64,000 nt of DNA from Porphyridium purpureum (lineage: Eukaryota > Rhodophyta > Bangiophyceae > Porphyridiales > Porphyridiaceae), in the NCBI GenBank assembly GCA_008690995.1, contig VRMN01000009.1, positions 310,001-374,000 on the forward strand, in the 5' to 3' direction. Of the stretch, positions 1 through 64,000 are shown piece after piece. The position numbers and the translations under genes are program-made. The notes below the pieces were generated by a model. The model worked only from the letters and a program-made list of their open reading frames with translations, was not told the DNA's origin and ran no database searches. The number at the start of each line of letters is the position of its first letter. Within the stretch, counting starts at the first letter, position 1.

Positions 1-2460
1 TCGGGTACAAGGCCGGCTCACACAGCACAGATCGGCTGCTGGACGACTTCAAGTTCATGATCAACGCCAGCGACGCTTCTTCGTACTATGCCCTGATCTT
101 GTGGCTTCATGAGGCGAAGGTCGGTGACCCGGAAATGATTAGCGACACGTCCCGTGTGCCCGCGAGCAACGCTTTCATGATCTACGACTGTTTTCAAATT
201 CGCAGCTGTAGCAAAGGACGGCGTGGCGCTAAGTAATATCTGCGTTGTCAAGGAGCTGGGCTCGTGCAGCAATGGCGGCGAAGGCACCAATGACGGTGGC
301 GTGGCTGACGCCAAATATGTTCTGTAGGTTGCGAATCGTGTGCGTTATTCGCCGGAAAATGAGAGCATCGACGTGACAAGTACGTTTACCGAATGCAGCC
401 AAATCGCCTCTTGTTTGTTCATGGATAGTCGATCTGCATTGCTACCATTGCCGCCACGGGATAGCGTCGACATGTCGCCTCTCTGCTCGAGGGGCTGGCA
501 GAGCTGAAGGCGTGGCTTTTGAATGTGGGGTTCGAGCCGTGCGTTTGTATCCGCCGGGGCCGGTTTGGTGGTGCAGGTTTACGTGGGTTGGGGGTGTTCG
601 GCTCGGAGGACGATGCTGCTCGAGACTTGCGTCTGCGGTTTCGTGCAGTGTGACAGATTGGCGACACCTCCAGTATGAGCTTGCAATAGAAAATCGCATA
701 GCTGCTTTGTGCGGCCACGCGCGAACGGATGGTGAATCCTGTTGGATCGTCCCGGTGAAGGACATCGCGGAAGTTTAAGCTCCGATATTTTGTGTGTTCC
801 ATGCAGCGAAGGAGACCAAAATTCGGCAGTTCTTGAACCGTTGAGATTGCTTGCCATGAATCACCAATCTTTAATTACACGGACGCAGAGCTGACGGGCG
901 ACCGATGGGCATTGATGGAGCAGTGACACGAGGGCGCGCGTGGAAGACTGGACAGCGAAGTTTACTTTTTCCAATATTATGGGTGAGAACAATGTTGACT
1001 CCATTGTCCCGGTTACGACAGGCGCGTGCAAAGGCACAGAGACGTCAGCACAGCACTTCCTATGATTATTTTTGCAGAGGACGCGTCAAGGCTACGCAAG
1101 AAAACTGCCTGACGAAACCGAGATGAGCCGTCCCCAGTTTATCATTCTTTCACCACAACTGGGCTAATGCATGCTCATCCCTCGCTGAATGGGCGCTGAA
1201 GTTTGGCACACCTTTGCACCGCAAACAGAGATCAAAGCATTTCTGTGATCGCTTCTCACGCGTAAGTTCGTGTTCGTACTGATCAGCCATATCCTGGGAT
1301 GTAGCCTGTTCGAAGCGCTGTCATCGTCGGACCAGATTGAGCACACACGACCAAAACGCGCAGCGCGTGCGGAACGACCAAGTCCAACCTGGGCAGCGGC
1401 ACGGTGTACAAATGTGGTGCTGCGGTTCGTGGTGCGGTCATGGTCCACGTTATCAACGGCGCAAAGAATCATTCCTTGTGTGGTTATGAAGCACTGGACA
1501 TATTGATGACCGCTCCGGTAGCAAGCTTGGTGTGCGGTCTCTCTCGACGCCACCGAACTGGGGGTTGGATCAGGCGTGTGCTTGCTCAACGGACGACCGT
1601 GTACAGATACTTTCACAGAGAAGTGATTTCACGGATACCACCGCTTTCACTGCCTTGCTGCTGCGTTTTCAGCACGGGCTTTTCAACGTGGCAAAGCGAA
1701 TCGTCTCGCTTCTTTATAATGACGTTTTCGCGACCCGCTCGGCGAAGCTGTAGAGGGCTCGTTTTTTGCAGGTGAATGGAATCAGATTGTTATGGCCGTA
1801 CCGTGAATAGATGGGATGCTGTTTCTTCTGTCCCGACGTGCTCGCCCTGCCAAACCAAGGGGCTCCGTCGAATGCACAAGGGAAACACAGCGTACACACC
1901 GAGTCTAGTGATGGGTAATTGATCGCCTACTTCACGGATTGGTGAAGAGAGCACTTTTTCGTGTAAACATGACCTTGCCTGCGTCTCGCTCGATGCGAAA
2001 GTCAAGTGTAATGCAATTTAGCCACTTTGCTTTTCTGACACCATCGTCAACGCCGTCCTCAATGCCCTCAGCGCGGCGCATCGTCCTCATGGTACGAGCT
2101 TGGCGTACCTTAGCGAGCACATCAGACCGAGTTACCCGCTTTGTTCGTGCGTCGCCCGGTCTCTCACCGATTCCAGCAACGACAAATGCTTGCGCCTCGG
2201 AAGGAGAGGTCGTGCCATGTGTCCACTTCAGCCTGGCGGTGCCCTCACGCCATTAGATACGATGCTGATGCGCCTATCCATTTCTCTGCTCCACATGGCG
2301 TTGCGCCCTGCTGCTTCAGTTGCCAAGTGTATCTTGCACACATGCCGGGCTTCTGTCCCTGGGTAGTGGGCATTTTCGCATCGAAGACCGACCGAACAGT
2401 GTAAAAGTATACAAGCAGAGACGGCGGGGCATCACGTAACACACTAAACTTGCCGACGCA
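1..2460 (+). pseudogene. Decayed coding stretch of unknown origin
   Basis: No frame stays open for more than about 120 codons, yet the plus strand shows successive protein-like pieces in different frames. Examples are a piece near 1-180 containing SSYYALILWLHEAKVGD, one near 960-1060 containing NNVDSIVPVTTGACKG, one near 1530-1750 containing FTALLLRFQHGLFNVAKRIV, and one near 2270-2400 containing CQVYLAHMPGFCPWVVGIF. This is what an old gene or element with many breaks (probably ten or more) would look like. I recognise no family. It could be a host pseudogene or a fossil of a mobile or virus-like element, and it continues beyond the left edge. Chance resemblance cannot be excluded. Confidence 0.4.
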
Positions 2461-2481
2461 CGGCAACGGACTGCGGGAGAA

Positions 2482-2814
2482 TCATCTGACTGTGTCTAAC
2501 AGGTACCGCAAATTGATGAGGATCGAACGGAAAGCATAAAGCGTGTTGCGCATCCCATGCAACATGAGGAATATGGACCACAGGACCAGTAACCATACAT
2601 ACGTCGACGACACGCGCACAGATACCGGCAGAAGAAGCCGCGGAAGGACCACGCTGCCAGCCATCAAAATCCAGTACAGCGCGCACCGCAGCTGCGCTTC
2701 CCGATCGCTGTGGCGTAGTGCACACACACTCTCGTAAGTTGGAAAGAGTTGCACAAGCAGGACTGTCAGGCGCGCGAGCGCTATCCACAAGCTCGCCATT
2801 ACATGAGCCAACAT
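2482..2814 (-). CDS. Small HVA22/REEP (TB2/DP1) family membrane protein
   Basis: A 110-residue protein with three or four hydrophobic stretches. The order of features matches the TB2/DP1/HVA22 family of ER-shaping proteins: LVQLFPTYESVCAL near the start (family LxYPxYxS), CALYWIL in the middle (family WLxYWxxF), and STYVWLLVLWSIFLMLHGMRNTLY near the end (family PxYxxxKxxxxxWLxxPxxxGxxxLY). Members form hairpins in the ER membrane and help tubule curvature and trafficking. I start at the Met of MLAHVMASLWIAL, because the frame upstream runs into an AT-rich TATA-containing stretch that belongs to the tRNA-Ala promoter. It lacks the long soluble tail of REEP1-4. The family call rests on pattern only. 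Confidence 0.55.
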   Translation of the reverse strand: MLAHVMASLWIALARLTVLLVQLFPTYESVCALRHSDREAQLRCALYWILMAGSVVLPRLLLPVSVRVSSTYVWLLVLWSIFLMLHGMRNTLYAFRSILINLRYLLDTVR

Positions 2815-2916
2815 GCGGATCCGAAGGCTGCCTGGCCCGCGGCTCCTAACCCTCCCCGCACGCCCTTCAAAACGTAGACAAAATTGGTTTCCACTGTGAA
2901 AATTGTATATTTGCAC

Positions 2917-2939
2917 TATATATGTTTTAATTTTCCGCC
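2917..2939 (+). promoter_or_regulatory. TATA box plus TTAATTTTCC element upstream of tRNA-Ala
   Basis: TATATATG at 2917-2924 is followed by TTAATTTTCC at 2927-2936, ending 27 bases before the tRNA. The same pair occurs upstream of tRNA-Asn (56988-57004). An upstream TATA element for Pol III is inferred. Confidence 0.4.
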
Positions 2940-2962
2940 TCTTCCGCAGCAAAGCACTTATC

Positions 2963-3035
2963 GGGTCTTTAGCTCAATTGGTAGAGTACGTCGTTCGCAT
3001 CGACGGGGTACCGGGATCGAAGCCCGGAAGATCCA
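2963..3035 (+). tRNA. tRNA-Ala(CGC), intronless
   Basis: It folds as a complete 73-nt cloverleaf. The acceptor stem 2963-2969 pairs with 3028-3034 and contains the G3:U70 wobble that identifies alanine tRNAs. The D-arm is 2972-2987 with GG at 2980-2981. The anticodon stem is 2989-2993/3001-3005 with loop TTCGCAT and anticodon CGC (2996-2998). The T-stem is 3011-3015/3023-3027 and the discriminator is A3035. The T-loop begins with A instead of the usual T. No CCA is encoded. It reads the GCG codon, common in GC-rich genes. A run of seven T follows immediately. Confidence 0.93.
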
Positions 3036-3037
3036 CA

Positions 3038-3044
3038 TTTTTTT
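3038..3044 (+). terminator. Pol III T-run terminator of tRNA-Ala
   Basis: Seven consecutive T two bases after the discriminator base of tRNA-Ala, the standard RNA polymerase III stop signal. Confidence 0.85.
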
Positions 3045-3319
3045 GTCCTCGCAGCAGTTTTGTCAGTGCATGTCTTCAAGCGTGAGAAAGCATGATGCGT
3101 TTGGTCTGCGCGCGCGCGCCACATGCAGTCTTTTTTTTTTCAAGCACTCAGATTTCGACCCCAGAAATGCTGCATGGAGCGCATGCGGTCTGTGCCGCAG
3201 TCACACGCAACAGCCTACGGAGAACGGGCGAAATTGCGAAACAGGTAAATCCATTATTTCAACGAGGGACACAGAGAGTCTCTGTGGAGGTTTCCGAAAT
3301 CTCGAATGACATAAAAATT

Positions 3320-4165
3320 TTATCGGATCCTTAAAATTGCGGCCCAGTGTTCGCCGGCACCTAAAACGACCGGCTGGACTGCCACGGCGGGCTCCACACA
3401 AACAAACCCTTTCCACGCGTCGTCGGGCAGGTCGGCCATGCCTCGTGACTTCTCCACGTGTGGGTTCCAAACGATGGCGTCGCAAAATGTCTCCAACTCA
3501 AGCTCCGACACAAGATTATCGCCACATTCAATCATGATTTTCGACGGCACGCCGCTGTAGATGCGATCCACCTCGCTCAGAAACTCGACCTTGTCGGGAT
3601 ACTCTTCAACCACGGCACCACCTGCAAGCTGATCGATATACGTAGTGCCTTGTAATCCGGAGATACGAGTTTTCTCAATGTCTGGAGTGCAAAAATATGC
3701 GTGAAGTGCGGTCGAGAAGCTGCACGCGCGCTCCGATTCTTCATTGTGCACAGTCATGTGGCACACCAGCGTTCCGTCCACTTCTAGCGCAACCTTGAGG
3801 AGGCAGCCGAGTCGATAGTCCCAGTCCGCATGCTCGCCGGGTGGAAGGCGAAGCACAACACTCGGGGTCGCCGCATCGAGAGCGCCGCCCAGCTCCCAAA
3901 CGACACGCCGCGCGAATCCGTGCTGGACAGCCATCGGCCCTCGCTTACCGAATTGTGGGAAGCAGACGGGAATACCCCCACGAATTGGCGCGCTTCCATC
4001 GAGCGCGGCGAGATCGCTGAGAAAGAGCTTGGGCACGCCGCGCCGCACATAGCTGGTGACGTGAGCCCCGTACAGGTACACTTCTGCGCTCGCCTCTGCA
4101 TTTGACAGGCGAACCACCTGCATGCCGTCAACGTGGATAAGCTCCGCCATGCTGGGACGGGGCAT
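3320..4165 (-). CDS. Glucose-6-phosphate 1-epimerase (hexose-6-phosphate mutarotase)
   Basis: A 281-residue member of the aldose-1-epimerase superfamily, YeaD/YMR099C branch. It interconverts the alpha and beta anomers of glucose 6-phosphate in the cytosol. Hallmarks are YLYGAHVTSYV near residue 30, IRGGIPVCFPQFG near 60, VQHGFAR with the first catalytic His near 80, LHAYF with the second near 155, and a late acidic residue in WNPHVEKSRGMADLPDDAWK. Length matches the family (about 280-300). A second Met five codons in (4150) is an equally good start. It is divergent from the DUF1499 gene, with about 110 bp between starts, so they probably share a promoter. Confidence 0.9.
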   Translation of the reverse strand: MPRPSMAELIHVDGMQVVRLSNAEASAEVYLYGAHVTSYVRRGVPKLFLSDLAALDGSAPIRGGIPVCFPQFGKRGPMAVQHGFARRVVWELGGALDAATPSVVLRLPPGEHADWDYRLGCLLKVALEVDGTLVCHMTVHNEESERACSFSTALHAYFCTPDIEKTRISGLQGTTYIDQLAGGAVVEEYPDKVEFLSEVDRIYSGVPSKIMIECGDNLVSELELETFCDAIVWNPHVEKSRGMADLPDDAWKGFVCVEPAVAVQPVVLGAGEHWAAILRIR

Positions 4166-4275
4166 TCACGCTTGCGCAGCGAAAGTTCCACCCTTTTGGA
4201 GACACGGGCGCGCTTTCCGCAACAGGGCCTATCGCAAGCGCATCAAGCCGCGCTCCATCTCGCATAAGTGCCAGC

Positions 4276-5175
4276 GTGTGCGGCGCAAAGCACAAACCAG
4301 CCGCATTCGTGGCAGTACAGTGGCCAAGTGCAACTGTACCGACCCAATCTCTGACAAATGCTGCCGAGATGAGCGGTGGACCATGCGCGGGTTGCGGCGC
4401 GGAGATTCGGCGACACCGCTCCGTGCCGAGGCTGCAGCGGCACGCGAGTCTCCGAGAAATGGACAATTTTGATCAGCAGACCGCGTTTGTGCCCGAATGC
4501 AGTGCTGCTGTCTCCGCGCAAGTCGCCGGGAGGAGGCCGTTGTTATCTGCTCGGAGCAGGCCCACGGCCGCATCGCGCTCGCGCTCCGATGTTCTCGTTT
4601 GTCGCGTTCAAGATCGCCAGCCGCAAGAGCACTCGACTCGTAGGCAGGCATTGAGGCTGGGATTTCTAGCCAGTGCCGCGGTGGTGCTCAACAGCGCGGG
4701 CGTACCACCCGCATCGTCTGAAGAAACCGCGCCGAAATCACTCGCTCGCGGATTGATTCGCGGGCGGCTGGCGAGCTGCCCGTCGGACGCGAAATGTGTT
4801 TCAAGCGCTGCAACAGGCTCTCCGGACAAATTCACAAGCCCTTGGACGTATGAGGAGGAGGGCTCTGCACGGGAAGCAGCCGACAAACTTCTCGCCCTGG
4901 TGTCGAAGAAGAACTCGCTTCGCCTCATTGAGGAAGACAGCAAATTTCCGTACTTTCACGTAGAGTATGACGGCGGGAGCCTGTCCGGCGTGTGCGATCT
5001 CGAGTTTCTGTTCCGTGAAAAGGAAAAGGTCGTGTCAGTGCGCGGGATCAGCCGGCGGAATCTGCAGGTATACGCATTTTCAGCGCCGCAGACGAGCGTC
5101 GCGGGAGTGCTACTGGACATCCGTCTGGCACTGTCATGGAAGCAGATGACAGACACGGATCTCTTTTCCATGTAA
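4276..5175 (+). CDS. DUF1499 protein, probably thylakoid lumen
   Basis: A 299-residue protein. The C-terminal half (about 165-297) is a DUF1499 domain, recognised by CPSDAKCVSSAATGSPDKFT followed by a hydrophobic and basic core. The N-terminal 120 residues are rich in Ser, Ala and Arg like a plastid transit peptide. They are followed by TRRQALRLGFLASAAVV (near 121-138), a twin-arginine plus hydrophobic stretch ending near the small-residue site PPASSEE. That bipartite layout predicts Tat transport into the thylakoid lumen, where plant DUF1499 proteins have been found. The function of the family is unknown. Later Met codons (for example MSGGPC) may be the true start. An AATAAA at 5306-5311 could be its poly(A) signal. 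Confidence 0.75.
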   Translation: MCGAKHKPAAFVAVQWPSATVPTQSLTNAAEMSGGPCAGCGAEIRRHRSVPRLQRHASLREMDNFDQQTAFVPECSAAVSAQVAGRRPLLSARSRPTAASRSRSDVLVCRVQDRQPQEHSTRRQALRLGFLASAAVVLNSAGVPPASSEETAPKSLARGLIRGRLASCPSDAKCVSSAATGSPDKFTSPWTYEEEGSAREAADKLLALVSKKNSLRLIEEDSKFPYFHVEYDGGSLSGVCDLEFLFREKEKVVSVRGISRRNLQVYAFSAPQTSVAGVLLDIRLALSWKQMTDTDLFSM

Positions 5176-5834
5176 GGTGGCCCTCGGCCTCCTCCCTGCA
5201 TGCTCCTTTGTGATGGCGTGGGATGGATTCTTTCACCATCGGCGGACGAAGCGCACGACATGCGGCGTGCTCCAGCGCCCCATCCTCGAGCACAGACGCC
5301 GAGCCAATAAACTAGAATGGGGAACTGTACCCTTGTCCATCGGGCGTCACTGTACTCTGTGTGTGCTCGCACTATTTAAACGACGCGGCGGCGGCGCGCA
5401 GCAGAGCTGCTCGGGGTCCCTCGTTTGGGCACCTGATGAGCTCTCTGAAGTTCTTCAACCAAATGATGAATGGGAAGATGCGGGATCATTATCCTGCACA
5501 ACGGCAACCTCTTGATCTTGTTACAGAAGAAGCCGTCTCCCCAGACTGACACGGTGAACCTTCGGTTCAGCCTCATCAGGTTCGTGCACGCGCGCGCGTT
5601 CGCCACTTTACCCGGCGTCACGACAACGGCGATGTGTCTCCTCACGTCCGCCGCACGTGAACGGGGGCTTCCTGTCGCGTAAGCAGCGAGCGCAAGGAAT
5701 GACGTCCGTTTGCGTGGCCGTCGGGGCGAGAAGGATGGGTGGCAAGGGTTCGCGTTTGGATTGGTCCTTTCGCGTGCTGCCTCACGTAACTGCTATTTTT
5801 AATGCAAAACACGGATATGCGAAGCCTGCCCCCT
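5176..5834. other. Intergenic region between convergent genes
   Basis: 659 bases between two convergent genes. Only short ORFs with no recognisable product. An AATAAA lies at 5306-5311. Confidence 0.5.
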
Positions 5835-7868
5835 TTACGACACACTTTCAATTTGACTGAGCGCCTCTTCCTGGACTGTGCCGATGAGCGCAAACAATTG
5901 CACGGCTTTCTGAATCGAAAGGCGGATTTGGACTTCTTCGGCGGCCAAGCCGGACGCGCGGTCTAAGAGCTGCGAGGCGCGCTCAAGTCCTACTGCGTTT
6001 CCCAGTTCTTCACACACTTGCTTCTGCAAGATTTCTGTTTTCTCAAACACATCCACAGCACATCCCAGGTCACCTGTTTTTCCGGCCAAGGCGTGCTGCA
6101 GCGCACCAATCTCAGCCTGCACTCGAATGCATATTTCGTTCAATGCCGCTCCCTGTGAGAATTGGCTCGCCTCGGATGCTGCTGCCATATTTCCTCCAGG
6201 GACACGAAGTGCCTCGTTTCCGCGCTGTTCTTCCCCCTGAGCTACGCCACTTCGTGAAGACGAGGCCTGTGTCTGGAAAGGCTGGCCAGGTCTGCGAAGT
6301 CGCAGATGATCACCACGAGCAGAAGGAACGGCAAAATATCCTTGCGGTGCTGTTGCAGGCCAAACTTGCACCGCGGGCATTTGCTGCATGTCCACTGGCA
6401 CCACTCGATACTGAGGTGCGCCCGGCTGGTTGGAGTTTCCTTGCACTTGCACAAGACGAACGTTTAGCGGTTGCGGATGCTGCTGATACACTGGATACCG
6501 ATTCCCCCAAAACCTGTAATTGCGAAGAGCGATCAGTTTGCTCGCAAACCAGTTCAAAGTCGCCTGCAGCCCACGAAGGAACATTCGATCCCCGCGTCCC
6601 AGCAGAACATCTTGGTTGCCAATACGGAGACGCGCCGGACCCGCGTTTGCATTTGCACGTGACGTACCATCAGATGCGGGTACCTCGATCGCCGTCCTGC
6701 ACACGGGACAATTCAATTGTCTGCGCAGCCATCCCTGCAAACAGTGTGTGTGAAAAATGTGATTACACCCGAGCTTCTTACATCCTGACGTGCTCATCTC
6801 GTCACGGCAAATTATGCATATTCGATCCATCTGCTCAAAGTCCTCCTCTGTTGGTTCCGAAAATAGCTCATTCATAGTTGATGCTACCTTTCGGTATCGG
6901 ATAAAGTCCGAGACGCGCTTCTGGAACTTGTTGAATGTCAGGTAAATGTCGCGAATGATGTGCAAGGGAAGAGTGTAGAATGCTTGCACGTACATGAAAA
7001 ATGCAATGTAAACAACGAGCTGGAGGAAATCTGAAATAAGCTCGTTGTAAAAGGAGCACAGACCCTTTGCCTCCCAGTGGCCGTCATACCGTGCATCAAT
7101 CACCTGGAATGCGTATCGGACCATGGTTGAAACTAGCCAAAGAAGCAGAACTGCGAATTCAAACGTGAAGAGAACCAACATCGATGGGCCCTTGGTGACG
7201 GTAATCGAGATACACTGCACGAGGACATATACATCAGTGAGCAAGAGCATCAGCATAAGAAAGACGAGTTTCATATGCGTTCGGACAGGCACCAGTAGCT
7301 GTTCCTCCATGTTCTCTACACGATCCCTGCTAAGCCAATGAAAGACTTTCACAAAGAGCAAAACCGCGAACATTCCGAAAAACTTGGCGTCAAACTCGTC
7401 TCGAAAGACGGTCATGGCCAAACAGGTTTCGATGACGGCATCCCGGACGCGTATCTGTAGACGCTCTTGCTCGCGAAACCTCAAAGGCCCCAAGAAAACA
7501 GACTGAATTACCTTACCAAGGACGAGAACCGACGCAACGATGGCGTTTGTCAACGCGAGGGTTGAGACTTTTGACCTAGCGAGAAATACTGTGCTGGCAT
7601 AAAAGTACCTCTTCGTATGAAATGCATACACGACCACGCCCAAGGCGAAAACAAAGCTGCACGCCGCGTACGCCCCAAGCGTGGACTTCATATCGCGCAA
7701 AGTGATGCGGCGCAAGCTATGCCCTTCCGCAAACGATCCACCCGCAGCCTGAGCAAAGCATGAAAAAGGACTACCGGTTGAGCTGGAGGACCTCGCGCGC
7801 GCGTGATCCTCCTCTTCTTCTTGAGGAGCCCTCCCAGTCGTCTGTGCGCGAACGATGTCTTCCCACAC
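5835..7868 (-). CDS. HRD1: HRD1/synoviolin-type RING E3 ubiquitin ligase
   Basis: This is the ER membrane ubiquitin ligase of ER-associated degradation, which ubiquitinates and helps retrotranslocate misfolded proteins. About six hydrophobic segments span residues 65-300, including the HRD1-typical stretch ETCLAMTVFRDEFDAKFFG and the motif FVKVFHWLSRDRVE. A RING-H2 finger (about 350-390) has CIIC, CNHIFHTHCLQGW and CPVC. The C-terminal 280 residues are low complexity, rich in Gln, Pro and Ala, with a final helical part. Family proteins start directly with the first membrane helix, so the Met at 7691 (MKSTLGAYAACSFVF) is a likelier start than 7868; the extra 59 residues are acidic and Ser-rich. 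Divergent from the CRT10-like gene. Confidence 0.92.
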   Translation of the reverse strand: MWEDIVRAQTTGRAPQEEEEDHARARSSSSTGSPFSCFAQAAGGSFAEGHSLRRITLRDMKSTLGAYAACSFVFALGVVVYAFHTKRYFYASTVFLARSKVSTLALTNAIVASVLVLGKVIQSVFLGPLRFREQERLQIRVRDAVIETCLAMTVFRDEFDAKFFGMFAVLLFVKVFHWLSRDRVENMEEQLLVPVRTHMKLVFLMLMLLLTDVYVLVQCISITVTKGPSMLVLFTFEFAVLLLWLVSTMVRYAFQVIDARYDGHWEAKGLCSFYNELISDFLQLVVYIAFFMYVQAFYTLPLHIIRDIYLTFNKFQKRVSDFIRYRKVASTMNELFSEPTEEDFEQMDRICIICRDEMSTSGCKKLGCNHIFHTHCLQGWLRRQLNCPVCRTAIEVPASDGTSRANANAGPARLRIGNQDVLLGRGDRMFLRGLQATLNWFASKLIALRNYRFWGNRYPVYQQHPQPLNVRLVQVQGNSNQPGAPQYRVVPVDMQQMPAVQVWPATAPQGYFAVPSARGDHLRLRRPGQPFQTQASSSRSGVAQGEEQRGNEALRVPGGNMAAASEASQFSQGAALNEICIRVQAEIGALQHALAGKTGDLGCAVDVFEKTEILQKQVCEELGNAVGLERASQLLDRASGLAAEEVQIRLSIQKAVQLFALIGTVQEEALSQIESVS

Positions 7869-8033
7869 TCCGGCCTTCCGCTGTCTCGCTCCCCAAGACG
7901 CTGTCGAACTAGCGTAGCCCGACTCGCCTCTGAAGTCGCCATTTTGATTGACTTTCCTTAGTCTGAAATTGCGCTATAAGATGCGACACATGCGCAGGCC
8001 GCCAGCCGCGTCCACCGTTTTCCAGCCTCGGGG

Positions 8034-10083
8034 TTGCACGCGTTATACAAGATGAAAGCCCTGCGCTGCGAGCCACTGATTGTACGCCAGGCCCTCCCAC
8101 GACTTCCCATCGAAGCGCGCGAGGCCAGCGCGCCGGAGATGCTGCCCTGGAAGTTGAATCTCATGGCGGTTATGAACGACTCTGAAAGGATGGGCTCGCA
8201 AGTAATTGTCGCTTTGGCAGATGGCTCGCTGCGGCAATATTCCGTTGACCTGAAGGCATCATCTTTGTCGGCACGACCAGGCTCGCGCGTATTAACACGC
8301 CGCAGTGACGTGATGGCAACCCGAAGAAGAGCAGACCTCTCTTGTCCACGAAATGCAGATGCCATCAAGTTGGAACGCATAATTGCCGTGGACGCGTTGC
8401 GTGGGGCTCATATTAATAACATGCGAATTGCTCGGCTGTGGGATTCATCAGTACTTGTTCTGACCTGCGGAGATCCGATGAGTGATATGGACCCTGGTAA
8501 AGTGGTCTTTGTCGCGCTTGGTAATCAAGTGAGCGACGGTACACCTGAGTCTTCCGATGGCCCTCTTGGCGACTTACTTTGGGAAGCCCAGCTGACTGCC
8601 GCTAAAAGTCAAGCACTTTGCCGGTTGGACAATACAGCTCCAGCGCAGGTTTCCAACTTGGGCAGCACGGAATTTCTGCTCAACGGGTCGGCATGGGGAC
8701 TGGACGTTCTGGAAAAAACTGGAGACATTCTGGTGAGCACCAACGGCCGGTTGTTGTACTCGTACCGAGTTTGCTCACTTGAAGCGACAAACGAGTTTAA
8801 TTGGGAAAATGTAAGTTCTCCGGACCTTTGTTTTTGCCTTTGTCGCTGTAGCTGACCTGTAGTCAGACGTCTGACCGGCAAAACCTAACTCATTCGTTTG
8901 GATACTGCGCTGCATTGGAACCTGACCCAAGATTGAGCTGCTGGGTCATTTCTTAGCGATATGTGCCCCTTCACCACCCTTCCAAGCACACTCGCATAAT
9001 ATTCCGTGTGTTTCCATCTCGAAAGGCGCACAGCTGAGTGCATCTGGGTCCATAGACGGCACCTTGAAGGTCTGGAGATATACAGAAGGCGGGACTTTAC
9101 ACTGTGAGATCGACAATTGGCCCAGAAGTAGACCAAATCTCGTCTACCCGTGGGGTGTCGGCGCTTCGGAATGGTTTTGGTCAGTCCGATGGATTCCTGA
9201 CTGTTTAATTCGAGTTGAGCCCACAGGAGATCCAGCGCCGCGTCACGCAGCGAAGCCATCGATCGAAAATATTGGAACTGAGCAACCTACTGTTGTAGAA
9301 GTGGACCCACTCTGCCGTGCCTTTTCGTGCGCTCAAGGAAGTGGCAACGACATTCAGGATGGTGCAGACTCGGGTGCTGAAGATCTTTTCAAACGTCTCG
9401 CTTCGTGTTCTACGCCTTGTATGGGAAATTCGAATGTACATAACGGTGACGCAGGCACCGGTCCATGGATTAAGTCGGCCACCAGCAAAACCAAGCTTTC
9501 GGTCGACGGGGATGATTTTCTCCTCGTATCGCAGCAACAGAGCCTCTTCTTGTACAACGTCGGAGAGCAGCGAGTGCTCACCAGCTTGCAGGATGTCATT
9601 CCAGATCAGGTACGACAATCACAGTGCCTTCCGGATGCACACTGGAGCGGCGGCGATCGGCTTTCAATTCTTGAGTTTGTGTCCGACATGAGCATTGTGG
9701 TGGCCGGGTTGCAACTCAGCGGCGTGCTGGCTTTTATTCATGTGAAAAAGTCAAAGAGAGGGTCCTTCTCGTACGAGTATGAGCTCGTGGTTCTGCGCGT
9801 CGTTTTGCCCAGCGGCGCTTGCGTTTATCCTAGCAGTAGAGAAGCGCATCAGGACGATGCCCCGTGTCAGAGCGATCAGGAAAGCCTCGAGCCACATGCT
9901 TCTGGTGCCGCAGCCATTCTTCCCGTCGACGAGATGGTGGCCGTTGCAGAAGATGCCCGTGCGTGCCAGATTGCTGGTGTCGGCATTCAGGGGCAAGAAC
10001 GAGCTGGGACCAGCAGCATGCTGTACGTGCTTTACATGGATATGACACTGAGCGCTTTTGAGCTCAGCTGGGCCAGAGTCTGA
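8034..10083 (+). CDS. CRT10-like WD-repeat protein, two exons
   Basis: Exons are 8034-8810 and 8938-10083, joined in phase 0. Exon 1 carries NNMRIARLWDSSVLVLTCGD and NGSAWGLDVLEKTGDILVST. Exon 2 opens with a stretch containing HNIPCVSISKGAQLSASGSI and then DGTLKVWRY, and later has WFWSVRWIPDCLIR. In my recollection of fungal CRT10 proteins (Crt10 is a yeast regulator of ribonucleotide reductase genes), the same blocks occur in this order: a receptor-like beta propeller with NHLRVG, SAWGLAIH, NIP and a WD-like repeat. The exon 2 HNIP block lies in frame upstream of any Met, which is the main support for the intron. About 640 residues. It is convergent with SPC25, with 70 bp between stops. A generic WD40 protein is the alternative. 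Confidence 0.6.
8811..8937 (+). other. Spliceosomal intron of the CRT10-like gene
   Basis: The donor GTAAGT follows AAT exactly at 8811. The frame beyond it has a stop before a conserved block resumes. Two in-phase acceptors, AG at 8931 and AG at 8937, could be used (127 or 121 bases). A CTGAC branch-like site lies about 60 bases upstream of the acceptors. This is the only well-supported spliceosomal intron in the window. Confidence 0.65.
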
Positions 10084-10153
10084 GCTGGGCAGATTTCTTC
10101 TCAGGTTTTCGCTTCGTGATACATGATCTTTTGCCTCTGCGGACATCTATACA

Positions 10154-10873
10154 TCACGTATTTGCTGCGCGAGCTACCTCGGCAAATGCCCGTCGAAGAT
10201 TCACAACAAAGCGACTTAAACCGAGACCCCTAGACTCATTTAAAGCTCGAACCAGATCGTCAAGACCGGTCACCATCGGTGCGCATTCAGGGACACAGTA
10301 CCGGTCCTCCGCATCCCTCCTTTGCTGCACCACGACTTTGGCGACAAAGCGGCGCTCAGGATCCGTCTTATCAATGCGGGTGAAAGTCAAAGTTATCCCA
10401 CTGGCCTCTGCGACTGGAGAAATATCAAGCCCGAGCGTTGTGCCATATAAATCCAAGAAGCGGTCCAAATTCTTCCTTGCGTCTTGAAAAATCGCGTCAT
10501 TATGCTGCATAATCTCAACGCACCTTTGCAGACGGCTTTGCTCGGAGGATATCTGTGCCGTCACGCTTGACCATGCAAGAGGCATAGCCTGCTCTTTTTG
10601 CCGCAGCTGCTCGATATCTGCTCGCACGAGGTCCGTTTCCTGTTTGTTTCTGTGCGACCTCTGGTTCGCAACTTGGCCCTGCTGCTGAAGCTCCTTCTCC
10701 AGACATTCCGCAGCCTGAATCTGAACAGAGAGCTGGGTGGACTGCTTGTGGTGATCAACTTGCACCGACTCGATCCATTTGGTGCGCTCTCGAGCCCATT
10801 CGTCGAACGTGTTACGAGCCTTGCCGAGATTCTGCCGCAGCAGCACAACGGCGTCGGCGTCCATGGTCTCCAA
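10154..10873 (-). CDS. SPC25: Kinetochore protein SPC25
   Basis: A 239-residue subunit of the NDC80 complex, which links centromeres to spindle microtubules. Residues 1-120 are strongly helical and rich in Gln, Glu and Lys, as expected for the coiled coil that pairs with SPC24. The C-terminal 110 residues form the globular RWD-like domain, with FLDLYGTTLGLDISPVAEA, LTFTRIDKTDPERRFVAKV, and then YCVPECAPMVTGLDDLVRAL and FVVNLRRAFAEV. The hallmark series FxxxLGLxI, GxxLxFxFxxID, DPxRxF, YxVxxCxP and FVxxxRxxF is complete. Length is normal (about 225-240). A second Met at codon 4 is an alternative start. Confidence 0.85.
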   Translation of the reverse strand: METMDADAVVLLRQNLGKARNTFDEWARERTKWIESVQVDHHKQSTQLSVQIQAAECLEKELQQQGQVANQRSHRNKQETDLVRADIEQLRQKEQAMPLAWSSVTAQISSEQSRLQRCVEIMQHNDAIFQDARKNLDRFLDLYGTTLGLDISPVAEASGITLTFTRIDKTDPERRFVAKVVVQQRRDAEDRYCVPECAPMVTGLDDLVRALNESRGLGLSRFVVNLRRAFAEVARAANT

Positions 10874-11073
10874 GCCTGCTCGCAGACTTTATCCAATCTG
10901 TGCGAACCACACGAGCTCTGGAGCAGGATGCAGAGCATGCGGTTCGACCTCTTGCTGGTCCGTTGTCCCCCGCGCGCCCCGCCTGTCCAAGTCGGAGTGA
11001 CTAGACCGGCCTTCCTGCCGGTCCGAGTTGGCATCCAACGTGTTCGGAAACATTTGAAAATTTGAAATCCTCG

Positions 11074-11623
11074 AATGACGAAGCTGTACCTTTCACCGTA
11101 CCGGATCTTTCCGAATGAGGGCGGGCAGCGGTGCCTGACGCCGTGATGCACATCGTCTCGTCTCGATGCGAGCGGATAAGCTCTTGTGGAACGTCCGAGA
11201 CATCAGAATTATGTCTTGTCTGCCCCTCGCTCCGCAGCAGCGTACAGCTAGCCTCATGTGTGGAATCGACGCTCCACTCAACTAGCGTTTACTACAGGCC
11301 TGCCCGTGAGAAAGGAACTTGCACTGAATCCGACACTGGAAGGCATACCGCTTTGAGGAACGCCACGTGCAAGTTTGGCGACGCCTCTTTTACAACCTGT
11401 AATCACCGGCGGCATGGCCAAGGAGGAGAAAAGGGAGTTACAATTGGCTCGACTGCTTTCCGGGCTCGGCGCGCGGCCGCATGACGGGGACACACCAACC
11501 CCACTCGCCATTGCAGAGTGCAAGTTTAGCTTTCCACCCCCAGAAGCCATGCGAACAACACGACCATTCAGAGACTCCACACAGCAATACTCTCATCAAA
11601 CACGGCCTCGATCCTATGATTTA
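11074..11623. other. Intergenic region, possible unassigned small ORF
   Basis: The region upstream of SPC25 and downstream of the TM9SF gene. A plus-strand 98-codon ORF (11375-11671) contains MAKEEKRELQLARLLSGLG but runs into the TM9SF 3' end and matches nothing I know. I do not call it a gene. Confidence 0.4.
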
Positions 11624-13549
11624 CTAATCCACATGAATGCTCGAGAAGCACAGCTTGACAAAGGCAAATGAAGCACGGAAACCGATCATACCCACCGTGA
11701 TACCGCATCCTATCGACATCAGAAGCATGTACGAAAAGTACATGATGATTGACACAAAGTGCATCTCACGCATCAGCGGCTGCGTGAACAAGTAGACGAT
11801 CGAATACAGGAAAACGTAAAGCCCAATCGAGCCCGTTGAAAAGAACGATTTCCACCACCAGTGGTAGTCCTCATTCACCATGGTGAGGTAAGTCACCACC
11901 AAGCTCGTTTCGCAAGACGTGACAATCAGAAGAATCAGAACCACAGCCATGAAGCCAAACATGTAGAACAGCTGGCCCGACCAGAGGCTGTTGAGAATGA
12001 ACACAAGCTGGATGAAGATGACACCGAATGGAAGCACGCCCGATAGCAAGCAAAAAACAAACGGCGGTATGTCCGAGTACTTGCGAATCTCACGCGGAAC
12101 TGTGTTGACGCGGCACGGAAACTCGACCTTCGCCGCTTTGTAACCGAAGAAAGCACCGATGTACGTGAGCGGCACGGAAACCAGGAGCCAGAGTGCAACA
12201 AGCAAAAGCAATGTAAAAAATGGCACCGCGTCGGTCGAATGCAGAAAAACCGCCAGCACATTCATCAGGAAAAAGATCGAGAATGCTAGACCGGAAAATC
12301 CAAAGGCGATCAACGACGTCACGGTGCGCTTGCGCGTTCCTTCGAGTGTTTCGTACAGAGAAGCACCAGAATAGCCGGCGATTGCTGACGACAAGGCCAT
12401 AAAAATGAGTCCACCTGTCAGCAGGCTTCCACGGTTTGCTGGCGAAAAGAAACCAATCAAGGCAAACAGAATCGTAGCAAGCGAAACCGTGAAAATCTGT
12501 GTACCAACCCCTACGAAAAAGGCCAGACCCTCCGGGAAAAATGGGGTCCTAAAAACGTCTCCATGAATCAGCTTCCAACCGGATTCTTCGCGTAACTCCT
12601 CCTGATCATCTAGATTGTTGTAGCGCGCGAAATCACGCCAAACCGTGCGGAGCAGAACTAGTCCGACGAGTAAAGATAGGAAAAACACGATGAGACACGA
12701 GTTGATGATAGAGAACCATTCAATCCTGCGACTGGCGCTTCCAACCTTGAGCAAGTGGTCCCACCTTGTGGCCCAGGAGGTAGAACTTTCAACAAACTCC
12801 ACGTCGAAAGTGTACACGATTTCGTCAGGCGCCTGTTTCGGCGACACAGTCACTGGACCCGCCGGTTTCCCGTTGTCTCCACACGTGGTAAGATTCCCCT
12901 CAGAGTCAAAAACGTGCTTGATCGATCGCGCGTGTACCTCAAAGCCTACTACGCGCATGAAGTCACCTTCCCCGCCCAGGCGTGAAAAGTCTGACGGAGA
13001 CAGCTTTGGTCGGTGATACAGCACGGTGAAGCTCAGGTGGTTATTGTAATGGAATTCATCTGGCTTGTCAGCAGAAAAGGTGAACAGAGGGTACCCAAGC
13101 ACGTACTCAAAGGATCCGTCGTCCATTGGCACCTTGAGCGTCAGCGGCATGTTATCCAGGCTCATGCGCACAAAGTACTCATCCTTGGCGAGCTTTCGGA
13201 GTTGCTGGGCTTCGCGTTTAAGCACCGGCCTGCGGCACACGAGATGGCACTCCTCATCCTGCAAGGCAGAAAACGAATATGCTGTGCGCTCGTCACGCTC
13301 GCCCTCCAGAAGCGATCCGAGGCTCGAGTGCTTCTTCTTTTCGCCCTCCGGTGGCAGACAGTGTGGCATGAAGTAAAAGTCGTGCGGCACATCCGACTTG
13401 ATAGAGTAGAGCTTCCTACCGAACACATCCAGCTGGGCGCCTGCCTCGTAGTCGACGGGGCTGGTGCCGGGCAAGTAGAACGCCGCGACGCGTGGGGTGC
13501 AGATGCACAGCAGCGCGGTGGCGGCGACGAACAGCACGACGTTCATCAT
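11624..13549 (-). CDS. Transmembrane 9 superfamily protein (nonaspanin/EMP70)
   Basis: About 640 residues. A signal peptide (MMNVVLFVAATALLCICTP) is followed by YLPGTSPVDYEAGAQLDVFG, the signature start of mature TM9SF proteins. The lumenal domain runs to about residue 285. Nine hydrophobic helices follow, with the conserved cytosolic motif LDDQEELREESGWKLIHGDV and then FRTPFFPE. Nonaspanins sit in Golgi and endosomal membranes and help sort membrane cargo, probably by binding glycine-rich transmembrane segments. The C-terminal tail is FASFAFVKLCFSSIHVD-like rather than the common KXD/E retrieval motif. I start at the first of two adjacent Met codons; the open frame extends to 13591. A TAATGA-free short 3' region follows, with GTAAAT overlapping the stop. 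Confidence 0.93.
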   Translation of the reverse strand: MMNVVLFVAATALLCICTPRVAAFYLPGTSPVDYEAGAQLDVFGRKLYSIKSDVPHDFYFMPHCLPPEGEKKKHSSLGSLLEGERDERTAYSFSALQDEECHLVCRRPVLKREAQQLRKLAKDEYFVRMSLDNMPLTLKVPMDDGSFEYVLGYPLFTFSADKPDEFHYNNHLSFTVLYHRPKLSPSDFSRLGGEGDFMRVVGFEVHARSIKHVFDSEGNLTTCGDNGKPAGPVTVSPKQAPDEIVYTFDVEFVESSTSWATRWDHLLKVGSASRRIEWFSIINSCLIVFFLSLLVGLVLLRTVWRDFARYNNLDDQEELREESGWKLIHGDVFRTPFFPEGLAFFVGVGTQIFTVSLATILFALIGFFSPANRGSLLTGGLIFMALSSAIAGYSGASLYETLEGTRKRTVTSLIAFGFSGLAFSIFFLMNVLAVFLHSTDAVPFFTLLLLVALWLLVSVPLTYIGAFFGYKAAKVEFPCRVNTVPREIRKYSDIPPFVFCLLSGVLPFGVIFIQLVFILNSLWSGQLFYMFGFMAVVLILLIVTSCETSLVVTYLTMVNEDYHWWWKSFFSTGSIGLYVFLYSIVYLFTQPLMREMHFVSIIMYFSYMLLMSIGCGITVGMIGFRASFAFVKLCFSSIHVD

Positions 13550-13591
13550 CTCTGCGCTTTCCCGTCCAGCCCGGACGCACCGATCTGACAC

Positions 13592-14207
13592 AGCCGCGGT
13601 GGGTTTTCCTTCCCTGTGACGTTCGATCCCAAGCTCGAGCCCGTGTTTGCTTCACTGGCGTTCACGCGAGCGCTTCGAAGAAGCTTCCGGTTGTCGCGGC
13701 CTCGGCGGAGCGAGCCACGGAGTGACGAAACCGCAGACCTGCGCCGCGGCGAAAGCACGCGGTGAGTCCCCACTGGTATTGGCGGAACCCCGACGTTGCC
13801 AGTCCGAATCCACGGTTCCCGCGCGTTCCCGATCCACCACCACTCGATCAGCACAATCGCACCAACCCACTCGTGGCTCGCACAAACATGCACGCGTGTG
13901 CAGTGCGGGTCTCACCAGAAAGGGCACAATTTAGTAGGTCGGCCTAAAGTAGGGGGGAGCAGCGCGTCCTGCGGACAGCGCTCTGTCTAACAAATTTGTG
14001 GCTGTCTGCCATTGCGGCAGCCCGCACGCACGCACGCCATGGCGACCCGATCACTGTACCTCCACCCACAGACACGCGTCCGTGGGTGAGCTTGAGCTTG
14101 TTCTTAAGCGGTGTGCGCAACGCCTGGAGGTGTGTGCGCGGCGGTGGTGCTATACATTTGCAGAGCCGCCGTTTCATGGACAGGGTGTCCGCGCATCCGC
14201 ACGGCGT
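13592..14207. other. Intergenic region upstream of the TM9SF gene
   Basis: 616 bases of GC-rich sequence. It holds only overlapping short ORFs of biased composition and no recognisable gene. It must contain the TM9SF promoter and the 3' region of the channel gene. Confidence 0.5.
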
Positions 14208-16226
14208 CTACGTGCTCGCGTCGCTGCGCCCGGTGCCTTCCGTGAGAGAGCGCGAGTCGCTCTCGTTACCGGGCCCGCGCCCTTGCCCCTCCTCCTCCTC
14301 CAGTTGCGCTTTCTTGAGCTGCCTTTGGAGAAGCACCCACTGCTTCGCAATGTTCAACTTGGCCTCAAACTCGTTCAGCTGCTTCATGACCAGCTGATAG
14401 TGGTTCTTCTGTCGCTTCCGCAGAATGGCCGTTTCCTTCAGCGACTTGGCAAGCTGACGCGCAACCACAGTGTCATTGATAGGAGCGATTTCCAGCAGTT
14501 TGCGAGACAGCTTGAGCATCCGCACCTTTGGTTGCAAAACGTGCACGACGTGCGCCCACAAGCACAGCCCCTCGTGCTTTTCCATCTCATAGAAGATAGC
14601 CTTTTCTTGCTCCAGCAATTCCAGAACTTTCGAGCGCTTGAACGAATACACGCTCGAGTAATCTAATGAGACCACGTCATACTCGCGCTTCCGTCCAGCA
14701 ATGATCCCTTGGTCACCAAACACATCACCTGGGCGTAGAACCTCTTCTGGCGCTCTACCCAGTCCTGCGCGACCGTCTCCCCCTTTCCCTCCCCATCTTC
14801 GAAGAAGCTTGCCCTGATTCACGACATAAATCTTATCGTGCGGTTCACGAAGGCGCAGCACGGTTTCGTTCGGCGTGAAAGTCTCCTCTTCGGTAAACGC
14901 ACACAGAGCTTTGATGATTGCTTCAGGTGCATCGTGAAAGAAGAAAAATTTGCGAATGCTGTCGCCGAGCACAAAGAGATGTACCTCAGCCCTCAGTTCG
15001 GGTGACATGGCGTTCAGCACGTGCTCGTCTCTCGTGAAGTAATGGGCGAGGCTGCGCTTCACCAGATACTTGCGGATGTTGAGGTGCACATCGAAAGGTA
15101 CCGAGCGGAGCTTTGCAAAGCGCGGCAAGCAGTCAAGTAGTAACCGATGGTGGATCACATCGGCTGACATTTCGGCCACCAGTCCGCTCAAGGAAGACAG
15201 AATCAATGCCCAAATGGCCGCACCACAAAACATGGCCACAATCACATATATCCTTTCGTTGACGCTCACGGGAAAGATATCGCCCAAGCCAATTGTTGTC
15301 ACCGTGTACACCGAGAAATATAACGCTACTTCATAATAAATCCAAAGGCTGACTTGCTTCCACTCAATCCCACCAAACTCAGTCACCCATGTAGCCGTGC
15401 CAAGCGGTTGCACAACTGCAGCGAAGTAGAACAAACACGCGATCCAGTGTACGACCAAGCTAACCAAGCAGAGTACGGATACAATCTTCACAAGCGCCTG
15501 ATTGATTTTGAAGCGCACTTCTAACCAAGTGACCTTTTCCTCCATTTGAAAGTGTCTTGCCACCTTCTCCGCTTTGAGCATCTTGACAAGGTGCAGCATC
15601 GCCGGGATCGAGTACACGGTTGGGAATGACGACGGCTCACCAGCGAACGCAATCAATGACCACGGAATCGCAGCAATCAAGTCAATCATAAACCAGGACC
15701 GCAAGTAATGCTTTGCCACAACGTCCAAATCAGTTTCAACTATCCCATCCAGTCGTACGTAGCCCGTGAAAAAGTTGAGTACAAGGTCAACAAAGAAGAG
15801 CACGGAAATAGGTATTCCGATCCAAATGACAGGCGACGATATACTGTTGGCGGCCGAGAAACACACTTCGAATACGTAGACAGTGCTGAGGAACACCATC
15901 AAGCACAATATCAGCACATCCCAAACGCGGCGCCTCAACGAAAACGGCGAAATGGCAAAGGGCAGCATGCGTTGCTTCCATTTTTCTCTGCGCGACGTAC
16001 GAGCCCCATCGCGCACGCCAGAATTCTGCGAAGATGCTTGTTTCTGCACGTCTTTAAGGCTCAAGCTCGCGTGCGAAAACTTTGTCCGGAGAAACGTCTG
16101 CTCGCGCGCCGCGTCGTGCGTGTGCCACGTCTCATTCAGCAACTCCCAATCGCGCTGAGTCACAGAAAGCCCTGTGTTGTGCTGCCAGTCCAAGTTCCGC
16201 GCGGAGCTGGCGTCGTCGTCGTCCAT
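14208..16226 (-). CDS. Voltage-gated K+ channel with C-terminal cyclic-nucleotide-binding-like domain
   Basis: A six-helix channel of the EAG/HCN/plant Shaker group, about 672 residues. S1 starts near DVLILCLMVFLSTVYVF. S3 has YLRSWFMIDLIAAIPW. The S4 equivalent is HLVKMLKAEKVAR, with basic residues spaced exactly every third position but using Lys where relatives use Arg. The pore (about 308-318) reads TVTTIGLGD, a GLGD version of the usual GYGD/GFGD filter. After S6 come a C-linker and a CNBD fold (about 450-515). Its phosphate cassette, GDVFGDQGIIAGRKREYDVV, lacks the FGE...R(T/A)A residues of true cAMP/cGMP sites, so ligand binding is doubtful. The start at MDDDDASSARN is chosen over 37 upstream codons of low-complexity Arg-rich sequence. 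Divergent from RSH by 118 bp. Confidence 0.85.
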   Translation of the reverse strand: MDDDDASSARNLDWQHNTGLSVTQRDWELLNETWHTHDAAREQTFLRTKFSHASLSLKDVQKQASSQNSGVRDGARTSRREKWKQRMLPFAISPFSLRRRVWDVLILCLMVFLSTVYVFEVCFSAANSISSPVIWIGIPISVLFFVDLVLNFFTGYVRLDGIVETDLDVVAKHYLRSWFMIDLIAAIPWSLIAFAGEPSSFPTVYSIPAMLHLVKMLKAEKVARHFQMEEKVTWLEVRFKINQALVKIVSVLCLVSLVVHWIACLFYFAAVVQPLGTATWVTEFGGIEWKQVSLWIYYEVALYFSVYTVTTIGLGDIFPVSVNERIYVIVAMFCGAAIWALILSSLSGLVAEMSADVIHHRLLLDCLPRFAKLRSVPFDVHLNIRKYLVKRSLAHYFTRDEHVLNAMSPELRAEVHLFVLGDSIRKFFFFHDAPEAIIKALCAFTEEETFTPNETVLRLREPHDKIYVVNQGKLLRRWGGKGGDGRAGLGRAPEEVLRPGDVFGDQGIIAGRKREYDVVSLDYSSVYSFKRSKVLELLEQEKAIFYEMEKHEGLCLWAHVVHVLQPKVRMLKLSRKLLEIAPINDTVVARQLAKSLKETAILRKRQKNHYQLVMKQLNEFEAKLNIAKQWVLLQRQLKKAQLEEEEGQGRGPGNESDSRSLTEGTGRSDAST

Positions 16227-16343
16227 GACTGAACCGCTGACTACCACGCCACGCCACGCCGAGCCAACCGCTCCACGCCGCCGCTCCGCACGTCTCCGCA
16301 CGATGCCTCGCCACTCTTCCTCCAAGCGGCAGGTCACCTAGGG

Positions 16344-18290
16344 TTGCAGCCAGCCGTTAAGCGTTCGCGTGTGTACAGCTCCCCATTTGCGCCGCAAACC
16401 CGCGGTACAGTGACCCGACTCAATTTACTGAACACGAAGTACAGTGCTGCGTTCGCGCGATCTCGCTCGCGTCCCGACGCAAGGCGCAGGGCGCGGGAGT
16501 GGCCACGCAATTCGCGCATGCCGCAGTCGGCCCGCGTTCAACGCGCGGCTGTCACGCCCAGCACGCAAGCAAGCAGAATGGACGCCTGCACAGGCTTTGT
16601 CGCGAGCTCCGGGAGTGCTCGGAGCTGCCTCTGCGTCGGTGGCCCGCCGTCCAGAAAACCCGTGCGCTCGCCACTTGTGTGCTGCAGCTCAAACTCCGAC
16701 GCTGCTTCGTCCCGTGGGGCCGAGACGCAACCGGCAAGTGTTGAGGGTTGGGCAACAGACGGGAGCAAACCCAAAAACAGCAAGGAAAGTGATGGTGGAA
16801 ATGGCGCGCTGACACTTCTGCCTAGGCCAGAGAGGCCAGGTGCCAGGAAAGCAACACTTCGCGCTCCTCCAACTTTGAAAGTTCCGCGTCTGGGCAATGA
16901 GACCGACAGCGCTCAAGCGGATTCGTCTTCCAATGGGGCGCTTGCCGCGCCAAGGGTTGTATCAGCCACACCCGGCGCAGCACCTCGGACAGCAGCGCCA
17001 CCGTCACTCGCGCAGGTGCATAAAGTGCTCAAAGCGGAATTGGACGCGCTGTGTATGCACTTGGAAAGCGAGCGAGAGAAGCAGCACCTGCAGCTCATTC
17101 TAGACAGAGTGATAGAGGAGCTTGACGTAGACCGGGGAAATCGATTTGCTCATCACTCTTACGTCCCGGCACATATCGAAGCGCAGCAGTTGGGTGTGCT
17201 TAGCACGGCGGCCACGGCGCCGCAACGCGCGCGTCATTTGAGGCGTCTTTTACATGCTCTAGCATCCATTAGCGCCGATCTTGAAACCATGGTGGCTGCC
17301 ATGCTGTACTGTGCCGGTCTACAAGCGCATCGTCTCCAGGACAAGGTACCGCCTAACGTGCGTGATTCGCTCGCTGGTATTGACGAGCTCTTGCAGGACA
17401 AAGTGTGGCTGGACTCGCTCGGCTCGAGTTTCTCGGACCTGGATGACTCGAATGCACGTATTCTGCGCGAGTTCGTGTTCAGCGCTTCACAGGATCCTCG
17501 TGCCGTTGTGATGCACCTTGTGGACGTGCTTGTACAGCTCAAGAATATACACGAAGTACCATTGTTTCAGCAACATATTTTTGCACTCGAATGCCTGCAG
17601 CTATACTCGCCCGTGGCGCACTCTCTGGGAGTGGGCAAGGTAATGTGGGAATTGGAGGATCTTGCGTTCCGCGTGCTGTTTCCATCGAGCTACAAAAGTG
17701 TCGAAGAATGGCATCGCCAAATCTGGCGGGAAAGCAGCAAGCAACTCGAAACAGCGCGGGAGGAGTTCATGCACCATTTGCTGTGCCATCAGCCGCTCCT
17801 GTCGCTCGTGGAAGGTTACACGATCACAAGCCGCACGAAGAATTTGTTTTCAACGTTCAAAAAGATGCTGCGCTCCAACAAAAGAAAAGAAGAGATCCTG
17901 GACGTTGTGGCGATGCGCGTGATTGTGCGGCTGCGTCCAGATTTACGTGAGGACGCCTCTGCACAGGCGCGCGCTTGCAAAATAGTGTACGAGCAAGCTG
18001 TAGCACTGTGGGGAGCGGAAAATGAATGGCCCGGCCGGACAAAAGATTACGTGAGCGTCCCAAAGGGGAATGGCTACCAGAGTATCCACACAACGATCAC
18101 ACATCCTACTGGGTTCACGTTCGAGGTTCAGGTGCGCAGCGAGGAAATGCACATGCGTGCCGAGCACGGAGACGCTGGGCACGGCCTTTACAAAGGCGGC
18201 GGCACGCAGCGCGACTCGGTGCTCCGGTTTGCATCCGCCATCCAGGCCGAGAACATCGCGTGTATTTCTGTGCAAAAATTAAAGTGGTAG
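16344..18290 (+). CDS. RelA/SpoT homologue (RSH), plastid-type ppGpp synthetase
   Basis: A 648-residue protein. The first ~200 residues are Ala/Ser/Arg-rich and fit a plastid transit peptide plus linker. Residues about 270-450 occupy the place of the HD hydrolase domain, but the catalytic HDxxED block is replaced by LYCAGLQAHR, so hydrolysis is probably lost. The synthetase domain follows: TSRTKNLFSTFKKM (ATP site, near 493-506), ILDVVAMRVIV with the catalytic Asp, GRTKDYVSVPKGNGYQSIHT (about 563-582), and EVQVRSEEMHMRAEHG. It should make the alarmone (p)ppGpp, which tunes plastid transcription and translation. There is no TGS/ACT tail, unlike long bacterial RelA. Several upstream Met codons make the exact start uncertain. 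Confidence 0.85.
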   Translation: MQPAVKRSRVYSSPFAPQTRGTVTRLNLLNTKYSAAFARSRSRPDARRRAREWPRNSRMPQSARVQRAAVTPSTQASRMDACTGFVASSGSARSCLCVGGPPSRKPVRSPLVCCSSNSDAASSRGAETQPASVEGWATDGSKPKNSKESDGGNGALTLLPRPERPGARKATLRAPPTLKVPRLGNETDSAQADSSSNGALAAPRVVSATPGAAPRTAAPPSLAQVHKVLKAELDALCMHLESEREKQHLQLILDRVIEELDVDRGNRFAHHSYVPAHIEAQQLGVLSTAATAPQRARHLRRLLHALASISADLETMVAAMLYCAGLQAHRLQDKVPPNVRDSLAGIDELLQDKVWLDSLGSSFSDLDDSNARILREFVFSASQDPRAVVMHLVDVLVQLKNIHEVPLFQQHIFALECLQLYSPVAHSLGVGKVMWELEDLAFRVLFPSSYKSVEEWHRQIWRESSKQLETAREEFMHHLLCHQPLLSLVEGYTITSRTKNLFSTFKKMLRSNKRKEEILDVVAMRVIVRLRPDLREDASAQARACKIVYEQAVALWGAENEWPGRTKDYVSVPKGNGYQSIHTTITHPTGFTFEVQVRSEEMHMRAEHGDAGHGLYKGGGTQRDSVLRFASAIQAENIACISVQKLKW

Positions 18291-18772
18291 CGCACGACCA
18301 ACCTGGCCGAATGTGCTCTCCTTTGCCTTTGCCGTGATTCCTTTTGGCGCAGCAGGTGGGTGCGACCTGTTCACCAGACGCGAGGCAGGGCCGCGGGGCG
18401 TGAGTCGTTCCAGCCGCGCCGGCAGACCTCGCAAGCCGAACTGTCAGCAGCCGGAGCTGCGTGGGCTTCTCAACCTCAACCAGACTCACTAATCAGACCG
18501 CATGCGATAACGGCAGCCACGAACCGGCCAACGGCTGTTGCGTGTTTTGGACCGATTTCGCCGAGCTGAGCCGGTGAGCGCCTGTGGTCGATACGGTTCG
18601 TGGTCACGCTGTGTGAGGTGGGGAGGAATGCACGTTGCTCAATCAGCGGAGACGCGGCGTGGGCTCGGTGAGGGAAGGGGGGCGTGTCGCAGGATACGAT
18701 TGCGCTCGCGACATTGGGAGTCGGTTGCGAAAGGGTGCAAACGGGGGAGTCCGAAGTGCAGGCAGAGTCTCG
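18291..18772. other. Intergenic region between RSH and phosphofructokinase
   Basis: 482 bases between two co-directional genes, with no independent gene. The PFK frame remains open back to 18635, but the upstream residues are Arg/Gly-rich and unlike the family. Confidence 0.5.
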
Positions 18773-20272
18773 ATGGCGCAGAACCTGGGCGCGCTCAAGC
18801 GCATGAACACGGAGGATTACATCCTTCAGCGGCAGGAAGAAATGGGGGAGGACTCGCAGGCGTACCATGACTTGCCAAAGATCATGAAGCCCGGCTCGGA
18901 GGCGAAGGAAGGGTTCTCTAAAGTGTTGCAGTCGAACAACGAGATGTTTCACCAATACCAGTATCCGCCCAAAGTGAGTGACTGGAAGTTCTGCGGCTCG
19001 TTCCCGTCGCCACTGACGACAAACCCGAGCCGCGCAAACCTCGGCAAAACGTTCGTCAGCAATAACGAGACCGTGCTGGTGGATATTATCGGACATGCCA
19101 GCGTGGGCACGATTTCCCGAGAGTTTCTGCGCGCGGGGCCGCGTGAGTACGTCTCGTACCATCCGGACCATGTCAAGGCAGCTATTGTGACGTGCGGTGG
19201 ACTGTGCCCAGGCCTCAACTCAGTGGTGCGCGAGATTTTCACCAGCCTTACCTCGCTGTACGGTGTCAAGGAGGTCTACGGTGTGCCCATGGGCTTCCGC
19301 GGGTTCTACGCTACCGAGTTTTCGATCAAGAAACTGGATTATGAGTACATTGACACCATCCACCATGAGGGAGGCTCCGTACTTGGCAGCTCACGAGGCG
19401 GACATGACACCAAACTGATTGTGGACGCCATCCAAGACTTTGGATTCAACCACATCTACATCATTGGTGGCGATGGCACGCATCGAGGTGCCATGAAAAT
19501 TTTCGACGAACTTCGCGAACGCGAGCTGAAGGTGACTATTTGTGGCATCCCGAAAACCATCGATAACGATATTGCACTCATCGATAAGAGCTTCGGCTTT
19601 GACACTGCGGTGGAAGAGGCGCAGCGCGCCATCAGGAGTGGCAAGGTCGAAGCGCGCAGCACCGTGAACGGCATTGGGTTGATAAAGCTGATGGGCCGGC
19701 ACTCAGGCATGATCGCCATGTACTCATGTCTGGCTTCTCGGGACGTCAACGCTTGTCTGATTCCCGAGGTACCGTTCGAGCTGAACGGCTCCAACGGATT
19801 GTTCCAGTACATCCAAGACTGTTTTGACCGTCGTGGTCATTGCGTCATTGTTGTGGCTGAAGGTGCGGGAATGGACTTGCTCCAAGAAGAACTTGCGAAA
19901 GCCGGGACAGACGCATCGGGCAATGTGAAGTACCCGGACATCGGCCTGTGGCTGAAAAGCAAGATCAACGAGCACTTTGCCGCGAACAAGCGTGAGATCA
20001 ACCTCAAGTATATTGACCCGACGTACATGATCCGCACGGTTCCTCCGAATGCAAATGATCAAATCATGTGCAGTTTGTTGGGTCAGAGTGCAGTTCATGG
20101 TGCCATGGCTGGCTTTTCTGGTTTCACGGTTGGACTCGTGAACACACACTATGTGATGATTCCCATGGAAGACATTGCCAACCGTGGTAGAAGCAAGGTC
20201 GATCCTCACAGTCGCATGTGGCATCGGGTGGCAGCCACAACAGGTCAGCCAAACTTTCAGAATCCCAAATGA
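18773..20272 (+). CDS. PFK: 6-phosphofructokinase, plant-type ATP-dependent
   Basis: This enzyme phosphorylates fructose 6-phosphate to fructose 1,6-bisphosphate in glycolysis. About 499 residues from MAQNLGALKRM. Key motifs are VTCGGLCPGLNSVVR (near 140-154), SSRGGHDT, IIGGDGTHRGAM (near 230-241), IPKTIDNDI with the catalytic Asp (near 258-266), FDTAVEEAQRAI, LMGRHSGMIA, and VAEGAG. GGDGT, with Gly and not Asp after GGD, predicts ATP rather than pyrophosphate as phosphoryl donor, as in plant PFKs. The YHPDHVKAAIVTCGG lead-in is also plant-PFK-like. No strong transit peptide is seen, so a cytosolic location is likely. The frame opens at 18635, but the first 46 residues look like untranslated leader. 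Confidence 0.9.
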   Translation: MAQNLGALKRMNTEDYILQRQEEMGEDSQAYHDLPKIMKPGSEAKEGFSKVLQSNNEMFHQYQYPPKVSDWKFCGSFPSPLTTNPSRANLGKTFVSNNETVLVDIIGHASVGTISREFLRAGPREYVSYHPDHVKAAIVTCGGLCPGLNSVVREIFTSLTSLYGVKEVYGVPMGFRGFYATEFSIKKLDYEYIDTIHHEGGSVLGSSRGGHDTKLIVDAIQDFGFNHIYIIGGDGTHRGAMKIFDELRERELKVTICGIPKTIDNDIALIDKSFGFDTAVEEAQRAIRSGKVEARSTVNGIGLIKLMGRHSGMIAMYSCLASRDVNACLIPEVPFELNGSNGLFQYIQDCFDRRGHCVIVVAEGAGMDLLQEELAKAGTDASGNVKYPDIGLWLKSKINEHFAANKREINLKYIDPTYMIRTVPPNANDQIMCSLLGQSAVHGAMAGFSGFTVGLVNTHYVMIPMEDIANRGRSKVDPHSRMWHRVAATTGQPNFQNPK

Positions 20273-20888
20273 CCGGGCAAGCTGGAAACGAGAAAGGAGG
20301 AAAGGAAAAAGAATTAAAGAGAGGACATTTCTCGTTCGGCTTCTCGGACTGCGACTACGTGGGACGTCTTCCGCCATTTCGATGTCTTACTCCCACTGTC
20401 CTTGGGATGCAAGGAGAAGGAAAAAGCAAACCAAGATTCTCGTGGTTGTGGATGGTATGTTGTGCTCTACTGATCGGTTTGAAGCCGTCAATCTTACGAA
20501 TGAGGCCAGGCATAAATTAGTCCATCAAGATTTTGTTCGTAAACAAATATGACAGATCGATTGCCAGACTCCAAACACAGCCCTTTGATTTTGCCCGCGC
20601 GTATAACCCGAAGCCTATGAACAGAGGTTCCGGACAATTTAACGGGCATTTGCTTTGCAACGAAGGACGGAGCGTTGGGTTGAACGGCCCTCCCTACGTG
20701 CATGAGGTATTTCCAAAGGTCTTCATCCGCAGTATTTTCCGGTCGTGACGCCAGAAAATTTCTGCGCGTACGTAATATGTTAAGGAGCTCTGTTCCTGCA
20801 TTGGTTTATCTTGTGTCTGGCGTACTCATCTCTGCTGGAAACGGCGCCAAATCCTGTCCAGTGAAAAGGTGAGCGCCGCCGTCCTGGC
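20273..20888. other. Intergenic region
   Basis: 616 bases between convergent genes, more AT-rich than its surroundings. Nothing recognised. Confidence 0.5.
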
Positions 20889-22049
20889 TTATTCGGTGTC
20901 CTCCTGGATGGCAGCTAGGTTGAAACAATAATCGCCGCGATAAAAAACCATGTTCCGCCGCCGCGCAGCACGATAGGCATAGTCAGAAAACCCTCGAGGC
21001 GCCATCTTTGGTGCCGACGGGCTCTCTGTGCGCCATGACTCTTGACAATGCTCCACATCAGTGGCATTCTCTTTCAAATATTCATCCTCTGCGTCCAAAG
21101 CATGCAACCATGTGCTGTCATGTTGCATGTGGGTCCCTGCAGTGCGGCTGCGCGAAAGCAAATCCGGCGGGGACAAGAGAGTCCCTCCGGCCGGGCGTCC
21201 AGCGCTGGTCTTGCTCCGTTCCAACGCCTTCGCCATCAGGTTTGGGTACCGCTTTTGAACGTCTTCCTGGATCAACTCGTCTAGTCGAGCGACCAATACC
21301 GAACCGCTGATTTCGCCAACCCCTCGGGCGCGCTTGGGACCGATCTCGCCGGATGATTCCGTCGGTGATTGCTCCAATGTATCCTCGGATCCGGCTGAAA
21401 GACCAACACTGAATGGTGCCGCCGCTGGAGGGTCCAACGCGCTTGCCGCGCGGGGGCCAAGGCTCGGCGTTCCCGCCAGCGAAACCTTGGACGCTGAGTT
21501 GAGCGTGGACTGCGGATGTGACTTGCGCGCGAGCACATACTCGAACATCAAGTCGCGTGGCGGGTAGTCCATGACGCCATGCTTCTGCTCCAAAGTTCGT
21601 GGTACCGTCGGTGGGAGCTCATGTATCTCTAGCGCACTTTTGTGACGGTCTGTTGCCCCCGTCGGATGTTCCAGTGCGGAAACCGCGCTGCCCGAATTGG
21701 CGCTTTGTTCGTCCGGCTCCAAGGAAGACACCGTGTCCGAGCGCGAGATGCCCTGACTGCTTTGCACGCTCACAAAAATATTGGGCAGGTCTTCGGATGC
21801 GGCCAGCAAGCGATCCGGGGACGACGACCCGGTGTCGTCGTCGGTGTCATCTACTCGCTCCGGCGCTTGCTCCCGCACGCGCGCCTGTGCGTGCTCGCGT
21901 TCCGCGCGTGGCGCAAGGGCGCCCTGCTCCTCATGCGCCGAGGGGCCCTCTGCGTGCCGGTCGGAGCGTCTCATCTCATCCTCGCTCGCACGCGCGCGCG
22001 TCCCCCGTGCCCCGTTGCACCTCGGGGTGCCGCACTGTCGCGTGGCCAC
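20889..22049 (-). CDS. Hypothetical disordered protein
   Basis: An open frame of 386 codons with no family I recognise. The N-terminal 70 residues are charged (Arg, Glu, Asp), and the middle is rich in Ser, Pro, Ala and Thr. The C-terminal 90 residues look more conserved, with RLDELIQEDVQKRYPNLM, HALDAEDEYLKENA and FSDYAYRAARRRNMVFYRGD followed by YCFNLAAI. The last block, aromatic and basic, might be a short binding motif or a small fold. The frame is intact over more than 1.1 kb and fills the gap between convergent PFK and co-directional LRR genes, which supports a real gene. A Met at 21974 is an alternative start. Function unknown. Confidence 0.55.
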   Translation of the reverse strand: MATRQCGTPRCNGARGTRARASEDEMRRSDRHAEGPSAHEEQGALAPRAEREHAQARVREQAPERVDDTDDDTGSSSPDRLLAASEDLPNIFVSVQSSQGISRSDTVSSLEPDEQSANSGSAVSALEHPTGATDRHKSALEIHELPPTVPRTLEQKHGVMDYPPRDLMFEYVLARKSHPQSTLNSASKVSLAGTPSLGPRAASALDPPAAAPFSVGLSAGSEDTLEQSPTESSGEIGPKRARGVGEISGSVLVARLDELIQEDVQKRYPNLMAKALERSKTSAGRPAGGTLLSPPDLLSRSRTAGTHMQHDSTWLHALDAEDEYLKENATDVEHCQESWRTESPSAPKMAPRGFSDYAYRAARRRNMVFYRGDYCFNLAAIQEDTE

Positions 22050-22415
22050 ATCCGTCTTATACGCAGATTACACTCCCAAATGCCGCGTGGCCTGAGCAGC
22101 ACTGAACCCCCGCTCCAGATTCCGCACCGCACTTGCCGCGCAAACCATCCAATCCACAAGCCCAAATTCAATTTATTGCACAAACGCGCCGCGCCGCAGG
22201 CAAGTGGTTGCAGGTCGTGCCGTCACACACACACACACCATGCCCAGGGCGCCGAAGAGAGCCGTGCGAGCACAGACGCGGCCGCTGCCGAGTCGGCGCA
22301 CGCTCTCCGCACTGCGGCCTCGGCCCCACTCTCCGATGCGCATGAACCGGACGCTCTCGGCGCCTGCTGCACAGTCACGCAATTGCACACGGGCAAGCAA
22401 GCGACGCACGCCCGG

Positions 22416-23852
22416 TCACCCCAGTGCGACGCGCTCGTGTTTTTGATCGCTCGTCTCCCACACGATGTGAAGCGCCGGCCGAGCAAGCTCCGCTTTCCGG
22501 AGCAAGCACGCCCATTGCTCGTCGTCCCGGCTGCAACCTGGGTTACCGCCAAGCCCTAGCTCGATCAGGTTCGACAGCTTGTCGTCACACAGCGCGTTAA
22601 CCAGCCAATCTAGCTCGCTCAGACCAAGCCCACACGCACCCAGGTCGAGCACCCGCACGCTCGTGTTCGCCAGCGCATCATCGACTTCGTGTTGCTCGCG
22701 GGCCACAAGCTCAAGCATGTCGAGCGCGATCGCAGGATTATGAAAAGCCTGGATATCATGCAGCTGACCAGCGCGCAACAGGGCGAACAGCCCTGCGCTT
22801 GAGACTACATTGTGCTTGATGGCAAGCGTGCGCAACTGTTTGCAGTTTCCCGCGCCAATACGCGCAGCCAGTTTTAAAAGATCCTTGTCACCAAGCTCGG
22901 TACCGGAAACGCGCAGCACAGCGAGCACGGGCGCTTCGCGAGAAGTCGACTGCCAAGATTCCATCAGCCCGCGCGCAGCATTGACATTCGCGTCCAGGTC
23001 AAGCTCAACAAGGCGGCTCAACATATCCGCTTCGTGTATGACTAGCGAGGCGACACGCTCTTCACCCAAGCCGCAGCCAGCAAGCCAAAGCCGCTGAAGG
23101 CTCGGCATTCGTCGACATAAGAAGTCTACAAGTCGTGACCAGAGCCACTCTGGAAAAGTTCCAATTGCATTCGCGCGCAAATCGAGTTCAACAAGTTCAG
23201 GGCAAGATGATTGGAAGGTTGATAATGACCCGTACTCGTCTCCTTCGTCAGCAACTGAAATTTGGCCTGATATTTCACAATGCGCCAGTTGCAGTTTTTG
23301 AAGCGAGAACGTTCCAGCACCTAGCAGCCCTGCAAACCCGTCGACCATCACTGGATTCCGGCTAAGATTCAGGCTCTTTAAAGTGCAGCTCTCGTTCATC
23401 AGGAGAGCGGCAAGCTCTTGCGCGCCACTAGCGTCGATTCCTTTGTTTTCCAGGTCAAGTACACGCAATGCTGAATTGGTGTTGGCGCTGACGGCCGCCG
23501 CGAGCCGGCGCAGATTGACAGGAGGCTGGCCTAGTGTCTCATCACCCACGTTCAGCACTTCTATGCTAGTATTTTTCTCCAGCATGGAGCACAAGGCCTC
23601 GAGCGCCGTGGGAGATAGGTGCGTTCCGGCCATATTGAGCTCGCGCAAGTGCGATGCGTGAACCATGGCGTCGCACAAGCGCGTGATATCGTGCTCGGAC
23701 AAGTTCCGACTACGCAGGACGAGCAGAGCAGGGAGCGAGACATCGTTGCCTGCGATGCGCGCGCACCATGCTCCCAGCCACGCTTCCCGCTCAGCCGCGC
23801 TCTCGCGCCTGCCCCACGCCATCGCCAAGTCGCAACACACCAACCCCGGCAC
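22416..23852 (-). CDS. Leucine-rich-repeat protein, ribonuclease-inhibitor type
   Basis: A 478-residue protein made almost wholly of 28-29-residue repeats. Typical units read HLRELNMAGTHLSPTALEAL, ALRVLDLENKGIDASGAQEL and TLKSLNLSRNPVMVDGFAGL, the pattern of RI-like (NLR, RanGAP, tropomodulin) repeats. No NACHT, NB-ARC, kinase or membrane segment is present, so it is a stand-alone horseshoe, probably a protein-binding scaffold. RanGAP is unlikely because no acidic C-terminal tail or RanGAP-specific Arg loop is seen. Start codon choice: MPGLVCCDLAMAWG or the Met ten residues later. Divergent from the P4-ATPase with 305 bp between. Confidence 0.75.
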   Translation of the reverse strand: MPGLVCCDLAMAWGRRESAAEREAWLGAWCARIAGNDVSLPALLVLRSRNLSEHDITRLCDAMVHASHLRELNMAGTHLSPTALEALCSMLEKNTSIEVLNVGDETLGQPPVNLRRLAAAVSANTNSALRVLDLENKGIDASGAQELAALLMNESCTLKSLNLSRNPVMVDGFAGLLGAGTFSLQKLQLAHCEISGQISVADEGDEYGSLSTFQSSCPELVELDLRANAIGTFPEWLWSRLVDFLCRRMPSLQRLWLAGCGLGEERVASLVIHEADMLSRLVELDLDANVNAARGLMESWQSTSREAPVLAVLRVSGTELGDKDLLKLAARIGAGNCKQLRTLAIKHNVVSSAGLFALLRAGQLHDIQAFHNPAIALDMLELVAREQHEVDDALANTSVRVLDLGACGLGLSELDWLVNALCDDKLSNLIELGLGGNPGCSRDDEQWACLLRKAELARPALHIVWETSDQKHERVALG

Positions 23853-24157
23853 GCGACACCTCAGGATGCCGCGAGGTACACTGCAGAAGTATACTGTACC
23901 GCTTTAACGTGTACATCTAAGGTACATTTTTCCACTTGAGCGTTCCGCGCGCGCGCTCAGTTGGAGAAAAGGCGGAAACGGATGGAGTAGGAGGCGGAGA
24001 GGCTAGGAGGCGTCTTGCGCAGAGCAGACGGACAGGAGTTGAGCGCAGAGCGCCGTTCACCACGGGCCTGCAAGCGCCGGTAGGTCGAAAGCAATTGAGC
24101 AACTTGCTGCAAGCGGCTGGGCTCGCCGCAACGCGGCCTGGTTGATCATTTCGCGCG
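23853..24157. promoter_or_regulatory. Divergent promoter region (LRR / P4-ATPase)
   Basis: 305 bases separating two divergent starts. It must hold both promoters. No clear TATA or repeated operator is visible. Confidence 0.4.
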
Positions 24158-27100
24158 GTGATGAAGTGGCCAGAGTTGGGCACGGGCAAGCTCCTGTTGT
24201 GGAAGAAACAGAAGGCACCGGGCGACACAACCGAAGAGCGCGCTCAAGAGCAGCGGCGTGTAGAACTGAATGCGTTCAGGAACGTCCACGGTGACGCCGT
24301 AGACGATGCAGCTGCGCCCACGTACGAATTTCATCCGAACAATGCCGCGTTTGCCTCCAACTTTGTCTCCTCTACGAGGTACAAGTTCTGGTCATTCCCA
24401 TTCTTATTCTTTCGGGAACAATTCAAGCGTGTCAGCAATTGTTACTTCTTGGTACTCGCGATTTTGTCTGTGATTCCCATTTTTCAACTGGTCGAGGGAG
24501 CCGCATCGCTCGGCTTGCTCATCACTCTAGCAGTGGTGCTGGGTGTTTCGGCGTTGCGTGAGATTGTTGAGGACGCTAGCCGAGCACGAGAAGATCGGCG
24601 GCTAAACAACTCGCCCACGGCAATAGTTCGCGACCCCAGCGACGCGGAAACGAAACCTGACACAACATGGGCGGACGTGAGGGTTGGCGACGTCGTCAAG
24701 CTGCGGAACAGAGATCACGTACCGGCAGACATGGTCATTCTCTCCACTAGCTCAAGTGATGGTGTCATTTTCATTGAGACGAAAAATCTGGATGGAGAAA
24801 GCAACCTCAAGCGCAAGATGTGCAACAAGCAAGTTGCATCCACCTTCTCTAATCCGAGCGACATCCTGACGCGGCGTGCGTACATCGAGTGTGAGGCGCC
24901 AAACGATCGCTTATATCAGTTTTCTGGCTCGATGGTCTTTGAACAGCAGCATCCGGAGGATGCTAGCAAACCAGCTGAGTGGGCGAGGCTCACGCTCACG
25001 CAGGACCATATTGTGATTCGCGGAACGAGCATTCGGAACACGGACTGGGTGTACGGGTTGGTGGTGTACACGGGATCCGAGACAAAGCTTCTTCAAAACC
25101 AAAAACCGGCACAAATCAAAGTGTCACGCGTGGAGGCGTCCGTGAATCGTATTATCCTGGTTCCCATAGTTCTTGAAGTCTGCATTGTCATCTTGTTCAC
25201 AATTTTGTGGAGTACGCAGTGTACCAGTAACCCAGCAGAAGATTGGTACTTGACCGGTTTTGGGAGTACATTTGTGCAGACGGGCAACTGCGGCGTGGGC
25301 GAAGGCTTTGTGGTTTTTGTCAAGTATATTCTCATCTTTTCCTACATGGTCCCCATTCAGCTGTTTGTACTCCTGGAAATTGCGCGTGTATTTCAGCAGC
25401 TATTCATCCAGGCAGATTTTAAGATGCGCTACGACGGACAAAATATGCAGGTGCGTTCAGCAGCATTGAATGAAGAGCTTGGGATGGTTCATTACGTGTT
25501 TAGCGACAAGACAGGCACTTTGACGTCGAACGAGATGATTTTAAGGCGCGTTTCCCTGCGCAATGGCCGGATATTCTCCGTCGCTCAGCAAGGGGCTGAG
25601 GAAGAAGCACAGCCTGCACTTCTTACAGGTGACGATGGAGCGACTGTGCCTATGCCCACGTTACGGAGCCTTGTGGACTCTTTGATGCAGAAGGACCGAA
25701 GCTGCGTATTTGATGTGGACGCCACGACTGGGGCAGAAGAGGCGACCATGGCGTATGGTGCAGAATTCTTAAAAGTTCTGTCCTTATGTCATACTGTTGT
25801 TCCCGAGTCGTCGCTCAGTACCGGCAATGAGAAAGAGGACGAGAATGATGTCAAGCGAAACGGGTCTCGTACGGGTTCTGGTAACCTTTTACACACTCTT
25901 GCGTCACGTGGTGTTCGTTTCGGTGGCGTGACGAATGATGGAGCCACATTGCCCACCGAAGGCGCGGCAGCGGCAACAGAAGAAGCGAGCAGTAGCGTTG
26001 CGAATGACAGAAGCGACGCTGCGGTACCCGATTCGACACTTGTCGATATGGACGCTAACGTCTCGGGCGCTGGCGCTGCTGGTGCTTCAGGCCCCGTTGC
26101 ATATCAGTCATCATCGCCAGATGAAGTGGCTCTGGTCGTTGAGGCTGCGAATCATGAGTTTGAATTTGTTCATCGTACAAACGAGTTCATGCGTGTCTCC
26201 GTGGGTAAACAGAATTATGACTGGGAACTGCTTGGTGTGATAGAGTTTAGCTCGGCAAGAAAACGCATGTCTGTGGTAGTACGAGAGCCCAGCGACGAGC
26301 CGTGGACGCTGTCCTGCAAGCCTCTTTCGCAGGAGGCCCAAGTTTCGGCTGGGCCTGCGGTGCCATCCGGACGCAAAGTGAGGATGTACTGCAAGGGGGC
26401 TGATAGTATCATGCTGTCGCGCGTGGCCGAGCAGGAGAAGCAGGCAGCGCAGCAGATGATGCTGACGGTGGACGAATTCGCAGCGTGCGGCTATCGGACG
26501 CTCGTGATGGCGTACCGAGATCTCGATGAAGATTACTTTAGTGCATGGCTGGACCGATTGGCGATGTGCAACGCGTTGCCGAGCGGCGAGGACAAGGAAG
26601 CACAAATTCTTGCCTTGGAAGAGGAGATTGAGCGTGACTTTCTGCTGATTGGATGCAGTGCTATTGAAGACAAACTGCAGGACGGGGTTAGCGAAACCTT
26701 GGCGCGCATGAAGCAGGCCGGGATTAAGACTTGGGTGCTCACTGGTGATAAGCAGGGCACTGCCATCAATATTGGTATGGGATGCGGGCTCATGGATGAA
26801 TCGTACGAAGTCACGTTGATCAACGAGACAGACGAAGATTATACAGCTGCCCAGATTGAAAAAACTCTCGGTGTATGGAGGGCGAGGCTGCTGCTGCACA
26901 AGGAGCACGTCGAGTCGGATCGCGTTCGCCGTCGCGACAGCAATCAAAAGGCCGAGAGCACGACGCAACATATCAAGCAGCAGTTTTTCATGGACTCGGA
27001 TAAGGTTGTCGAAAGAGACGCGGTCATTGATCCTGGCAAGGAAGGTCGAAACAAATTTGCTCTGGTTATGGATGGACATACCCTCGAGTTTGCGGCCAGA

Positions 27101-28492
27101 GAACACATCCAAGAAAAATTTGTAGAGCTAGGCTCATTGGCGAACACTGTAGTCTTGTGCCGGGTGAGTCCGAAGCAGAAAGCCGAGGTAGTCGAGATGG
27201 TACGGCAATGGATGCCGGACTCGGTGACTCTCGCCGTGGGTGACGGTGCGAACGATGTCGGTATGATTCAGGCCGCCCACGTGGGCGTGGGCATTCGCGG
27301 CAAAGAAGGTGTCGAGGCTGTACTGGCGTCTGACTTTTGCATCGGACAGTTTCGTTTTTTGCAGCGCTTGATGCTTGTTCACGGTCGGTGGTGCTACAAG
27401 CGCTTGATCAAGCTTGTATATGCTACGATGTACTCGGCAATGCTGGTGGCCAGCATGGACTTTTACAATGGCTTTTTTATCCAGTTTTCCGGACAGCCGC
27501 TGATGGACCCTCTGCTACTTGGGCTTTACACAATTGTGTTTACACCGCTTCCGCTTTTAATTCTTGCGATCTGGGACCATGATGCTCCCCAAGAATACTC
27601 ACTCATGTTCCCTGAACTGTATCGAAAATCGCAGCAGCGCACACACTTGCGGTTTGGCAATTACTTGGCATGGATTGCGATGGCCATTGCTCAGACGTGT
27701 CTTATCTACTTTTGTCTCTACTCAAACTTTGGGAATAGCACGCAGGCAGGGCTCAACCTGGGCGTGGAGTCACTTGGCATTCTAGGCCTCGCGTGCATCA
27801 TTTTCACGTTTCATCTATTTACAGCGCTGCAAGTGGGCGCTTGGAACGTGTGGATGTTTCTGATTTGGGTGGTCTCCGGGACAAGCTATCTTTGGGTGAT
27901 CCTGGTCTACACGACGCCCTTTATCGCGAATGGTCTCAATCCCCCATATGTTCTCGTGGGAATTGATACGTGGAACGCCTCGTTCTCGTGGCTCAGCATG
28001 TTCATTATTCCCGTCATATGCGTGCTCCCGGCGTTCACAAGGAAGGCCGTGCGCAAGATCATGTATCCGCGCACAAAAGATCTAATCATTGAGCTCTCGC
28101 GCAAAGGTATCCGGCGCGAATCATTCGATCCCTCCGTGGTACCGCCGACCGAGCCACGCAAGCTGCCGCGCTTCATTCAGCGCGACGCAGACATCAAGCC
28201 GGCAGAGGTCAAATTGTTTAGCGAGCAGCACGACACGTTTCGTCGCGAGGTGTTGCGCGGCGAGTTCGTACCGCAGTACGAAGCAAAGAAGTTCCAAGCA
28301 CTTAAGCGACACGGCTCCGAGGGAGATATCAATGAGGTCGTTGACCTTGTTCCTGAGGAAGCGCCCAGATTGGCGCCCGCGCTGCCTCTACCACCGCAGG
28401 ATCAGCAACATCCGAAGAAACCGCGCCACATGCGCAACAAGAGCGACGGCGTAATCCTTAAGAACAGGCCCAAGTTTGACGATATGGTTTGA
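24158..28492 (+). CDS. P4-type ATPase, phospholipid flippase
   Basis: A 1444-residue ATPase that moves aminophospholipids from the outer to the cytosolic leaflet of plasma, Golgi or endosome membranes. The N-terminal part contains YKFWSFPFLFFREQFKRVSN before helix 1. The actuator loop has DGES near 212 (P4 form of TGES). The phosphorylation site is FSDKTGTLTSNEM near 449-461. The nucleotide domain includes SSPDEVALVVEAA and MYCKGADSIM. Hinge motifs are TWVLTGDKQGTAINI and VGDGANDVGMIQAAHVGVGI (near 1027). Ten membrane helices are visible, the last six ending near residue 1300. About 150 low-complexity residues form a basic, Pro-rich tail. A Ser/Ala/Glu-rich insertion (about 550-645) lies in the N domain. 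Its partner would be a CDC50 protein, not in this window. Confidence 0.95.
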   Translation: MMKWPELGTGKLLLWKKQKAPGDTTEERAQEQRRVELNAFRNVHGDAVDDAAAPTYEFHPNNAAFASNFVSSTRYKFWSFPFLFFREQFKRVSNCYFLVLAILSVIPIFQLVEGAASLGLLITLAVVLGVSALREIVEDASRAREDRRLNNSPTAIVRDPSDAETKPDTTWADVRVGDVVKLRNRDHVPADMVILSTSSSDGVIFIETKNLDGESNLKRKMCNKQVASTFSNPSDILTRRAYIECEAPNDRLYQFSGSMVFEQQHPEDASKPAEWARLTLTQDHIVIRGTSIRNTDWVYGLVVYTGSETKLLQNQKPAQIKVSRVEASVNRIILVPIVLEVCIVILFTILWSTQCTSNPAEDWYLTGFGSTFVQTGNCGVGEGFVVFVKYILIFSYMVPIQLFVLLEIARVFQQLFIQADFKMRYDGQNMQVRSAALNEELGMVHYVFSDKTGTLTSNEMILRRVSLRNGRIFSVAQQGAEEEAQPALLTGDDGATVPMPTLRSLVDSLMQKDRSCVFDVDATTGAEEATMAYGAEFLKVLSLCHTVVPESSLSTGNEKEDENDVKRNGSRTGSGNLLHTLASRGVRFGGVTNDGATLPTEGAAAATEEASSSVANDRSDAAVPDSTLVDMDANVSGAGAAGASGPVAYQSSSPDEVALVVEAANHEFEFVHRTNEFMRVSVGKQNYDWELLGVIEFSSARKRMSVVVREPSDEPWTLSCKPLSQEAQVSAGPAVPSGRKVRMYCKGADSIMLSRVAEQEKQAAQQMMLTVDEFAACGYRTLVMAYRDLDEDYFSAWLDRLAMCNALPSGEDKEAQILALEEEIERDFLLIGCSAIEDKLQDGVSETLARMKQAGIKTWVLTGDKQGTAINIGMGCGLMDESYEVTLINETDEDYTAAQIEKTLGVWRARLLLHKEHVESDRVRRRDSNQKAESTTQHIKQQFFMDSDKVVERDAVIDPGKEGRNKFALVMDGHTLEFAAREHIQEKFVELGSLANTVVLCRVSPKQKAEVVEMVRQWMPDSVTLAVGDGANDVGMIQAAHVGVGIRGKEGVEAVLASDFCIGQFRFLQRLMLVHGRWCYKRLIKLVYATMYSAMLVASMDFYNGFFIQFSGQPLMDPLLLGLYTIVFTPLPLLILAIWDHDAPQEYSLMFPELYRKSQQRTHLRFGNYLAWIAMAIAQTCLIYFCLYSNFGNSTQAGLNLGVESLGILGLACIIFTFHLFTALQVGAWNVWMFLIWVVSGTSYLWVILVYTTPFIANGLNPPYVLVGIDTWNASFSWLSMFIIPVICVLPAFTRKAVRKIMYPRTKDLIIELSRKGIRRESFDPSVVPPTEPRKLPRFIQRDADIKPAEVKLFSEQHDTFRREVLRGEFVPQYEAKKFQALKRHGSEGDINEVVDLVPEEAPRLAPALPLPPQDQQHPKKPRHMRNKSDGVILKNRPKFDDMV

Positions 28493-28547
28493 TTTTGTCA
28501 TCCAAGAAGGGTGTCTTTGAATCATACGTATGCGCGCGTGCGTCTAG

Positions 28548-29102
28548 TCACGGTCGCAAGGAATGCTGCAATGTGTTGCTTGGGCGACCGGCACTGTCAC
28601 CCGAATGGCCGAGACTATTTCGCGCTGCCACTGCATGAACATGCTGCATACATGCAAAACGCACAGTTGCTAGCAAGTCTTCGAGCAGCGTGCGCGCGCG
28701 CTGGACGAGCTCGTCTGGATCCTCGGCGCGAACGCGCAGGCCAAAGTGCAGCGGCTCACGCGCGGCTGGGTGCGCACCGACGCCGCGAACCTCGACAAAG
28801 AGACCGGTCCACTCACGGACAAACTTGAGGTATGCTTTGTCCGGCCCTCCTGAGATAAAAGTGACCAAGTCCATTCCGCTCCCACACACATTCGGCACGT
28901 TCTCCATGCCAGTCATCCATACCTTCTCCAGTCGGAACGGCCGGTGTGCACTGTACGCCCTGTCGCGGAGGCGACTTCCAGCCATGCCTTGACTCCAAGC
29001 ACGGGTCTGTGCTGCGACTGGTTCTGCCTCGCGCGGTTTCTGCTGCAAGCGAGACCAGTGCTCGATGACACCAGTCCACGCAGGGCTCCTGCTCCCCGGC
29101 AC
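28548..29102 (-). CDS. KH-domain protein related to KHDC4/BLOM7
   Basis: A 184-residue protein. Residues about 58-145 resemble the KH domain of the KHDC4 (BLOM7)/RIK group: KVWMTGMENVPN, ISGGPDKAYLKFVREWTGLF, VEVRGVGAHPAAREPLHFGL, and an ending LVQRARTLLEDLLATVR. In the family this fold binds RNA, and KHDC4 acts in splicing. The nucleic-acid-binding GxxG loop is altered here (GGPDKAY), so binding may differ. The N-terminal 55 residues are variable; MAGSRLRDRAYSAHRPFRLE may be the true start. No other domain. Its stop is 55 bp from that of the P4-ATPase, and its start is about 160 bp from the divergent sulfurtransferase. Confidence 0.6.
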   Translation of the reverse strand: MPGSRSPAWTGVIEHWSRLQQKPREAEPVAAQTRAWSQGMAGSRLRDRAYSAHRPFRLEKVWMTGMENVPNVCGSGMDLVTFISGGPDKAYLKFVREWTGLFVEVRGVGAHPAAREPLHFGLRVRAEDPDELVQRARTLLEDLLATVRFACMQHVHAVAARNSLGHSGDSAGRPSNTLQHSLRP

Positions 29103-29269
29103 ATCGTCCGGACAAATCCCGCCGCGGCAAGCACAGCGCTAAACGAATCGACTTATCGGTTCATCCTGAGCCGCTTCCGGTTTTGAGTTGGAAAAGGTGC
29201 GCGTGCTTCGACTGGAAAACGTGAGCAGGTCACTGCTTTGATTTGCGTTCTGTGTGTGCCGCGGAGAGA

Positions 29270-30370
29270 ATGAACGGTGAGGCCGCCGCGTTTCTCGTGC
29301 TGCAGCCACTTAGTCGTCCCCTGGCAGCCGCGCGACGACGCATGAGCCGTCCCGTTGCGACCACGATTCGCCGCTTCACAAGGATGGCACTTGCGCATTC
29401 CGATCGGTCGGCGCTGGTGGACCTCGCGTGGCTTAAGAAGCAGGACGCGCGCAGTGCCAAAATCCTGGACGCTTCGTGGTGGATGCCAAATGTGCCCAAG
29501 GACAAGCGCTACTCGGAAGATGAGCTGCAGGGTTTCCAGCAGAAACTGCAGCAGCACCTACTGCACAACCAGAGCGGCATTCAGCGCTTCGACATCGATG
29601 TGGTCAAGGACACGACGAACACCCTGCCACATATGCTGCCGACGCTCGAGCAAATGGCAAATCACCTAGCACATATGGGGCTTTCCAGTCCTGAAGACGA
29701 CGTTATTGTGGTATACAGCACAAACGGATTTGTCGCAAGTGCCAGATGCTGGTGGATGCTGCGCGCCTACTCGTTTCAGAATGTATTTGTGATTGACGGC
29801 GGAATCGATCCCGAGAAAGACTTGCTCGCATCCGCGTCGTCTGGAGAGGCACCGGCAGCTGGCACGTCTGACGCAGATTTGTTGCCTCTGGAAGATCGAG
29901 AGAAAGCGCTGAAGGCCACCATGAAGTTCCGCCCTGAGCTGGTGTGGAACAAGCAGGACGTGCTTCATTTTGTCGCCGCCAAGGAGAAGAGCCCTGAAGG
30001 CGAGAAGATTTTTCTTCTCGACGCCCGATCGGAAGGACGCTTCAAAGGTACTGAACCAGAGCCTCGTGCAGGACTCGCCAGTGGCCATGTCCCGGGATCT
30101 TTTTCGGTTCCGTTCCAGGCGGTGCTTCAGAGCAACGGAAAGATGAGGCGTGGTGCCGCCCTGCGCGAGGCGTTTGCTTCCACAGGTCTGTTCTCTGATG
30201 ATGCGACGGGTGCCGTATCATCCGCTTCGATAAGTTGTACGTGCGGGTCGGGTGTCACAGCTGGTGTAGTTGCGCTTGCTCTTCATGAGGCGGGACTCCC
30301 TGACGCTTCGGTGTACGACGGTAGCTGGACCGAGTATGGAGCAGACGCTAGCTGCCCCAAGGAAGTCTGA
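29270..30370 (+). CDS. 3-mercaptopyruvate/thiosulfate sulfurtransferase (tandem rhodanese)
   Basis: About 366 residues with two rhodanese domains. The N-terminal inactive one has LVDLAWLKKQDARSAKILDA, IQRFDIDVV (family RRIPGAxFFDID), LPHMLPTLEQM and DVIVVYSTNGFVASARCWWM. The C-terminal one has FLLDARSEGRFKGTEPEPR, GHVPGSFSVPF and the persulfide-forming loop CTCGSGVTAGVVALAL (near 323-338). The CGSGVTA loop is the form found in mercaptopyruvate sulfurtransferases, as opposed to CRKGVTA in thiosulfate enzymes. It moves sulfur from 3-mercaptopyruvate to thiols or cyanide. The N-terminal 40 residues are Ala/Arg-rich with few acids, suggesting an organelle presequence (mitochondrion likely). Confidence 0.9.
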   Translation: MNGEAAAFLVLQPLSRPLAAARRRMSRPVATTIRRFTRMALAHSDRSALVDLAWLKKQDARSAKILDASWWMPNVPKDKRYSEDELQGFQQKLQQHLLHNQSGIQRFDIDVVKDTTNTLPHMLPTLEQMANHLAHMGLSSPEDDVIVVYSTNGFVASARCWWMLRAYSFQNVFVIDGGIDPEKDLLASASSGEAPAAGTSDADLLPLEDREKALKATMKFRPELVWNKQDVLHFVAAKEKSPEGEKIFLLDARSEGRFKGTEPEPRAGLASGHVPGSFSVPFQAVLQSNGKMRRGAALREAFASTGLFSDDATGAVSSASISCTCGSGVTAGVVALALHEAGLPDASVYDGSWTEYGADASCPKEV

Positions 30371-30560
30371 CAGGCGACGCGGTGTTCCGTATCATCGCCA
30401 CTCAGTAAATGTCATTTGTTCGTCGGTTTGGCCTTCACGTTCAAGCCAACGATAGTCGCGTCAGCGTAGAATAACCCGGTGGATCAAGAAACGCGGCGAG
30501 GGACAGAAAGTCACAGGGAGTGGGGCGTTGCAGTTGTCTGAATGCTGCCTTTTATGGAGA

Positions 30561-32054
30561 ATGGCGGCAAGCAATAATGAAGACAGCACGGATCTGGTGG
30601 CGCGCGAGGCGATCTCGTACGCTTGCGCGCATGGAATGGTGATGGCACTCCCAGCTGCGCCGCCTTTGCCCGAAACGCTTACACATGCACCGTTCTGCCT
30701 GCGCGCGTCTCGCTTTGACGCATCGGCATTCGCCCTTGCGGTCCGAACGGCGCCCCTGTTTTCCAAGCTGATCCATCGTATGGCCATGGCGGGCCCCGAA
30801 TTCCTCGCCCGCGAGTTGGATGAGGCATCGCAACATGATTCATTTACTGCGCGCTTACTTGCATGCTATCTGGACGCAGCGAACCATCCTCGAGGCCTGG
30901 CACAGCCCGTTTCTCTAGGACTGCACCGCTTTGACTACTTCATGGCGAAAGGACGAGGCGAGATGGATCAGAGCGTTGTGTTACAACAGGTCGAGCTCAA
31001 CACTATTGCCTCCTCGTTTGGCTGCCTTGGAACTCGTGCAAGTCACCTGCACGAGTTTGTACATCAGCTGGAGGGCTCACAAGTGGACTGGGATCATCCA
31101 GAAAATCGAGCAGACGAAGCTCTCAGCGACGCGTTGGCCAAAGCGCATGGCTTATGGCTAAAGCGCCACTCACAGGACTCTTCGAAAGAGGTGCAGGTTA
31201 TTTTTGTAGTTCAGCCAGGCGAACGCAATCGGTTTGATCAAGATATTCTCCGGCATTTGCTGCTTGCGAGACACAGAATTCGCTCCGTGCGTCTGTCGCT
31301 GTCTGAGATTGCTTCAAAGGGTAGGCTTTCATCTGATGTTGACCGTGCGCTGGAGATAGAAACAGGTCCGTCCGCTGCCTTGGTGTCTGTCGTATACTTT
31401 CGAGCAGGCTATGGGCCCGGCGATTACGTTTCGGAAGCATGCTGGCAGGCTCGAGTGCTCATGGAGAACTCCACAGCGATCAAGTGTCCGTCGCTGAGCT
31501 ACCAGCTTCTGGGTGCAAAAAAGATCCAGCAGATTTTGTGCGACCCTGAAGTGCTCACGCGCTTTGCAGATAGCCCGAAAGATGCGCAGCTTATGCGCGA
31601 CTGCTTTGCGTCGCAGTGGTCCCTCTCAGCAAAGCCCGAGGCGGCCACCTCCACCCGTGCTGCCATTCAGCTTGCGCTGGACAACCCGCATGCATTCGTT
31701 CTGAAGCCGCAGCGTGAAGGTGGTGGGAATAATCTCTACGAAGCTGATTTGAAAAAGGCGCTGCTAACCATGTCAGCAGATGAATTGGCCAGTCACATTC
31801 TTATGAGTCGCATTGAACCCATTGCAGTGGACAACACGATAGTGCGAAACGGCAAAATTGTTTCGGGGCAGGTCGTGGGCGAACTGGGCATCTTTGGTAC
31901 CTTCTTGGGCGACACGCAAAATGGTGACATTTTCTTGAACGAAACCGCCGGTTACTTGCTCAGATCGAAACTCGCGACCGTCGATGACGGCGGAGTCGCT
32001 GCGGGAGTGGCCGTACTTGACTCACCACAGCTGGTCAATATGGGCTTGCATTAG
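30561..32054 (+). CDS. GSH2: Glutathione synthetase, eukaryotic type
   Basis: This enzyme ligates glycine to gamma-glutamylcysteine with ATP, the last step of glutathione synthesis. About 497 residues from MAASNNEDST. Family blocks include LHRFDYFMAK, QVELNTIASSFGCLG (substrate site), VYFRAGYGPGDY, ARVLMENSTAIKCPSLSYQL with LGAKKIQQ, then the ATP-binding glycine loop FVLKPQREGGGNNLYEAD (near 381-398), ILMSRIEP and the closing VAAGVAVLDSPQLVNMGLH-like end. Length is normal (about 470-500). No transit peptide is evident, so a cytosolic location is likely. It is convergent with glutamine synthetase. Confidence 0.94.
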   Translation: MAASNNEDSTDLVAREAISYACAHGMVMALPAAPPLPETLTHAPFCLRASRFDASAFALAVRTAPLFSKLIHRMAMAGPEFLARELDEASQHDSFTARLLACYLDAANHPRGLAQPVSLGLHRFDYFMAKGRGEMDQSVVLQQVELNTIASSFGCLGTRASHLHEFVHQLEGSQVDWDHPENRADEALSDALAKAHGLWLKRHSQDSSKEVQVIFVVQPGERNRFDQDILRHLLLARHRIRSVRLSLSEIASKGRLSSDVDRALEIETGPSAALVSVVYFRAGYGPGDYVSEACWQARVLMENSTAIKCPSLSYQLLGAKKIQQILCDPEVLTRFADSPKDAQLMRDCFASQWSLSAKPEAATSTRAAIQLALDNPHAFVLKPQREGGGNNLYEADLKKALLTMSADELASHILMSRIEPIAVDNTIVRNGKIVSGQVVGELGIFGTFLGDTQNGDIFLNETAGYLLRSKLATVDDGGVAAGVAVLDSPQLVNMGLH

Positions 32055-32398
32055 CACTGGTGAAAGGTTGATAGCCGCAGCCAGAGCACAAGCCTGTCAC
32101 ACAAATTTTTGTTTAATCACTCATGAGGTACAGAATGATATTTCACACCTTTGGTGTTCCTTTGAAACTGGCTTCCACCATGTGGGTACACGCATCCATC
32201 TACCTACGCCAAAAATTGAACTGAAGAGCCTTCCAGCCCTCGACTCGAGTCTAATATGCAGAGGGACACGTTCACGTGAGAAAGCAGCAATGATGGCCCT
32301 TCTGCTCCGTGTGAGTGCATATGCAACCAAAAGGATCTGGACGGAGATGAATACTACTGGTTCGGTACCCAAGTAGACGCAAATACCCGATACACACA

Positions 32399-32430
<32 letters not shown>

Positions 32431-32603
32431 AAGCGCCTGGACAAAGATGGCAGAAAAATTAACAGAATGACAGGCATAACCCCCGCGATTTCCAAAACAC
32501 GATAACAAAACGGAATACCGAGCATCGCGTCCCGCTCATTGAATACCTTGTTCACGGCCCTTGTGTCCAGAGCCCGCACGTGCTTATGGCCGCCGAGACC
32601 CTC
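32055..32603. other. Intergenic region with CA microsatellite
   Basis: 549 bases between the convergent glutathione and glutamine synthetase genes. Contains the CA repeat and no gene. Confidence 0.6.
32404..32430. repeat. (AC)n microsatellite, about 13 units
   Basis: An uninterrupted alternating A/C run in the shared 3' region of two convergent genes. Likely to vary in length between strains. Confidence 0.95.
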
Positions 32604-33695
32604 TTACATAGGAATGTCGCAACAGGTACTCACGATCATTCCGGAAACGACGTACGGGTCCATAGACCCCGCAGGTCTGCGGTCCTCAAAGTAACCAAAT
32701 CCTTCCTTCATAGTCTCATGCCCAACGCGGCACGACGCACCGCGGTCAGCCCTTCCCCATTTAAAGATTTTGTACGACGCGGTCTCGTGGCGACCAGTGA
32801 GCCTCGCCTCGTTACCCGCACCGTAAGCCGCAATGTGCTCGGCATGCTTCTTCGACAGGCGTTCCAAAGCAGGAATGATGTGGCCCTCAAGGCCTCCAGG
32901 CTCACGCATGGGCTTGGTCGAAAAGTTCGTGTGCGCACCAGAGCCATTCCAGTCGCCCTTTACGGGCTTGGGCTCCGAGTTGATAACCACGTCACACTTT
33001 TCAGCAATGCGCTCCATGAGGTACCTCGCCATCCAGACCATGTCTCCAGTCTCCATGCCCACCGTGGGGCCGATCTGATACTCCCACTGGCCGGGTGCGA
33101 CCTCTGCATTTGTGCCACTGATTTTGAGGCCTGCGTACAGGCAGGCTCGGTAGTGCGCGTCTGAAATAGCACGGCCCTCCATGTACAAGGCGCCCACTCC
33201 GCAGTAGTACGGTCCCTGTGGCTCTGGCTGCCCGTGCTTGGGGAATCCCAGCGGCTTGCCTGAGGCCTTGTCCATCATGAAAAACTCCTGCTCGATGCCG
33301 AACCACGGCTCAAGACCCATGGCCATCGCCTCGTCCATCACCTTGGCACACTTGACTCGCGAGTTTGTCGGCAGCGGTTCGCCCTGCGGAGTGTAAGTGT
33401 CGCACATGACCAGGACATTTGGCTTGCCGCGGAACGGATCCCAGTAGCACGCGCGCGGGTACAGGATGACCTCGGAGTCCTCTCCCGGCGCTTGCCCGCA
33501 CGACGAGCCGTCGTAGTTCCACTTTGGGTAATCCTCTGCCTTTGCATAGCTTTTGTACAGCGTGCGCGACTTGCTGCGCAGCTTGTAGCCTCCGTCCAGC
33601 CACACATACTCGGCCACATACACGCCTTCTGGTATCGGCAGATCCCGCAGGTCCCGCAGGAACGGCTCGGTCACCGTCTTGTAAAACTCGGCCAT
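32604..33695 (-). CDS. GLN: Glutamine synthetase, type II
   Basis: This enzyme makes glutamine from glutamate, ammonia and ATP. 363 residues from [16 protein letters not shown], normal for eukaryotic GSII. Visible signatures are [30 protein letters not shown] (beta-grasp), [14 protein letters not shown] with the metal-binding Glu residues, [25 protein letters not shown] (ammonia and glutamate site), [11 protein letters not shown] and GASCRVG, and [15 protein letters not shown] near the end. The frame is open for 30 codons upstream, but those are Gly/Glu-rich and the chosen Met matches the family start. No transit peptide precedes it, suggesting the cytosolic isoform. Confidence 0.95.
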
Positions 33696-34629
33696 AGTGA
33701 CTAACGATTGATGTCTTTCTTCTTCTCCTCCTCCTTCTGCTCCTGCCCCTCTCTGCTCCTCGACCAATCGACCACCACCGGACACTCAGATGTGCGCACC
33801 TTGCTCTTCTTCCCTGTCTCCTGGCTGTGCGTTGCCGTTGAGGCCCCATTTCGAACGGCTAACTAGCCTTCTGTCCGCCCAGTGCGAGCAGGTCGTCAGC
33901 TGGTTGTGATTGCACTGACGAAGCAGGCCGCTGGTTCTGCCTGAGATGCGGCGGTGCGCTGAGGCCTGAAGGCACAGCGCAGGCCAAATGCAGGGCGAAC
34001 GCACGCGAACGCAGGCTGCCCAGCCAGCTCGCAACCACCCACCACCGAAAACGAGAACGCAAAGGATCATAAAATGACACCATTTGAAAGGAGAAGCTTG
34101 CGCGCCAGCCGTTATTGATTGCGCGCGGCACGCTGGCAGAATTTGTCGTAACGCCTGCGAAAAAGCTGTACCCACTGTTCATGCAGGAGGTACAGTTCAG
34201 CACCAGCGCGCGTGCGTGCAGGATGCCCGCGCGTAATCTGGGACGCGCTGCGGTGCGTGCGATAATGACGGGCGGGCAAGGGGGCTGACGGAGCCGCGGT
34301 CTGGACCAGGTGTCGCCCTGGCGGCTCGCTCGAGGCGTGCTGAACCGCGCGTGTCGCAAAGGCCGCGTCAATGCCGCCTGAGATCAGCGAAGCACAGTGC
34401 GCGGGGCCGCGCTTGCGATATCGCGCCGCGTGCGTCGGATTGCTTAAAATCAAATTTCATTTTGTATGAACAAATCAGTCGCACAAATCAGTCAGGCAGA
34501 AAAAAACCCTGTACATTTCCGAGCGCGCACGGACCTTTTCCAATCAGAAAGCCAGAGCAGAGCGCGTCGTGCCGGCAAATGACAGAGACAAAAAAGTATG
34601 CACGGTTCGTTGCGTGCCAAACTTCTGTG
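33696..34629. other. Intergenic region upstream of glutamine synthetase
   Basis: About 930 bases with no gene that I can support. It should hold the glutamine synthetase promoter and the 3' region of the globin gene. The sequence next to the globin stop is AT-richer, with a run of seven A near 34499. Confidence 0.5.
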
Positions 34630-35517
34630 CTACTCACCCAGAGTCTCCATGAGCAAGTAGTTACCGAACGGAGCGCTCAGACAGGCAATGTCACCCACCT
34701 TCATTTCGTCCAGCACGTGCGCCGTGACAAGGCTGCGATCCATCTTGCTTAAGCTCAGACGGAATTTCTTCTCATTCGAATCGCCGTACAGGTAGTAGTT
34801 GCGGTGCGTGGCGCCGCCCAGCTTCTCGTCGACCACCTTGAGGCACGTGTACTGATTGTGGTCATACGCCGGCAGCGCAGCGCCATCCAAGGGCTCAAAG
34901 GTAACGATGGTGGCCGTATCCTTCTCGAATTCCTCATCCTCGTCGTCCGAGTCTTCGGCGTGGCTAATCTCAATCTCTTCCATGGACACGATCCTGAACT
35001 CCTTGAACCCAATAAACCCGTTTTTCCTCTCCTCCATTTCCCGGTAGAGCTCCTTCTCCATGTGCGCAAGGCACTCGACAAGATACGTCCAGCCGGCGTG
35101 CCAGGCATCCAGAATGCTCTGGTCCACACCGCCTGTCACCTCAACCAAGGCCTCGAGCAGGGCCTCACCCAGAAGCGGGTATTTGTTATAGTCAATGTTG
35201 CGACTGCAATGTTTCTGCGCGACGCGCCTGAGATCGCCCATGAGGCGGTCAATATGCTCGATGTTTGTCATGAAGCTGAACACCACGCTGCTCTGCACTT
35301 GTGCCTGGAGCGACACGGAGTTGCCTGGGCAGCCGCCCTCGGGAACCTGTTTCCTCCTGGTGAAGTCCACGGACCAGAGCTGCTTCATATCTGGGTTGGC
35401 GGCCCAGAACTTGTCGTACATGATTTGTGCGATCAGCGGTGCCTGTGACTTGAGCGCCGTGGCGGACTCTTTGACCAGGTCCATCTGGGCCTGCGAGGGC
35501 TTCTCTGGCATCGCCAT
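34630..35517 (-). CDS. Flavohaemoglobin-like protein: globin plus FAD domain, no NAD domain
   Basis: 295 residues. Residues 1-145 are a flavohaemoglobin-type globin: MYDKFWAANPDMKQLW (with the B10-type Tyr), FSFMTNIEHIDRLMGDLRRV, and AQKHCSRNIDYNKYPLLGEA with the proximal His. Residues about 160-293 are the FAD-binding barrel of ferredoxin-reductase type: FKEFRIVSM, a short acidic insert (DSDDEDEEFEKD), ALPAYDHNQYTCLKV, RNYYLYGD where relatives have RxYSLS, VLDEMKVGDIACLSAPFGNY. The NAD(P) domain, about 120 residues, is missing; the frame ends right after the FAD domain. Full flavohaemoglobins detoxify nitric oxide. The stop TAG overlaps a GTGAGT donor-like site, so an undetected downstream exon is possible, but I find no NAD-domain motifs in the next 0.8 kb. 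Confidence 0.8.
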   Translation of the reverse strand: MAMPEKPSQAQMDLVKESATALKSQAPLIAQIMYDKFWAANPDMKQLWSVDFTRRKQVPEGGCPGNSVSLQAQVQSSVVFSFMTNIEHIDRLMGDLRRVAQKHCSRNIDYNKYPLLGEALLEALVEVTGGVDQSILDAWHAGWTYLVECLAHMEKELYREMEERKNGFIGFKEFRIVSMEEIEISHAEDSDDEDEEFEKDTATIVTFEPLDGAALPAYDHNQYTCLKVVDEKLGGATHRNYYLYGDSNEKKFRLSLSKMDRSLVTAHVLDEMKVGDIACLSAPFGNYLLMETLGE

Positions 35518-36543
35518 CTTGGTGTTGTTTGCGTGATCCTTCTCAAGACCTACCCCTTTGTTGCCGTCGCCAGTGCTGCCGTTCTGCTCGAAAGCTTGTC
35601 AATCACCCCGACTGTTTTTGTTTGCTGTCCCTGTCTTTGTCTGTGGCTAAGTGCCTGGATGTTTTTGCGTCTCCATGTTGCCCGGCTGCTTATATGCACG
35701 CCGACGCACTAGATGGGTGCGGGATGTGACGACGCACGACTGACAAGTTGTGTAACCTCCGCCGGTGCTGCGTTTGCTTCGAACGTCACGCGAACGCCAG
35801 CTACACCCTCTGACACAGTGGGCATGACGGAGACGGAGGGCGAGCGGGAGAGAGAGAGAGAGAGCAGGTCCGATACAGTGACGCAGCGGCACATGAACAG
35901 ACCGTTTGTTCGCACGCGCGCGCCACGACGCTGCTTACTTGAGTTTGGCGGCCACGCGCAGCATGACGTGGTGCATGGCCGAATCGCACGCCGAGCGCAG
36001 GTTACATGCCGCGCTCGCGCGAGTTCGCACGCAAACTCGCGACTGCGCCTTCTTCCGCCGCACACATCCTAGTCAGAGTTCGCCGAACACGCACGCACAC
36101 AAACAAACACAAACTTACACACAGACGGAAAAACCAGCCGGCCAGCCGCGTGGCGTGGAAGATTGCCAAGCGATGCGGCATTGCCACACGGCACCAGCAC
36201 GTGCGCGGTACAGCTAGGTACAGCTAGGTACCGGATGGCGCCGCTGAACACCCGCGCAGCGAGAGAGATCTCCGGTCGAGCAGCCGCGCGTGCGCTCGAG
36301 ACGCTTGCAAAACGCGCTGGATTTAGTACGAAGCGGTACTGCGCGCGGGTCGCAGATGGCGGCGCGATACGAAGGTGGTTGCCGCACGAGCTGCTGGTGT
36401 CTTGTTGCAGATGCGCACCGTGTGGACTTGAGGGAGGGGCGTGCGAGGAGAAGGGAGACGGACGCGTGCGCTTGTGGAGGAGAAGGGATTGCCGGGTGTG
36501 AGGAAGAGGGAGAGAGGGGAGTGAGCAAGCAGAAACAGGCAGA
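35518..36543. other. Divergent intergenic region (globin / rod linker)
   Basis: About 1 kb between divergent genes. It holds a (GA)n run near 35848-35864 and a direct repeat of TACAGCTAGG near 36208-36227. Promoters of both genes are expected here. No gene seen. Confidence 0.5.
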
Positions 36544-37635
36544 ATGGCAGCGTTTGTGACCGGCATGGGGGCGGCGCCGCGCTCGCAGATGCGCTCGGTG
36601 AGCGGGTCCGCGGTGTGCGTGCGATCGGACAGCGTGCGCGCGCCAGGCGCGCTGACCATGCGACTGGGCACCGTGAGCGGCAACAGCTCGCTGGACAAGC
36701 TCGGACTGGACAAGTTCCTTTCGGAGAGCAACAGGGCGTACACGCCGCGCGCCCAGCCGGGCTTCTCCAGCGAGTACGAGCAGATCATCTCCGCCACGTA
36801 CAAGCAGCTGTTCGGCAACGCCTACATCATGGACTCGGAGCGCGCCGAGATGGCCAAGCAGGAGAGCATGTTCCGTGACGGACAGCTCACGCTCAAGGAC
36901 TTTTGCCGCGCCCTCGCCAAGACCGAGCAGTACAAGAAGCGCTTCTTCGACTCTCGACCCTTGTATGGCGCCATCGAGCTCAACTTTAAGAACATTCTGG
37001 GCAGGACGCCAGATGGCCTCGAGCATTACCGCGCCAAGTCTGCTGTGTACGACACCAAGGGCTATGAGGCGTTCGTAGACGCGTTCTTTGATGACGGCGA
37101 GTACGATGAGGTGTATGACGACTACACCGTGCCGTTCTACCGCGGGTACAAGACGGAGGCCAACCTGTCCATGGCTGCGTTCACGCACTTTTTCAGAATG
37201 GTGCGCGGATCGTCCACGTCCGACAAGGCCAACCCCAACTCAATGCAGAAGGACATTCCGCTGAACTACTACGGGATCACCAAGACTCCTCTGGCCGTCA
37301 TCGCGCCGGGCGCGGCTGGCACGGCGTACACCGAGTCGTTCTCAGGAACTGGCTCATGGCAGAGCGGCAGGGCGGGCCTGAACGCCGCGCGCGTCGCCCT
37401 TGGCGTGCCGGCTACCGCGAACGGCAAATCGTTCCGCGTCGAGGTGACTGGCTACACGCAGCCCGGATTCGGCATCACCGCCGGTACTGCCGTCGGCAAA
37501 CTGTACAAGGCAAACAAGCTCTCCAGGTACCCGCGATCCAACAAGAGCTACGTGGTCGGCTTTGACGAGCTTACGCCTCTGTACCAGCGTATCACCAAGA
37601 ACGGTGGAACCATCGCGTCCATCACGCCATTGTAA
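36544..37635 (+). CDS. Phycobilisome rod linker, nuclear-encoded
   Basis: A 363-residue precursor. The transit peptide starts MAAFVTGMG; an early Phe is typical of red-algal and glaucophyte plastid import. Residues about 60-195 form the phycobilisome linker domain: YKQLFGNAYIMDSERAEMAK, FRDGQLTLKDFCRALAKTEQ, YGAIELNFKNILGRTPDG. Residues about 295-363 form the CpcD-like capping domain: SFRVEVTGYTQPGFG, with SYVVGFDELTPLYQRI and the closing GGTIASITPL. Linker plus CpcD domain in this order defines rod linkers that join phycobiliprotein hexamers. The protein should act on the thylakoid stroma surface, in phycoerythrin or phycocyanin rods; which one cannot be told. This gene is the main evidence for a red alga. 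Confidence 0.93.
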   Translation: MAAFVTGMGAAPRSQMRSVSGSAVCVRSDSVRAPGALTMRLGTVSGNSSLDKLGLDKFLSESNRAYTPRAQPGFSSEYEQIISATYKQLFGNAYIMDSERAEMAKQESMFRDGQLTLKDFCRALAKTEQYKKRFFDSRPLYGAIELNFKNILGRTPDGLEHYRAKSAVYDTKGYEAFVDAFFDDGEYDEVYDDYTVPFYRGYKTEANLSMAAFTHFFRMVRGSSTSDKANPNSMQKDIPLNYYGITKTPLAVIAPGAAGTAYTESFSGTGSWQSGRAGLNAARVALGVPATANGKSFRVEVTGYTQPGFGITAGTAVGKLYKANKLSRYPRSNKSYVVGFDELTPLYQRITKNGGTIASITPL

Positions 37636-37981
37636 GCGGTGCGGAGGGACAGAATGGAAAGTGTTTTAGCTCGAGAATGTTGAATTTCTAATGGGTCTCA
37701 GGCAGTTCGACACCTGAACGGCGCGATACCGCGCGCAACGGCACAAAAGCGCGCCCCTTCCCTCCTTCGCGTCAGTCAGTTGAAAAGTAAAGTGCTCGCG
37801 GTATTCCCGTAATAGTAGGTTGAGGATGAGAAATGTGTGTCTGCCCAGAGGAAGCGCGTGTCCAGAATGTAATGCGACCAGGAAATGGCGTTCAAACACT
37901 AGGTTGTTGCTTTACGTCGTCCTTAAAGCAGATTGCGAAGTATTCATTTGAGACGTCGTCGCACATGCGGACGCGCGCTCC
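37636..37981. other. Intergenic region
   Basis: 346 bases between two co-directional genes. Nothing recognised. Confidence 0.5.
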
Positions 37982-39019
37982 GTGGATCCACTGCCGTCGT
38001 TCCGGGCACCGATCGGCGCAGTCGCGCACATACAGATGTCGCACGCGGTAGAGGATCTAGTAGCGGGTGCTGTGTCGGGTCTGATCGCGCGCATGTGCAT
38101 TGCGCCGCTCGATGTCGTCAAAATTCGAATTCAGGTGGAGCCCGAGGAGCAACGCGGTCGAAATGCGCAACATCCTGGCGGCGCGCAGCAAGGCACTACT
38201 TCCGCACGCGGTGCGGTGCCACCGAGCCGTACGCTTCGACTCTTAGTCTCGATTGCACGCCATGAAGGACTGCGCGCTCTGTGGCAAGGGAATCTTCCGG
38301 CCGTGATCATGGTGGTACCGTTCAGTGCCGTTCAATTCAGCGCGGTTGGCTCCTTCCGGACAGGGCTGGAGCAAAGTCTCGGCCTCTCAGCACCGGGCAG
38401 TATTGTGTTGGCCAGCGCCGCAGCGGCATCTTGCGCTACGCTTGCTACATACCCACTCGATCTGCTGCGCACGCGGCTCGCGGCGCAGCGTCATGGTGAA
38501 GTGTATCGCGGATTGGTCGATGGCGTGGTGAGCATTATGCGCTCGCGCGGGGTACGAGGATTGTACGCAGGGGTTGGTGTAAGTATTGTGGAGACCGTGC
38601 CGTACGCTGTGATAGGATTCACATCGTACGACTTTTTCAAGCGAACCATCTCCAGCACCGACCACTTTCCGCGGTGGATGCCCGATGCGTTCCTGAGCGG
38701 GGCATTAGCCGGACTAGTCGTCAAGCTGTGCCTGCTTCCACTCGACAACCTCAAACTACGCTTGCAGGTGCAGACCGACTTTTTCCGATCCGCTCAGTCG
38801 TCGCCCGGCTCTTCGCCTCTGAACGGGCGACAGCTTTGCATGAACATACTGCGCCACGAAGGCTTGCGCGCATTCTACCGCGGGTTTGCGCCAACCATGC
38901 TGAAGACCATTCCTAACAGCGCCATCCATTTCGGCGTGTACGAGGCCGTTAAGCGGGCATGGCGCGCCCGAGCCCCAGCCGCAGGCGAGGCCACCACCAC
39001 ACCGCCAGACCAGGACTAA
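37982..39019 (+). CDS. Mitochondrial carrier, thiamine-pyrophosphate-transporter-like
   Basis: 345 residues with the three tandem repeats of the SLC25 family. The signature PxDxx[KR] motifs are APLDVVKIRIQ (near residue 45), YPLDLLRTRLA (near 165) and LPLDNLKLRLQ (near 265). Each is followed by a second helix with G-rich Q/FYRG-type ends (LRALWQGN, VRGLYAGV, LRAFYRGF). The sequence LVAGAVSGLIARMCIAPLDVV and the C-terminal pattern KTIPNSAIHFGVYE are closest in my judgment to TPC1/SLC25A19, which imports thiamine pyrophosphate into mitochondria. A related nucleotide or CoA carrier is possible. MSHAVEDL at 38036 is an alternative start. Confidence 0.82.
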   Translation: MDPLPSFRAPIGAVAHIQMSHAVEDLVAGAVSGLIARMCIAPLDVVKIRIQVEPEEQRGRNAQHPGGAQQGTTSARGAVPPSRTLRLLVSIARHEGLRALWQGNLPAVIMVVPFSAVQFSAVGSFRTGLEQSLGLSAPGSIVLASAAAASCATLATYPLDLLRTRLAAQRHGEVYRGLVDGVVSIMRSRGVRGLYAGVGVSIVETVPYAVIGFTSYDFFKRTISSTDHFPRWMPDAFLSGALAGLVVKLCLLPLDNLKLRLQVQTDFFRSAQSSPGSSPLNGRQLCMNILRHEGLRAFYRGFAPTMLKTIPNSAIHFGVYEAVKRAWRARAPAAGEATTTPPDQD

Positions 39020-39132
39020 CCACGAGGCTGAGAACCCGGAGGAGCCACGAACTTGGCAGCAGTTACCAGATACTAGCGGACAGAAACCGATAAACCGAAT
39101 GTCTAACTGGAAAGGGATGGAGTCGATGGGCG

Positions 39133-40647
39133 ATGGCCTCCCCGACGCCAGAGCTGGCCCATCTGACAGACACATGGCCGGAGCGCGCCGCGCAGATTCG
39201 GCGCATGTCTGCGCTCCTCGGAGCGCGCGCGTCCTTCCTTGTGTACGGCCCCGCGGCCACGGGGAAGACAGAGCTAGTGTGCGACACGCTGGCCTTCATG
39301 GGCAGGTCGATCGCGTTTGCGTACGTTGACTGCAAGACATTCTTCTCCGAGGCGCACCTTTTCGAGTCCCTTGCGGTGCAGGTGTGCCGTGCGTGGGGCG
39401 ATGGACTCGATTCTGAACTGAACTCAGACACATCGTCGGAAAACACGCACGGCCATGGCATCAGGTCAAAGTCAGATTTCGTGCATCTGTTGATGCGTCT
39501 TTCTGATTCAGACGATGTGAAGCACAGAGAGCGAATCGATCGACATCTCGTTTTGGTGCTGGACGGAGCGGAGCGCATCAGTAGAATATGCCCGCCAGCG
39601 GTGCTGTGCGATCTCGCACAACTCGAGTCGCTCATCTTGTCGTGCTTCGATCGAAGGGTACATGTGTCAGCCCTGTTTATCAGTGAGCAGACCTGGGACG
39701 TGATCGCATCACAACTGGCCCACGACATGGGCTGTACCTTGCCCATGATTTCCGTCGCGTTCCCGCTCTACACTAGCGAGCAGCTGCGCACCATTCTGAG
39801 GCGCACGGGGAAAGCGTTGCGCGTGGGCGAACTGTCGCCAGAGCAAGTTCAGAGAAAGTGGAACGCGACAGTCGATCTCAGTGTTGCCACTTTGAGCAAA
39901 GCCACCTGCAATTTGGTGGAGTTGCGGCGCCTCACGAGCTGTTTGTTTCCGCATTATGTCAGGATCAGCTCGCAGTCAAAGGAGCACGAGCATAATGCAT
40001 ATCAAATCATGAAAGAAATGAATCCGTTTCTTCAGCGTGCTATGAGTGCGATCTATCGCCTGGACCAGCCGATCGAGGAGCCAGTGTCGCAGGTGAAAGG
40101 CCTGAAATCACCCCGGCGCACGGATGCACAGATAGGAGATATGACGGATGAGCTGTTACGCACAGTTCTGTCGAGCACGCAAAAAGAGCTGCTGGTAAGC
40201 ATCTATTTGGCGACGCTGGTGCCCGAAACGAGGGACGCTGAATTTTTCGATGCGGAGACAGTCAAGGTTGGGGTCAGCGTAAGTGGCCGTGGGAGCAAGC
40301 GCACCCGCACCGGCAGCACGAAATCGATGGCAGCATGTTCGGGGCATTCGGCTCCAGCTGAACAGCCCAAGATTCCAATGGAGCGCGTACTCGCAGTACA
40401 TCGCTCGTTGCTTACAACGGGACAATTTGGCATCGCTCAGTCCCTCAGCCAAGCATGCATGCTGCAATCCGTGACACAAGAGCTCACGGACTTGGCTCTG
40501 CTCCACGTGGTTGGCGCAAACCTGAATCTTTCGAGTCCTATGTTTAGCAACTTGCTCAGCGCAGATTCGGTCGAAAGGCTTGCGCGTTGCGTGCATGCGG
40601 ATGGCGAGCTGCGGCGGATTCGAGATGCGCTCGGGGCAGCGGATTGA
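39133..40647 (+). CDS. ORC5: Origin recognition complex subunit 5
   Basis: 504 residues. An AAA+ ATPase domain opens the protein: FLVYGPAATGKTELVCDTL is the Walker A region (near 35-53), and LVLDGAERISRI the Walker B (near 138-149). VSALFISEQTWDVIA and ISVAFPLYTSEQLRTIL fit sensor and lid regions of ORC5. The C-terminal part holds the winged-helix-like region, with TQKELLVSIYLATLVPET, VHRSLLTTGQFGIAQSL and a short closing helix. ORC5 is part of the six-subunit complex that binds replication origins and loads the MCM helicase. Length is close to plant and animal ORC5 (about 435-530). Confidence 0.87.
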   Translation: MASPTPELAHLTDTWPERAAQIRRMSALLGARASFLVYGPAATGKTELVCDTLAFMGRSIAFAYVDCKTFFSEAHLFESLAVQVCRAWGDGLDSELNSDTSSENTHGHGIRSKSDFVHLLMRLSDSDDVKHRERIDRHLVLVLDGAERISRICPPAVLCDLAQLESLILSCFDRRVHVSALFISEQTWDVIASQLAHDMGCTLPMISVAFPLYTSEQLRTILRRTGKALRVGELSPEQVQRKWNATVDLSVATLSKATCNLVELRRLTSCLFPHYVRISSQSKEHEHNAYQIMKEMNPFLQRAMSAIYRLDQPIEEPVSQVKGLKSPRRTDAQIGDMTDELLRTVLSSTQKELLVSIYLATLVPETRDAEFFDAETVKVGVSVSGRGSKRTRTGSTKSMAACSGHSAPAEQPKIPMERVLAVHRSLLTTGQFGIAQSLSQACMLQSVTQELTDLALLHVVGANLNLSSPMFSNLLSADSVERLARCVHADGELRRIRDALGAAD

Positions 40648-41139
40648 CCGAAATGGGCGCATGGATTCCCCAACTTGGACGAGAAGTTTGAGAAGGGAGT
40701 GCACTTTGAAGGCGACGGTGGTTCGCATGATTTCAGAGCGTCTGTCGCGCACGTGAGTTCTGGTGTCGCTTTCGAGTCGCTTGGGAGAATTGCTCTCAAC
40801 GAAGAAGCTCTATGAGACCTACACAAATCGCTGTGCGATAGGATACGCAGCCTGAGTAGCCGGAAATCGAGGGGCGCTGGTGTAGGAATGATGTGGAGAC
40901 TCGACATGGCCGCCCACCTGCCGTGCTGTGACGAACTTTTAACGTAGAAGTGATACGTGGCAACACATTCTGCGTTTTGCGCGCGTACGTTCGTGGCTTT
41001 CGGAGTATCCCCGAGCAGGGAAAATTTACTCTTGTGTACACTACTCTAGGAATATCAAAGCATTGTTAGTGCGCCAATATTGTTTGGTACATTTGTTTCC
41101 ACGCATTTCCGAGAGTCCGAGCTATCGTCACTCAGCGGT
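40648..41139. other. Intergenic region between convergent genes
   Basis: 492 bases after ORC5 and after the end of the interrupted zinc-finger gene. No gene seen. Confidence 0.5.
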
Positions 41140-41482
41140 TCAGTTATCCAATGCCCCTCCGCTTAGCTCTGGGGCGTCTCCTGTTGTGTCCTTGGGCTTC
41201 ACGGCATCCTCTGTGCTGTCGCCTGCTCGACCAGACGAAAGATTGTTGCTCTCCACCTTACTGATATCGACCGAGCTGTTCTCCGCCTTACTAGCATCAG
41301 CTGAGCTGTCCTCTGCCCTCCCCGTAGCCGCCGTGCTGTCCTGCACCTTAGAAGGCTCAGCGCCGTTACTAGTATCCCCAGTTTTTCTTTTCGCATTGGC
41401 GCGCTTGTAGTAAGTGCATTGAGCCCAAGGTGGACACGTGTCTAGGCAATGGAAGCACTCGAAGTGTGAAGAATCGAGAATA
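41140..41482 (-). pseudogene. Severed 3' part of the zinc-finger gene
   Basis: On the minus strand, the sequence directly beyond the TA target of the Tc1 element reads, without a stop, HFECFHCLDTCPPWAQC, TYYKRANAKRKTGDTS and then a Ser/Asp/Glu-rich tail down to the TGA at 41140. Its frame continues the frame of the larger 5' part across the target TA. The two CxxC-like pairs are the missing second half of the zinc-finger domain. The tail holds about five degenerate 10-residue repeats of the type DSSADASKAE. In this allele the piece has no start of its own and is probably not translated, unless the element is removed from the transcript or absent from another allele. Confidence 0.8.
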
Positions 41483-41510
41483 CAGTCCTGGCCAAGATGT
41501 TTGCAACACC
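41483..41510 (+). repeat. Left terminal inverted repeat of Tc1 element
   Basis: 28 bases identical to the reverse complement of 42998-43025, flanked outside by the TA target. Confidence 0.97.
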
Positions 41511-41753
41511 TGCATTTTGGTCCAAAAAATTGGATCTTATCGTGAAATAGCCCATTTTAATAGAAAACTTACTTTTAACTCTTTTTTTAACATTGTCAAC
41601 ATCGAGCATGACGATGAACCAAGGCGCGGCGCGCGCGTTTTTGTTTTCCCCAGACCATCAGAAGGTGCTCAAAGGATCTTCGCTCGCTGATCCATCTCGT
41701 CGTGCGCAAGCGGAGAGTCTCCAGATCGAAATTGAGCGCGCGACGGCCGAACA

Positions 41754-42770
41754 ATGGCGCCGTGGCTGTCGGAACACGAAAAAGGGCAGATCGACGCCCT
41801 TGCGGGCCAGGAGCTGTCGGTGCGAGCCATTGCGAAGGCTCTGAAGCCTCGCCCAGATCGCTCGCGACCGTCCTATGCAACTGTGAGCCGTTATCTGGCG
41901 TCAAGGGGGCGCCGAATTGTCCGCAAGAAGCCAGGTCCGAAACGGCTTTTGAGTCGCAAATCGGAACGCCGCATCATTCGCTTCGTATCTGTTGATGCAC
42001 TGACGTCCGGACAGGTGGTTCACGAGCTGCACTTGCAGTGCTCGGCCAGGACAGTGCGTCGGACGCTTCAAGCAGCAGGCTTTCTTCGCTACAAGCGAGT
42101 CTCGCGGAAACCTTCGCTGTCGTCTGACAACATCAGGAAGCGTTTGGCGTTTGCCACCGCATTCATTGCGAAACCAATGGCTTTCTGGCATCAAGTGGTC
42201 TTTTCAGACGAGAAGATTTGGAGCTGCGATGGCCCATTCGGCTCCTCGCAGCGATGGGTCGACTGTCGCGCTAAGTCAAGTTCGTACGCCAGGCGTCAGC
42301 ACTCTGGAGGTGGCAAGGTTCACATGTGGGCCGGTATGTCCCTGCGCGGCCTAACAATGGCCGTCTTCGTCGAGGGTGGCTTGAATGCCGTGAAGTATCA
42401 ACAAGTCTTGCTGGAAGCCTTGCTTCCGTTCGGCCTGGAAATGTATGACTTCAATTTCACTTTCCAGCAAGACAATGCCCCGGCACATACGGCCAACTCG
42501 ACCAAGGCGTGGCTCGACGCACTCGGCGTCACTGTGCTGCCGTGGCCTGCAAGGTCTCCGGACCTTAACCCAATTGAAAACATTTGGGGCGTCTTGTCGC
42601 GCGTGGTTTACCGAAAATGCCGCCAGTTCGCACGCGTCGCAGAACTTAAGGCTGCCGTCCTTGCGGCGTGGGCGACCGAGGCCCAAAAGTACGTAGTTCC
42701 ACTGTTGGAGTCCATGCCTCGCCGTCTTCAAGCTGTACTAGACGTGCGCGGCCACCACACCAAGTACTAA
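41754..42770 (+). CDS. Tc1/mariner transposase, DD34E
   Basis: A 338-residue cut-and-paste transposase that excises and reinserts its element at TA sites. The N-terminal 110 residues hold paired-like helix-turn-helix DNA-binding modules (LSVRAIAKALKPRPD, ATVSRYLASRG) with GRRIVRKKPGPKRL between. The catalytic triad is in VFSDEKIW (first Asp), FTFQQDNAPAHTA (second Asp) and SPDLNPIENIWG (Glu). Exactly 34 residues separate the second Asp and the Glu, the DD34E signature of the Tc1 branch. Length is typical (about 340), and no break is seen. An in-frame TGA shortly upstream fixes the start at 41754. Confidence 0.97.
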   Translation: MAPWLSEHEKGQIDALAGQELSVRAIAKALKPRPDRSRPSYATVSRYLASRGRRIVRKKPGPKRLLSRKSERRIIRFVSVDALTSGQVVHELHLQCSARTVRRTLQAAGFLRYKRVSRKPSLSSDNIRKRLAFATAFIAKPMAFWHQVVFSDEKIWSCDGPFGSSQRWVDCRAKSSSYARRQHSGGGKVHMWAGMSLRGLTMAVFVEGGLNAVKYQQVLLEALLPFGLEMYDFNFTFQQDNAPAHTANSTKAWLDALGVTVLPWPARSPDLNPIENIWGVLSRVVYRKCRQFARVAELKAAVLAAWATEAQKYVVPLLESMPRRLQAVLDVRGHHTKY

Positions 42771-42990
42771 AGTCTCATCCTTCTTGATCTTCGTGTTTCT
42801 TTCTTACGTTCCAAAACTTGCGCCTCTCGCCAATACCCCTTTTCGGTGTCTCCATTGCCCATGTGCTCTTTCCTTGCCTTTTCCTCCCGTTGGACGCTCC
42901 CCAGTGTTTCTTGGGACGTGCGATCGATTGGCGTGCTCAAAACATACCCTTGTCTATCAAGATTCTTCACTTTTACACGAATTTCTCTTT

Positions 42991-44778
42991 TTATGAGGGT
43001 GTTGCAAACATCTTGGCCAGGACTGTATGCTTCTTGGCTTCTTGCTCACCCAAATGGCGCACAAGGCATTTTTCACAGAGCAGCTTTCGGCACGTTCCGT
43101 TCTCAAAGTTCCTGCACACGACTGAAGCGCGCTTCGATGGCATGTGTCCGCAAGCGTGGCAGCTCCGACTCACAGTCTTACCCTTTTCAGTGTTTCCTCT
43201 TGATCCAGCCTCATGCTTGGGTTTCATTAGCGTTTTGCTGATCCCAACGCCACCGCTGGGGTGAGAGCCTTGGTAGGACCCGATCGGTCTTCCGGCAGAT
43301 CCCCCGAATAGAAAGGGCATTGCTTGTTGCTGCGTGCCGTAGGGCACCTGCCCCGCTGTAGCGAATGATGATATGGCCCATTCCTGAGACTGAAGCTGAG
43401 TCTGTGACGGAAACTGAGACTGGTTGTACAGCAGAGAGACACTTGGAACAGCAGTCTGGCCGTAACTCGCCATGGACTGCGCAGGCAGAGGCGAGAATCC
43501 AACCGCTGGATTCGGCCGCCAGGCTGGCTGTGCAAAAGGATTGTATGTAAGGCCTTGCTCTGCCAACGGCGCACCTTGCTCCAATGAAATACCGGTGCTC
43601 TCCGATGGCCTTAAACAGGAAAGGATGGCCTGATCCTCGCGCTTCGGAAGCGATCCGCGACTTAAGGCTTGCACATTATCGATCCCCGTGGCCTGCCTTT
43701 GATTACCAAACGCAATTGCTTTCCACGCCGCCACATTATCATAGTGGTTCGACGAGAGCCTGGCCTCAATCGTTCGCTCGACGTCGCTCGAGGTCTTTAG
43801 CGCGGCATCCATGACGCGACGCAACGACTGCAGCGAATATTGAGCGGCGGCAATGGCAATGCTCAGGTTTCTCGACAATTCATCGCTCATGCCCGCGCAC
43901 GCCTGCGACGCTACAGCCTTATCTAGCGCCTGTTGTGCAGCGGTGAGCGCCTCATACGCCTGTGCGTGGAGAGCATTCGCAGCGTCCCGCGCCTGTTCCA
44001 GCTCAGGCATGGTCACCGAATTGTTGTTGAGCAGCTTGCCGCCCTGACTGAGCTCTTGGATGCGATACATCGACTGCAAATCCCGCTCCATTCTCTCTTG
44101 CTGCGTCATCAACAATTCGTGCTTGTTCTGGCTGGCGACTTCTCCAGCGTACATGACACCCGGGCTTCTCATACTCATTGGCGGGTTCATGCTCGAAGCA
44201 AAAAACTGCGACTGCGACTGCGACTGCGACTGCGGTCGCAGTTGAGACTGTGTTTGTTGCGCCGCCAAGTTGTACTGCGGCGCGAGGTTCCTTCCCTGCA
44301 CACTGCTGTTGAGAGTTTCGTCGCTCAGTGGTCGACCTCCACCAACCGCTGGTAGACTGCTCGGCGATATGGAGCGATGCTGCGTATTTAAACCATTCAG
44401 CTGAGAAGCGGATGCCACTTGATTCACGTCCCAGCCGCCCAACGACGACGGCGCCTGTCTTATGTCCATCGGGAGTGAGCCGTCATGCGGTCGCATGTCC
44501 AGCATGGTTCCCGGCGCGGAGCTCGACTGCCTCCCAATCCCTGAAAAGGCCCCCGTACTCATCATGTTGGCGTATGCATGTGCTGATGCCATCTGCGCGT
44601 GCTGCACCGGCGGTAGCGGCTGCTGTTGATATAAGTGCTGCTGCGCTTGCAGAAACACACTTGTGCGATCTTCGTGTTGCGGCGTTCCTCGCGGAGGCGC
44701 GACGAAGACCGGATGTCTCGCAGCCGACTTGTCGCCGCCTAGTGACCCGCCGCGCACATCCATGTTGACGCTTTGCAA
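42991..44778 (-). CDS. Gln/Ser-rich protein with zf-4CXXC_R1-like finger, cut by Tc1
   Basis: 595 codons in this allele. The first 490 residues are low complexity: Gln, Ser, Met and Pro-rich, with an SQ-repeat tract (about 187-198) coded by a hexanucleotide repeat, and one helical stretch (about 255-345; ARDAANALHAQAYEALTAA). Near the end a zinc finger begins: CHACGHMPSKRASVVCRNF, then GTCRKLLCEKCLVRHLGEQE. The Cys spacing fits the zf-4CXXC_R1 domain of CDCA7 and related nuclear DNA-binding proteins. The frame enters the Tc1 terminal repeat, which supplies the last ten residues and the stop. The second half of the finger lies at 41140-41482. A chromatin or transcription role is likely for the uncut protein. 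Confidence 0.75.
   Translation of the reverse strand: MQSVNMDVRGGSLGGDKSAARHPVFVAPPRGTPQHEDRTSVFLQAQQHLYQQQPLPPVQHAQMASAHAYANMMSTGAFSGIGRQSSSAPGTMLDMRPHDGSLPMDIRQAPSSLGGWDVNQVASASQLNGLNTQHRSISPSSLPAVGGGRPLSDETLNSSVQGRNLAPQYNLAAQQTQSQLRPQSQSQSQSQFFASSMNPPMSMRSPGVMYAGEVASQNKHELLMTQQERMERDLQSMYRIQELSQGGKLLNNNSVTMPELEQARDAANALHAQAYEALTAAQQALDKAVASQACAGMSDELSRNLSIAIAAAQYSLQSLRRVMDAALKTSSDVERTIEARLSSNHYDNVAAWKAIAFGNQRQATGIDNVQALSRGSLPKREDQAILSCLRPSESTGISLEQGAPLAEQGLTYNPFAQPAWRPNPAVGFSPLPAQSMASYGQTAVPSVSLLYNQSQFPSQTQLQSQEWAISSFATAGQVPYGTQQQAMPFLFGGSAGRPIGSYQGSHPSGGVGISKTLMKPKHEAGSRGNTEKGKTVSRSCHACGHMPSKRASVVCRNFENGTCRKLLCEKCLVRHLGEQEAKKHTVLAKMFATPS
42998..43025 (-). repeat. Right terminal inverted repeat, also coding the host protein's new end
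   Basis: 28 bases matching the left end exactly. Read on the minus strand in the host frame, it encodes residues of VLAKMFATPS, followed by a TAA just inside the element. Confidence 0.95.
44205..44234. repeat. ACTGCG hexanucleotide repeat coding Ser-Gln
   Basis: Five tandem copies inside the zinc-finger gene, giving an SQ dipeptide tract on the minus strand. Confidence 0.9.
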
Positions 44779-46551
44779 GCTGTGCCACTCGCCCAGCTTA
44801 TCCGAAGCGCGTGCTTCTTTCTCTCGTTCGGCATCCGTTCCCCGCCGCCGATGTGTCGCTTAACCCCCTTCCCTCTGCATCCCTTTTCTCCGCCTCGTCG
44901 TGTTCCTCAAAGCGCACACACGGCACCCGTTCCCCTCCATATAGATAGAAAAGCGCGGTACCATGTGATCTTGCGCACGCGACTTACTACTGAGTCCTTG
45001 CCGCCGCCTTTCACGCGTCTTTCGCCGCCTTGTGCAAGCAAGGCGTCATACGTACGCACGGCATTTCATGCCTTTCATCACAGGCCGCCATACAACCTCC
45101 TGCGGGTGGAAGCTAGTCGGCCTTTCGGCCTTTCGGTCTGACGGAGCACATATAACTTTACTCCCAGTTTCTCCGACAAAATACCAGGGTTCACTTACCG
45201 TACAGGCCAGCTGGCACGCACCCACTGACCGACTTGCATGGTCGTGTGGAAGCCGCCGGCAGGTTTACAATCATACACGGCAGGTAGCGCGCCGGTACGC
45301 TCCCTTAGGCGAAGAGGAGCGTGCGTCGATGCTCCATGTAGAGCCACGTCACGATCTCGACAGATCGCGCCGCGCGCGAGTCGGCTCGCGCGGCGGAGCG
45401 TGCTGTCGTGTGAAGCATCTCAGCTCGCGCGCAACTCCCACGCCACCTGCGCGACCCGCACGCGCGTCCTTTCTGCGCAGCCGGCGCATGCGCTCGACCC
45501 TCGCAGATCACTGCACGTGGAGAGCGCTCCGTCAGGCTGCTGCTTCCCGGGAAGCCAAGCGCCCAGACATATTCGCTTCCGTCAATGCTGCGCGGTGACA
45601 AAGCAGGTGACTTGTTTTCACCATTTCAAGAAGCAACCGCGCTTCTCTCAACCACTGTTGGAGTTGCCGAGGGTGCGCGCCCTTTCAAAGGGCGGTGTCG
45701 AATCTGCGTGCAAACGTCACCAGCGGTTTTGCCAAGCTCACAATATATTCTCGCAGTGGGACGAGAGCGTACCCATTTCCCGGAGGCATACCAGGCTGTG
45801 GCTGGAGCCTGAGCATTGCGGAAGCAAAGTTGTTCCTGTCCTGTACAACACGGAGCCGTGCTTATCCACAAGCCCACCAAACTCGATCGAAGTGCATGAC
45901 CAGACGGAGTGACGGGGCTGCTCGACACCGTGAGACTTGTTTTCGCATGAGCTCTGCGATTGTGTTGCGAAACTACGCGAACCCTTCACGCGTTCCACAG
46001 CACCAGTGTGTCTTTTAAATCCTTCCCAAACCTCGCAACCCCCAAGAAGCCGGAAGAGATGGCGGGCAGCCGAGGTCAGAGGTCTGGCGTGCTACAAGTA
46101 CCCTCCCGCTGTGCATGCCTGCGCCTGCTACTGCTTCAGTGCGACGCGTCCCAGACGTGCTCACATGATGTGTCCGAGTACAGTGCGTCCACTGGACCCC
46201 CGAGCGCAACAACTGCATCAGGCCTAATTCTAAATCGCAAACCGGGGGGCGCCTTCCCAAACCGATGAGTCAGCGTTATTTTAATATTTCTTGAAATCCG
46301 GACTCGATGTTGTCTTATGGGGAGAGCCCAGTTGCCGTGCTAGTGGGACAGGATCTCCAGCGCGCATTAGTGCCGCTCAGCGCTGCGAGACCAGCGACCT
46401 GCTCGCATTTCTCCTGCAAAATATGACAGCACAAAGGCGACGCGCTCCGCGATGCCAGCGATGTGGGCGGCCGCATAAAACGCTGCTGTGGTGAGTGTGC
46501 GGAGGATTTTCCGTGTCCGCTGCAGTGGCAGGGAAAGAGCAACCGGTGACA
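44779..46551. other. Intergenic region
   Basis: About 1.8 kb between divergent genes. Plus-strand ORFs of 188 and 224 codons (45032-45598, 45238-45912) overlap each other in different frames and are rich in Arg, Ser, Cys and His. They show no family or domain, so I regard them as chance ORFs. Confidence 0.45.
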
Positions 46552-47385
46552 ATGGTGGAAACAACGCCGGCTGCGGCGCCCGTCGTAGTGGACATGGACG
46601 GAATTCAGGAGGAGGAGGAGGTTGTGGAGCTCGAGACGCACGACGACAACAGGGCTGACAACTCGTGCCTTTGCTCGCCACTCCAATGGCCTCTTTTCTG
46701 CTGCCTTAGCGCACTTATTGTCCCGGAAAAGGAGAGCGCAGTTCAGCTGTTTTGCGGCAGGTACGACGGAACCATCGAGGAGCCAGGGTGCTACTGCCGC
46801 AACTCGCTGTGTATTACAACGCGCAAAGTGAGCCTTGCAATTAAGACTATCGATCTTGTCAACACCAAGATTTTAGATTTACGCGGCAATCCCGTCATTG
46901 TGTCCGGTATTGTATCCTACCAGGTTTTCGACCCGCGTCGCGCCGCGCTCGACGTGCAGGATGTGCATCGCTATGTGGGCGACCAGGCTCCCGCAGTCCT
47001 TAAGCGGATTGTCTGCAAGTACCCATACGACTCGTCCGCCCCAGGCGAAATGTCACTGCGTGCAAACAGCGACCGCGTGTCAGCGCAACTCAAAACCGCA
47101 CTCCAGCTGCGCGTCGCCGTAGCAGGAGTCAAGATCCATTTCTTCAACCTCAACGAGCTCAGTTATGCACCCGAGATTGCCGCTACCATGCTCAAGCGCC
47201 AACAGGCACACGCTCTGGTCGATGCGCGCCGCACTCTTGTGTCGGGGGCTTCGCAAATCGCCGCTGAAGTCGCTTCGAACATGGGTGTCGAGCTGTCCGC
47301 TGCCGAGCGCGGAAAGCTGGCCGCAAACTTGATGCTTGTGCTTGTTTCGGACCGCGACGCGGTACCCACAATCTCTCTTGAGTGA
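46552..47385 (+). CDS. SPFH/band-7 domain protein
   Basis: 277 residues from MVETTPAAAPV. A Cys-rich hydrophobic patch (CLCSPLQWPLFCCLSALIV, about 40-58) may insert in the membrane or be acylated. It precedes a prohibitin/stomatin-type fold: GCYCRNSLCITTRKVSLAIK, TKILDLRGNPVIVSGIVSYQ and VFDPRRAALDVQDVHRYV (about 75-165). A helical tail (about 205-260; KRQQAHALVDARRTLVSGAS) is where SPFH proteins oligomerise. Such proteins organise membrane microdomains; plant relatives of the short hypersensitive-induced type are about 285 residues. The exact subfamily is not clear. The upstream Met (46495) adds 19 residues of no known role. Confidence 0.75.
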   Translation: MVETTPAAAPVVVDMDGIQEEEEVVELETHDDNRADNSCLCSPLQWPLFCCLSALIVPEKESAVQLFCGRYDGTIEEPGCYCRNSLCITTRKVSLAIKTIDLVNTKILDLRGNPVIVSGIVSYQVFDPRRAALDVQDVHRYVGDQAPAVLKRIVCKYPYDSSAPGEMSLRANSDRVSAQLKTALQLRVAVAGVKIHFFNLNELSYAPEIAATMLKRQQAHALVDARRTLVSGASQIAAEVASNMGVELSAAERGKLAANLMLVLVSDRDAVPTISLE

Positions 47386-48231
47386 CGCGATCAAACAACA
47401 GAGCAGAGGCACGGTGAAATAGGTAAGAGTTCTGGAAGGGACGTGGCTCGGGCGAAGGGGCGCTCAGCAGGTTTTCCGTGGTAATCGTCCTTGAATGCGA
47501 AGCCGGCCAATGTGATGAGGTGCGACCTCTGAAGGTTTGAAGGGTTGTGGTTGAAGCACTGGACGCAGTTTTTGAGTCCGAGGGTTTTATTTCGAGCCAA
47601 GGAAGGCCTAAATTATTAACAACCACCTGCCAACTTTGCGGCATTTCTTTGACCACATTAAAAGTTACGGATGATTGAGAGAAGGAAATATTCCTCCAGG
47701 CACCCAGAAGTTGAAGACGTCCCCGGCAAGCGGCCAGAATAAGCTCTTTCATACGTCACAAGGGAGCAGACCCGCATTTTTATAGAACAGAGAGACTGAG
47801 CATTCTTTTCTCGGCACGATACGTCCTGTGTAGAAGCGAAGCGAGACACACACTCCACCTACACGTGCGTGTCTTGAAGTTTGTTCCCTGCAAGCTCTTG
47901 ATGCGGCTTGATCACATTGCTCTCCACGCTTTTTGCCCCTGACTAGCACTGTTGTTCCCGCAGCGCTTGTCGACGTTTCCCGGCTCGAAAGTGCGAAGCG
48001 TGTACGTAGTTATCTTGTATGTTTTGTCGAAGATAGCGTTCCGTTACGCTCCTTGGCGTCGCCATCTGCAACGAGCTGATGATTTTCGGTTGGAAACATC
48101 CCACGTGGAAAAGACCTAAAGAAACCAACATTGCCAACAGTGAACCAACGCACGTCCTGTGCTTCAATTCCCGAGAGCGAGGGCGAAGCTTTCGGCTGTA
48201 ATTCCTGATTGGCAAGACATGAACGCACGCC
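47386..48231. other. Intergenic region between convergent genes
   Basis: 846 bases. Minus-strand ORFs here (for example 47192-47752) partly shadow the SPFH gene and match nothing known. No gene supported. Confidence 0.5.
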
Positions 48232-48927
48232 TTAATAGTCAATTGCACCAATGCGTCGCATGAAGGCAACATCGCAGCGCTGCACAAGGAACCGCTTGTA
48301 CAGTTGCGTAGTGTCCTCAGTGTTGCTCCACGGCCGCAGCGCACCAACCAGCCTCAAGTGCTCCAATGCCAGCGCACAGGTTACAGCGACGTTAAAGCTC
48401 TGCGCAAATCCGTGCATGGACACGTACACGCAGGAGTCGGCAAGCGCAATCATTTGCTGGCTCAAACCGCGTTCCTCGTTGCCAAGCAAGATAACCACGC
48501 GCTGATGCTCGTCCAGCAAGGCAGCCACCCGCGCCTCGTCCAAGTAGGCCTCCAGCGGCAAGCTGGCCGAACTTAGACTCAGAGCCACCAGGTGTGCCCC
48601 TCCTGGCATTTCACGTAGGGCACGTGCAGCGAGCTCCGGGCGATTATATCGTTGGATCGTGATATGCATGCCAGCCGAAAAAACGCCCTGAGCACTGCTC
48701 TTCCAGAAGAACGGATCAGCCGACTCGACGCAATGTAAGTGCTGTATACCAAACGAGTCCATGAGTTCCAGAATCTGCTGCGCATTGCGCGGGTCGTGCA
48801 CATTCTCCGTTAGCACATGCACAGAATCCGAGCGATGCCGCAGTACTCGCTTCACGTGCTGAACGAGCTCGGCGCCCAAGTGCGCTTCGCACTGAGCAAC
48901 GAAAAGCGATGTATCCGGTGCGTCCAT
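48232..48927 (-). CDS. SpoU/TrmH-type RNA 2'-O-methyltransferase
   Basis: 231 residues from MDAPDTSLFV. SPOUT-fold methyltransferase motifs are HVLTENVHDPRNAQQILELM with DSFGIQHLHCVE (motif 1), VVILLGNEERGLSQQMIALA (motif 2) and SCVYVSMHGFAQSFNVAVTC (motif 3, knot that binds S-adenosylmethionine). TrmH methylates G18 in the tRNA D-loop; rRNA-targeting members share the same motifs. The protein is close to bacterial TrmH in size. Its ATG overlaps the stop of the UQCC6 homologue as TGATG. The next in-frame Met lies inside motif 1, so initiation must be at or before this ATG. Translation by reinitiation from a dicistronic mRNA is therefore likely. Confidence 0.85.
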   Translation of the reverse strand: MDAPDTSLFVAQCEAHLGAELVQHVKRVLRHRSDSVHVLTENVHDPRNAQQILELMDSFGIQHLHCVESADPFFWKSSAQGVFSAGMHITIQRYNRPELAARALREMPGGAHLVALSLSSASLPLEAYLDEARVAALLDEHQRVVILLGNEERGLSQQMIALADSCVYVSMHGFAQSFNVAVTCALALEHLRLVGALRPWSNTEDTTQLYKRFLVQRCDVAFMRRIGAIDY

Positions 48928-49214
48928 CAATTCGGTGCCGCCGGTGACGCCTTGAACTCTGCTGCGCTCTGCGATGGCTCTGGCTCGGGCAAGTCCCCGC
49001 CAAGGTCAGGAAGAGTCAAGTCAGGTCGGTAGTACTTGTGAACTACCGTGGTACCCGCGAATGTGGAACCAATGCCCAGCGCAAATAAAGTCAACACGCG
49101 CCAGAGGCCCAGCCGCGAATAGATGCCCAAGTCGGTGCGCAGTTGCCGCGGCACCGCGGCCTCTTGCTGGTGCTTTTGCCGCCTCCTCTGAGCACTTCTT
49201 TGCGATTCAAACAT
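48927..49214 (-). CDS. UQCC6/BRAWNIN-like complex III assembly factor
   Basis: A 95-residue protein. The core WRVLTLFALGIGSTFAG, VVHKYYRPDLTLPDL matches the human microprotein UQCC6 (BRAWNIN, C12orf73), whose core is AGAEVVHRYYRPDLTIPEI. UQCC6 is a single-pass inner mitochondrial membrane protein needed to assemble respiratory complex III. Here the Arg/Gln-rich N-terminus (MFESQRSAQRRRQKH) could act as presequence, the hydrophobic stretch is the membrane helix, and VVHKYYRPDLTLPD faces the intermembrane space. The open frame extends to 49340, but the Met at 49214 fits family length better. It shares one base (TGATG) with the following methyltransferase. Confidence 0.8.
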   Translation of the reverse strand: MFESQRSAQRRRQKHQQEAAVPRQLRTDLGIYSRLGLWRVLTLFALGIGSTFAGTTVVHKYYRPDLTLPDLGGDLPEPEPSQSAAEFKASPAAPN

Positions 49215-49650
49215 CCTTTCTGGCGACGACAGTCGATGAAAACGGCCGACGACTTCCAGCCAAGTAAGCGGGGCTGTGACATCCTCGGTAGAATTCCAAG
49301 GCAAGGCCGCTTGGTGGTGATTACAAATTGAATGGTGCATCTAAATATTTGTTAAATTACGACGTTATCTCTTTCTCTTCTCTCTACCTACATGGCGCTG
49401 CTTTGCAAGCAGCCAGGTCAAGCGCTCGCTCGCATTCCTTCGTCTCTACCTTTCTCAGGTCTTTCCAGTCCTCGGGCCACGTGTGTGGCCCGAAATCTAA
49501 AAAACAGGGGGAAAAATAAAAATTGACGAGCAGTTCTAACCGTTCCAACCTGCATGCGGCGCTGCGCCTCCTCTGACCCACAGATTCACGTGCATACCAA
49601 ACTCAGGAACATCCAGCAATCCCACACAACCACCAAGTCAAAGTCACGTT
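49215..49650. other. Intergenic region
   Basis: 436 bases between the CCCH gene stop and the UQCC6 start, both minus strand. Nothing recognised. Confidence 0.5.
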
Positions 49651-51402
49651 TCAGTCTTCTTCGAGCTTGACGAAGAAAGGCAAGCGCGGGCGCGAATCTG
49701 TGCCAAGCTCGCTTGCCTCCGATGGATCCACGATCGAGCCGGCCGAGGAGCTCGGACCATTCGAAGTCGCACCGTTTGCGGAAGCCACGAAAGGCAGCCC
49801 CGGCAGCCCCGGCAGCCCCGCAGCATGGACGCGACCCCCTGATGCAACCTGTCCCGCAGTCCCGTCTGCGGTCAAATCGCCCGGTTCGTCCTTCAATGAC
49901 AGACTTTGCATACTCATCAGCGCCTCGACGTCGAGCCCACGGAAACCACCTTGCTCTGTATGAATAAAGCGGCATCGAATTCCGTAAGGACACGATCCGG
50001 TCTCACTAAAATTCTTGCACGCTTTCGTCTTGTACTTGGGGTGACGCTGCACCGGGCGCAGTTCAATCTCGCCGTGTGCAAACTGGCAGTGCGACCCGTA
50101 ACGACAGGAGCCTGTCTCCATAAAAGAATGGCACAACTCGGTCTTGAACAATTCCTTGTTAATGCGCGAGTCCCCTGCAAAGACACCGCCACCAAGTGAA
50201 GAAACTGGACCGTGTGTTAAATCTGGACTCTGTGCTTGCATCGCCTGCATCGACATGTGGCCGTGACCAACAACCGGCCCACCGACCCGGATCTCGTTGC
50301 TACGTCCGCGCGGGCGCTGGCCAGACGGCCCCACGTCCAAGGGGTACTGATGCTGTTGCTGGTGCTGGTAGGCCAGGTTCTGATGCAATGCCATAGAACG
50401 ACTCGCACGCATGCGTCCTGCTCCGGGCGCATGCGCGTTCGAATCGTCAAATAAACCGTACATTCCATTCCCACCCAACGTGCCTGTCGCAACGCCTCCA
50501 AGCGTCCATAGAGAGCCCATGGATGGCGCTGCTGCTGCCGCCGCTCCCGCCGACGAGTACGACGGCGAGACCCCACCGACAGAGTCCATGCCCGTTCCGA
50601 TACCCATACCGTGATGCTGGAGTACGTACCACGACTGATGCTGCGGCTGTTTCTGGTCCACCATCGACGAAAAATTGTGCTGTTCGTAAGATGCGCCAGG
50701 CCCGCCGGTCACAGCCGGAGAACGGAACAGCGCCATAGTTGGCGGTGCTGCGCCCTCCGGCGGTTCGAACACGGATGAGTTTGGAATGAGAGTGTCGTAC
50801 TCTGGCGATGGCAGAATACGCGGCTCATGAGCCTGCGCAGGCTCGGTCAAAACCTCTTCCGCTGCTATGACAGGCTGTATCGACTGCAGCGGAGCCGTCA
50901 TAGGCACCGCTTCCGAGCACGTCTGGACCGCCACTGGCTCAGCAAGTGGCGTGCCAGCTGCCAGAGCTGTTGCTGCCGAAACAGCCGCTTTGTCCGGAGC
51001 AACACTCTGTTGGTGCTTCTGTTCTACCTGTCTCATAACCACTTCAGCGTATTGAGGCTGTGCGGGCTCTTGTACCATACTTTTCGCCTGCTGTGCGCGA
51101 GACAGCAGTTCAGGCTCGGGCTGCACGTGCGCTTGCAGAACACCTGCATACGTTGTGCCCCTAGCGCCCGCATTCTTATGGGCGTCGCCATTCTTACTGC
51201 TGTTTTGCTTTGACCCGGGTGCAGCCGTAACCATGGCGAAAGAGGCCTTTGTGCTGTTTCCGCTGTTGCGCGCCGCGCTTTCGTCGCTCCCGTTTTCTGA
51301 AGTATTCACCATGGTCACCACGCCATGCCACATGCCTCCCTCTGTCTGTTTCCTGCTCTGCCTATCATATTCGCCGACCCACTCCCTCATAGACGAGACC
51401 AT
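49651..51402 (-). CDS. Tandem CCCH zinc-finger protein, tristetraprolin-like
   Basis: 583 residues. Two CCCH fingers lie near 415-475: [20 protein letters not shown] and [20 protein letters not shown], both exactly C-x8-C-x5-C-x3-H and separated by 18 residues. The leader FKTELC and inter-finger YKTKAC also match the TTP/ZFP36 (TIS11) family. These proteins bind AU-rich elements in mRNA 3' regions and recruit deadenylation. All else is low complexity, with Ala, Gln, Ser, Gly and Met tracts. A nine-base repeat near 49793-49819 codes GLP triplets. The start is the first Met of the open frame; the N-terminus is poorly defined. Confidence 0.88.
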
Positions 51403-52456
51403 TTGCTTCGGTTCTCCGCGCAGCCAGCCTGGTCCTCACTCGGCACAACGCTGCCGCTGCGCGCCGTCCCCACGCTTCCCGCAAACACCAACCACCCGCA
51501 GCCCTCCCCGACTCCACGCACCCTGTGCCCGGCGTGCACACGCGCAGCAAATAAATAGACGCGTCGCCCAGCGTTCAAGCCTTCTGGACCGCACACACGT
51601 GCGTCTCTTGAGCACCACCCGCCCCGCGCCTTTCGCGACGCACCTCGTCTCTGCCTCACACACGCACGCGCACCAGCACACTCTCCGTCGCTCTGTCACG
51701 CACTCTCCTGTGCCTCGTCGTCTCTCTCCCTCTCTCTCTCTGTCGCGCTGTTCCCCTTGCGGCTCTCCCCGCTTGCGTGTCCCTCTGCCCTTCTCTCGCC
51801 CCCGCCCTCTTCTCCCTCCCGGCCAACACGCCCACAAAGCTCTCGAGCTTTCCGACCGACGCCGCGTAAGTAAACGCGTCCGTTTACATAGAGTGTCTTA
51901 CATCGCTGTGCGTGCGCTGGCTGGCTGGCCGGCGCGCGCGCGAGTGGTCGTGGTGGTTCTGCGCGGTACATAAGTGTACACAGAGGTTCAGTCTGTCGCC
52001 CCCGACATCGATGGTCAATAGGGTACAGTCAGCATACCTGGTACACCCCCGCGCGCGTTTCCGTAACGCCAACTGGCGTGCGCCGCTCGTGTTCAAACGG
52101 CGCTATTTTTGGTTGGCGCTCCGGCACGCAGCAGCGCGTGGCGCGAGGTACAGTGCGATGTGCCAAAACGCGCGCACTTTGGTATGAACCGGAACGATCG
52201 GGCCAGCGGATGGCGAGGCGGGGAAAAAACACGCACACGCACAAGCAGAACGAGGAGGACGAAGAGACGGCCAAAACTGTGCGCAGCGGGGGTTAGAGGT
52301 GATAGTGAGAGACGAGTGAGTTTGTGGGGGTGGGGACGGGAAAGGGGAAGGTTTGCGGTGCGGGGAGTTTGGGGCCTCGGGTAGGGGTGTGAGCGCGCGG
52401 GTGGGGAAGAGCTGCTGCGGGCCGTGGGGATCGGGGAGTCGCGTGGCGCGCGCGAC
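51403..52456. promoter_or_regulatory. Divergent promoter region with CT-rich tracts
   Basis: About 1 kb between divergent genes. It includes (CT)n-rich sequence near 51718-51750 and a polypurine tract near 52320-52400. ORFs here are shadows of biased composition. Confidence 0.45.
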
Positions 52457-54514
52457 ATGGCGGACGAGGTGGAGGTTACGCGCGGGATGGCGTCCCAGCT
52501 GTCCCAGAGGTGGGAGAGCGTCGACTATGATGCGGACTTTGCTGGGAAGGAAAAGGATATTCGCGGGCGAACTATGGGCGAGGTCGTGGGCAAGTCTGTG
52601 GATTCTGACAGGCAGGAAAAGGCCATGCAGCCGTCGGCGTCGGCCGCGGCGCTTGCGAAGCGATGGGAGTCCGTCGACTACGAGGACAGTTTCAGGAAGA
52701 AGGAGGAAGAGATCCAAGTGAAGGAAGCCGAGGAGCTCAGCGAGGTCAAGGCGGCTGAGGAAGAGAAAGGCGGTGTGTTTGCCATTGCGTCTTCCTTCAG
52801 GGCCTGGGCAGATGACGAGAACAAGAAGCCCGAGGAGCCTACGCTGGAAGAGATCAAGAGGCGCCGTGAAGCTAGCAAGCGATCGGCAGGTATCGCAACA
52901 GCCGACGTTCCCACCGCGGATGACGCAAAGGCGGTCGAGAAAGAGGAACTTGCCGAGGATGCTGCGGACGCGGTAGCTGCAGCCGGTTCGGCAGCCGTCG
53001 TCGCATCTGCTGTTGACGATGGCGAAGAAGAAGTGGTTGCTGCGGAGCCCATGGCTGCGGCTTCTGAACCGGTCGATAGCGTCGATGGGGAGACAATGGA
53101 GACCCCACAAGTCGAGGAGCGCGCTCTTCCCATGTCTGCACCTGGGACGCTGGAAAATGATATTCCAGAAGCTGGCGAAGACGAGGATGAAGACGAGGAT
53201 GAAGACGAGGATGAAGACGAGGACGAAGGCGAAGATGAGGAAGCGGAAACCGCTGAGAAGGCAGAAGCGGCTGCGCCTGCTGCTGGCCCCGGGACAAGCG
53301 CTGCGGAAGTCGAAGCGGATGAGGAAGAGGAGGAGAGCGAGGAAGAGGAGAGCGAGGAAGAGGAGAGCGAAGATGAGGAGAGCGAGGAAGAGGAGAGTGA
53401 GGAAGAGGAAGACGAAATGCTCGCGGTTCCTCCAAAAGCTGATGTTACGTCCACTGGAATGCTTCCCGTTCGGGACGCGGTCCCTGCGGTTCAGGAAGTC
53501 AAAGAGGTGGAGCCGACGGCAAAGACGCGCACGCAGAGTTTCCCAGCTGCAAAGTCCAAGCTAGTGAGGCGTGCCGGTTTCAACGCGGTGGGTCTGCAAG
53601 TAAGCAGCTCAGGGAAATCTGTGTTCTTGTCGTTCCGCAACGAGAGCGGCAAATTAGTGACCAAGATGATCACCGGGGTGCACAAGGACGAAATCGTGGA
53701 CATTGATGTAGTGCAAGGCTCGTCGTGGAAGAACATTCTGCACCTTTTTGCCGCGACCAGCAAGGACGGGCTTGCCGTGCTCTACTTTGTCGCATTGCTG
53801 CGCAACGAGAGCACGAAAGAGGTCACAGAGATTGCGCTCTGCCACATGGACACGTTTGAGACACCGGAGAACACTTACTATGCGCGTGTGAAATTGCAGG
53901 GCAAAGCGGACAGTGGACGAATGGCGTTGATCCCGGCAAAAGGAGCCGGTATTCGATTTATCAAATACTCGTACACGGCGCTCTTTGAGCCCAAGGACCA
54001 GTATGTGGAGAAGCAACAGGCGGACAAGGCCGCCAAGACCGAGATGGAACGAAGAAAGGCCACGTATTTTTCGAGACTGGCCAAGAAGGAGCAGGCAGGT
54101 GCTTCTCTAGTTGCGTTGGACGCTGAAGTGGATGAGGAAGCAGCGGTAGAACAAATGAGCGAGAATGCTTTGGCTGAAGCAGTGGCCATGGAAGAGATGG
54201 ATGAGGATGCCGACGAGACCGCGGATGTGGCAGAAGGGATGGCACCTGCGGTATCTCGGGCGCCAGCACCGCCGGCGCCGTTTTCCGCGCCGGCGCCTGC
54301 TTTCAGTGGTGCGCCACTGCCGCCGCGTGTAAGTGGAGGGCCACCGCCACCGCCGCCTCCGCCCATGGCGGGCCGCCGGCGGCTCGGCAGGCGCGCCGCC
54401 ACCACCACCACCGCCGCCGCCGCCGCCGCCGCCGCCGAAGTAAGGGAAGAGCATGCAAGGACAAATACGTTTGGACAAGAATTGATGCTGTCCGCGAGCT
54501 TGGAGAAAGTGTGA
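52457..54514 (+). CDS. Acidic repeat protein of unknown function
   Basis: About 685 residues; family unknown. The N-terminus carries two copies of one motif: RWESVDYDADFAGKEKDI (near 18) and RWESVDYEDSFRKKEEEI (near 69). A long acidic region follows, containing a 12-base DNA repeat (53177-53224) and a 15-base SEEEE repeat (53325-53410). Then comes a compact-looking, non-repetitive segment (about 355-520): RAGFNAVGLQVSSSGKSVFL, ITGVHKDEIVDIDVV, and YSYTALFEPKDQY, the likely folded domain. The end is Pro- and Ala-rich (PPPPPPPP, AAAAAAAA). Acidic tracts of this kind occur in chromatin or ribosome-related proteins, but I see no assignable domain. The ORF is clean over 2 kb. MADEVEV is chosen over an upstream Met. 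Confidence 0.75.
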   Translation: MADEVEVTRGMASQLSQRWESVDYDADFAGKEKDIRGRTMGEVVGKSVDSDRQEKAMQPSASAAALAKRWESVDYEDSFRKKEEEIQVKEAEELSEVKAAEEEKGGVFAIASSFRAWADDENKKPEEPTLEEIKRRREASKRSAGIATADVPTADDAKAVEKEELAEDAADAVAAAGSAAVVASAVDDGEEEVVAAEPMAAASEPVDSVDGETMETPQVEERALPMSAPGTLENDIPEAGEDEDEDEDEDEDEDEDEGEDEEAETAEKAEAAAPAAGPGTSAAEVEADEEEEESEEEESEEEESEDEESEEEESEEEEDEMLAVPPKADVTSTGMLPVRDAVPAVQEVKEVEPTAKTRTQSFPAAKSKLVRRAGFNAVGLQVSSSGKSVFLSFRNESGKLVTKMITGVHKDEIVDIDVVQGSSWKNILHLFAATSKDGLAVLYFVALLRNESTKEVTEIALCHMDTFETPENTYYARVKLQGKADSGRMALIPAKGAGIRFIKYSYTALFEPKDQYVEKQQADKAAKTEMERRKATYFSRLAKKEQAGASLVALDAEVDEEAAVEQMSENALAEAVAMEEMDEDADETADVAEGMAPAVSRAPAPPAPFSAPAPAFSGAPLPPRVSGGPPPPPPPPMAGRRRLGRRAATTTTAAAAAAAAEVREEHARTNTFGQELMLSASLEKV
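53177..53224 (+). repeat. 12-base tandem repeat coding acidic residues
   Basis: Four near-identical copies of GAAGACGAGGAT inside the acidic repeat protein, coding EDED. Confidence 0.9.
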
Positions 54515-56043
54515 CGCCGGACGATGCTATGCTACCAGTGATCTGATCCTTTTTTTCGTTTGTGCAGTAAATATTGACTTGATTGTTTTCCACGTCGAGG
54601 GCATACAACACCGCCTTGGGTTTGGAACAAGTCTGCGGTCCACCCAAATCGACCGGGGTTGTGCAGAACGAGAAAGGACGCGCAGCGCTCTCTGTGCGAC
54701 GCTCACGAACGTGATCCTTGACGCTACACTATGAAGCGTGTGGTCTCCAAATCGAGAACTTCAGACCACGTTGCGGACATTCTCCTTGAAGTTGCTAGCA
54801 GCAATACGACCAGAGTCTGCAGCCAGGGAATGTTGCGTAGTGGAACTGACGAAGAGGTGCTGCAGTACATCATTTCGGCAAAGACGCGCTCCGGGTACGC
54901 GAGCGCGTCACACGCGGGGGAGTACAGTATCCCGTTCCAGCCAGTTTCATCCGAGACCTGCGCAGCTGGCATTGTAGAAACTTTGTGTGCGTCTCTGCAG
55001 CTCTCGTGCACATGGCACGATCCTGCAGTTCTATGCCAATAACATAGCTCACGCTGCTGTGAGAGCGCCAGCAAAGCTTTGCTTCCGAACCAGGTGACGT
55101 GTTCGGAGCAACGGCTGCTTAACTTGTGTGCGCATAGCACGCAATCTCTCCAACCCTGCGATTCGTGATCGAGGCGGGCATCGCACGACTGCATGCGCGT
55201 ATGTGTGACGCATGTCTTACGTCACTAAAGTGTGCGCTCTGGCCAGATTGAGAGTAGCCGAATGGCTGCGAGTGCGTGTGCGGACACCAGCCTCTGTTCG
55301 CGTAGAAACGATGTGTTCTATCGAGGAGCGGCGGCTGACGTTTCCCGCACTTTCTCAAAGCGTGCACGCCTCCTTCTTCCAAGTCTTACCGCTGTGGAAT
55401 CTCTGGGCCGATCTTCCACGCTTCGTGCGTTGGCCACGCATGCGCTCGGCCACGGCTGGTCTGGACCGAGTCGACGCTGACTTGGGATGGAGCAGATTGC
55501 GGCTCGACCACTCACGAAGCCCGCAGCCGGGTTTACAAGCGAGGACCCGGCGCTGTGGCGCGCATGAGGAGTCAGTGATGACGCGGAATCCCGCCGCGCG
55601 AATGAACCACCTGTTGGCTGGCTCGTGCCGCTCGCGCATCTTGTGCATTCATCGTCAGCTGTATCTACGCGCACGTCTAAATTTAGGCGAGACGGGGCGA
55701 CATCTTCAACGCGGAAACAAGCCGTCAACTGAAAGGAGAAACCCCACTCCTCTATACACAAAATGATCATTTTTCAAGATATGACCTTTTTTCCCCTCTT
55801 GGTCCTATACGCGCCACACACAGCGGAAGCGGCGGCTCACAGAAATTCTACGCGCTGAGTAGGACTGTGGGCCGCGTGACGCATCGGCGTCTGGAAAATG
55901 ACGCACCGCGATTGGGTTACACAGGAATTCACTGAGCGCACTTATTACAACGTCAACGCGCGCGCGGCCAGCAAGTGACGCGTGTCTCGATGTCAATCGG
56001 CTGCGTATAAAGAGCCGCGAGCACGCTTGCAAATAGCTCGCCC
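54515..56043. other. Intergenic region, no supported gene
   Basis: About 1.5 kb. Opposing ORFs of 103 and 156 codons overlap at 54724-55194, and 184 and 150 codons at 55212-55770. Neither strand shows a recognisable family, and I cannot choose between them. Confidence 0.4.
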
Positions 56044-56673
56044 ATGCGGTGTGGGGAGCGCAAGTATTGTGAATCAGCAGACGACGTGAAAGTTAGAGCA
56101 GAAGGATACAGAGGCAAGCGCGGGAAGAGCATGAGCGTGACGAGGAGGAAGGACAAGGTGAGGCCGGCGCAGCACGCAGCAGTACCATCGACGACGAGCA
56201 TGGGGAAAAAGTGCGTGACCTTGGCAGACGAGGCGCTTGGAGAAACGGAGACTCGAGGCACGATGCAGGACAGGCAGTGCATAGCGCGCAGCAAGCGGAG
56301 CATGTCGCTGCCGCCAGCGCGGGCTATAGAGGCGCGGGTCGCGGTGGCTGCATCGCAAAAGCTGCCCGAAGCGATGGAACTCAGCAGCGTTCCGTCAGAC
56401 TACGACGAGGACGCCAAGAGCTTGAGCTATCTTGCCCCATACTTGGAGCACGGCGCACCGGAGGGGAAGGGCGTCAAGAAGAGCGCGAAAACGCAGGACG
56501 ACGAGCCGCTTCTACAGCCGCGACGTGGTCGAAGCAGGGTGCGCGATGCGCCGGTGCCGTCAAAGGTGCGCAGAATCTACCACGCGCACGACAGGCAAGA
56601 AATAGCCGCTAGTCAATATGAGTTTCGGCATGGCCGCAAACCAATGTCGCCCGTCATGAGCCCAACAGCTTGA
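56044..56673 (+). CDS. Hypothetical basic protein
   Basis: A 209-codon open frame, no recognised domain. It is rich in Arg, Lys, Ser and Ala, with a middle segment VPSDYDEDAKSLSYLAPYLE and a C-terminus KVRRIYHAHDRQEIAASQYE, FRHGRKPMSPVMSPTA. The SP dipeptides could be kinase sites. A Met at codon 30 or 53 could also start it. GTAAAT-like sequence lies about 110 bases after the stop. It may be a real small disordered protein or a chance ORF. Confidence 0.35.
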   Translation: MRCGERKYCESADDVKVRAEGYRGKRGKSMSVTRRKDKVRPAQHAAVPSTTSMGKKCVTLADEALGETETRGTMQDRQCIARSKRSMSLPPARAIEARVAVAASQKLPEAMELSSVPSDYDEDAKSLSYLAPYLEHGAPEGKGVKKSAKTQDDEPLLQPRRGRSRVRDAPVPSKVRRIYHAHDRQEIAASQYEFRHGRKPMSPVMSPTA

Positions 56674-56987
56674 AAGAAGGAGCAGGGTGTAAGTGAAACA
56701 AAGCCTCATGACTAGGCGTTCCCGTTCGTGGCGGCATCGAATATGCCTGTAAAGCTCTTGGACAGCTAAGCTGATTTTTGTGAAAAGTAAATGTATTCTA
56801 CCGGCTCGATGCTACGCGGTCCGACCGTCTTGTCAAGCCAGCACGACCTCATCTCCGTTTGCCACTTGGGATCCTTGCCGGAGCGCGCATACGGGTGACG
56901 ACGCTTCACGCGCATTCCCCGGTTATTCACAAAAAAGCCCGAAAAATAAATTGCCAAAATTTGACGCAAAACATAAATACTCAACTT

Positions 56988-57004
56988 TATATAGTTAATT
57001 TTCC
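56988..57004 (+). promoter_or_regulatory. TATA box plus TTAATTTTCC element upstream of tRNA-Asn
   Basis: TATATA at 56988-56993 and TTAATTTTCC at 56995-57004, the same pair as upstream of tRNA-Ala. The second element ends 14 bases before the tRNA. Inferred Pol III upstream element. Confidence 0.45.
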
Positions 57005-57017
57005 ACCCCCCCAGCAC

Positions 57018-57179
57018 GCTTCCGTAGCTCAGCTGGTTAGAAACCTGAGATGGTTCCCGCCCTAATTGCGAAATGTCCAGAGAGAGCGTACGACTGTTAC
57101 TTGCTGCAAAGTGGCCATCGTACTTGAAGATAGAGGCCACCGGTTCGAGCTTCAATGTGCGAATTCCCGGTCGGAAGCG
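57018..57179 (+). tRNA. tRNA-Asn(GTT) with four apparent introns
   Basis: The ends form a perfect acceptor stem (57018-57024 with 57172-57178) with the Asn-type discriminator G57179. Between them lies a 74-nt cloverleaf broken by four insertions. D-stem 5' and loop: 57027-57039; insertion 1, 57040-57083 (44 nt); D-stem 3' 57084-57087. Anticodon stem 57089-57093/57118-57122; loop CTGTTA plus A57117, anticodon GTT at 57096-57098; insertion 2, 57100-57116 (17 nt), at the canonical 37/38 site. Insertion 3, 57123-57133 (11 nt), before variable loop AGGCC. T-stem 57139-57143/57167-57171; insertion 4 about 57151-57166 (16 nt) in the T-loop. Without them the sequence closely resembles plant tRNA-Asn (TAGCTCAG, TGGTTAGAGCG, CTGTTAA). 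Boundaries are uncertain by one or two bases where ends repeat. Confidence 0.85.
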
Positions 57180-57187
57180 GAAATTAA

Positions 57188-57193
57188 TTTTTT
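57188..57193 (+). terminator. Pol III T-run terminator of tRNA-Asn
   Basis: Six T nine bases downstream of the discriminator base. It supports the 3' end of a Pol III gene here. Confidence 0.8.
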
Positions 57194-58666
57194 GTAGCAG
57201 CCGAAGTGCGTGACAGCCACCCTCTGCGCCGTCACTGCGCATCAGCTTTTCTTTTGCACGTTGACCCTTGCGCGGAAAAGACACGTCCACGCAAACCCGA
57301 TCGCGTCATTGCGGTTCACGCGGCACCGCGTGTTTCACGTTTTCCATGTTTGTGGGAAAGATGTGGGCGCGAGATGATGCAGGCCTCACTGTGAGCCACC
57401 TGTGGTGGTGTGAGTGCGTGAATGTCTTCCTGAGAGGAACACGCGCGGTACAAGACGTTTTTGATTTGTCTGGCTCGGCAATGTTGCCGCCCAGAGCACG
57501 CGCGAGGCCTGCTCTGCCAAACGCCTGACTCTTTGGCTTGTACATGAGCGGTGGCGCTCGCGTGCACGCGGCTGATCATGACGAAGGGAGAAGGTCAGTG
57601 CTTGCAGTCTGACCAGGTGGCCAATCGAGTGCAAGAAGCTTGCTCAGTCGCAGCGCCAACGTTAAAGGAGTGAAACATAAGGGCCAGACTGAAAATATTG
57701 GGGATATTAAGCGGCGCTTGGCCGTTCAGCGTGTCTGTGCGTTGACCAAGACGGCGCCGCAGTCACAGAAACAGCTGGCACTCGCCGATGAGTCGCAGCT
57801 TTGATTCACAGAGATTGAAGGGGAGGCAAAGGCGCGCACGTAATTACCGTTTGGGGACCAATGAGTGGGCCAAGATGCTCAGCCACGTCGCACTAGGAGC
57901 ATCCTCATGAGTACTGCTGCTTTTGCGCGCGACGTGGTCGTTCTGGCTCTGAGTTTACGCGGTCCCATTTGGGCTTCCCTGGTCTGATAGTGTCTTGCAT
58001 GATACAATCAGCACTGCTTTCTTAAAAGCTAAAGAGGTGGAGGTACATGCGCACGAGCACAAGAGCATCGTACACGCTAAACCCAAGCTCGATCTGGACG
58101 CGAAATTATACAATGCTGAGACGTTGGAATAAAAGAATTGTTCCGACACGTGTAACTGTTGTGCAAAAATGCCAAATGATTACTCGTTCGAGACTGCACA
58201 TACGACGATACAAGTATCAGTGATGACATTCAGCACAAGAGCAGAAAGAGGACTTGGCTTCTGGACATGGTCAAGATGTGTTGCTGGCCGCCGGATGCAT
58301 CATCTGGAAAGCACGCTGGCAAAGAGTGAAGAATACCTTTGTTCAGGGCATACTGAGCGGCCTATTCTCGGCAGCTGATCGCTGGACTCTGCGCTGTGTC
58401 GCCGACAAACGCTAGCGAGTCGAGATCGACTCGAACTAGCACGCCAGGCGTCCGCTCTGGCACGGCGGAAAAGTCCCGGCGCAGACGGACCGCGGCTGCT
58501 TGCGGCGGGAAATGCGCATCCTTGCGGTACAGTGATTTGACATCAGAATTTTCATAGTGTACAGTGAGTGTGCGTCCGGCCACGTCCGCGCTCGACCCGC
58601 GTCGCAGCAAGCACGGCTGCGGGAAGGTTGTGCACTCTGCTGGGTAACACGGTGGTTGCTTCTCTG
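57194..58666. other. Intergenic region
   Basis: About 1.5 kb between tRNA-Asn and BMS1. Only short ORFs; no RNA gene recognised. The BMS1 promoter should lie at its right end. Confidence 0.5.
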
Positions 58667-61600
58667 ATGGAGCGCGGGGCGGTGCATGCGCACGCGGCGC
58701 ACCGCGCGCCATCGGGAACGTCGCGCAAAGTGAAGGGCGCGTCTGCGCTGGCGTCAGATGCAAAGCAGGACGCGGCGGCCGGCACGCCGCAGCCGGCCAA
58801 GACAGGCAAAGATAAAAGCACCCACGCCAAACCGGGCTCGTTGATGCGGCGAGCGCGGATTGGTTTGGAAAGAGACGAGCGACGCGCTAAGCACGCTCAA
58901 TCGGTGGTCGTGGCGCAGCGCGGCGCTGCCGCCGCGGCCGCCGACGGAAAGCTTGCCATGTACAGTCGAGCGCCGCCTGCACCGCCAAGGCTGGTCGCGG
59001 TCGTTGGCCCGCCAAAGTCAGGAAAGTCAACTATTATTAAGGCACTGGTTGGTCACTACACTAAGCGCCGCTTAAGGACCGTTGACGCGCCCATCACGGT
59101 TGTGTGTGGTGCGTCCAGCACGTCCAAGCTGGCCAAGCGCATCACGTTCATCGAGGTCGGCTCGGATATCAACAGCATGCTGGACGTGGCCAAGGTTGCG
59201 GACGTTGTCATGCTCACAATCAACGCAAGCATCGGATTTGAGATGGAGACCTTTGAATTCCTAAACATGGCACAGAACGTCGGAATGCCTAAAATTCTCG
59301 GCATCCTTACTCACCTTGACTTGCTGAGCGACGGCAAGCAAATGCGCGCGGCGAAAAAGACCCTCAAACAGCGCTTCTGGACAGAACTGTACGATGGTGC
59401 AAAGCTCTTCTATCTGTCCGGAATCACGACCAAGGGCGAATATCTCAATCGCGAGGTGCTCAACCTGGCTCGCTTTCTGTCCGTTTCGAAGCCTCGTGTT
59501 GTGACCTGGCGCGCGACCCGGAGCTACTTGCTGGCGGACCGCATTGAAGACGTGACATCAGTTTCTCCCTTGAGCAGTGAGGCAGATGTGCAGCGCGGCA
59601 AGGCCGTCGCGGCCGTGTTCGGGTATCTGCGCGGCCCGCATTTGCGCCCGGAGAACGGTCAGTGGCGCGTACACGTACCAGGTCTGGGCGATATGGTAGC
59701 TTCGAGTGTCGCGGTGTTACCAGATCCATGCGCCTTGGACGAGGATCTTGATGACACCACAAATGTTGCAAAACCTCCGAAGAGTGGAATTGGTGCTGAT
59801 GTGGCGGGAGACAGAGGAGACGAGGATGACGCAGAGGTGCAGAAAAAAGCCGCAACGCGGCGACGGAGAAAAGTAGGTATGAGAGAGCGCATGCTGTACG
59901 CTCCCATGGCATCTGACGTGGATGGTGTTGCGTACGACAAGGATGCAGTGTATATCCATTTGCCAGACGGTGCCGTTCGGTTCAGTAGCGTTGCGGAGGC
60001 ATCTGGCGCCGCTGCTGGCGATGCTTTGCCAAAGCCGAAAAGTGAGGGTGAAGCCATGGTGCGCGAATTGCAGCGGCCAGACGGTGGCATGATGGATCGC
60101 GTGCTCGATGAGCGCTCCTTCCGCCTGACGGAAGATGCTGATCCGTGGCTGGACGTCGCGAATTCCGACAGTAGCACTAGCAATCATAGCAGTGCAGAAG
60201 AATTTAAGCCCAAACTCGGGAGCAGCAGTAGCAGCAGTCGCACCGCAGAAGAAGAAGGACAAGAATCAAGCAGTGAGAGCGAAGAGGACGGAAATGCTAG
60301 ACAGGGTGAGGGAGCGGAGGAAAGTGACGCGCTCGACTCTGACCCAGAGGCAGCTGCCTTCACGAGGTGGCGTGAAATCGGAAAGCGACGGGCATTGGAG
60401 CGCAATGAAAAGCATGCGATTCCCATGCAACGCCTGGTGTACGGTGACCCAGCCATACTGGCGACCGCTACCTCCAAGGAAGGGACGGTAGCGCCCGACC
60501 CAAAAAAGCAGCTCGGTCTTCTGTTTGAAAAGCGTCGGCATGAGCAGGATGCGGCAGATGCAGATGGGTTGGATAAGACGAAGCCAAGAGTTGAGCCAGA
60601 CTCAGAGGTTTTTCATCGCTGGGAAGACGTCTCGATGCGCGCCTTTCTACGCGCCACACGATTCGCGACGGGTCAGCAGCAGCAAAAGCGGCTTCTGCGG
60701 GAGAAAGCGGCGGGTGAGGCCGCGAACAATAGTGATTCTGATAGCGACGCAAGCGACTTGTACGGCGATTTTGAAGATCTTGAGGAAGAGAAAGACGGCA
60801 AGCGCGACACTGGCGTATTGGCATCCGGTTCTGACTCCAGCGAGGAAGGAACGGAGTACTCGCAAGACTCTGAGTCAGATGATGACATTGATCGTCGCGC
60901 AACCGCCGATGACGATCTCGGCAACAACGGTGGCGCAGATCTTGATCTGGACGCGTATCACAAGAAGAAAGAGAGGACAAGGTTGGAATTTGAAGAGCGA
61001 GGTAGCAAGAAGCGAGGCGAGCACCCGATGCGCGGGCTAGGCATGGGAGGCGACATCGACGGTGAAGGAGTCACGCCAGAGGCTGCCACCACGGCAGACG
61101 AATTTCTCAAATTGCGGGCAGAACGCGACCGCGACCGCGAGCTGGAGCTCTTGGACATGGATGAAGAAATGCGCACCGCTATGCAAGGGATTTCGCCAGG
61201 CGCATACATTCGCGTCGAACTTGCAGGGGTCGCGCGCGAGTTCATCGATTACTTTGACCCTCGATTCCCTCTGGTTTTAGGTGGGTTGACAGTGGGGGAG
61301 GCGGCAGGGTCAGACACCCTGGCGGCACACGCAGAAAACGCGAGCTACGTCAAGTGCCGCATCAAGAGGCATAGGTGGAAGCGCGGCGTTTTGAAAAGTC
61401 ACGATGCCATATTTGTCTCGGTGGGCTGGCGCCGCCTGCAGGTCACACCCGTATACTGCATGGATGACGAGTACACTGCCCAGCCGCGCTCGCGCTTCTT
61501 GAAGTACACGCCGGAATACATGCACTGCCAAGCTGTCTTTTACGCGCCACGTTGTCTGCCCGGAACTGCTGTGATCATGTTTGCCACGCTCGGGCGAAAC

Positions 61601-62563
61601 AGTGCTGCTTTTCGAATTTCGGCCACTGGCGTCGTGACAGAGTGCAGCCCAGAGTTTAGAATCATGAAAAAGCTCAAGCTCGTTGGAGAGCCATACGAGA
61701 TCCACAAAAACTCGGCATTCATCAAGGGCATGTTCAATTCCGAAATGGAGGTGAACAAGTTTATTGGCGCCGGGCTACGGACGGTGAGCGGTATCCGTGG
61801 TAGCGTTAAGAAAGCCGTGCCAGTGCGCGGCACTAGTGTAGGACGAAGTCCTGGTGACACGGGTGAAAACGGCAAATCGCCAGGTAACGATTCGCAGCGT
61901 CGGCAGCAGCATACTGGTCTGGCCGGGGCTTTCCGAGCAACCTTTGAGGACCGGCTGCTTCGGTCTGATCTCGTCTTCTTGCGCGCGTGGGTGCCCGTGG
62001 ACAAAGGTAATTTTTGCGTCACCGCAACGAACCTTCTGGAGCCCGTCGAACAGCGCGCGGCAGGGCTCGTGACCGCCAAGTGGCGCATGAAAACCGTGCG
62101 CGAGCTTCGCGTAGAACACGAGGTGCCGATCCCACTCAACAAGGATTCGCTCTATCGCGATATTGATGAGCGTCCGGCATTCCGCCAATTCAATCCGCTG
62201 AAGATTCCCAAGCGACTGCAGGCCGAGCTTCCCTTTTCGAGTCGTGTGCAGCAATTTGTGCCCAAGCGCGCAGTGAAAAGGAGCGGCACAGAATGGGAAG
62301 CGATGAAGCGCGAGCGCGCAGTGGTTATGAATGATCAGGAGAAAAAGGAGTACACGCTTATGCAGATGGTTAACACAATCCGCAAGTCGCGCGAGCGTAA
62401 GGCAAAGGCGGTCAGAAAGGTGCAACATGCGAAGCGTGAAAAGAAGCGCCGCGAAGACGAGGAAATGCATCGCAAGGGCGAAGCCAAGCGCCGAAAAATC
62501 GGATACGTCAAGACCGGGCTGCGTGAAAAGGCGCAAGCGCGCCGAGAAGGACGCGAAGATTGA
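58667..62563 (+). CDS. BMS1: Ribosome biogenesis GTPase BMS1
   Basis: About 1298 residues from MERGAVHAHAAHRAP. BMS1 is a nucleolar GTPase that delivers RCL1 to the early 40S pre-ribosome and is needed for pre-rRNA cleavage. The GTPase domain has the P-loop VVGPPKSGKSTIIKAL (near 112-127), ITFIEVGSDINSMLDVAKVA, INASIGFEMETFEFLNMAQN and the G4-like THLD (near 215). A long acidic Ser-rich middle holds two or three charged tracts. The C-terminal AARP2CN/BMS1_TSR1 part has PGAYIRVELAGVAREFIDYF, VSVGWRRLQVTPVYCMDDEY, CQAVFYAPRCLPGTAVIMF, GMFNSEMEVNKFIGAGLRTV, and a Lys/Arg-rich tail. Length is close to yeast and human BMS1. The frame is open to 58568, but the first 33 residues look like leader. 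Confidence 0.94.
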   Translation: MERGAVHAHAAHRAPSGTSRKVKGASALASDAKQDAAAGTPQPAKTGKDKSTHAKPGSLMRRARIGLERDERRAKHAQSVVVAQRGAAAAAADGKLAMYSRAPPAPPRLVAVVGPPKSGKSTIIKALVGHYTKRRLRTVDAPITVVCGASSTSKLAKRITFIEVGSDINSMLDVAKVADVVMLTINASIGFEMETFEFLNMAQNVGMPKILGILTHLDLLSDGKQMRAAKKTLKQRFWTELYDGAKLFYLSGITTKGEYLNREVLNLARFLSVSKPRVVTWRATRSYLLADRIEDVTSVSPLSSEADVQRGKAVAAVFGYLRGPHLRPENGQWRVHVPGLGDMVASSVAVLPDPCALDEDLDDTTNVAKPPKSGIGADVAGDRGDEDDAEVQKKAATRRRRKVGMRERMLYAPMASDVDGVAYDKDAVYIHLPDGAVRFSSVAEASGAAAGDALPKPKSEGEAMVRELQRPDGGMMDRVLDERSFRLTEDADPWLDVANSDSSTSNHSSAEEFKPKLGSSSSSSRTAEEEGQESSSESEEDGNARQGEGAEESDALDSDPEAAAFTRWREIGKRRALERNEKHAIPMQRLVYGDPAILATATSKEGTVAPDPKKQLGLLFEKRRHEQDAADADGLDKTKPRVEPDSEVFHRWEDVSMRAFLRATRFATGQQQQKRLLREKAAGEAANNSDSDSDASDLYGDFEDLEEEKDGKRDTGVLASGSDSSEEGTEYSQDSESDDDIDRRATADDDLGNNGGADLDLDAYHKKKERTRLEFEERGSKKRGEHPMRGLGMGGDIDGEGVTPEAATTADEFLKLRAERDRDRELELLDMDEEMRTAMQGISPGAYIRVELAGVAREFIDYFDPRFPLVLGGLTVGEAAGSDTLAAHAENASYVKCRIKRHRWKRGVLKSHDAIFVSVGWRRLQVTPVYCMDDEYTAQPRSRFLKYTPEYMHCQAVFYAPRCLPGTAVIMFATLGRNSAAFRISATGVVTECSPEFRIMKKLKLVGEPYEIHKNSAFIKGMFNSEMEVNKFIGAGLRTVSGIRGSVKKAVPVRGTSVGRSPGDTGENGKSPGNDSQRRQQHTGLAGAFRATFEDRLLRSDLVFLRAWVPVDKGNFCVTATNLLEPVEQRAAGLVTAKWRMKTVRELRVEHEVPIPLNKDSLYRDIDERPAFRQFNPLKIPKRLQAELPFSSRVQQFVPKRAVKRSGTEWEAMKRERAVVMNDQEKKEYTLMQMVNTIRKSRERKAKAVRKVQHAKREKKRREDEEMHRKGEAKRRKIGYVKTGLREKAQARREGRED

Positions 62564-62613
62564 GGGCACTTGCTGCGAGGATTGAGCAAGCTGGAATGTC
62601 GGAAAGTCTGTAA

Positions 62614-62636
62614 ATGAAAAAAACCTATGTTTTCAT
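62614..62636. terminator. Short hairpin between convergent stops
   Basis: ATGAAAA (62614-62620) and TTTTCAT (62630-62636) pair across a nine-base loop, midway between the stops of BMS1 and the C2 gene. It could mark 3' ends for both strands; weak on its own. Confidence 0.3.
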
Positions 62637-62647
62637 CGTTCGCGTAA

Positions 62648-63157
62648 TCATTCGTCTACTAGATTTGAGCTAGAGAACCATGAAATTTCTTCGAGGTAGA
62701 TGATGGTGTCTGTGCGCTCTGCGGGAACATCCTTAAAGTACTTAAACCGAAGAGTAAGGTCTCCTTTGACCTTGGAGTCATTCTCAGACAAAAGATTGAA
62801 AACTCCAACCAGGTCCCCCTCCTCAAAGACGGTGCGCGCCGGTAAAGAAACGGTGCCTAGGTAATCGTGTTTCTTGATGGCGCCCTTGAGGGAACCGTCG
62901 TGGTCCATCACGCGCACCAAAATGCGCGCGTCCTCCGGAATGTGGCCCTTGACATGAAGTCCGAAAAACGCGTTCCACTCCGGGTCCTGATTGTCTTTGA
63001 TGGGCATGGTCTGCGCGAGCTCGTGGCCCTGCATACTCACCACCACGTACGGGTCGCTCTTCGATAGCAGGTCCTTGCGCTTCAGATTCTTCGCGCGTAC
63101 CACGTGAACTTCTATGCGCCCGTCCACCTCCAACATTGATGTGCCCTGTTCCTCCAT
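62648..63157 (-). CDS. C2-domain protein
   Basis: 169 residues from MEEQGTSMLEVDG. Almost all of it is one C2 domain: GRIEVHVVRAKNLKRKDLLS, KSDPYVVVSMQGHELAQT, DNQDPEWNAFFGLHV and VRVMDHDGSLKGAIKKHDYL. The Asp residues that bind Ca2+ are present in loop 1 (KSDPY) and loop 3 (MDHDG). It should bind membrane phospholipids in a Ca2+-dependent way. Small plant C2 proteins of this size exist (for example the CAR and SRC2-like groups). The open frame reaches 63400, but upstream residues resemble leader and overlap the divergent parvulin gene. About 155 bp separate the two starts. Confidence 0.82.
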   Translation of the reverse strand: MEEQGTSMLEVDGRIEVHVVRAKNLKRKDLLSKSDPYVVVSMQGHELAQTMPIKDNQDPEWNAFFGLHVKGHIPEDARILVRVMDHDGSLKGAIKKHDYLGTVSLPARTVFEEGDLVGVFNLLSENDSKVKGDLTLRFKYFKDVPAERTDTIIYLEEISWFSSSNLVDE

Positions 63158-63312
63158 CACCGAATGCTGCTCTGTCTGCCGGTCGTTCTGCTCCCGCTCT
63201 TCGACGCCGCCGCTCTCAAACGCGCAACTCGACTTGCCCACGGTGCCCCTTTTTGGTTTGACCTGAAACTCTGCGCTCTGTGGAAGAAAGCAAGAGAAGC
63301 CGGAAATGTACA

Positions 63313-64000
63313 ATGGGGAATGCGTTGACGCGACTGGCAACGCGCGCGGTGCCGCGACGCGTACCGGTAGTGGCACCGGCTGACGCACATGTCCCGTCAA
63401 CGAACGCAGCTAATTTGAAACTGGACGAAACCCAGTGGCTGCGTGCGGGCGACGCGGGTGCGCGCAGGTTGGGACAACAGCTCACGGAGGCGCAGCAGGT
63501 GAAAGCACGACATGTACTGGTCAAGGACGAGCAGACTGCCAAGCTAGTAGTGCAGGAATTGAATGCTGGAGAGCCTTTTAATCGCGTTGCCGAGAAGTAC
63601 AGCGAGTGCGAGGTATCTGCGCGAAGGGGAGGCGACCTCGGCTGGTTGCGGAGGGACCATGCGGTGCGCGAGTTCCAGGATGCTGTGTTCGTTGTGCCCA
63701 AGGGACTCAAGGATGTAGTACACACAAGGTTTGGTATCCATGTTTTCGAAGTTACAGATCGTGTGGAGCAGGGCTCCACGGCTGGCGATGAGAGCGGGCA
63801 GAAGAATGAACAAGAAGATCAAACCGTCACGGCAGAGTACAGACAGACGCTGAACGTGATAGCGGGAGCAATCCAGTCCAAAAAGTGGGGATCTGATGAG
63901 CCGTATTCACCGGTGGTGAGGGGCGAGCCAGCTCGAGAAGAGCAGGATCAGGCGCAGAAATACACCCATGCATCGATGCGCTCGATTCGTACCAGGGAGC
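63313..64000 (+). CDS. Parvulin-type peptidyl-prolyl isomerase, partial at window end
   Basis: The frame opens at ATG 63313 and stays open through 64000 (229 codons, no stop). The first 40 residues are Ala/Arg/Val-rich with almost no acids (MGNALTRLATRAVPRRVP), fitting an organelle presequence. Residues about 73-165 are a PPIC rotamase domain: VKARHVLVKDEQTAKLVVQE, FNRVAEKYSECEVSARRGGD, LGWLRRDHAVREFQDAVFVV, HTRFGIHVFEVTDR. These match the parvulin signature (ARHILV, GGDLGxF, FGxHxI). It catalyses cis-trans isomerisation at prolines. The tail is charged and low complexity to the edge. Plastid parvulins fused to rhodanese exist, so another domain could follow. Confidence 0.8.
   Translation, partial: MGNALTRLATRAVPRRVPVVAPADAHVPSTNAANLKLDETQWLRAGDAGARRLGQQLTEAQQVKARHVLVKDEQTAKLVVQELNAGEPFNRVAEKYSECEVSARRGGDLGWLRRDHAVREFQDAVFVVPKGLKDVVHTRFGIHVFEVTDRVEQGSTAGDESGQKNEQEDQTVTAEYRQTLNVIAGAIQSKKWGSDEPYSPVVRGEPAREEQDQAQKYTHASMRSIRTRE

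Follow-up and report, generated by a model that had tools for sequence, protein, structure and literature searches.

The question raised by this locus is whether 162 nt of Porphyridium purpureum DNA, in which pieces of a tRNA alternate with four insertions, make up a functional tRNA gene, and if so how the insertions would be removed. We analysed the window, by which we mean the whole stretch of 64,000 nt that contains the locus, and the best reading, which the analysis supports, is a tRNA-Asn gene that carries four intron-like insertions, three lying outside the canonical 37/38 site. Further, with a probability of about three in four (0.76) we take it to be a nuclear P. purpureum tRNA-Asn(GTT) gene with a TATA-type RNA polymerase III promoter, whose four introns would be recognised by BHB-like motifs and spliced out to leave 74 nt, the intron at 37/38 going last.

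Structure of the interrupted gene

Five tRNA exons and four insertions span 57018-57179 on the forward strand, with a probable promoter in front and a probable terminator behind:

56988-57004, forward strand: upstream element TATATA-G-TTAATTTTCC, probable RNA polymerase III promoter, starting 30 nt before the gene
57018-57038, forward strand: exon 1, acceptor 5' strand, D-stem 5' strand and D-loop through position 20a
57039-57082, forward strand: predicted intron D, 44 nt, site 20a/21; helix CTGG (57033-57036)/CCAG (57077-57080), 3' bulge AG^A
57083-57099, forward strand: exon 2, D-stem 3' strand through position 37, anticodon GTT at 57096-57098
57100-57116, forward strand: predicted intron AC, 17 nt, canonical site 37/38; its 3' end GTGGCC (57111-57116) alternatively pairs with exon 4
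57117-57122, forward strand: exon 3, ATCGTA, 6 nt, positions 38-43
57123-57133, forward strand: predicted intron V, 11 nt, site 43/44; proposed helices GTGGCC/GGCCAC (57135-57140) and ATC (57117-57119)/GAT (57129-57131), 3' bulge AG^A
57134-57149, forward strand: exon 4, variable loop AGGCC, T-stem 5' strand ACCGG and T-loop through position 59
57150-57165, forward strand: predicted intron T, 16 nt, site 59/60; T-stem as outer helix, TTCG (57144-57147)/CGAA (57160-57163), bulge TT^C
57166-57179, forward strand: exon 5, C60, T-stem 3' strand, acceptor 3' strand and discriminator G73
57188-57193, forward strand: T6 run, probable RNA polymerase III terminator, read from the sequence

Removal of the 44, 17, 11 and 16 nt gives a 74-nt tRNA-Asn(GTT) with discriminator G, and ARAGORN calls the joined 74-mer tRNA-Asn(gtt). 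The original prediction had placed a tRNA-Asn with four insertions here, and its coordinates, the four lengths, the 74-nt product, the anticodon and the discriminator are all exact. It had described the acceptor, anticodon and T stems as perfect; these are Watson-Crick throughout and so is the D stem, giving 21/21 stem pairs (acceptor 7, D 4, anticodon 5, T 5). That three insertions lie off the canonical 37/38 site also stands; the motif geometry suggests joints at 20a/21, 43/44 and 59/60 besides 37/38. Once the insertions are taken out, the 74-mer has the cloverleaf of a tRNA-Asn(GUU), although the MFE structure of the bare 74-mer differs from it. The spliced core has what we take to be a plant-like look. 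The gene is linear, and the order of a circularly permuted gene, with the 3' half upstream of the 5' half, was not found.

Detection of the locus and control by shuffling

The unspliced 162-nt gene was not detected by ARAGORN with introns allowed. The sole tRNA reported in the complete window, by ARAGORN and by Rfam with the gathering threshold applied, was tRNA-Ala(CGC) at 2963-3036. When Rfam was run permissively on 56900-57300, no tRNA matched, only three unrelated families, each below its gathering score. The forecast that standard tRNA finders would miss the gene was thus borne out for the unspliced form by both programs, and since both miss it, red-algal tRNA sets may lack members.

Both strands were scanned strictly for interrupted tRNAs, with insertions allowed but with conserved residues and flawless stems (acceptor, D, anticodon and T) demanded. 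This strict scan returned a single locus in the window, the tRNA-Asn, and none in any of 1000 dinucleotide shuffles. With G-U pairs permitted the locus was still alone, and 7 of 1000 shuffles contained a locus (7 loci in total). A looser scan, requiring the acceptor, T-arm and A-box residues only and run with no shuffle control, revealed two loci, the intact tRNA-Ala and the tRNA-Asn. No further interrupted tRNA was found in the window by these scans, and a scan for permuted tRNAs, likewise run with no shuffle control, gave none.

Predicted splice motifs of the D-loop, 37/38 and T-loop introns

The rule for the cut is that it falls after the second nucleotide of the bulge. A BHB motif is described, in excerpts of PMC3978253, as a 4-bp helix between two 3-nt bulges, with relaxed forms that lack one bulge or helix. 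We shuffled the letters of each intron alone 20000 times (single-letter shuffles) and scored the best of all joints yielding the same product.

In the D intron the CTGG/CCAG helix is present unforced in the MFE fold of the whole precursor. A 4-bp Watson-Crick helix was reached by 195 of the 20000 shuffles, or by 1654 counting G-U, and the motif is classed as relaxed because its 5' strand carries two extra bases. The T intron likewise shows its TTCG/CGAA helix unforced in the whole-precursor MFE fold, with the T-stem as outer helix; four Watson-Crick pairs were reached by 100/20000 shuffles (1074/20000 counting G-U). Hence both introns have the 4-bp central helix and the 3-nt bulge or bulges at the cut sites, the D intron being relaxed on the 5' side.

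In the MFE fold, 7 bp (GUUACUU/AAGUGGC) join the 37/38 intron to the anticodon; in the strict register this intron has no Watson-Crick pair and four pairs with G-U, which 1348/20000 shuffles equalled. The precursor as a whole folds mildly better than its shuffled versions (z -1.82; 8 of 200 shuffles as good).

Comparison of the joints with ordinary tRNA-Asn

To compare the joints with uninterrupted genes we used the 40-letter pattern TAGCTCAGYTGGTTAGAGCGNNNGACTGTTAATCNNNAGG, which spans the D, 37/38 and 43/44 joints and has AGG fixed in the variable loop. It was found uninterrupted in at least 120 prokaryotic stretches, and the 80 listed are bacterial. The matches listed for this pattern came to 166, with 66 distinct 74-mers, and ARAGORN called every one of the 166 tRNA-Asn; among these listed 74-mers, the most similar shares 59/74 positions with the spliced product. 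In a second sample, drawn from viral contigs with the variable and T loops left free, there were at least 118 matches, 85 of them distinct, and among the matches listed ARAGORN called 81/85 distinct sequences tRNA-Asn. Of the variable-loop lengths 3 to 17, 5 nt alone fitted in 82 of these 85 listed sequences, and the remaining 3 fit none. A smaller viral scan agreed, as 15/15 stretches matching the anticodon-variable region were tRNA-Asn. The text of the 5' exon matched six tRNA-Asp and one tRNA-Pyl among viral contigs (n=7), so exon 1 alone is not Asn-specific. Exact scans of the viral contigs with a longer spliced-like pattern, and with exon 1 plus the start of its intron, both gave no matches.

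Judged by these samples, the text joined at the predicted D, 37/38 and 43/44 junctions reads as it does, uninterrupted, in ordinary tRNA-Asn. For the T-loop, TTCGAGC or TTCGAGT occurred in 63 of the 81 parsed tRNAs listed from the viral sample and TTCGATC in none, and the T-loop and variable-loop comparisons agree with the joints predicted by the BHB rule.

Some other joints were considered and rejected. The T-loop joint TTCGA^TC would leave a product of equal length, and was discarded on the absence of TTCGATC from the 81 parsed tRNAs listed; the motif fits TTCGAG^C. A 12-nt variable intron (GT^A) fits the strict 5' bulge, but it leaves a loop of 4 nt where the sampled tRNAs have 5 nt. The variable-loop splits CGGCC and CTGCC also keep G at position 46, and here the AG^A bulge alone makes the choice.

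The putative variable-loop intron and the proposed order of removal

The variable-loop intron does not follow the strict BHB rule, under which its central helix has 0 Watson-Crick pairs and one with G-U. A search with fewer constraints, in which the 5' register was free and six loop splits were tried, found GTGGCC-ATC...GAT-AG^A-GGCCAC, where the outer helix has 6 bp, the bulge 3 nt and the inner helix 3 bp rather than 4 bp. When both introns were shuffled, this motif was matched or bettered in 53 of 20000 shuffles. Its GTGGCC strand is the 3' end of the 37/38 intron.

The motif is absent from the global MFE fold, and both the T-stem and the 37/38 pairing are in competition with it; forcing it costs 6.6, 5.0, 3.7 and 4.7 kcal/mol relative to the MFE in the four precursor states compared. 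It should be noted that the spliced 74-mer, and the partly spliced forms from which the T intron is gone, do not have the cloverleaf as MFE either, and because this holds for the spliced product itself we regard the fold energies as a weak guide.

If the motif is real, its outer helix borrows a strand of the 37/38 intron, and the variable-loop intron must then leave before that intron does. We thus propose that a single precursor containing the 162-nt gene would be made from the upstream TATA-type RNA polymerase III promoter, and that a tRNA-splicing endonuclease would recognise BHB-like motifs also off 37/38. Its cuts at 20a/21, 37/38, 43/44 and 59/60 would free four introns, and ligation of the five exons would yield a normal tRNA of 74 nt. 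Having motifs of their own, the introns of the D-loop and T-loop might be removed independently, while the 37/38 intron would come out last, as reported in C. merolae.

Further we speculate, at somewhat less than even odds, that the 37/38 intron may act as an in-cis guide strand for the variable-loop motif and so enforce the order of removal, and that off-site multi-intron splicing would then be an old red-algal trait. If true, such splicing of tRNAs would belong to the red algae at large and not be a peculiarity of the extremophile Cyanidioschyzon.

Alternative explanations

Another reading of the locus concerns the variable-loop intron. The gene may have three introns only, the 11 nt being retained in the mature tRNA to give an unusually long variable region of 16 nt. 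This region is nearly all unpaired in the global MFE fold, and the variable-loop motif, as described, fails the strict rule and is energetically disfavoured; three introns is moreover the maximum reported for C. merolae in excerpts of PMC3978253. Against this, the 16 nt show no variable-arm stem, and the distinct Asn-type sequences listed have a 5-nt variable loop in 82 of 85 cases, with 3/85 fitting no length of 3-17. Exact removal of 11 nt at the AG^A bulge by the 6-bp helix leaves AGGCC, close to the AGGTC-type loop of tRNA-Asn, with the motif equalled in only 53/20000 shuffles. We hence consider retention of the 11 nt unlikely.

A tRNA-Asn decayed by insertions, with a working copy elsewhere, would account for four disruptions, which is an unusual number, and another Asn gene elsewhere in the genome is possible, since the scans here covered the 64,000-nt window. 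Random decay should however bring substitutions and deletions as well, and here all 21 stem pairs are intact, the D and T insertions sit at sites of BHB-like geometry, and the promoter-like element and the T-run are retained. The pseudogene fits poorly and seems quite improbable to us. Still far less credible is a chance assembly of tRNA-like pieces: flexible insertion lengths favour such matches, as the 7 positive shuffles in 1000 with G-U illustrate, but the strict rule gave none in 1000, and the Asn anticodon loop, the promoter element, the T-run and the splice motifs are all present though the scan did not require them. Overall we regard the tRNA-Asn gene with its four introns as real and probably functional.

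Probable promoter and terminator

To investigate the putative promoter we searched both strands of the window with the pattern TATATAN{0,6}TTAATTTTCC, and obtained two matches only, at 56988-57004 before the tRNA-Asn and at 2917-2936 before the tRNA-Ala, where the element starts 46 nt ahead of its gene. The pattern occurred in 0/100 shuffles, a post hoc figure as the pattern was picked after comparing both genes. A T-run lies behind the tRNA-Ala too. The tRNA-Asn gene thus has an upstream TATA element of the C. merolae type and a T-run downstream. Inside the gene, the stretch TAGCTCAGCTGG is intact; it presumably corresponds to the A-box, and the T intron divides what we take to be the B-box stretch. 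A scan for bacterial promoters and terminators gave nothing, which is irrelevant for a nuclear gene.

The element TATATA-N-TTAATTTTCC could help to find other hidden tRNA genes of this genome. As a separate observation, the tRNA-Ala(CGC) at 2963-3036 has A in place of T at position 54, giving the T-loop ATCGAAG; A at this position is unusual in an elongator tRNA.

Relation to known tRNA introns

Porphyridium belongs to another red-algal class than Cyanidioschyzon, and the nucleomorph genome of Guillardia theta is of red-algal origin. The original prediction held that multiple ectopic tRNA introns are established in C. merolae, and excerpts of PMC3978253 and PMC9602550 describe such introns. 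According to the former, tRNA genes of this alga carry up to three introns of 11-69 bp; according to the latter, three tRNA genes have three introns each. Its tRNA-Ile(UAU) has introns at 12/13, 37/38 and 53/54 (Soma et al. 2007, 2013, as cited in passages of PMC3978253 and PMC9602550), and the 37/38 motif is reportedly always the last substrate (excerpt of PMC3978253). The gene described here shares with those of C. merolae, as far as these two sources go in excerpt, the short introns in the D-arm, at 37/38 and in the T-arm with BHB motifs, along with a TATA-like sequence upstream and a T-stretch downstream. It differs from them in its four predicted introns against at most three, in the putative variable-loop intron at 43/44, and in the proposed dependence of the latter on the 37/38 intron.

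Nucleomorph tRNA genes also have ectopic introns, up to three per gene (passages of PMC4090602; Guillardia theta is named in PMC3978253; Kawach et al. 2005, as cited in reviews), and the G. theta nucleomorph resembles the present case in its off-site and multiple introns. Many Guillardia nucleomorph introns are however without a defined BHB motif (excerpt of PMC3978253), whereas the D and T motifs are clear here. Archaeal tRNA genes have at most three introns (passages of PMC4033280, PMC4390854 and PMC8450103), and eukaryotic ones are said to be limited to one (passage of PMC8450103). Crenarchaeal genes (Pyrobaculum and others) resemble the one described here in that their BHB-type introns occupy many positions, the variable arm among them, and some crenarchaeal introns are removed in a required order (excerpts of PMC3978253 and PMC8450103). 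There, the exit of one intron lets the next motif form, in contrast to the present gene, where one intron would have to stay for the motif of another.

That the combination of four insertions is extreme, as had been suggested, agrees with the maximum of three stated in these excerpts for red-algal, nucleomorph and archaeal tRNA genes. Four introns would be one above any tRNA gene that we found reported in them, the kind itself being already known. Among the papers listed, titles and abstract openings gave no description of a four-intron tRNA gene or of such genes in Porphyridium; Soma et al. 2013, the 2013 P. purpureum genome paper and subscription papers may mention them. The genome paper of P. 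purpureum CCMP1328 (22 Mb, 52 contigs; PMC6811547) does not contain the term 'tRNA' in its main text. The gene would thus be the most interrupted tRNA gene in the literature covered, from a genus outside Cyanidioschyzon and the nucleomorph, from which genes of this kind are reported. It would also offer a concrete substrate for investigating how a eukaryotic splicing endonuclease recognises sites off 37/38, and whether one intron can be needed for the removal of another.

Other features of the window

Protein-coding sequences in the window include nuclear eukaryotic Pfam types, namely the BMS1/TSR1 C-terminal domain, EMP70, a phospholipid flippase and the ORC5 C-terminal domain. The ORF at 36544-37635 encodes the phycobilisome rod linker LR1; its product (36544-37632) is identical at 363/363 residues to 7ezx_X1 and one residue off 6kgx_X2, chains from models of the Porphyridium purpureum phycobilisome under medium and low light (excerpt of PMC10682464). 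This identity marks P. purpureum as the host, and Cyanidioschyzon merolae was rejected on it; a search with glutamine synthetase pointed to no particular species. In a Pfam scan of nine other ORFs, eight were matched. The ORF at 41754-42770 has DDE_3 and Tc3-type transposase HTH domains and is probably a Tc1/mariner-like transposase, and 16344-18290 encodes a RelA/SpoT-type protein with an HD domain, for which plastid targeting seems likely.
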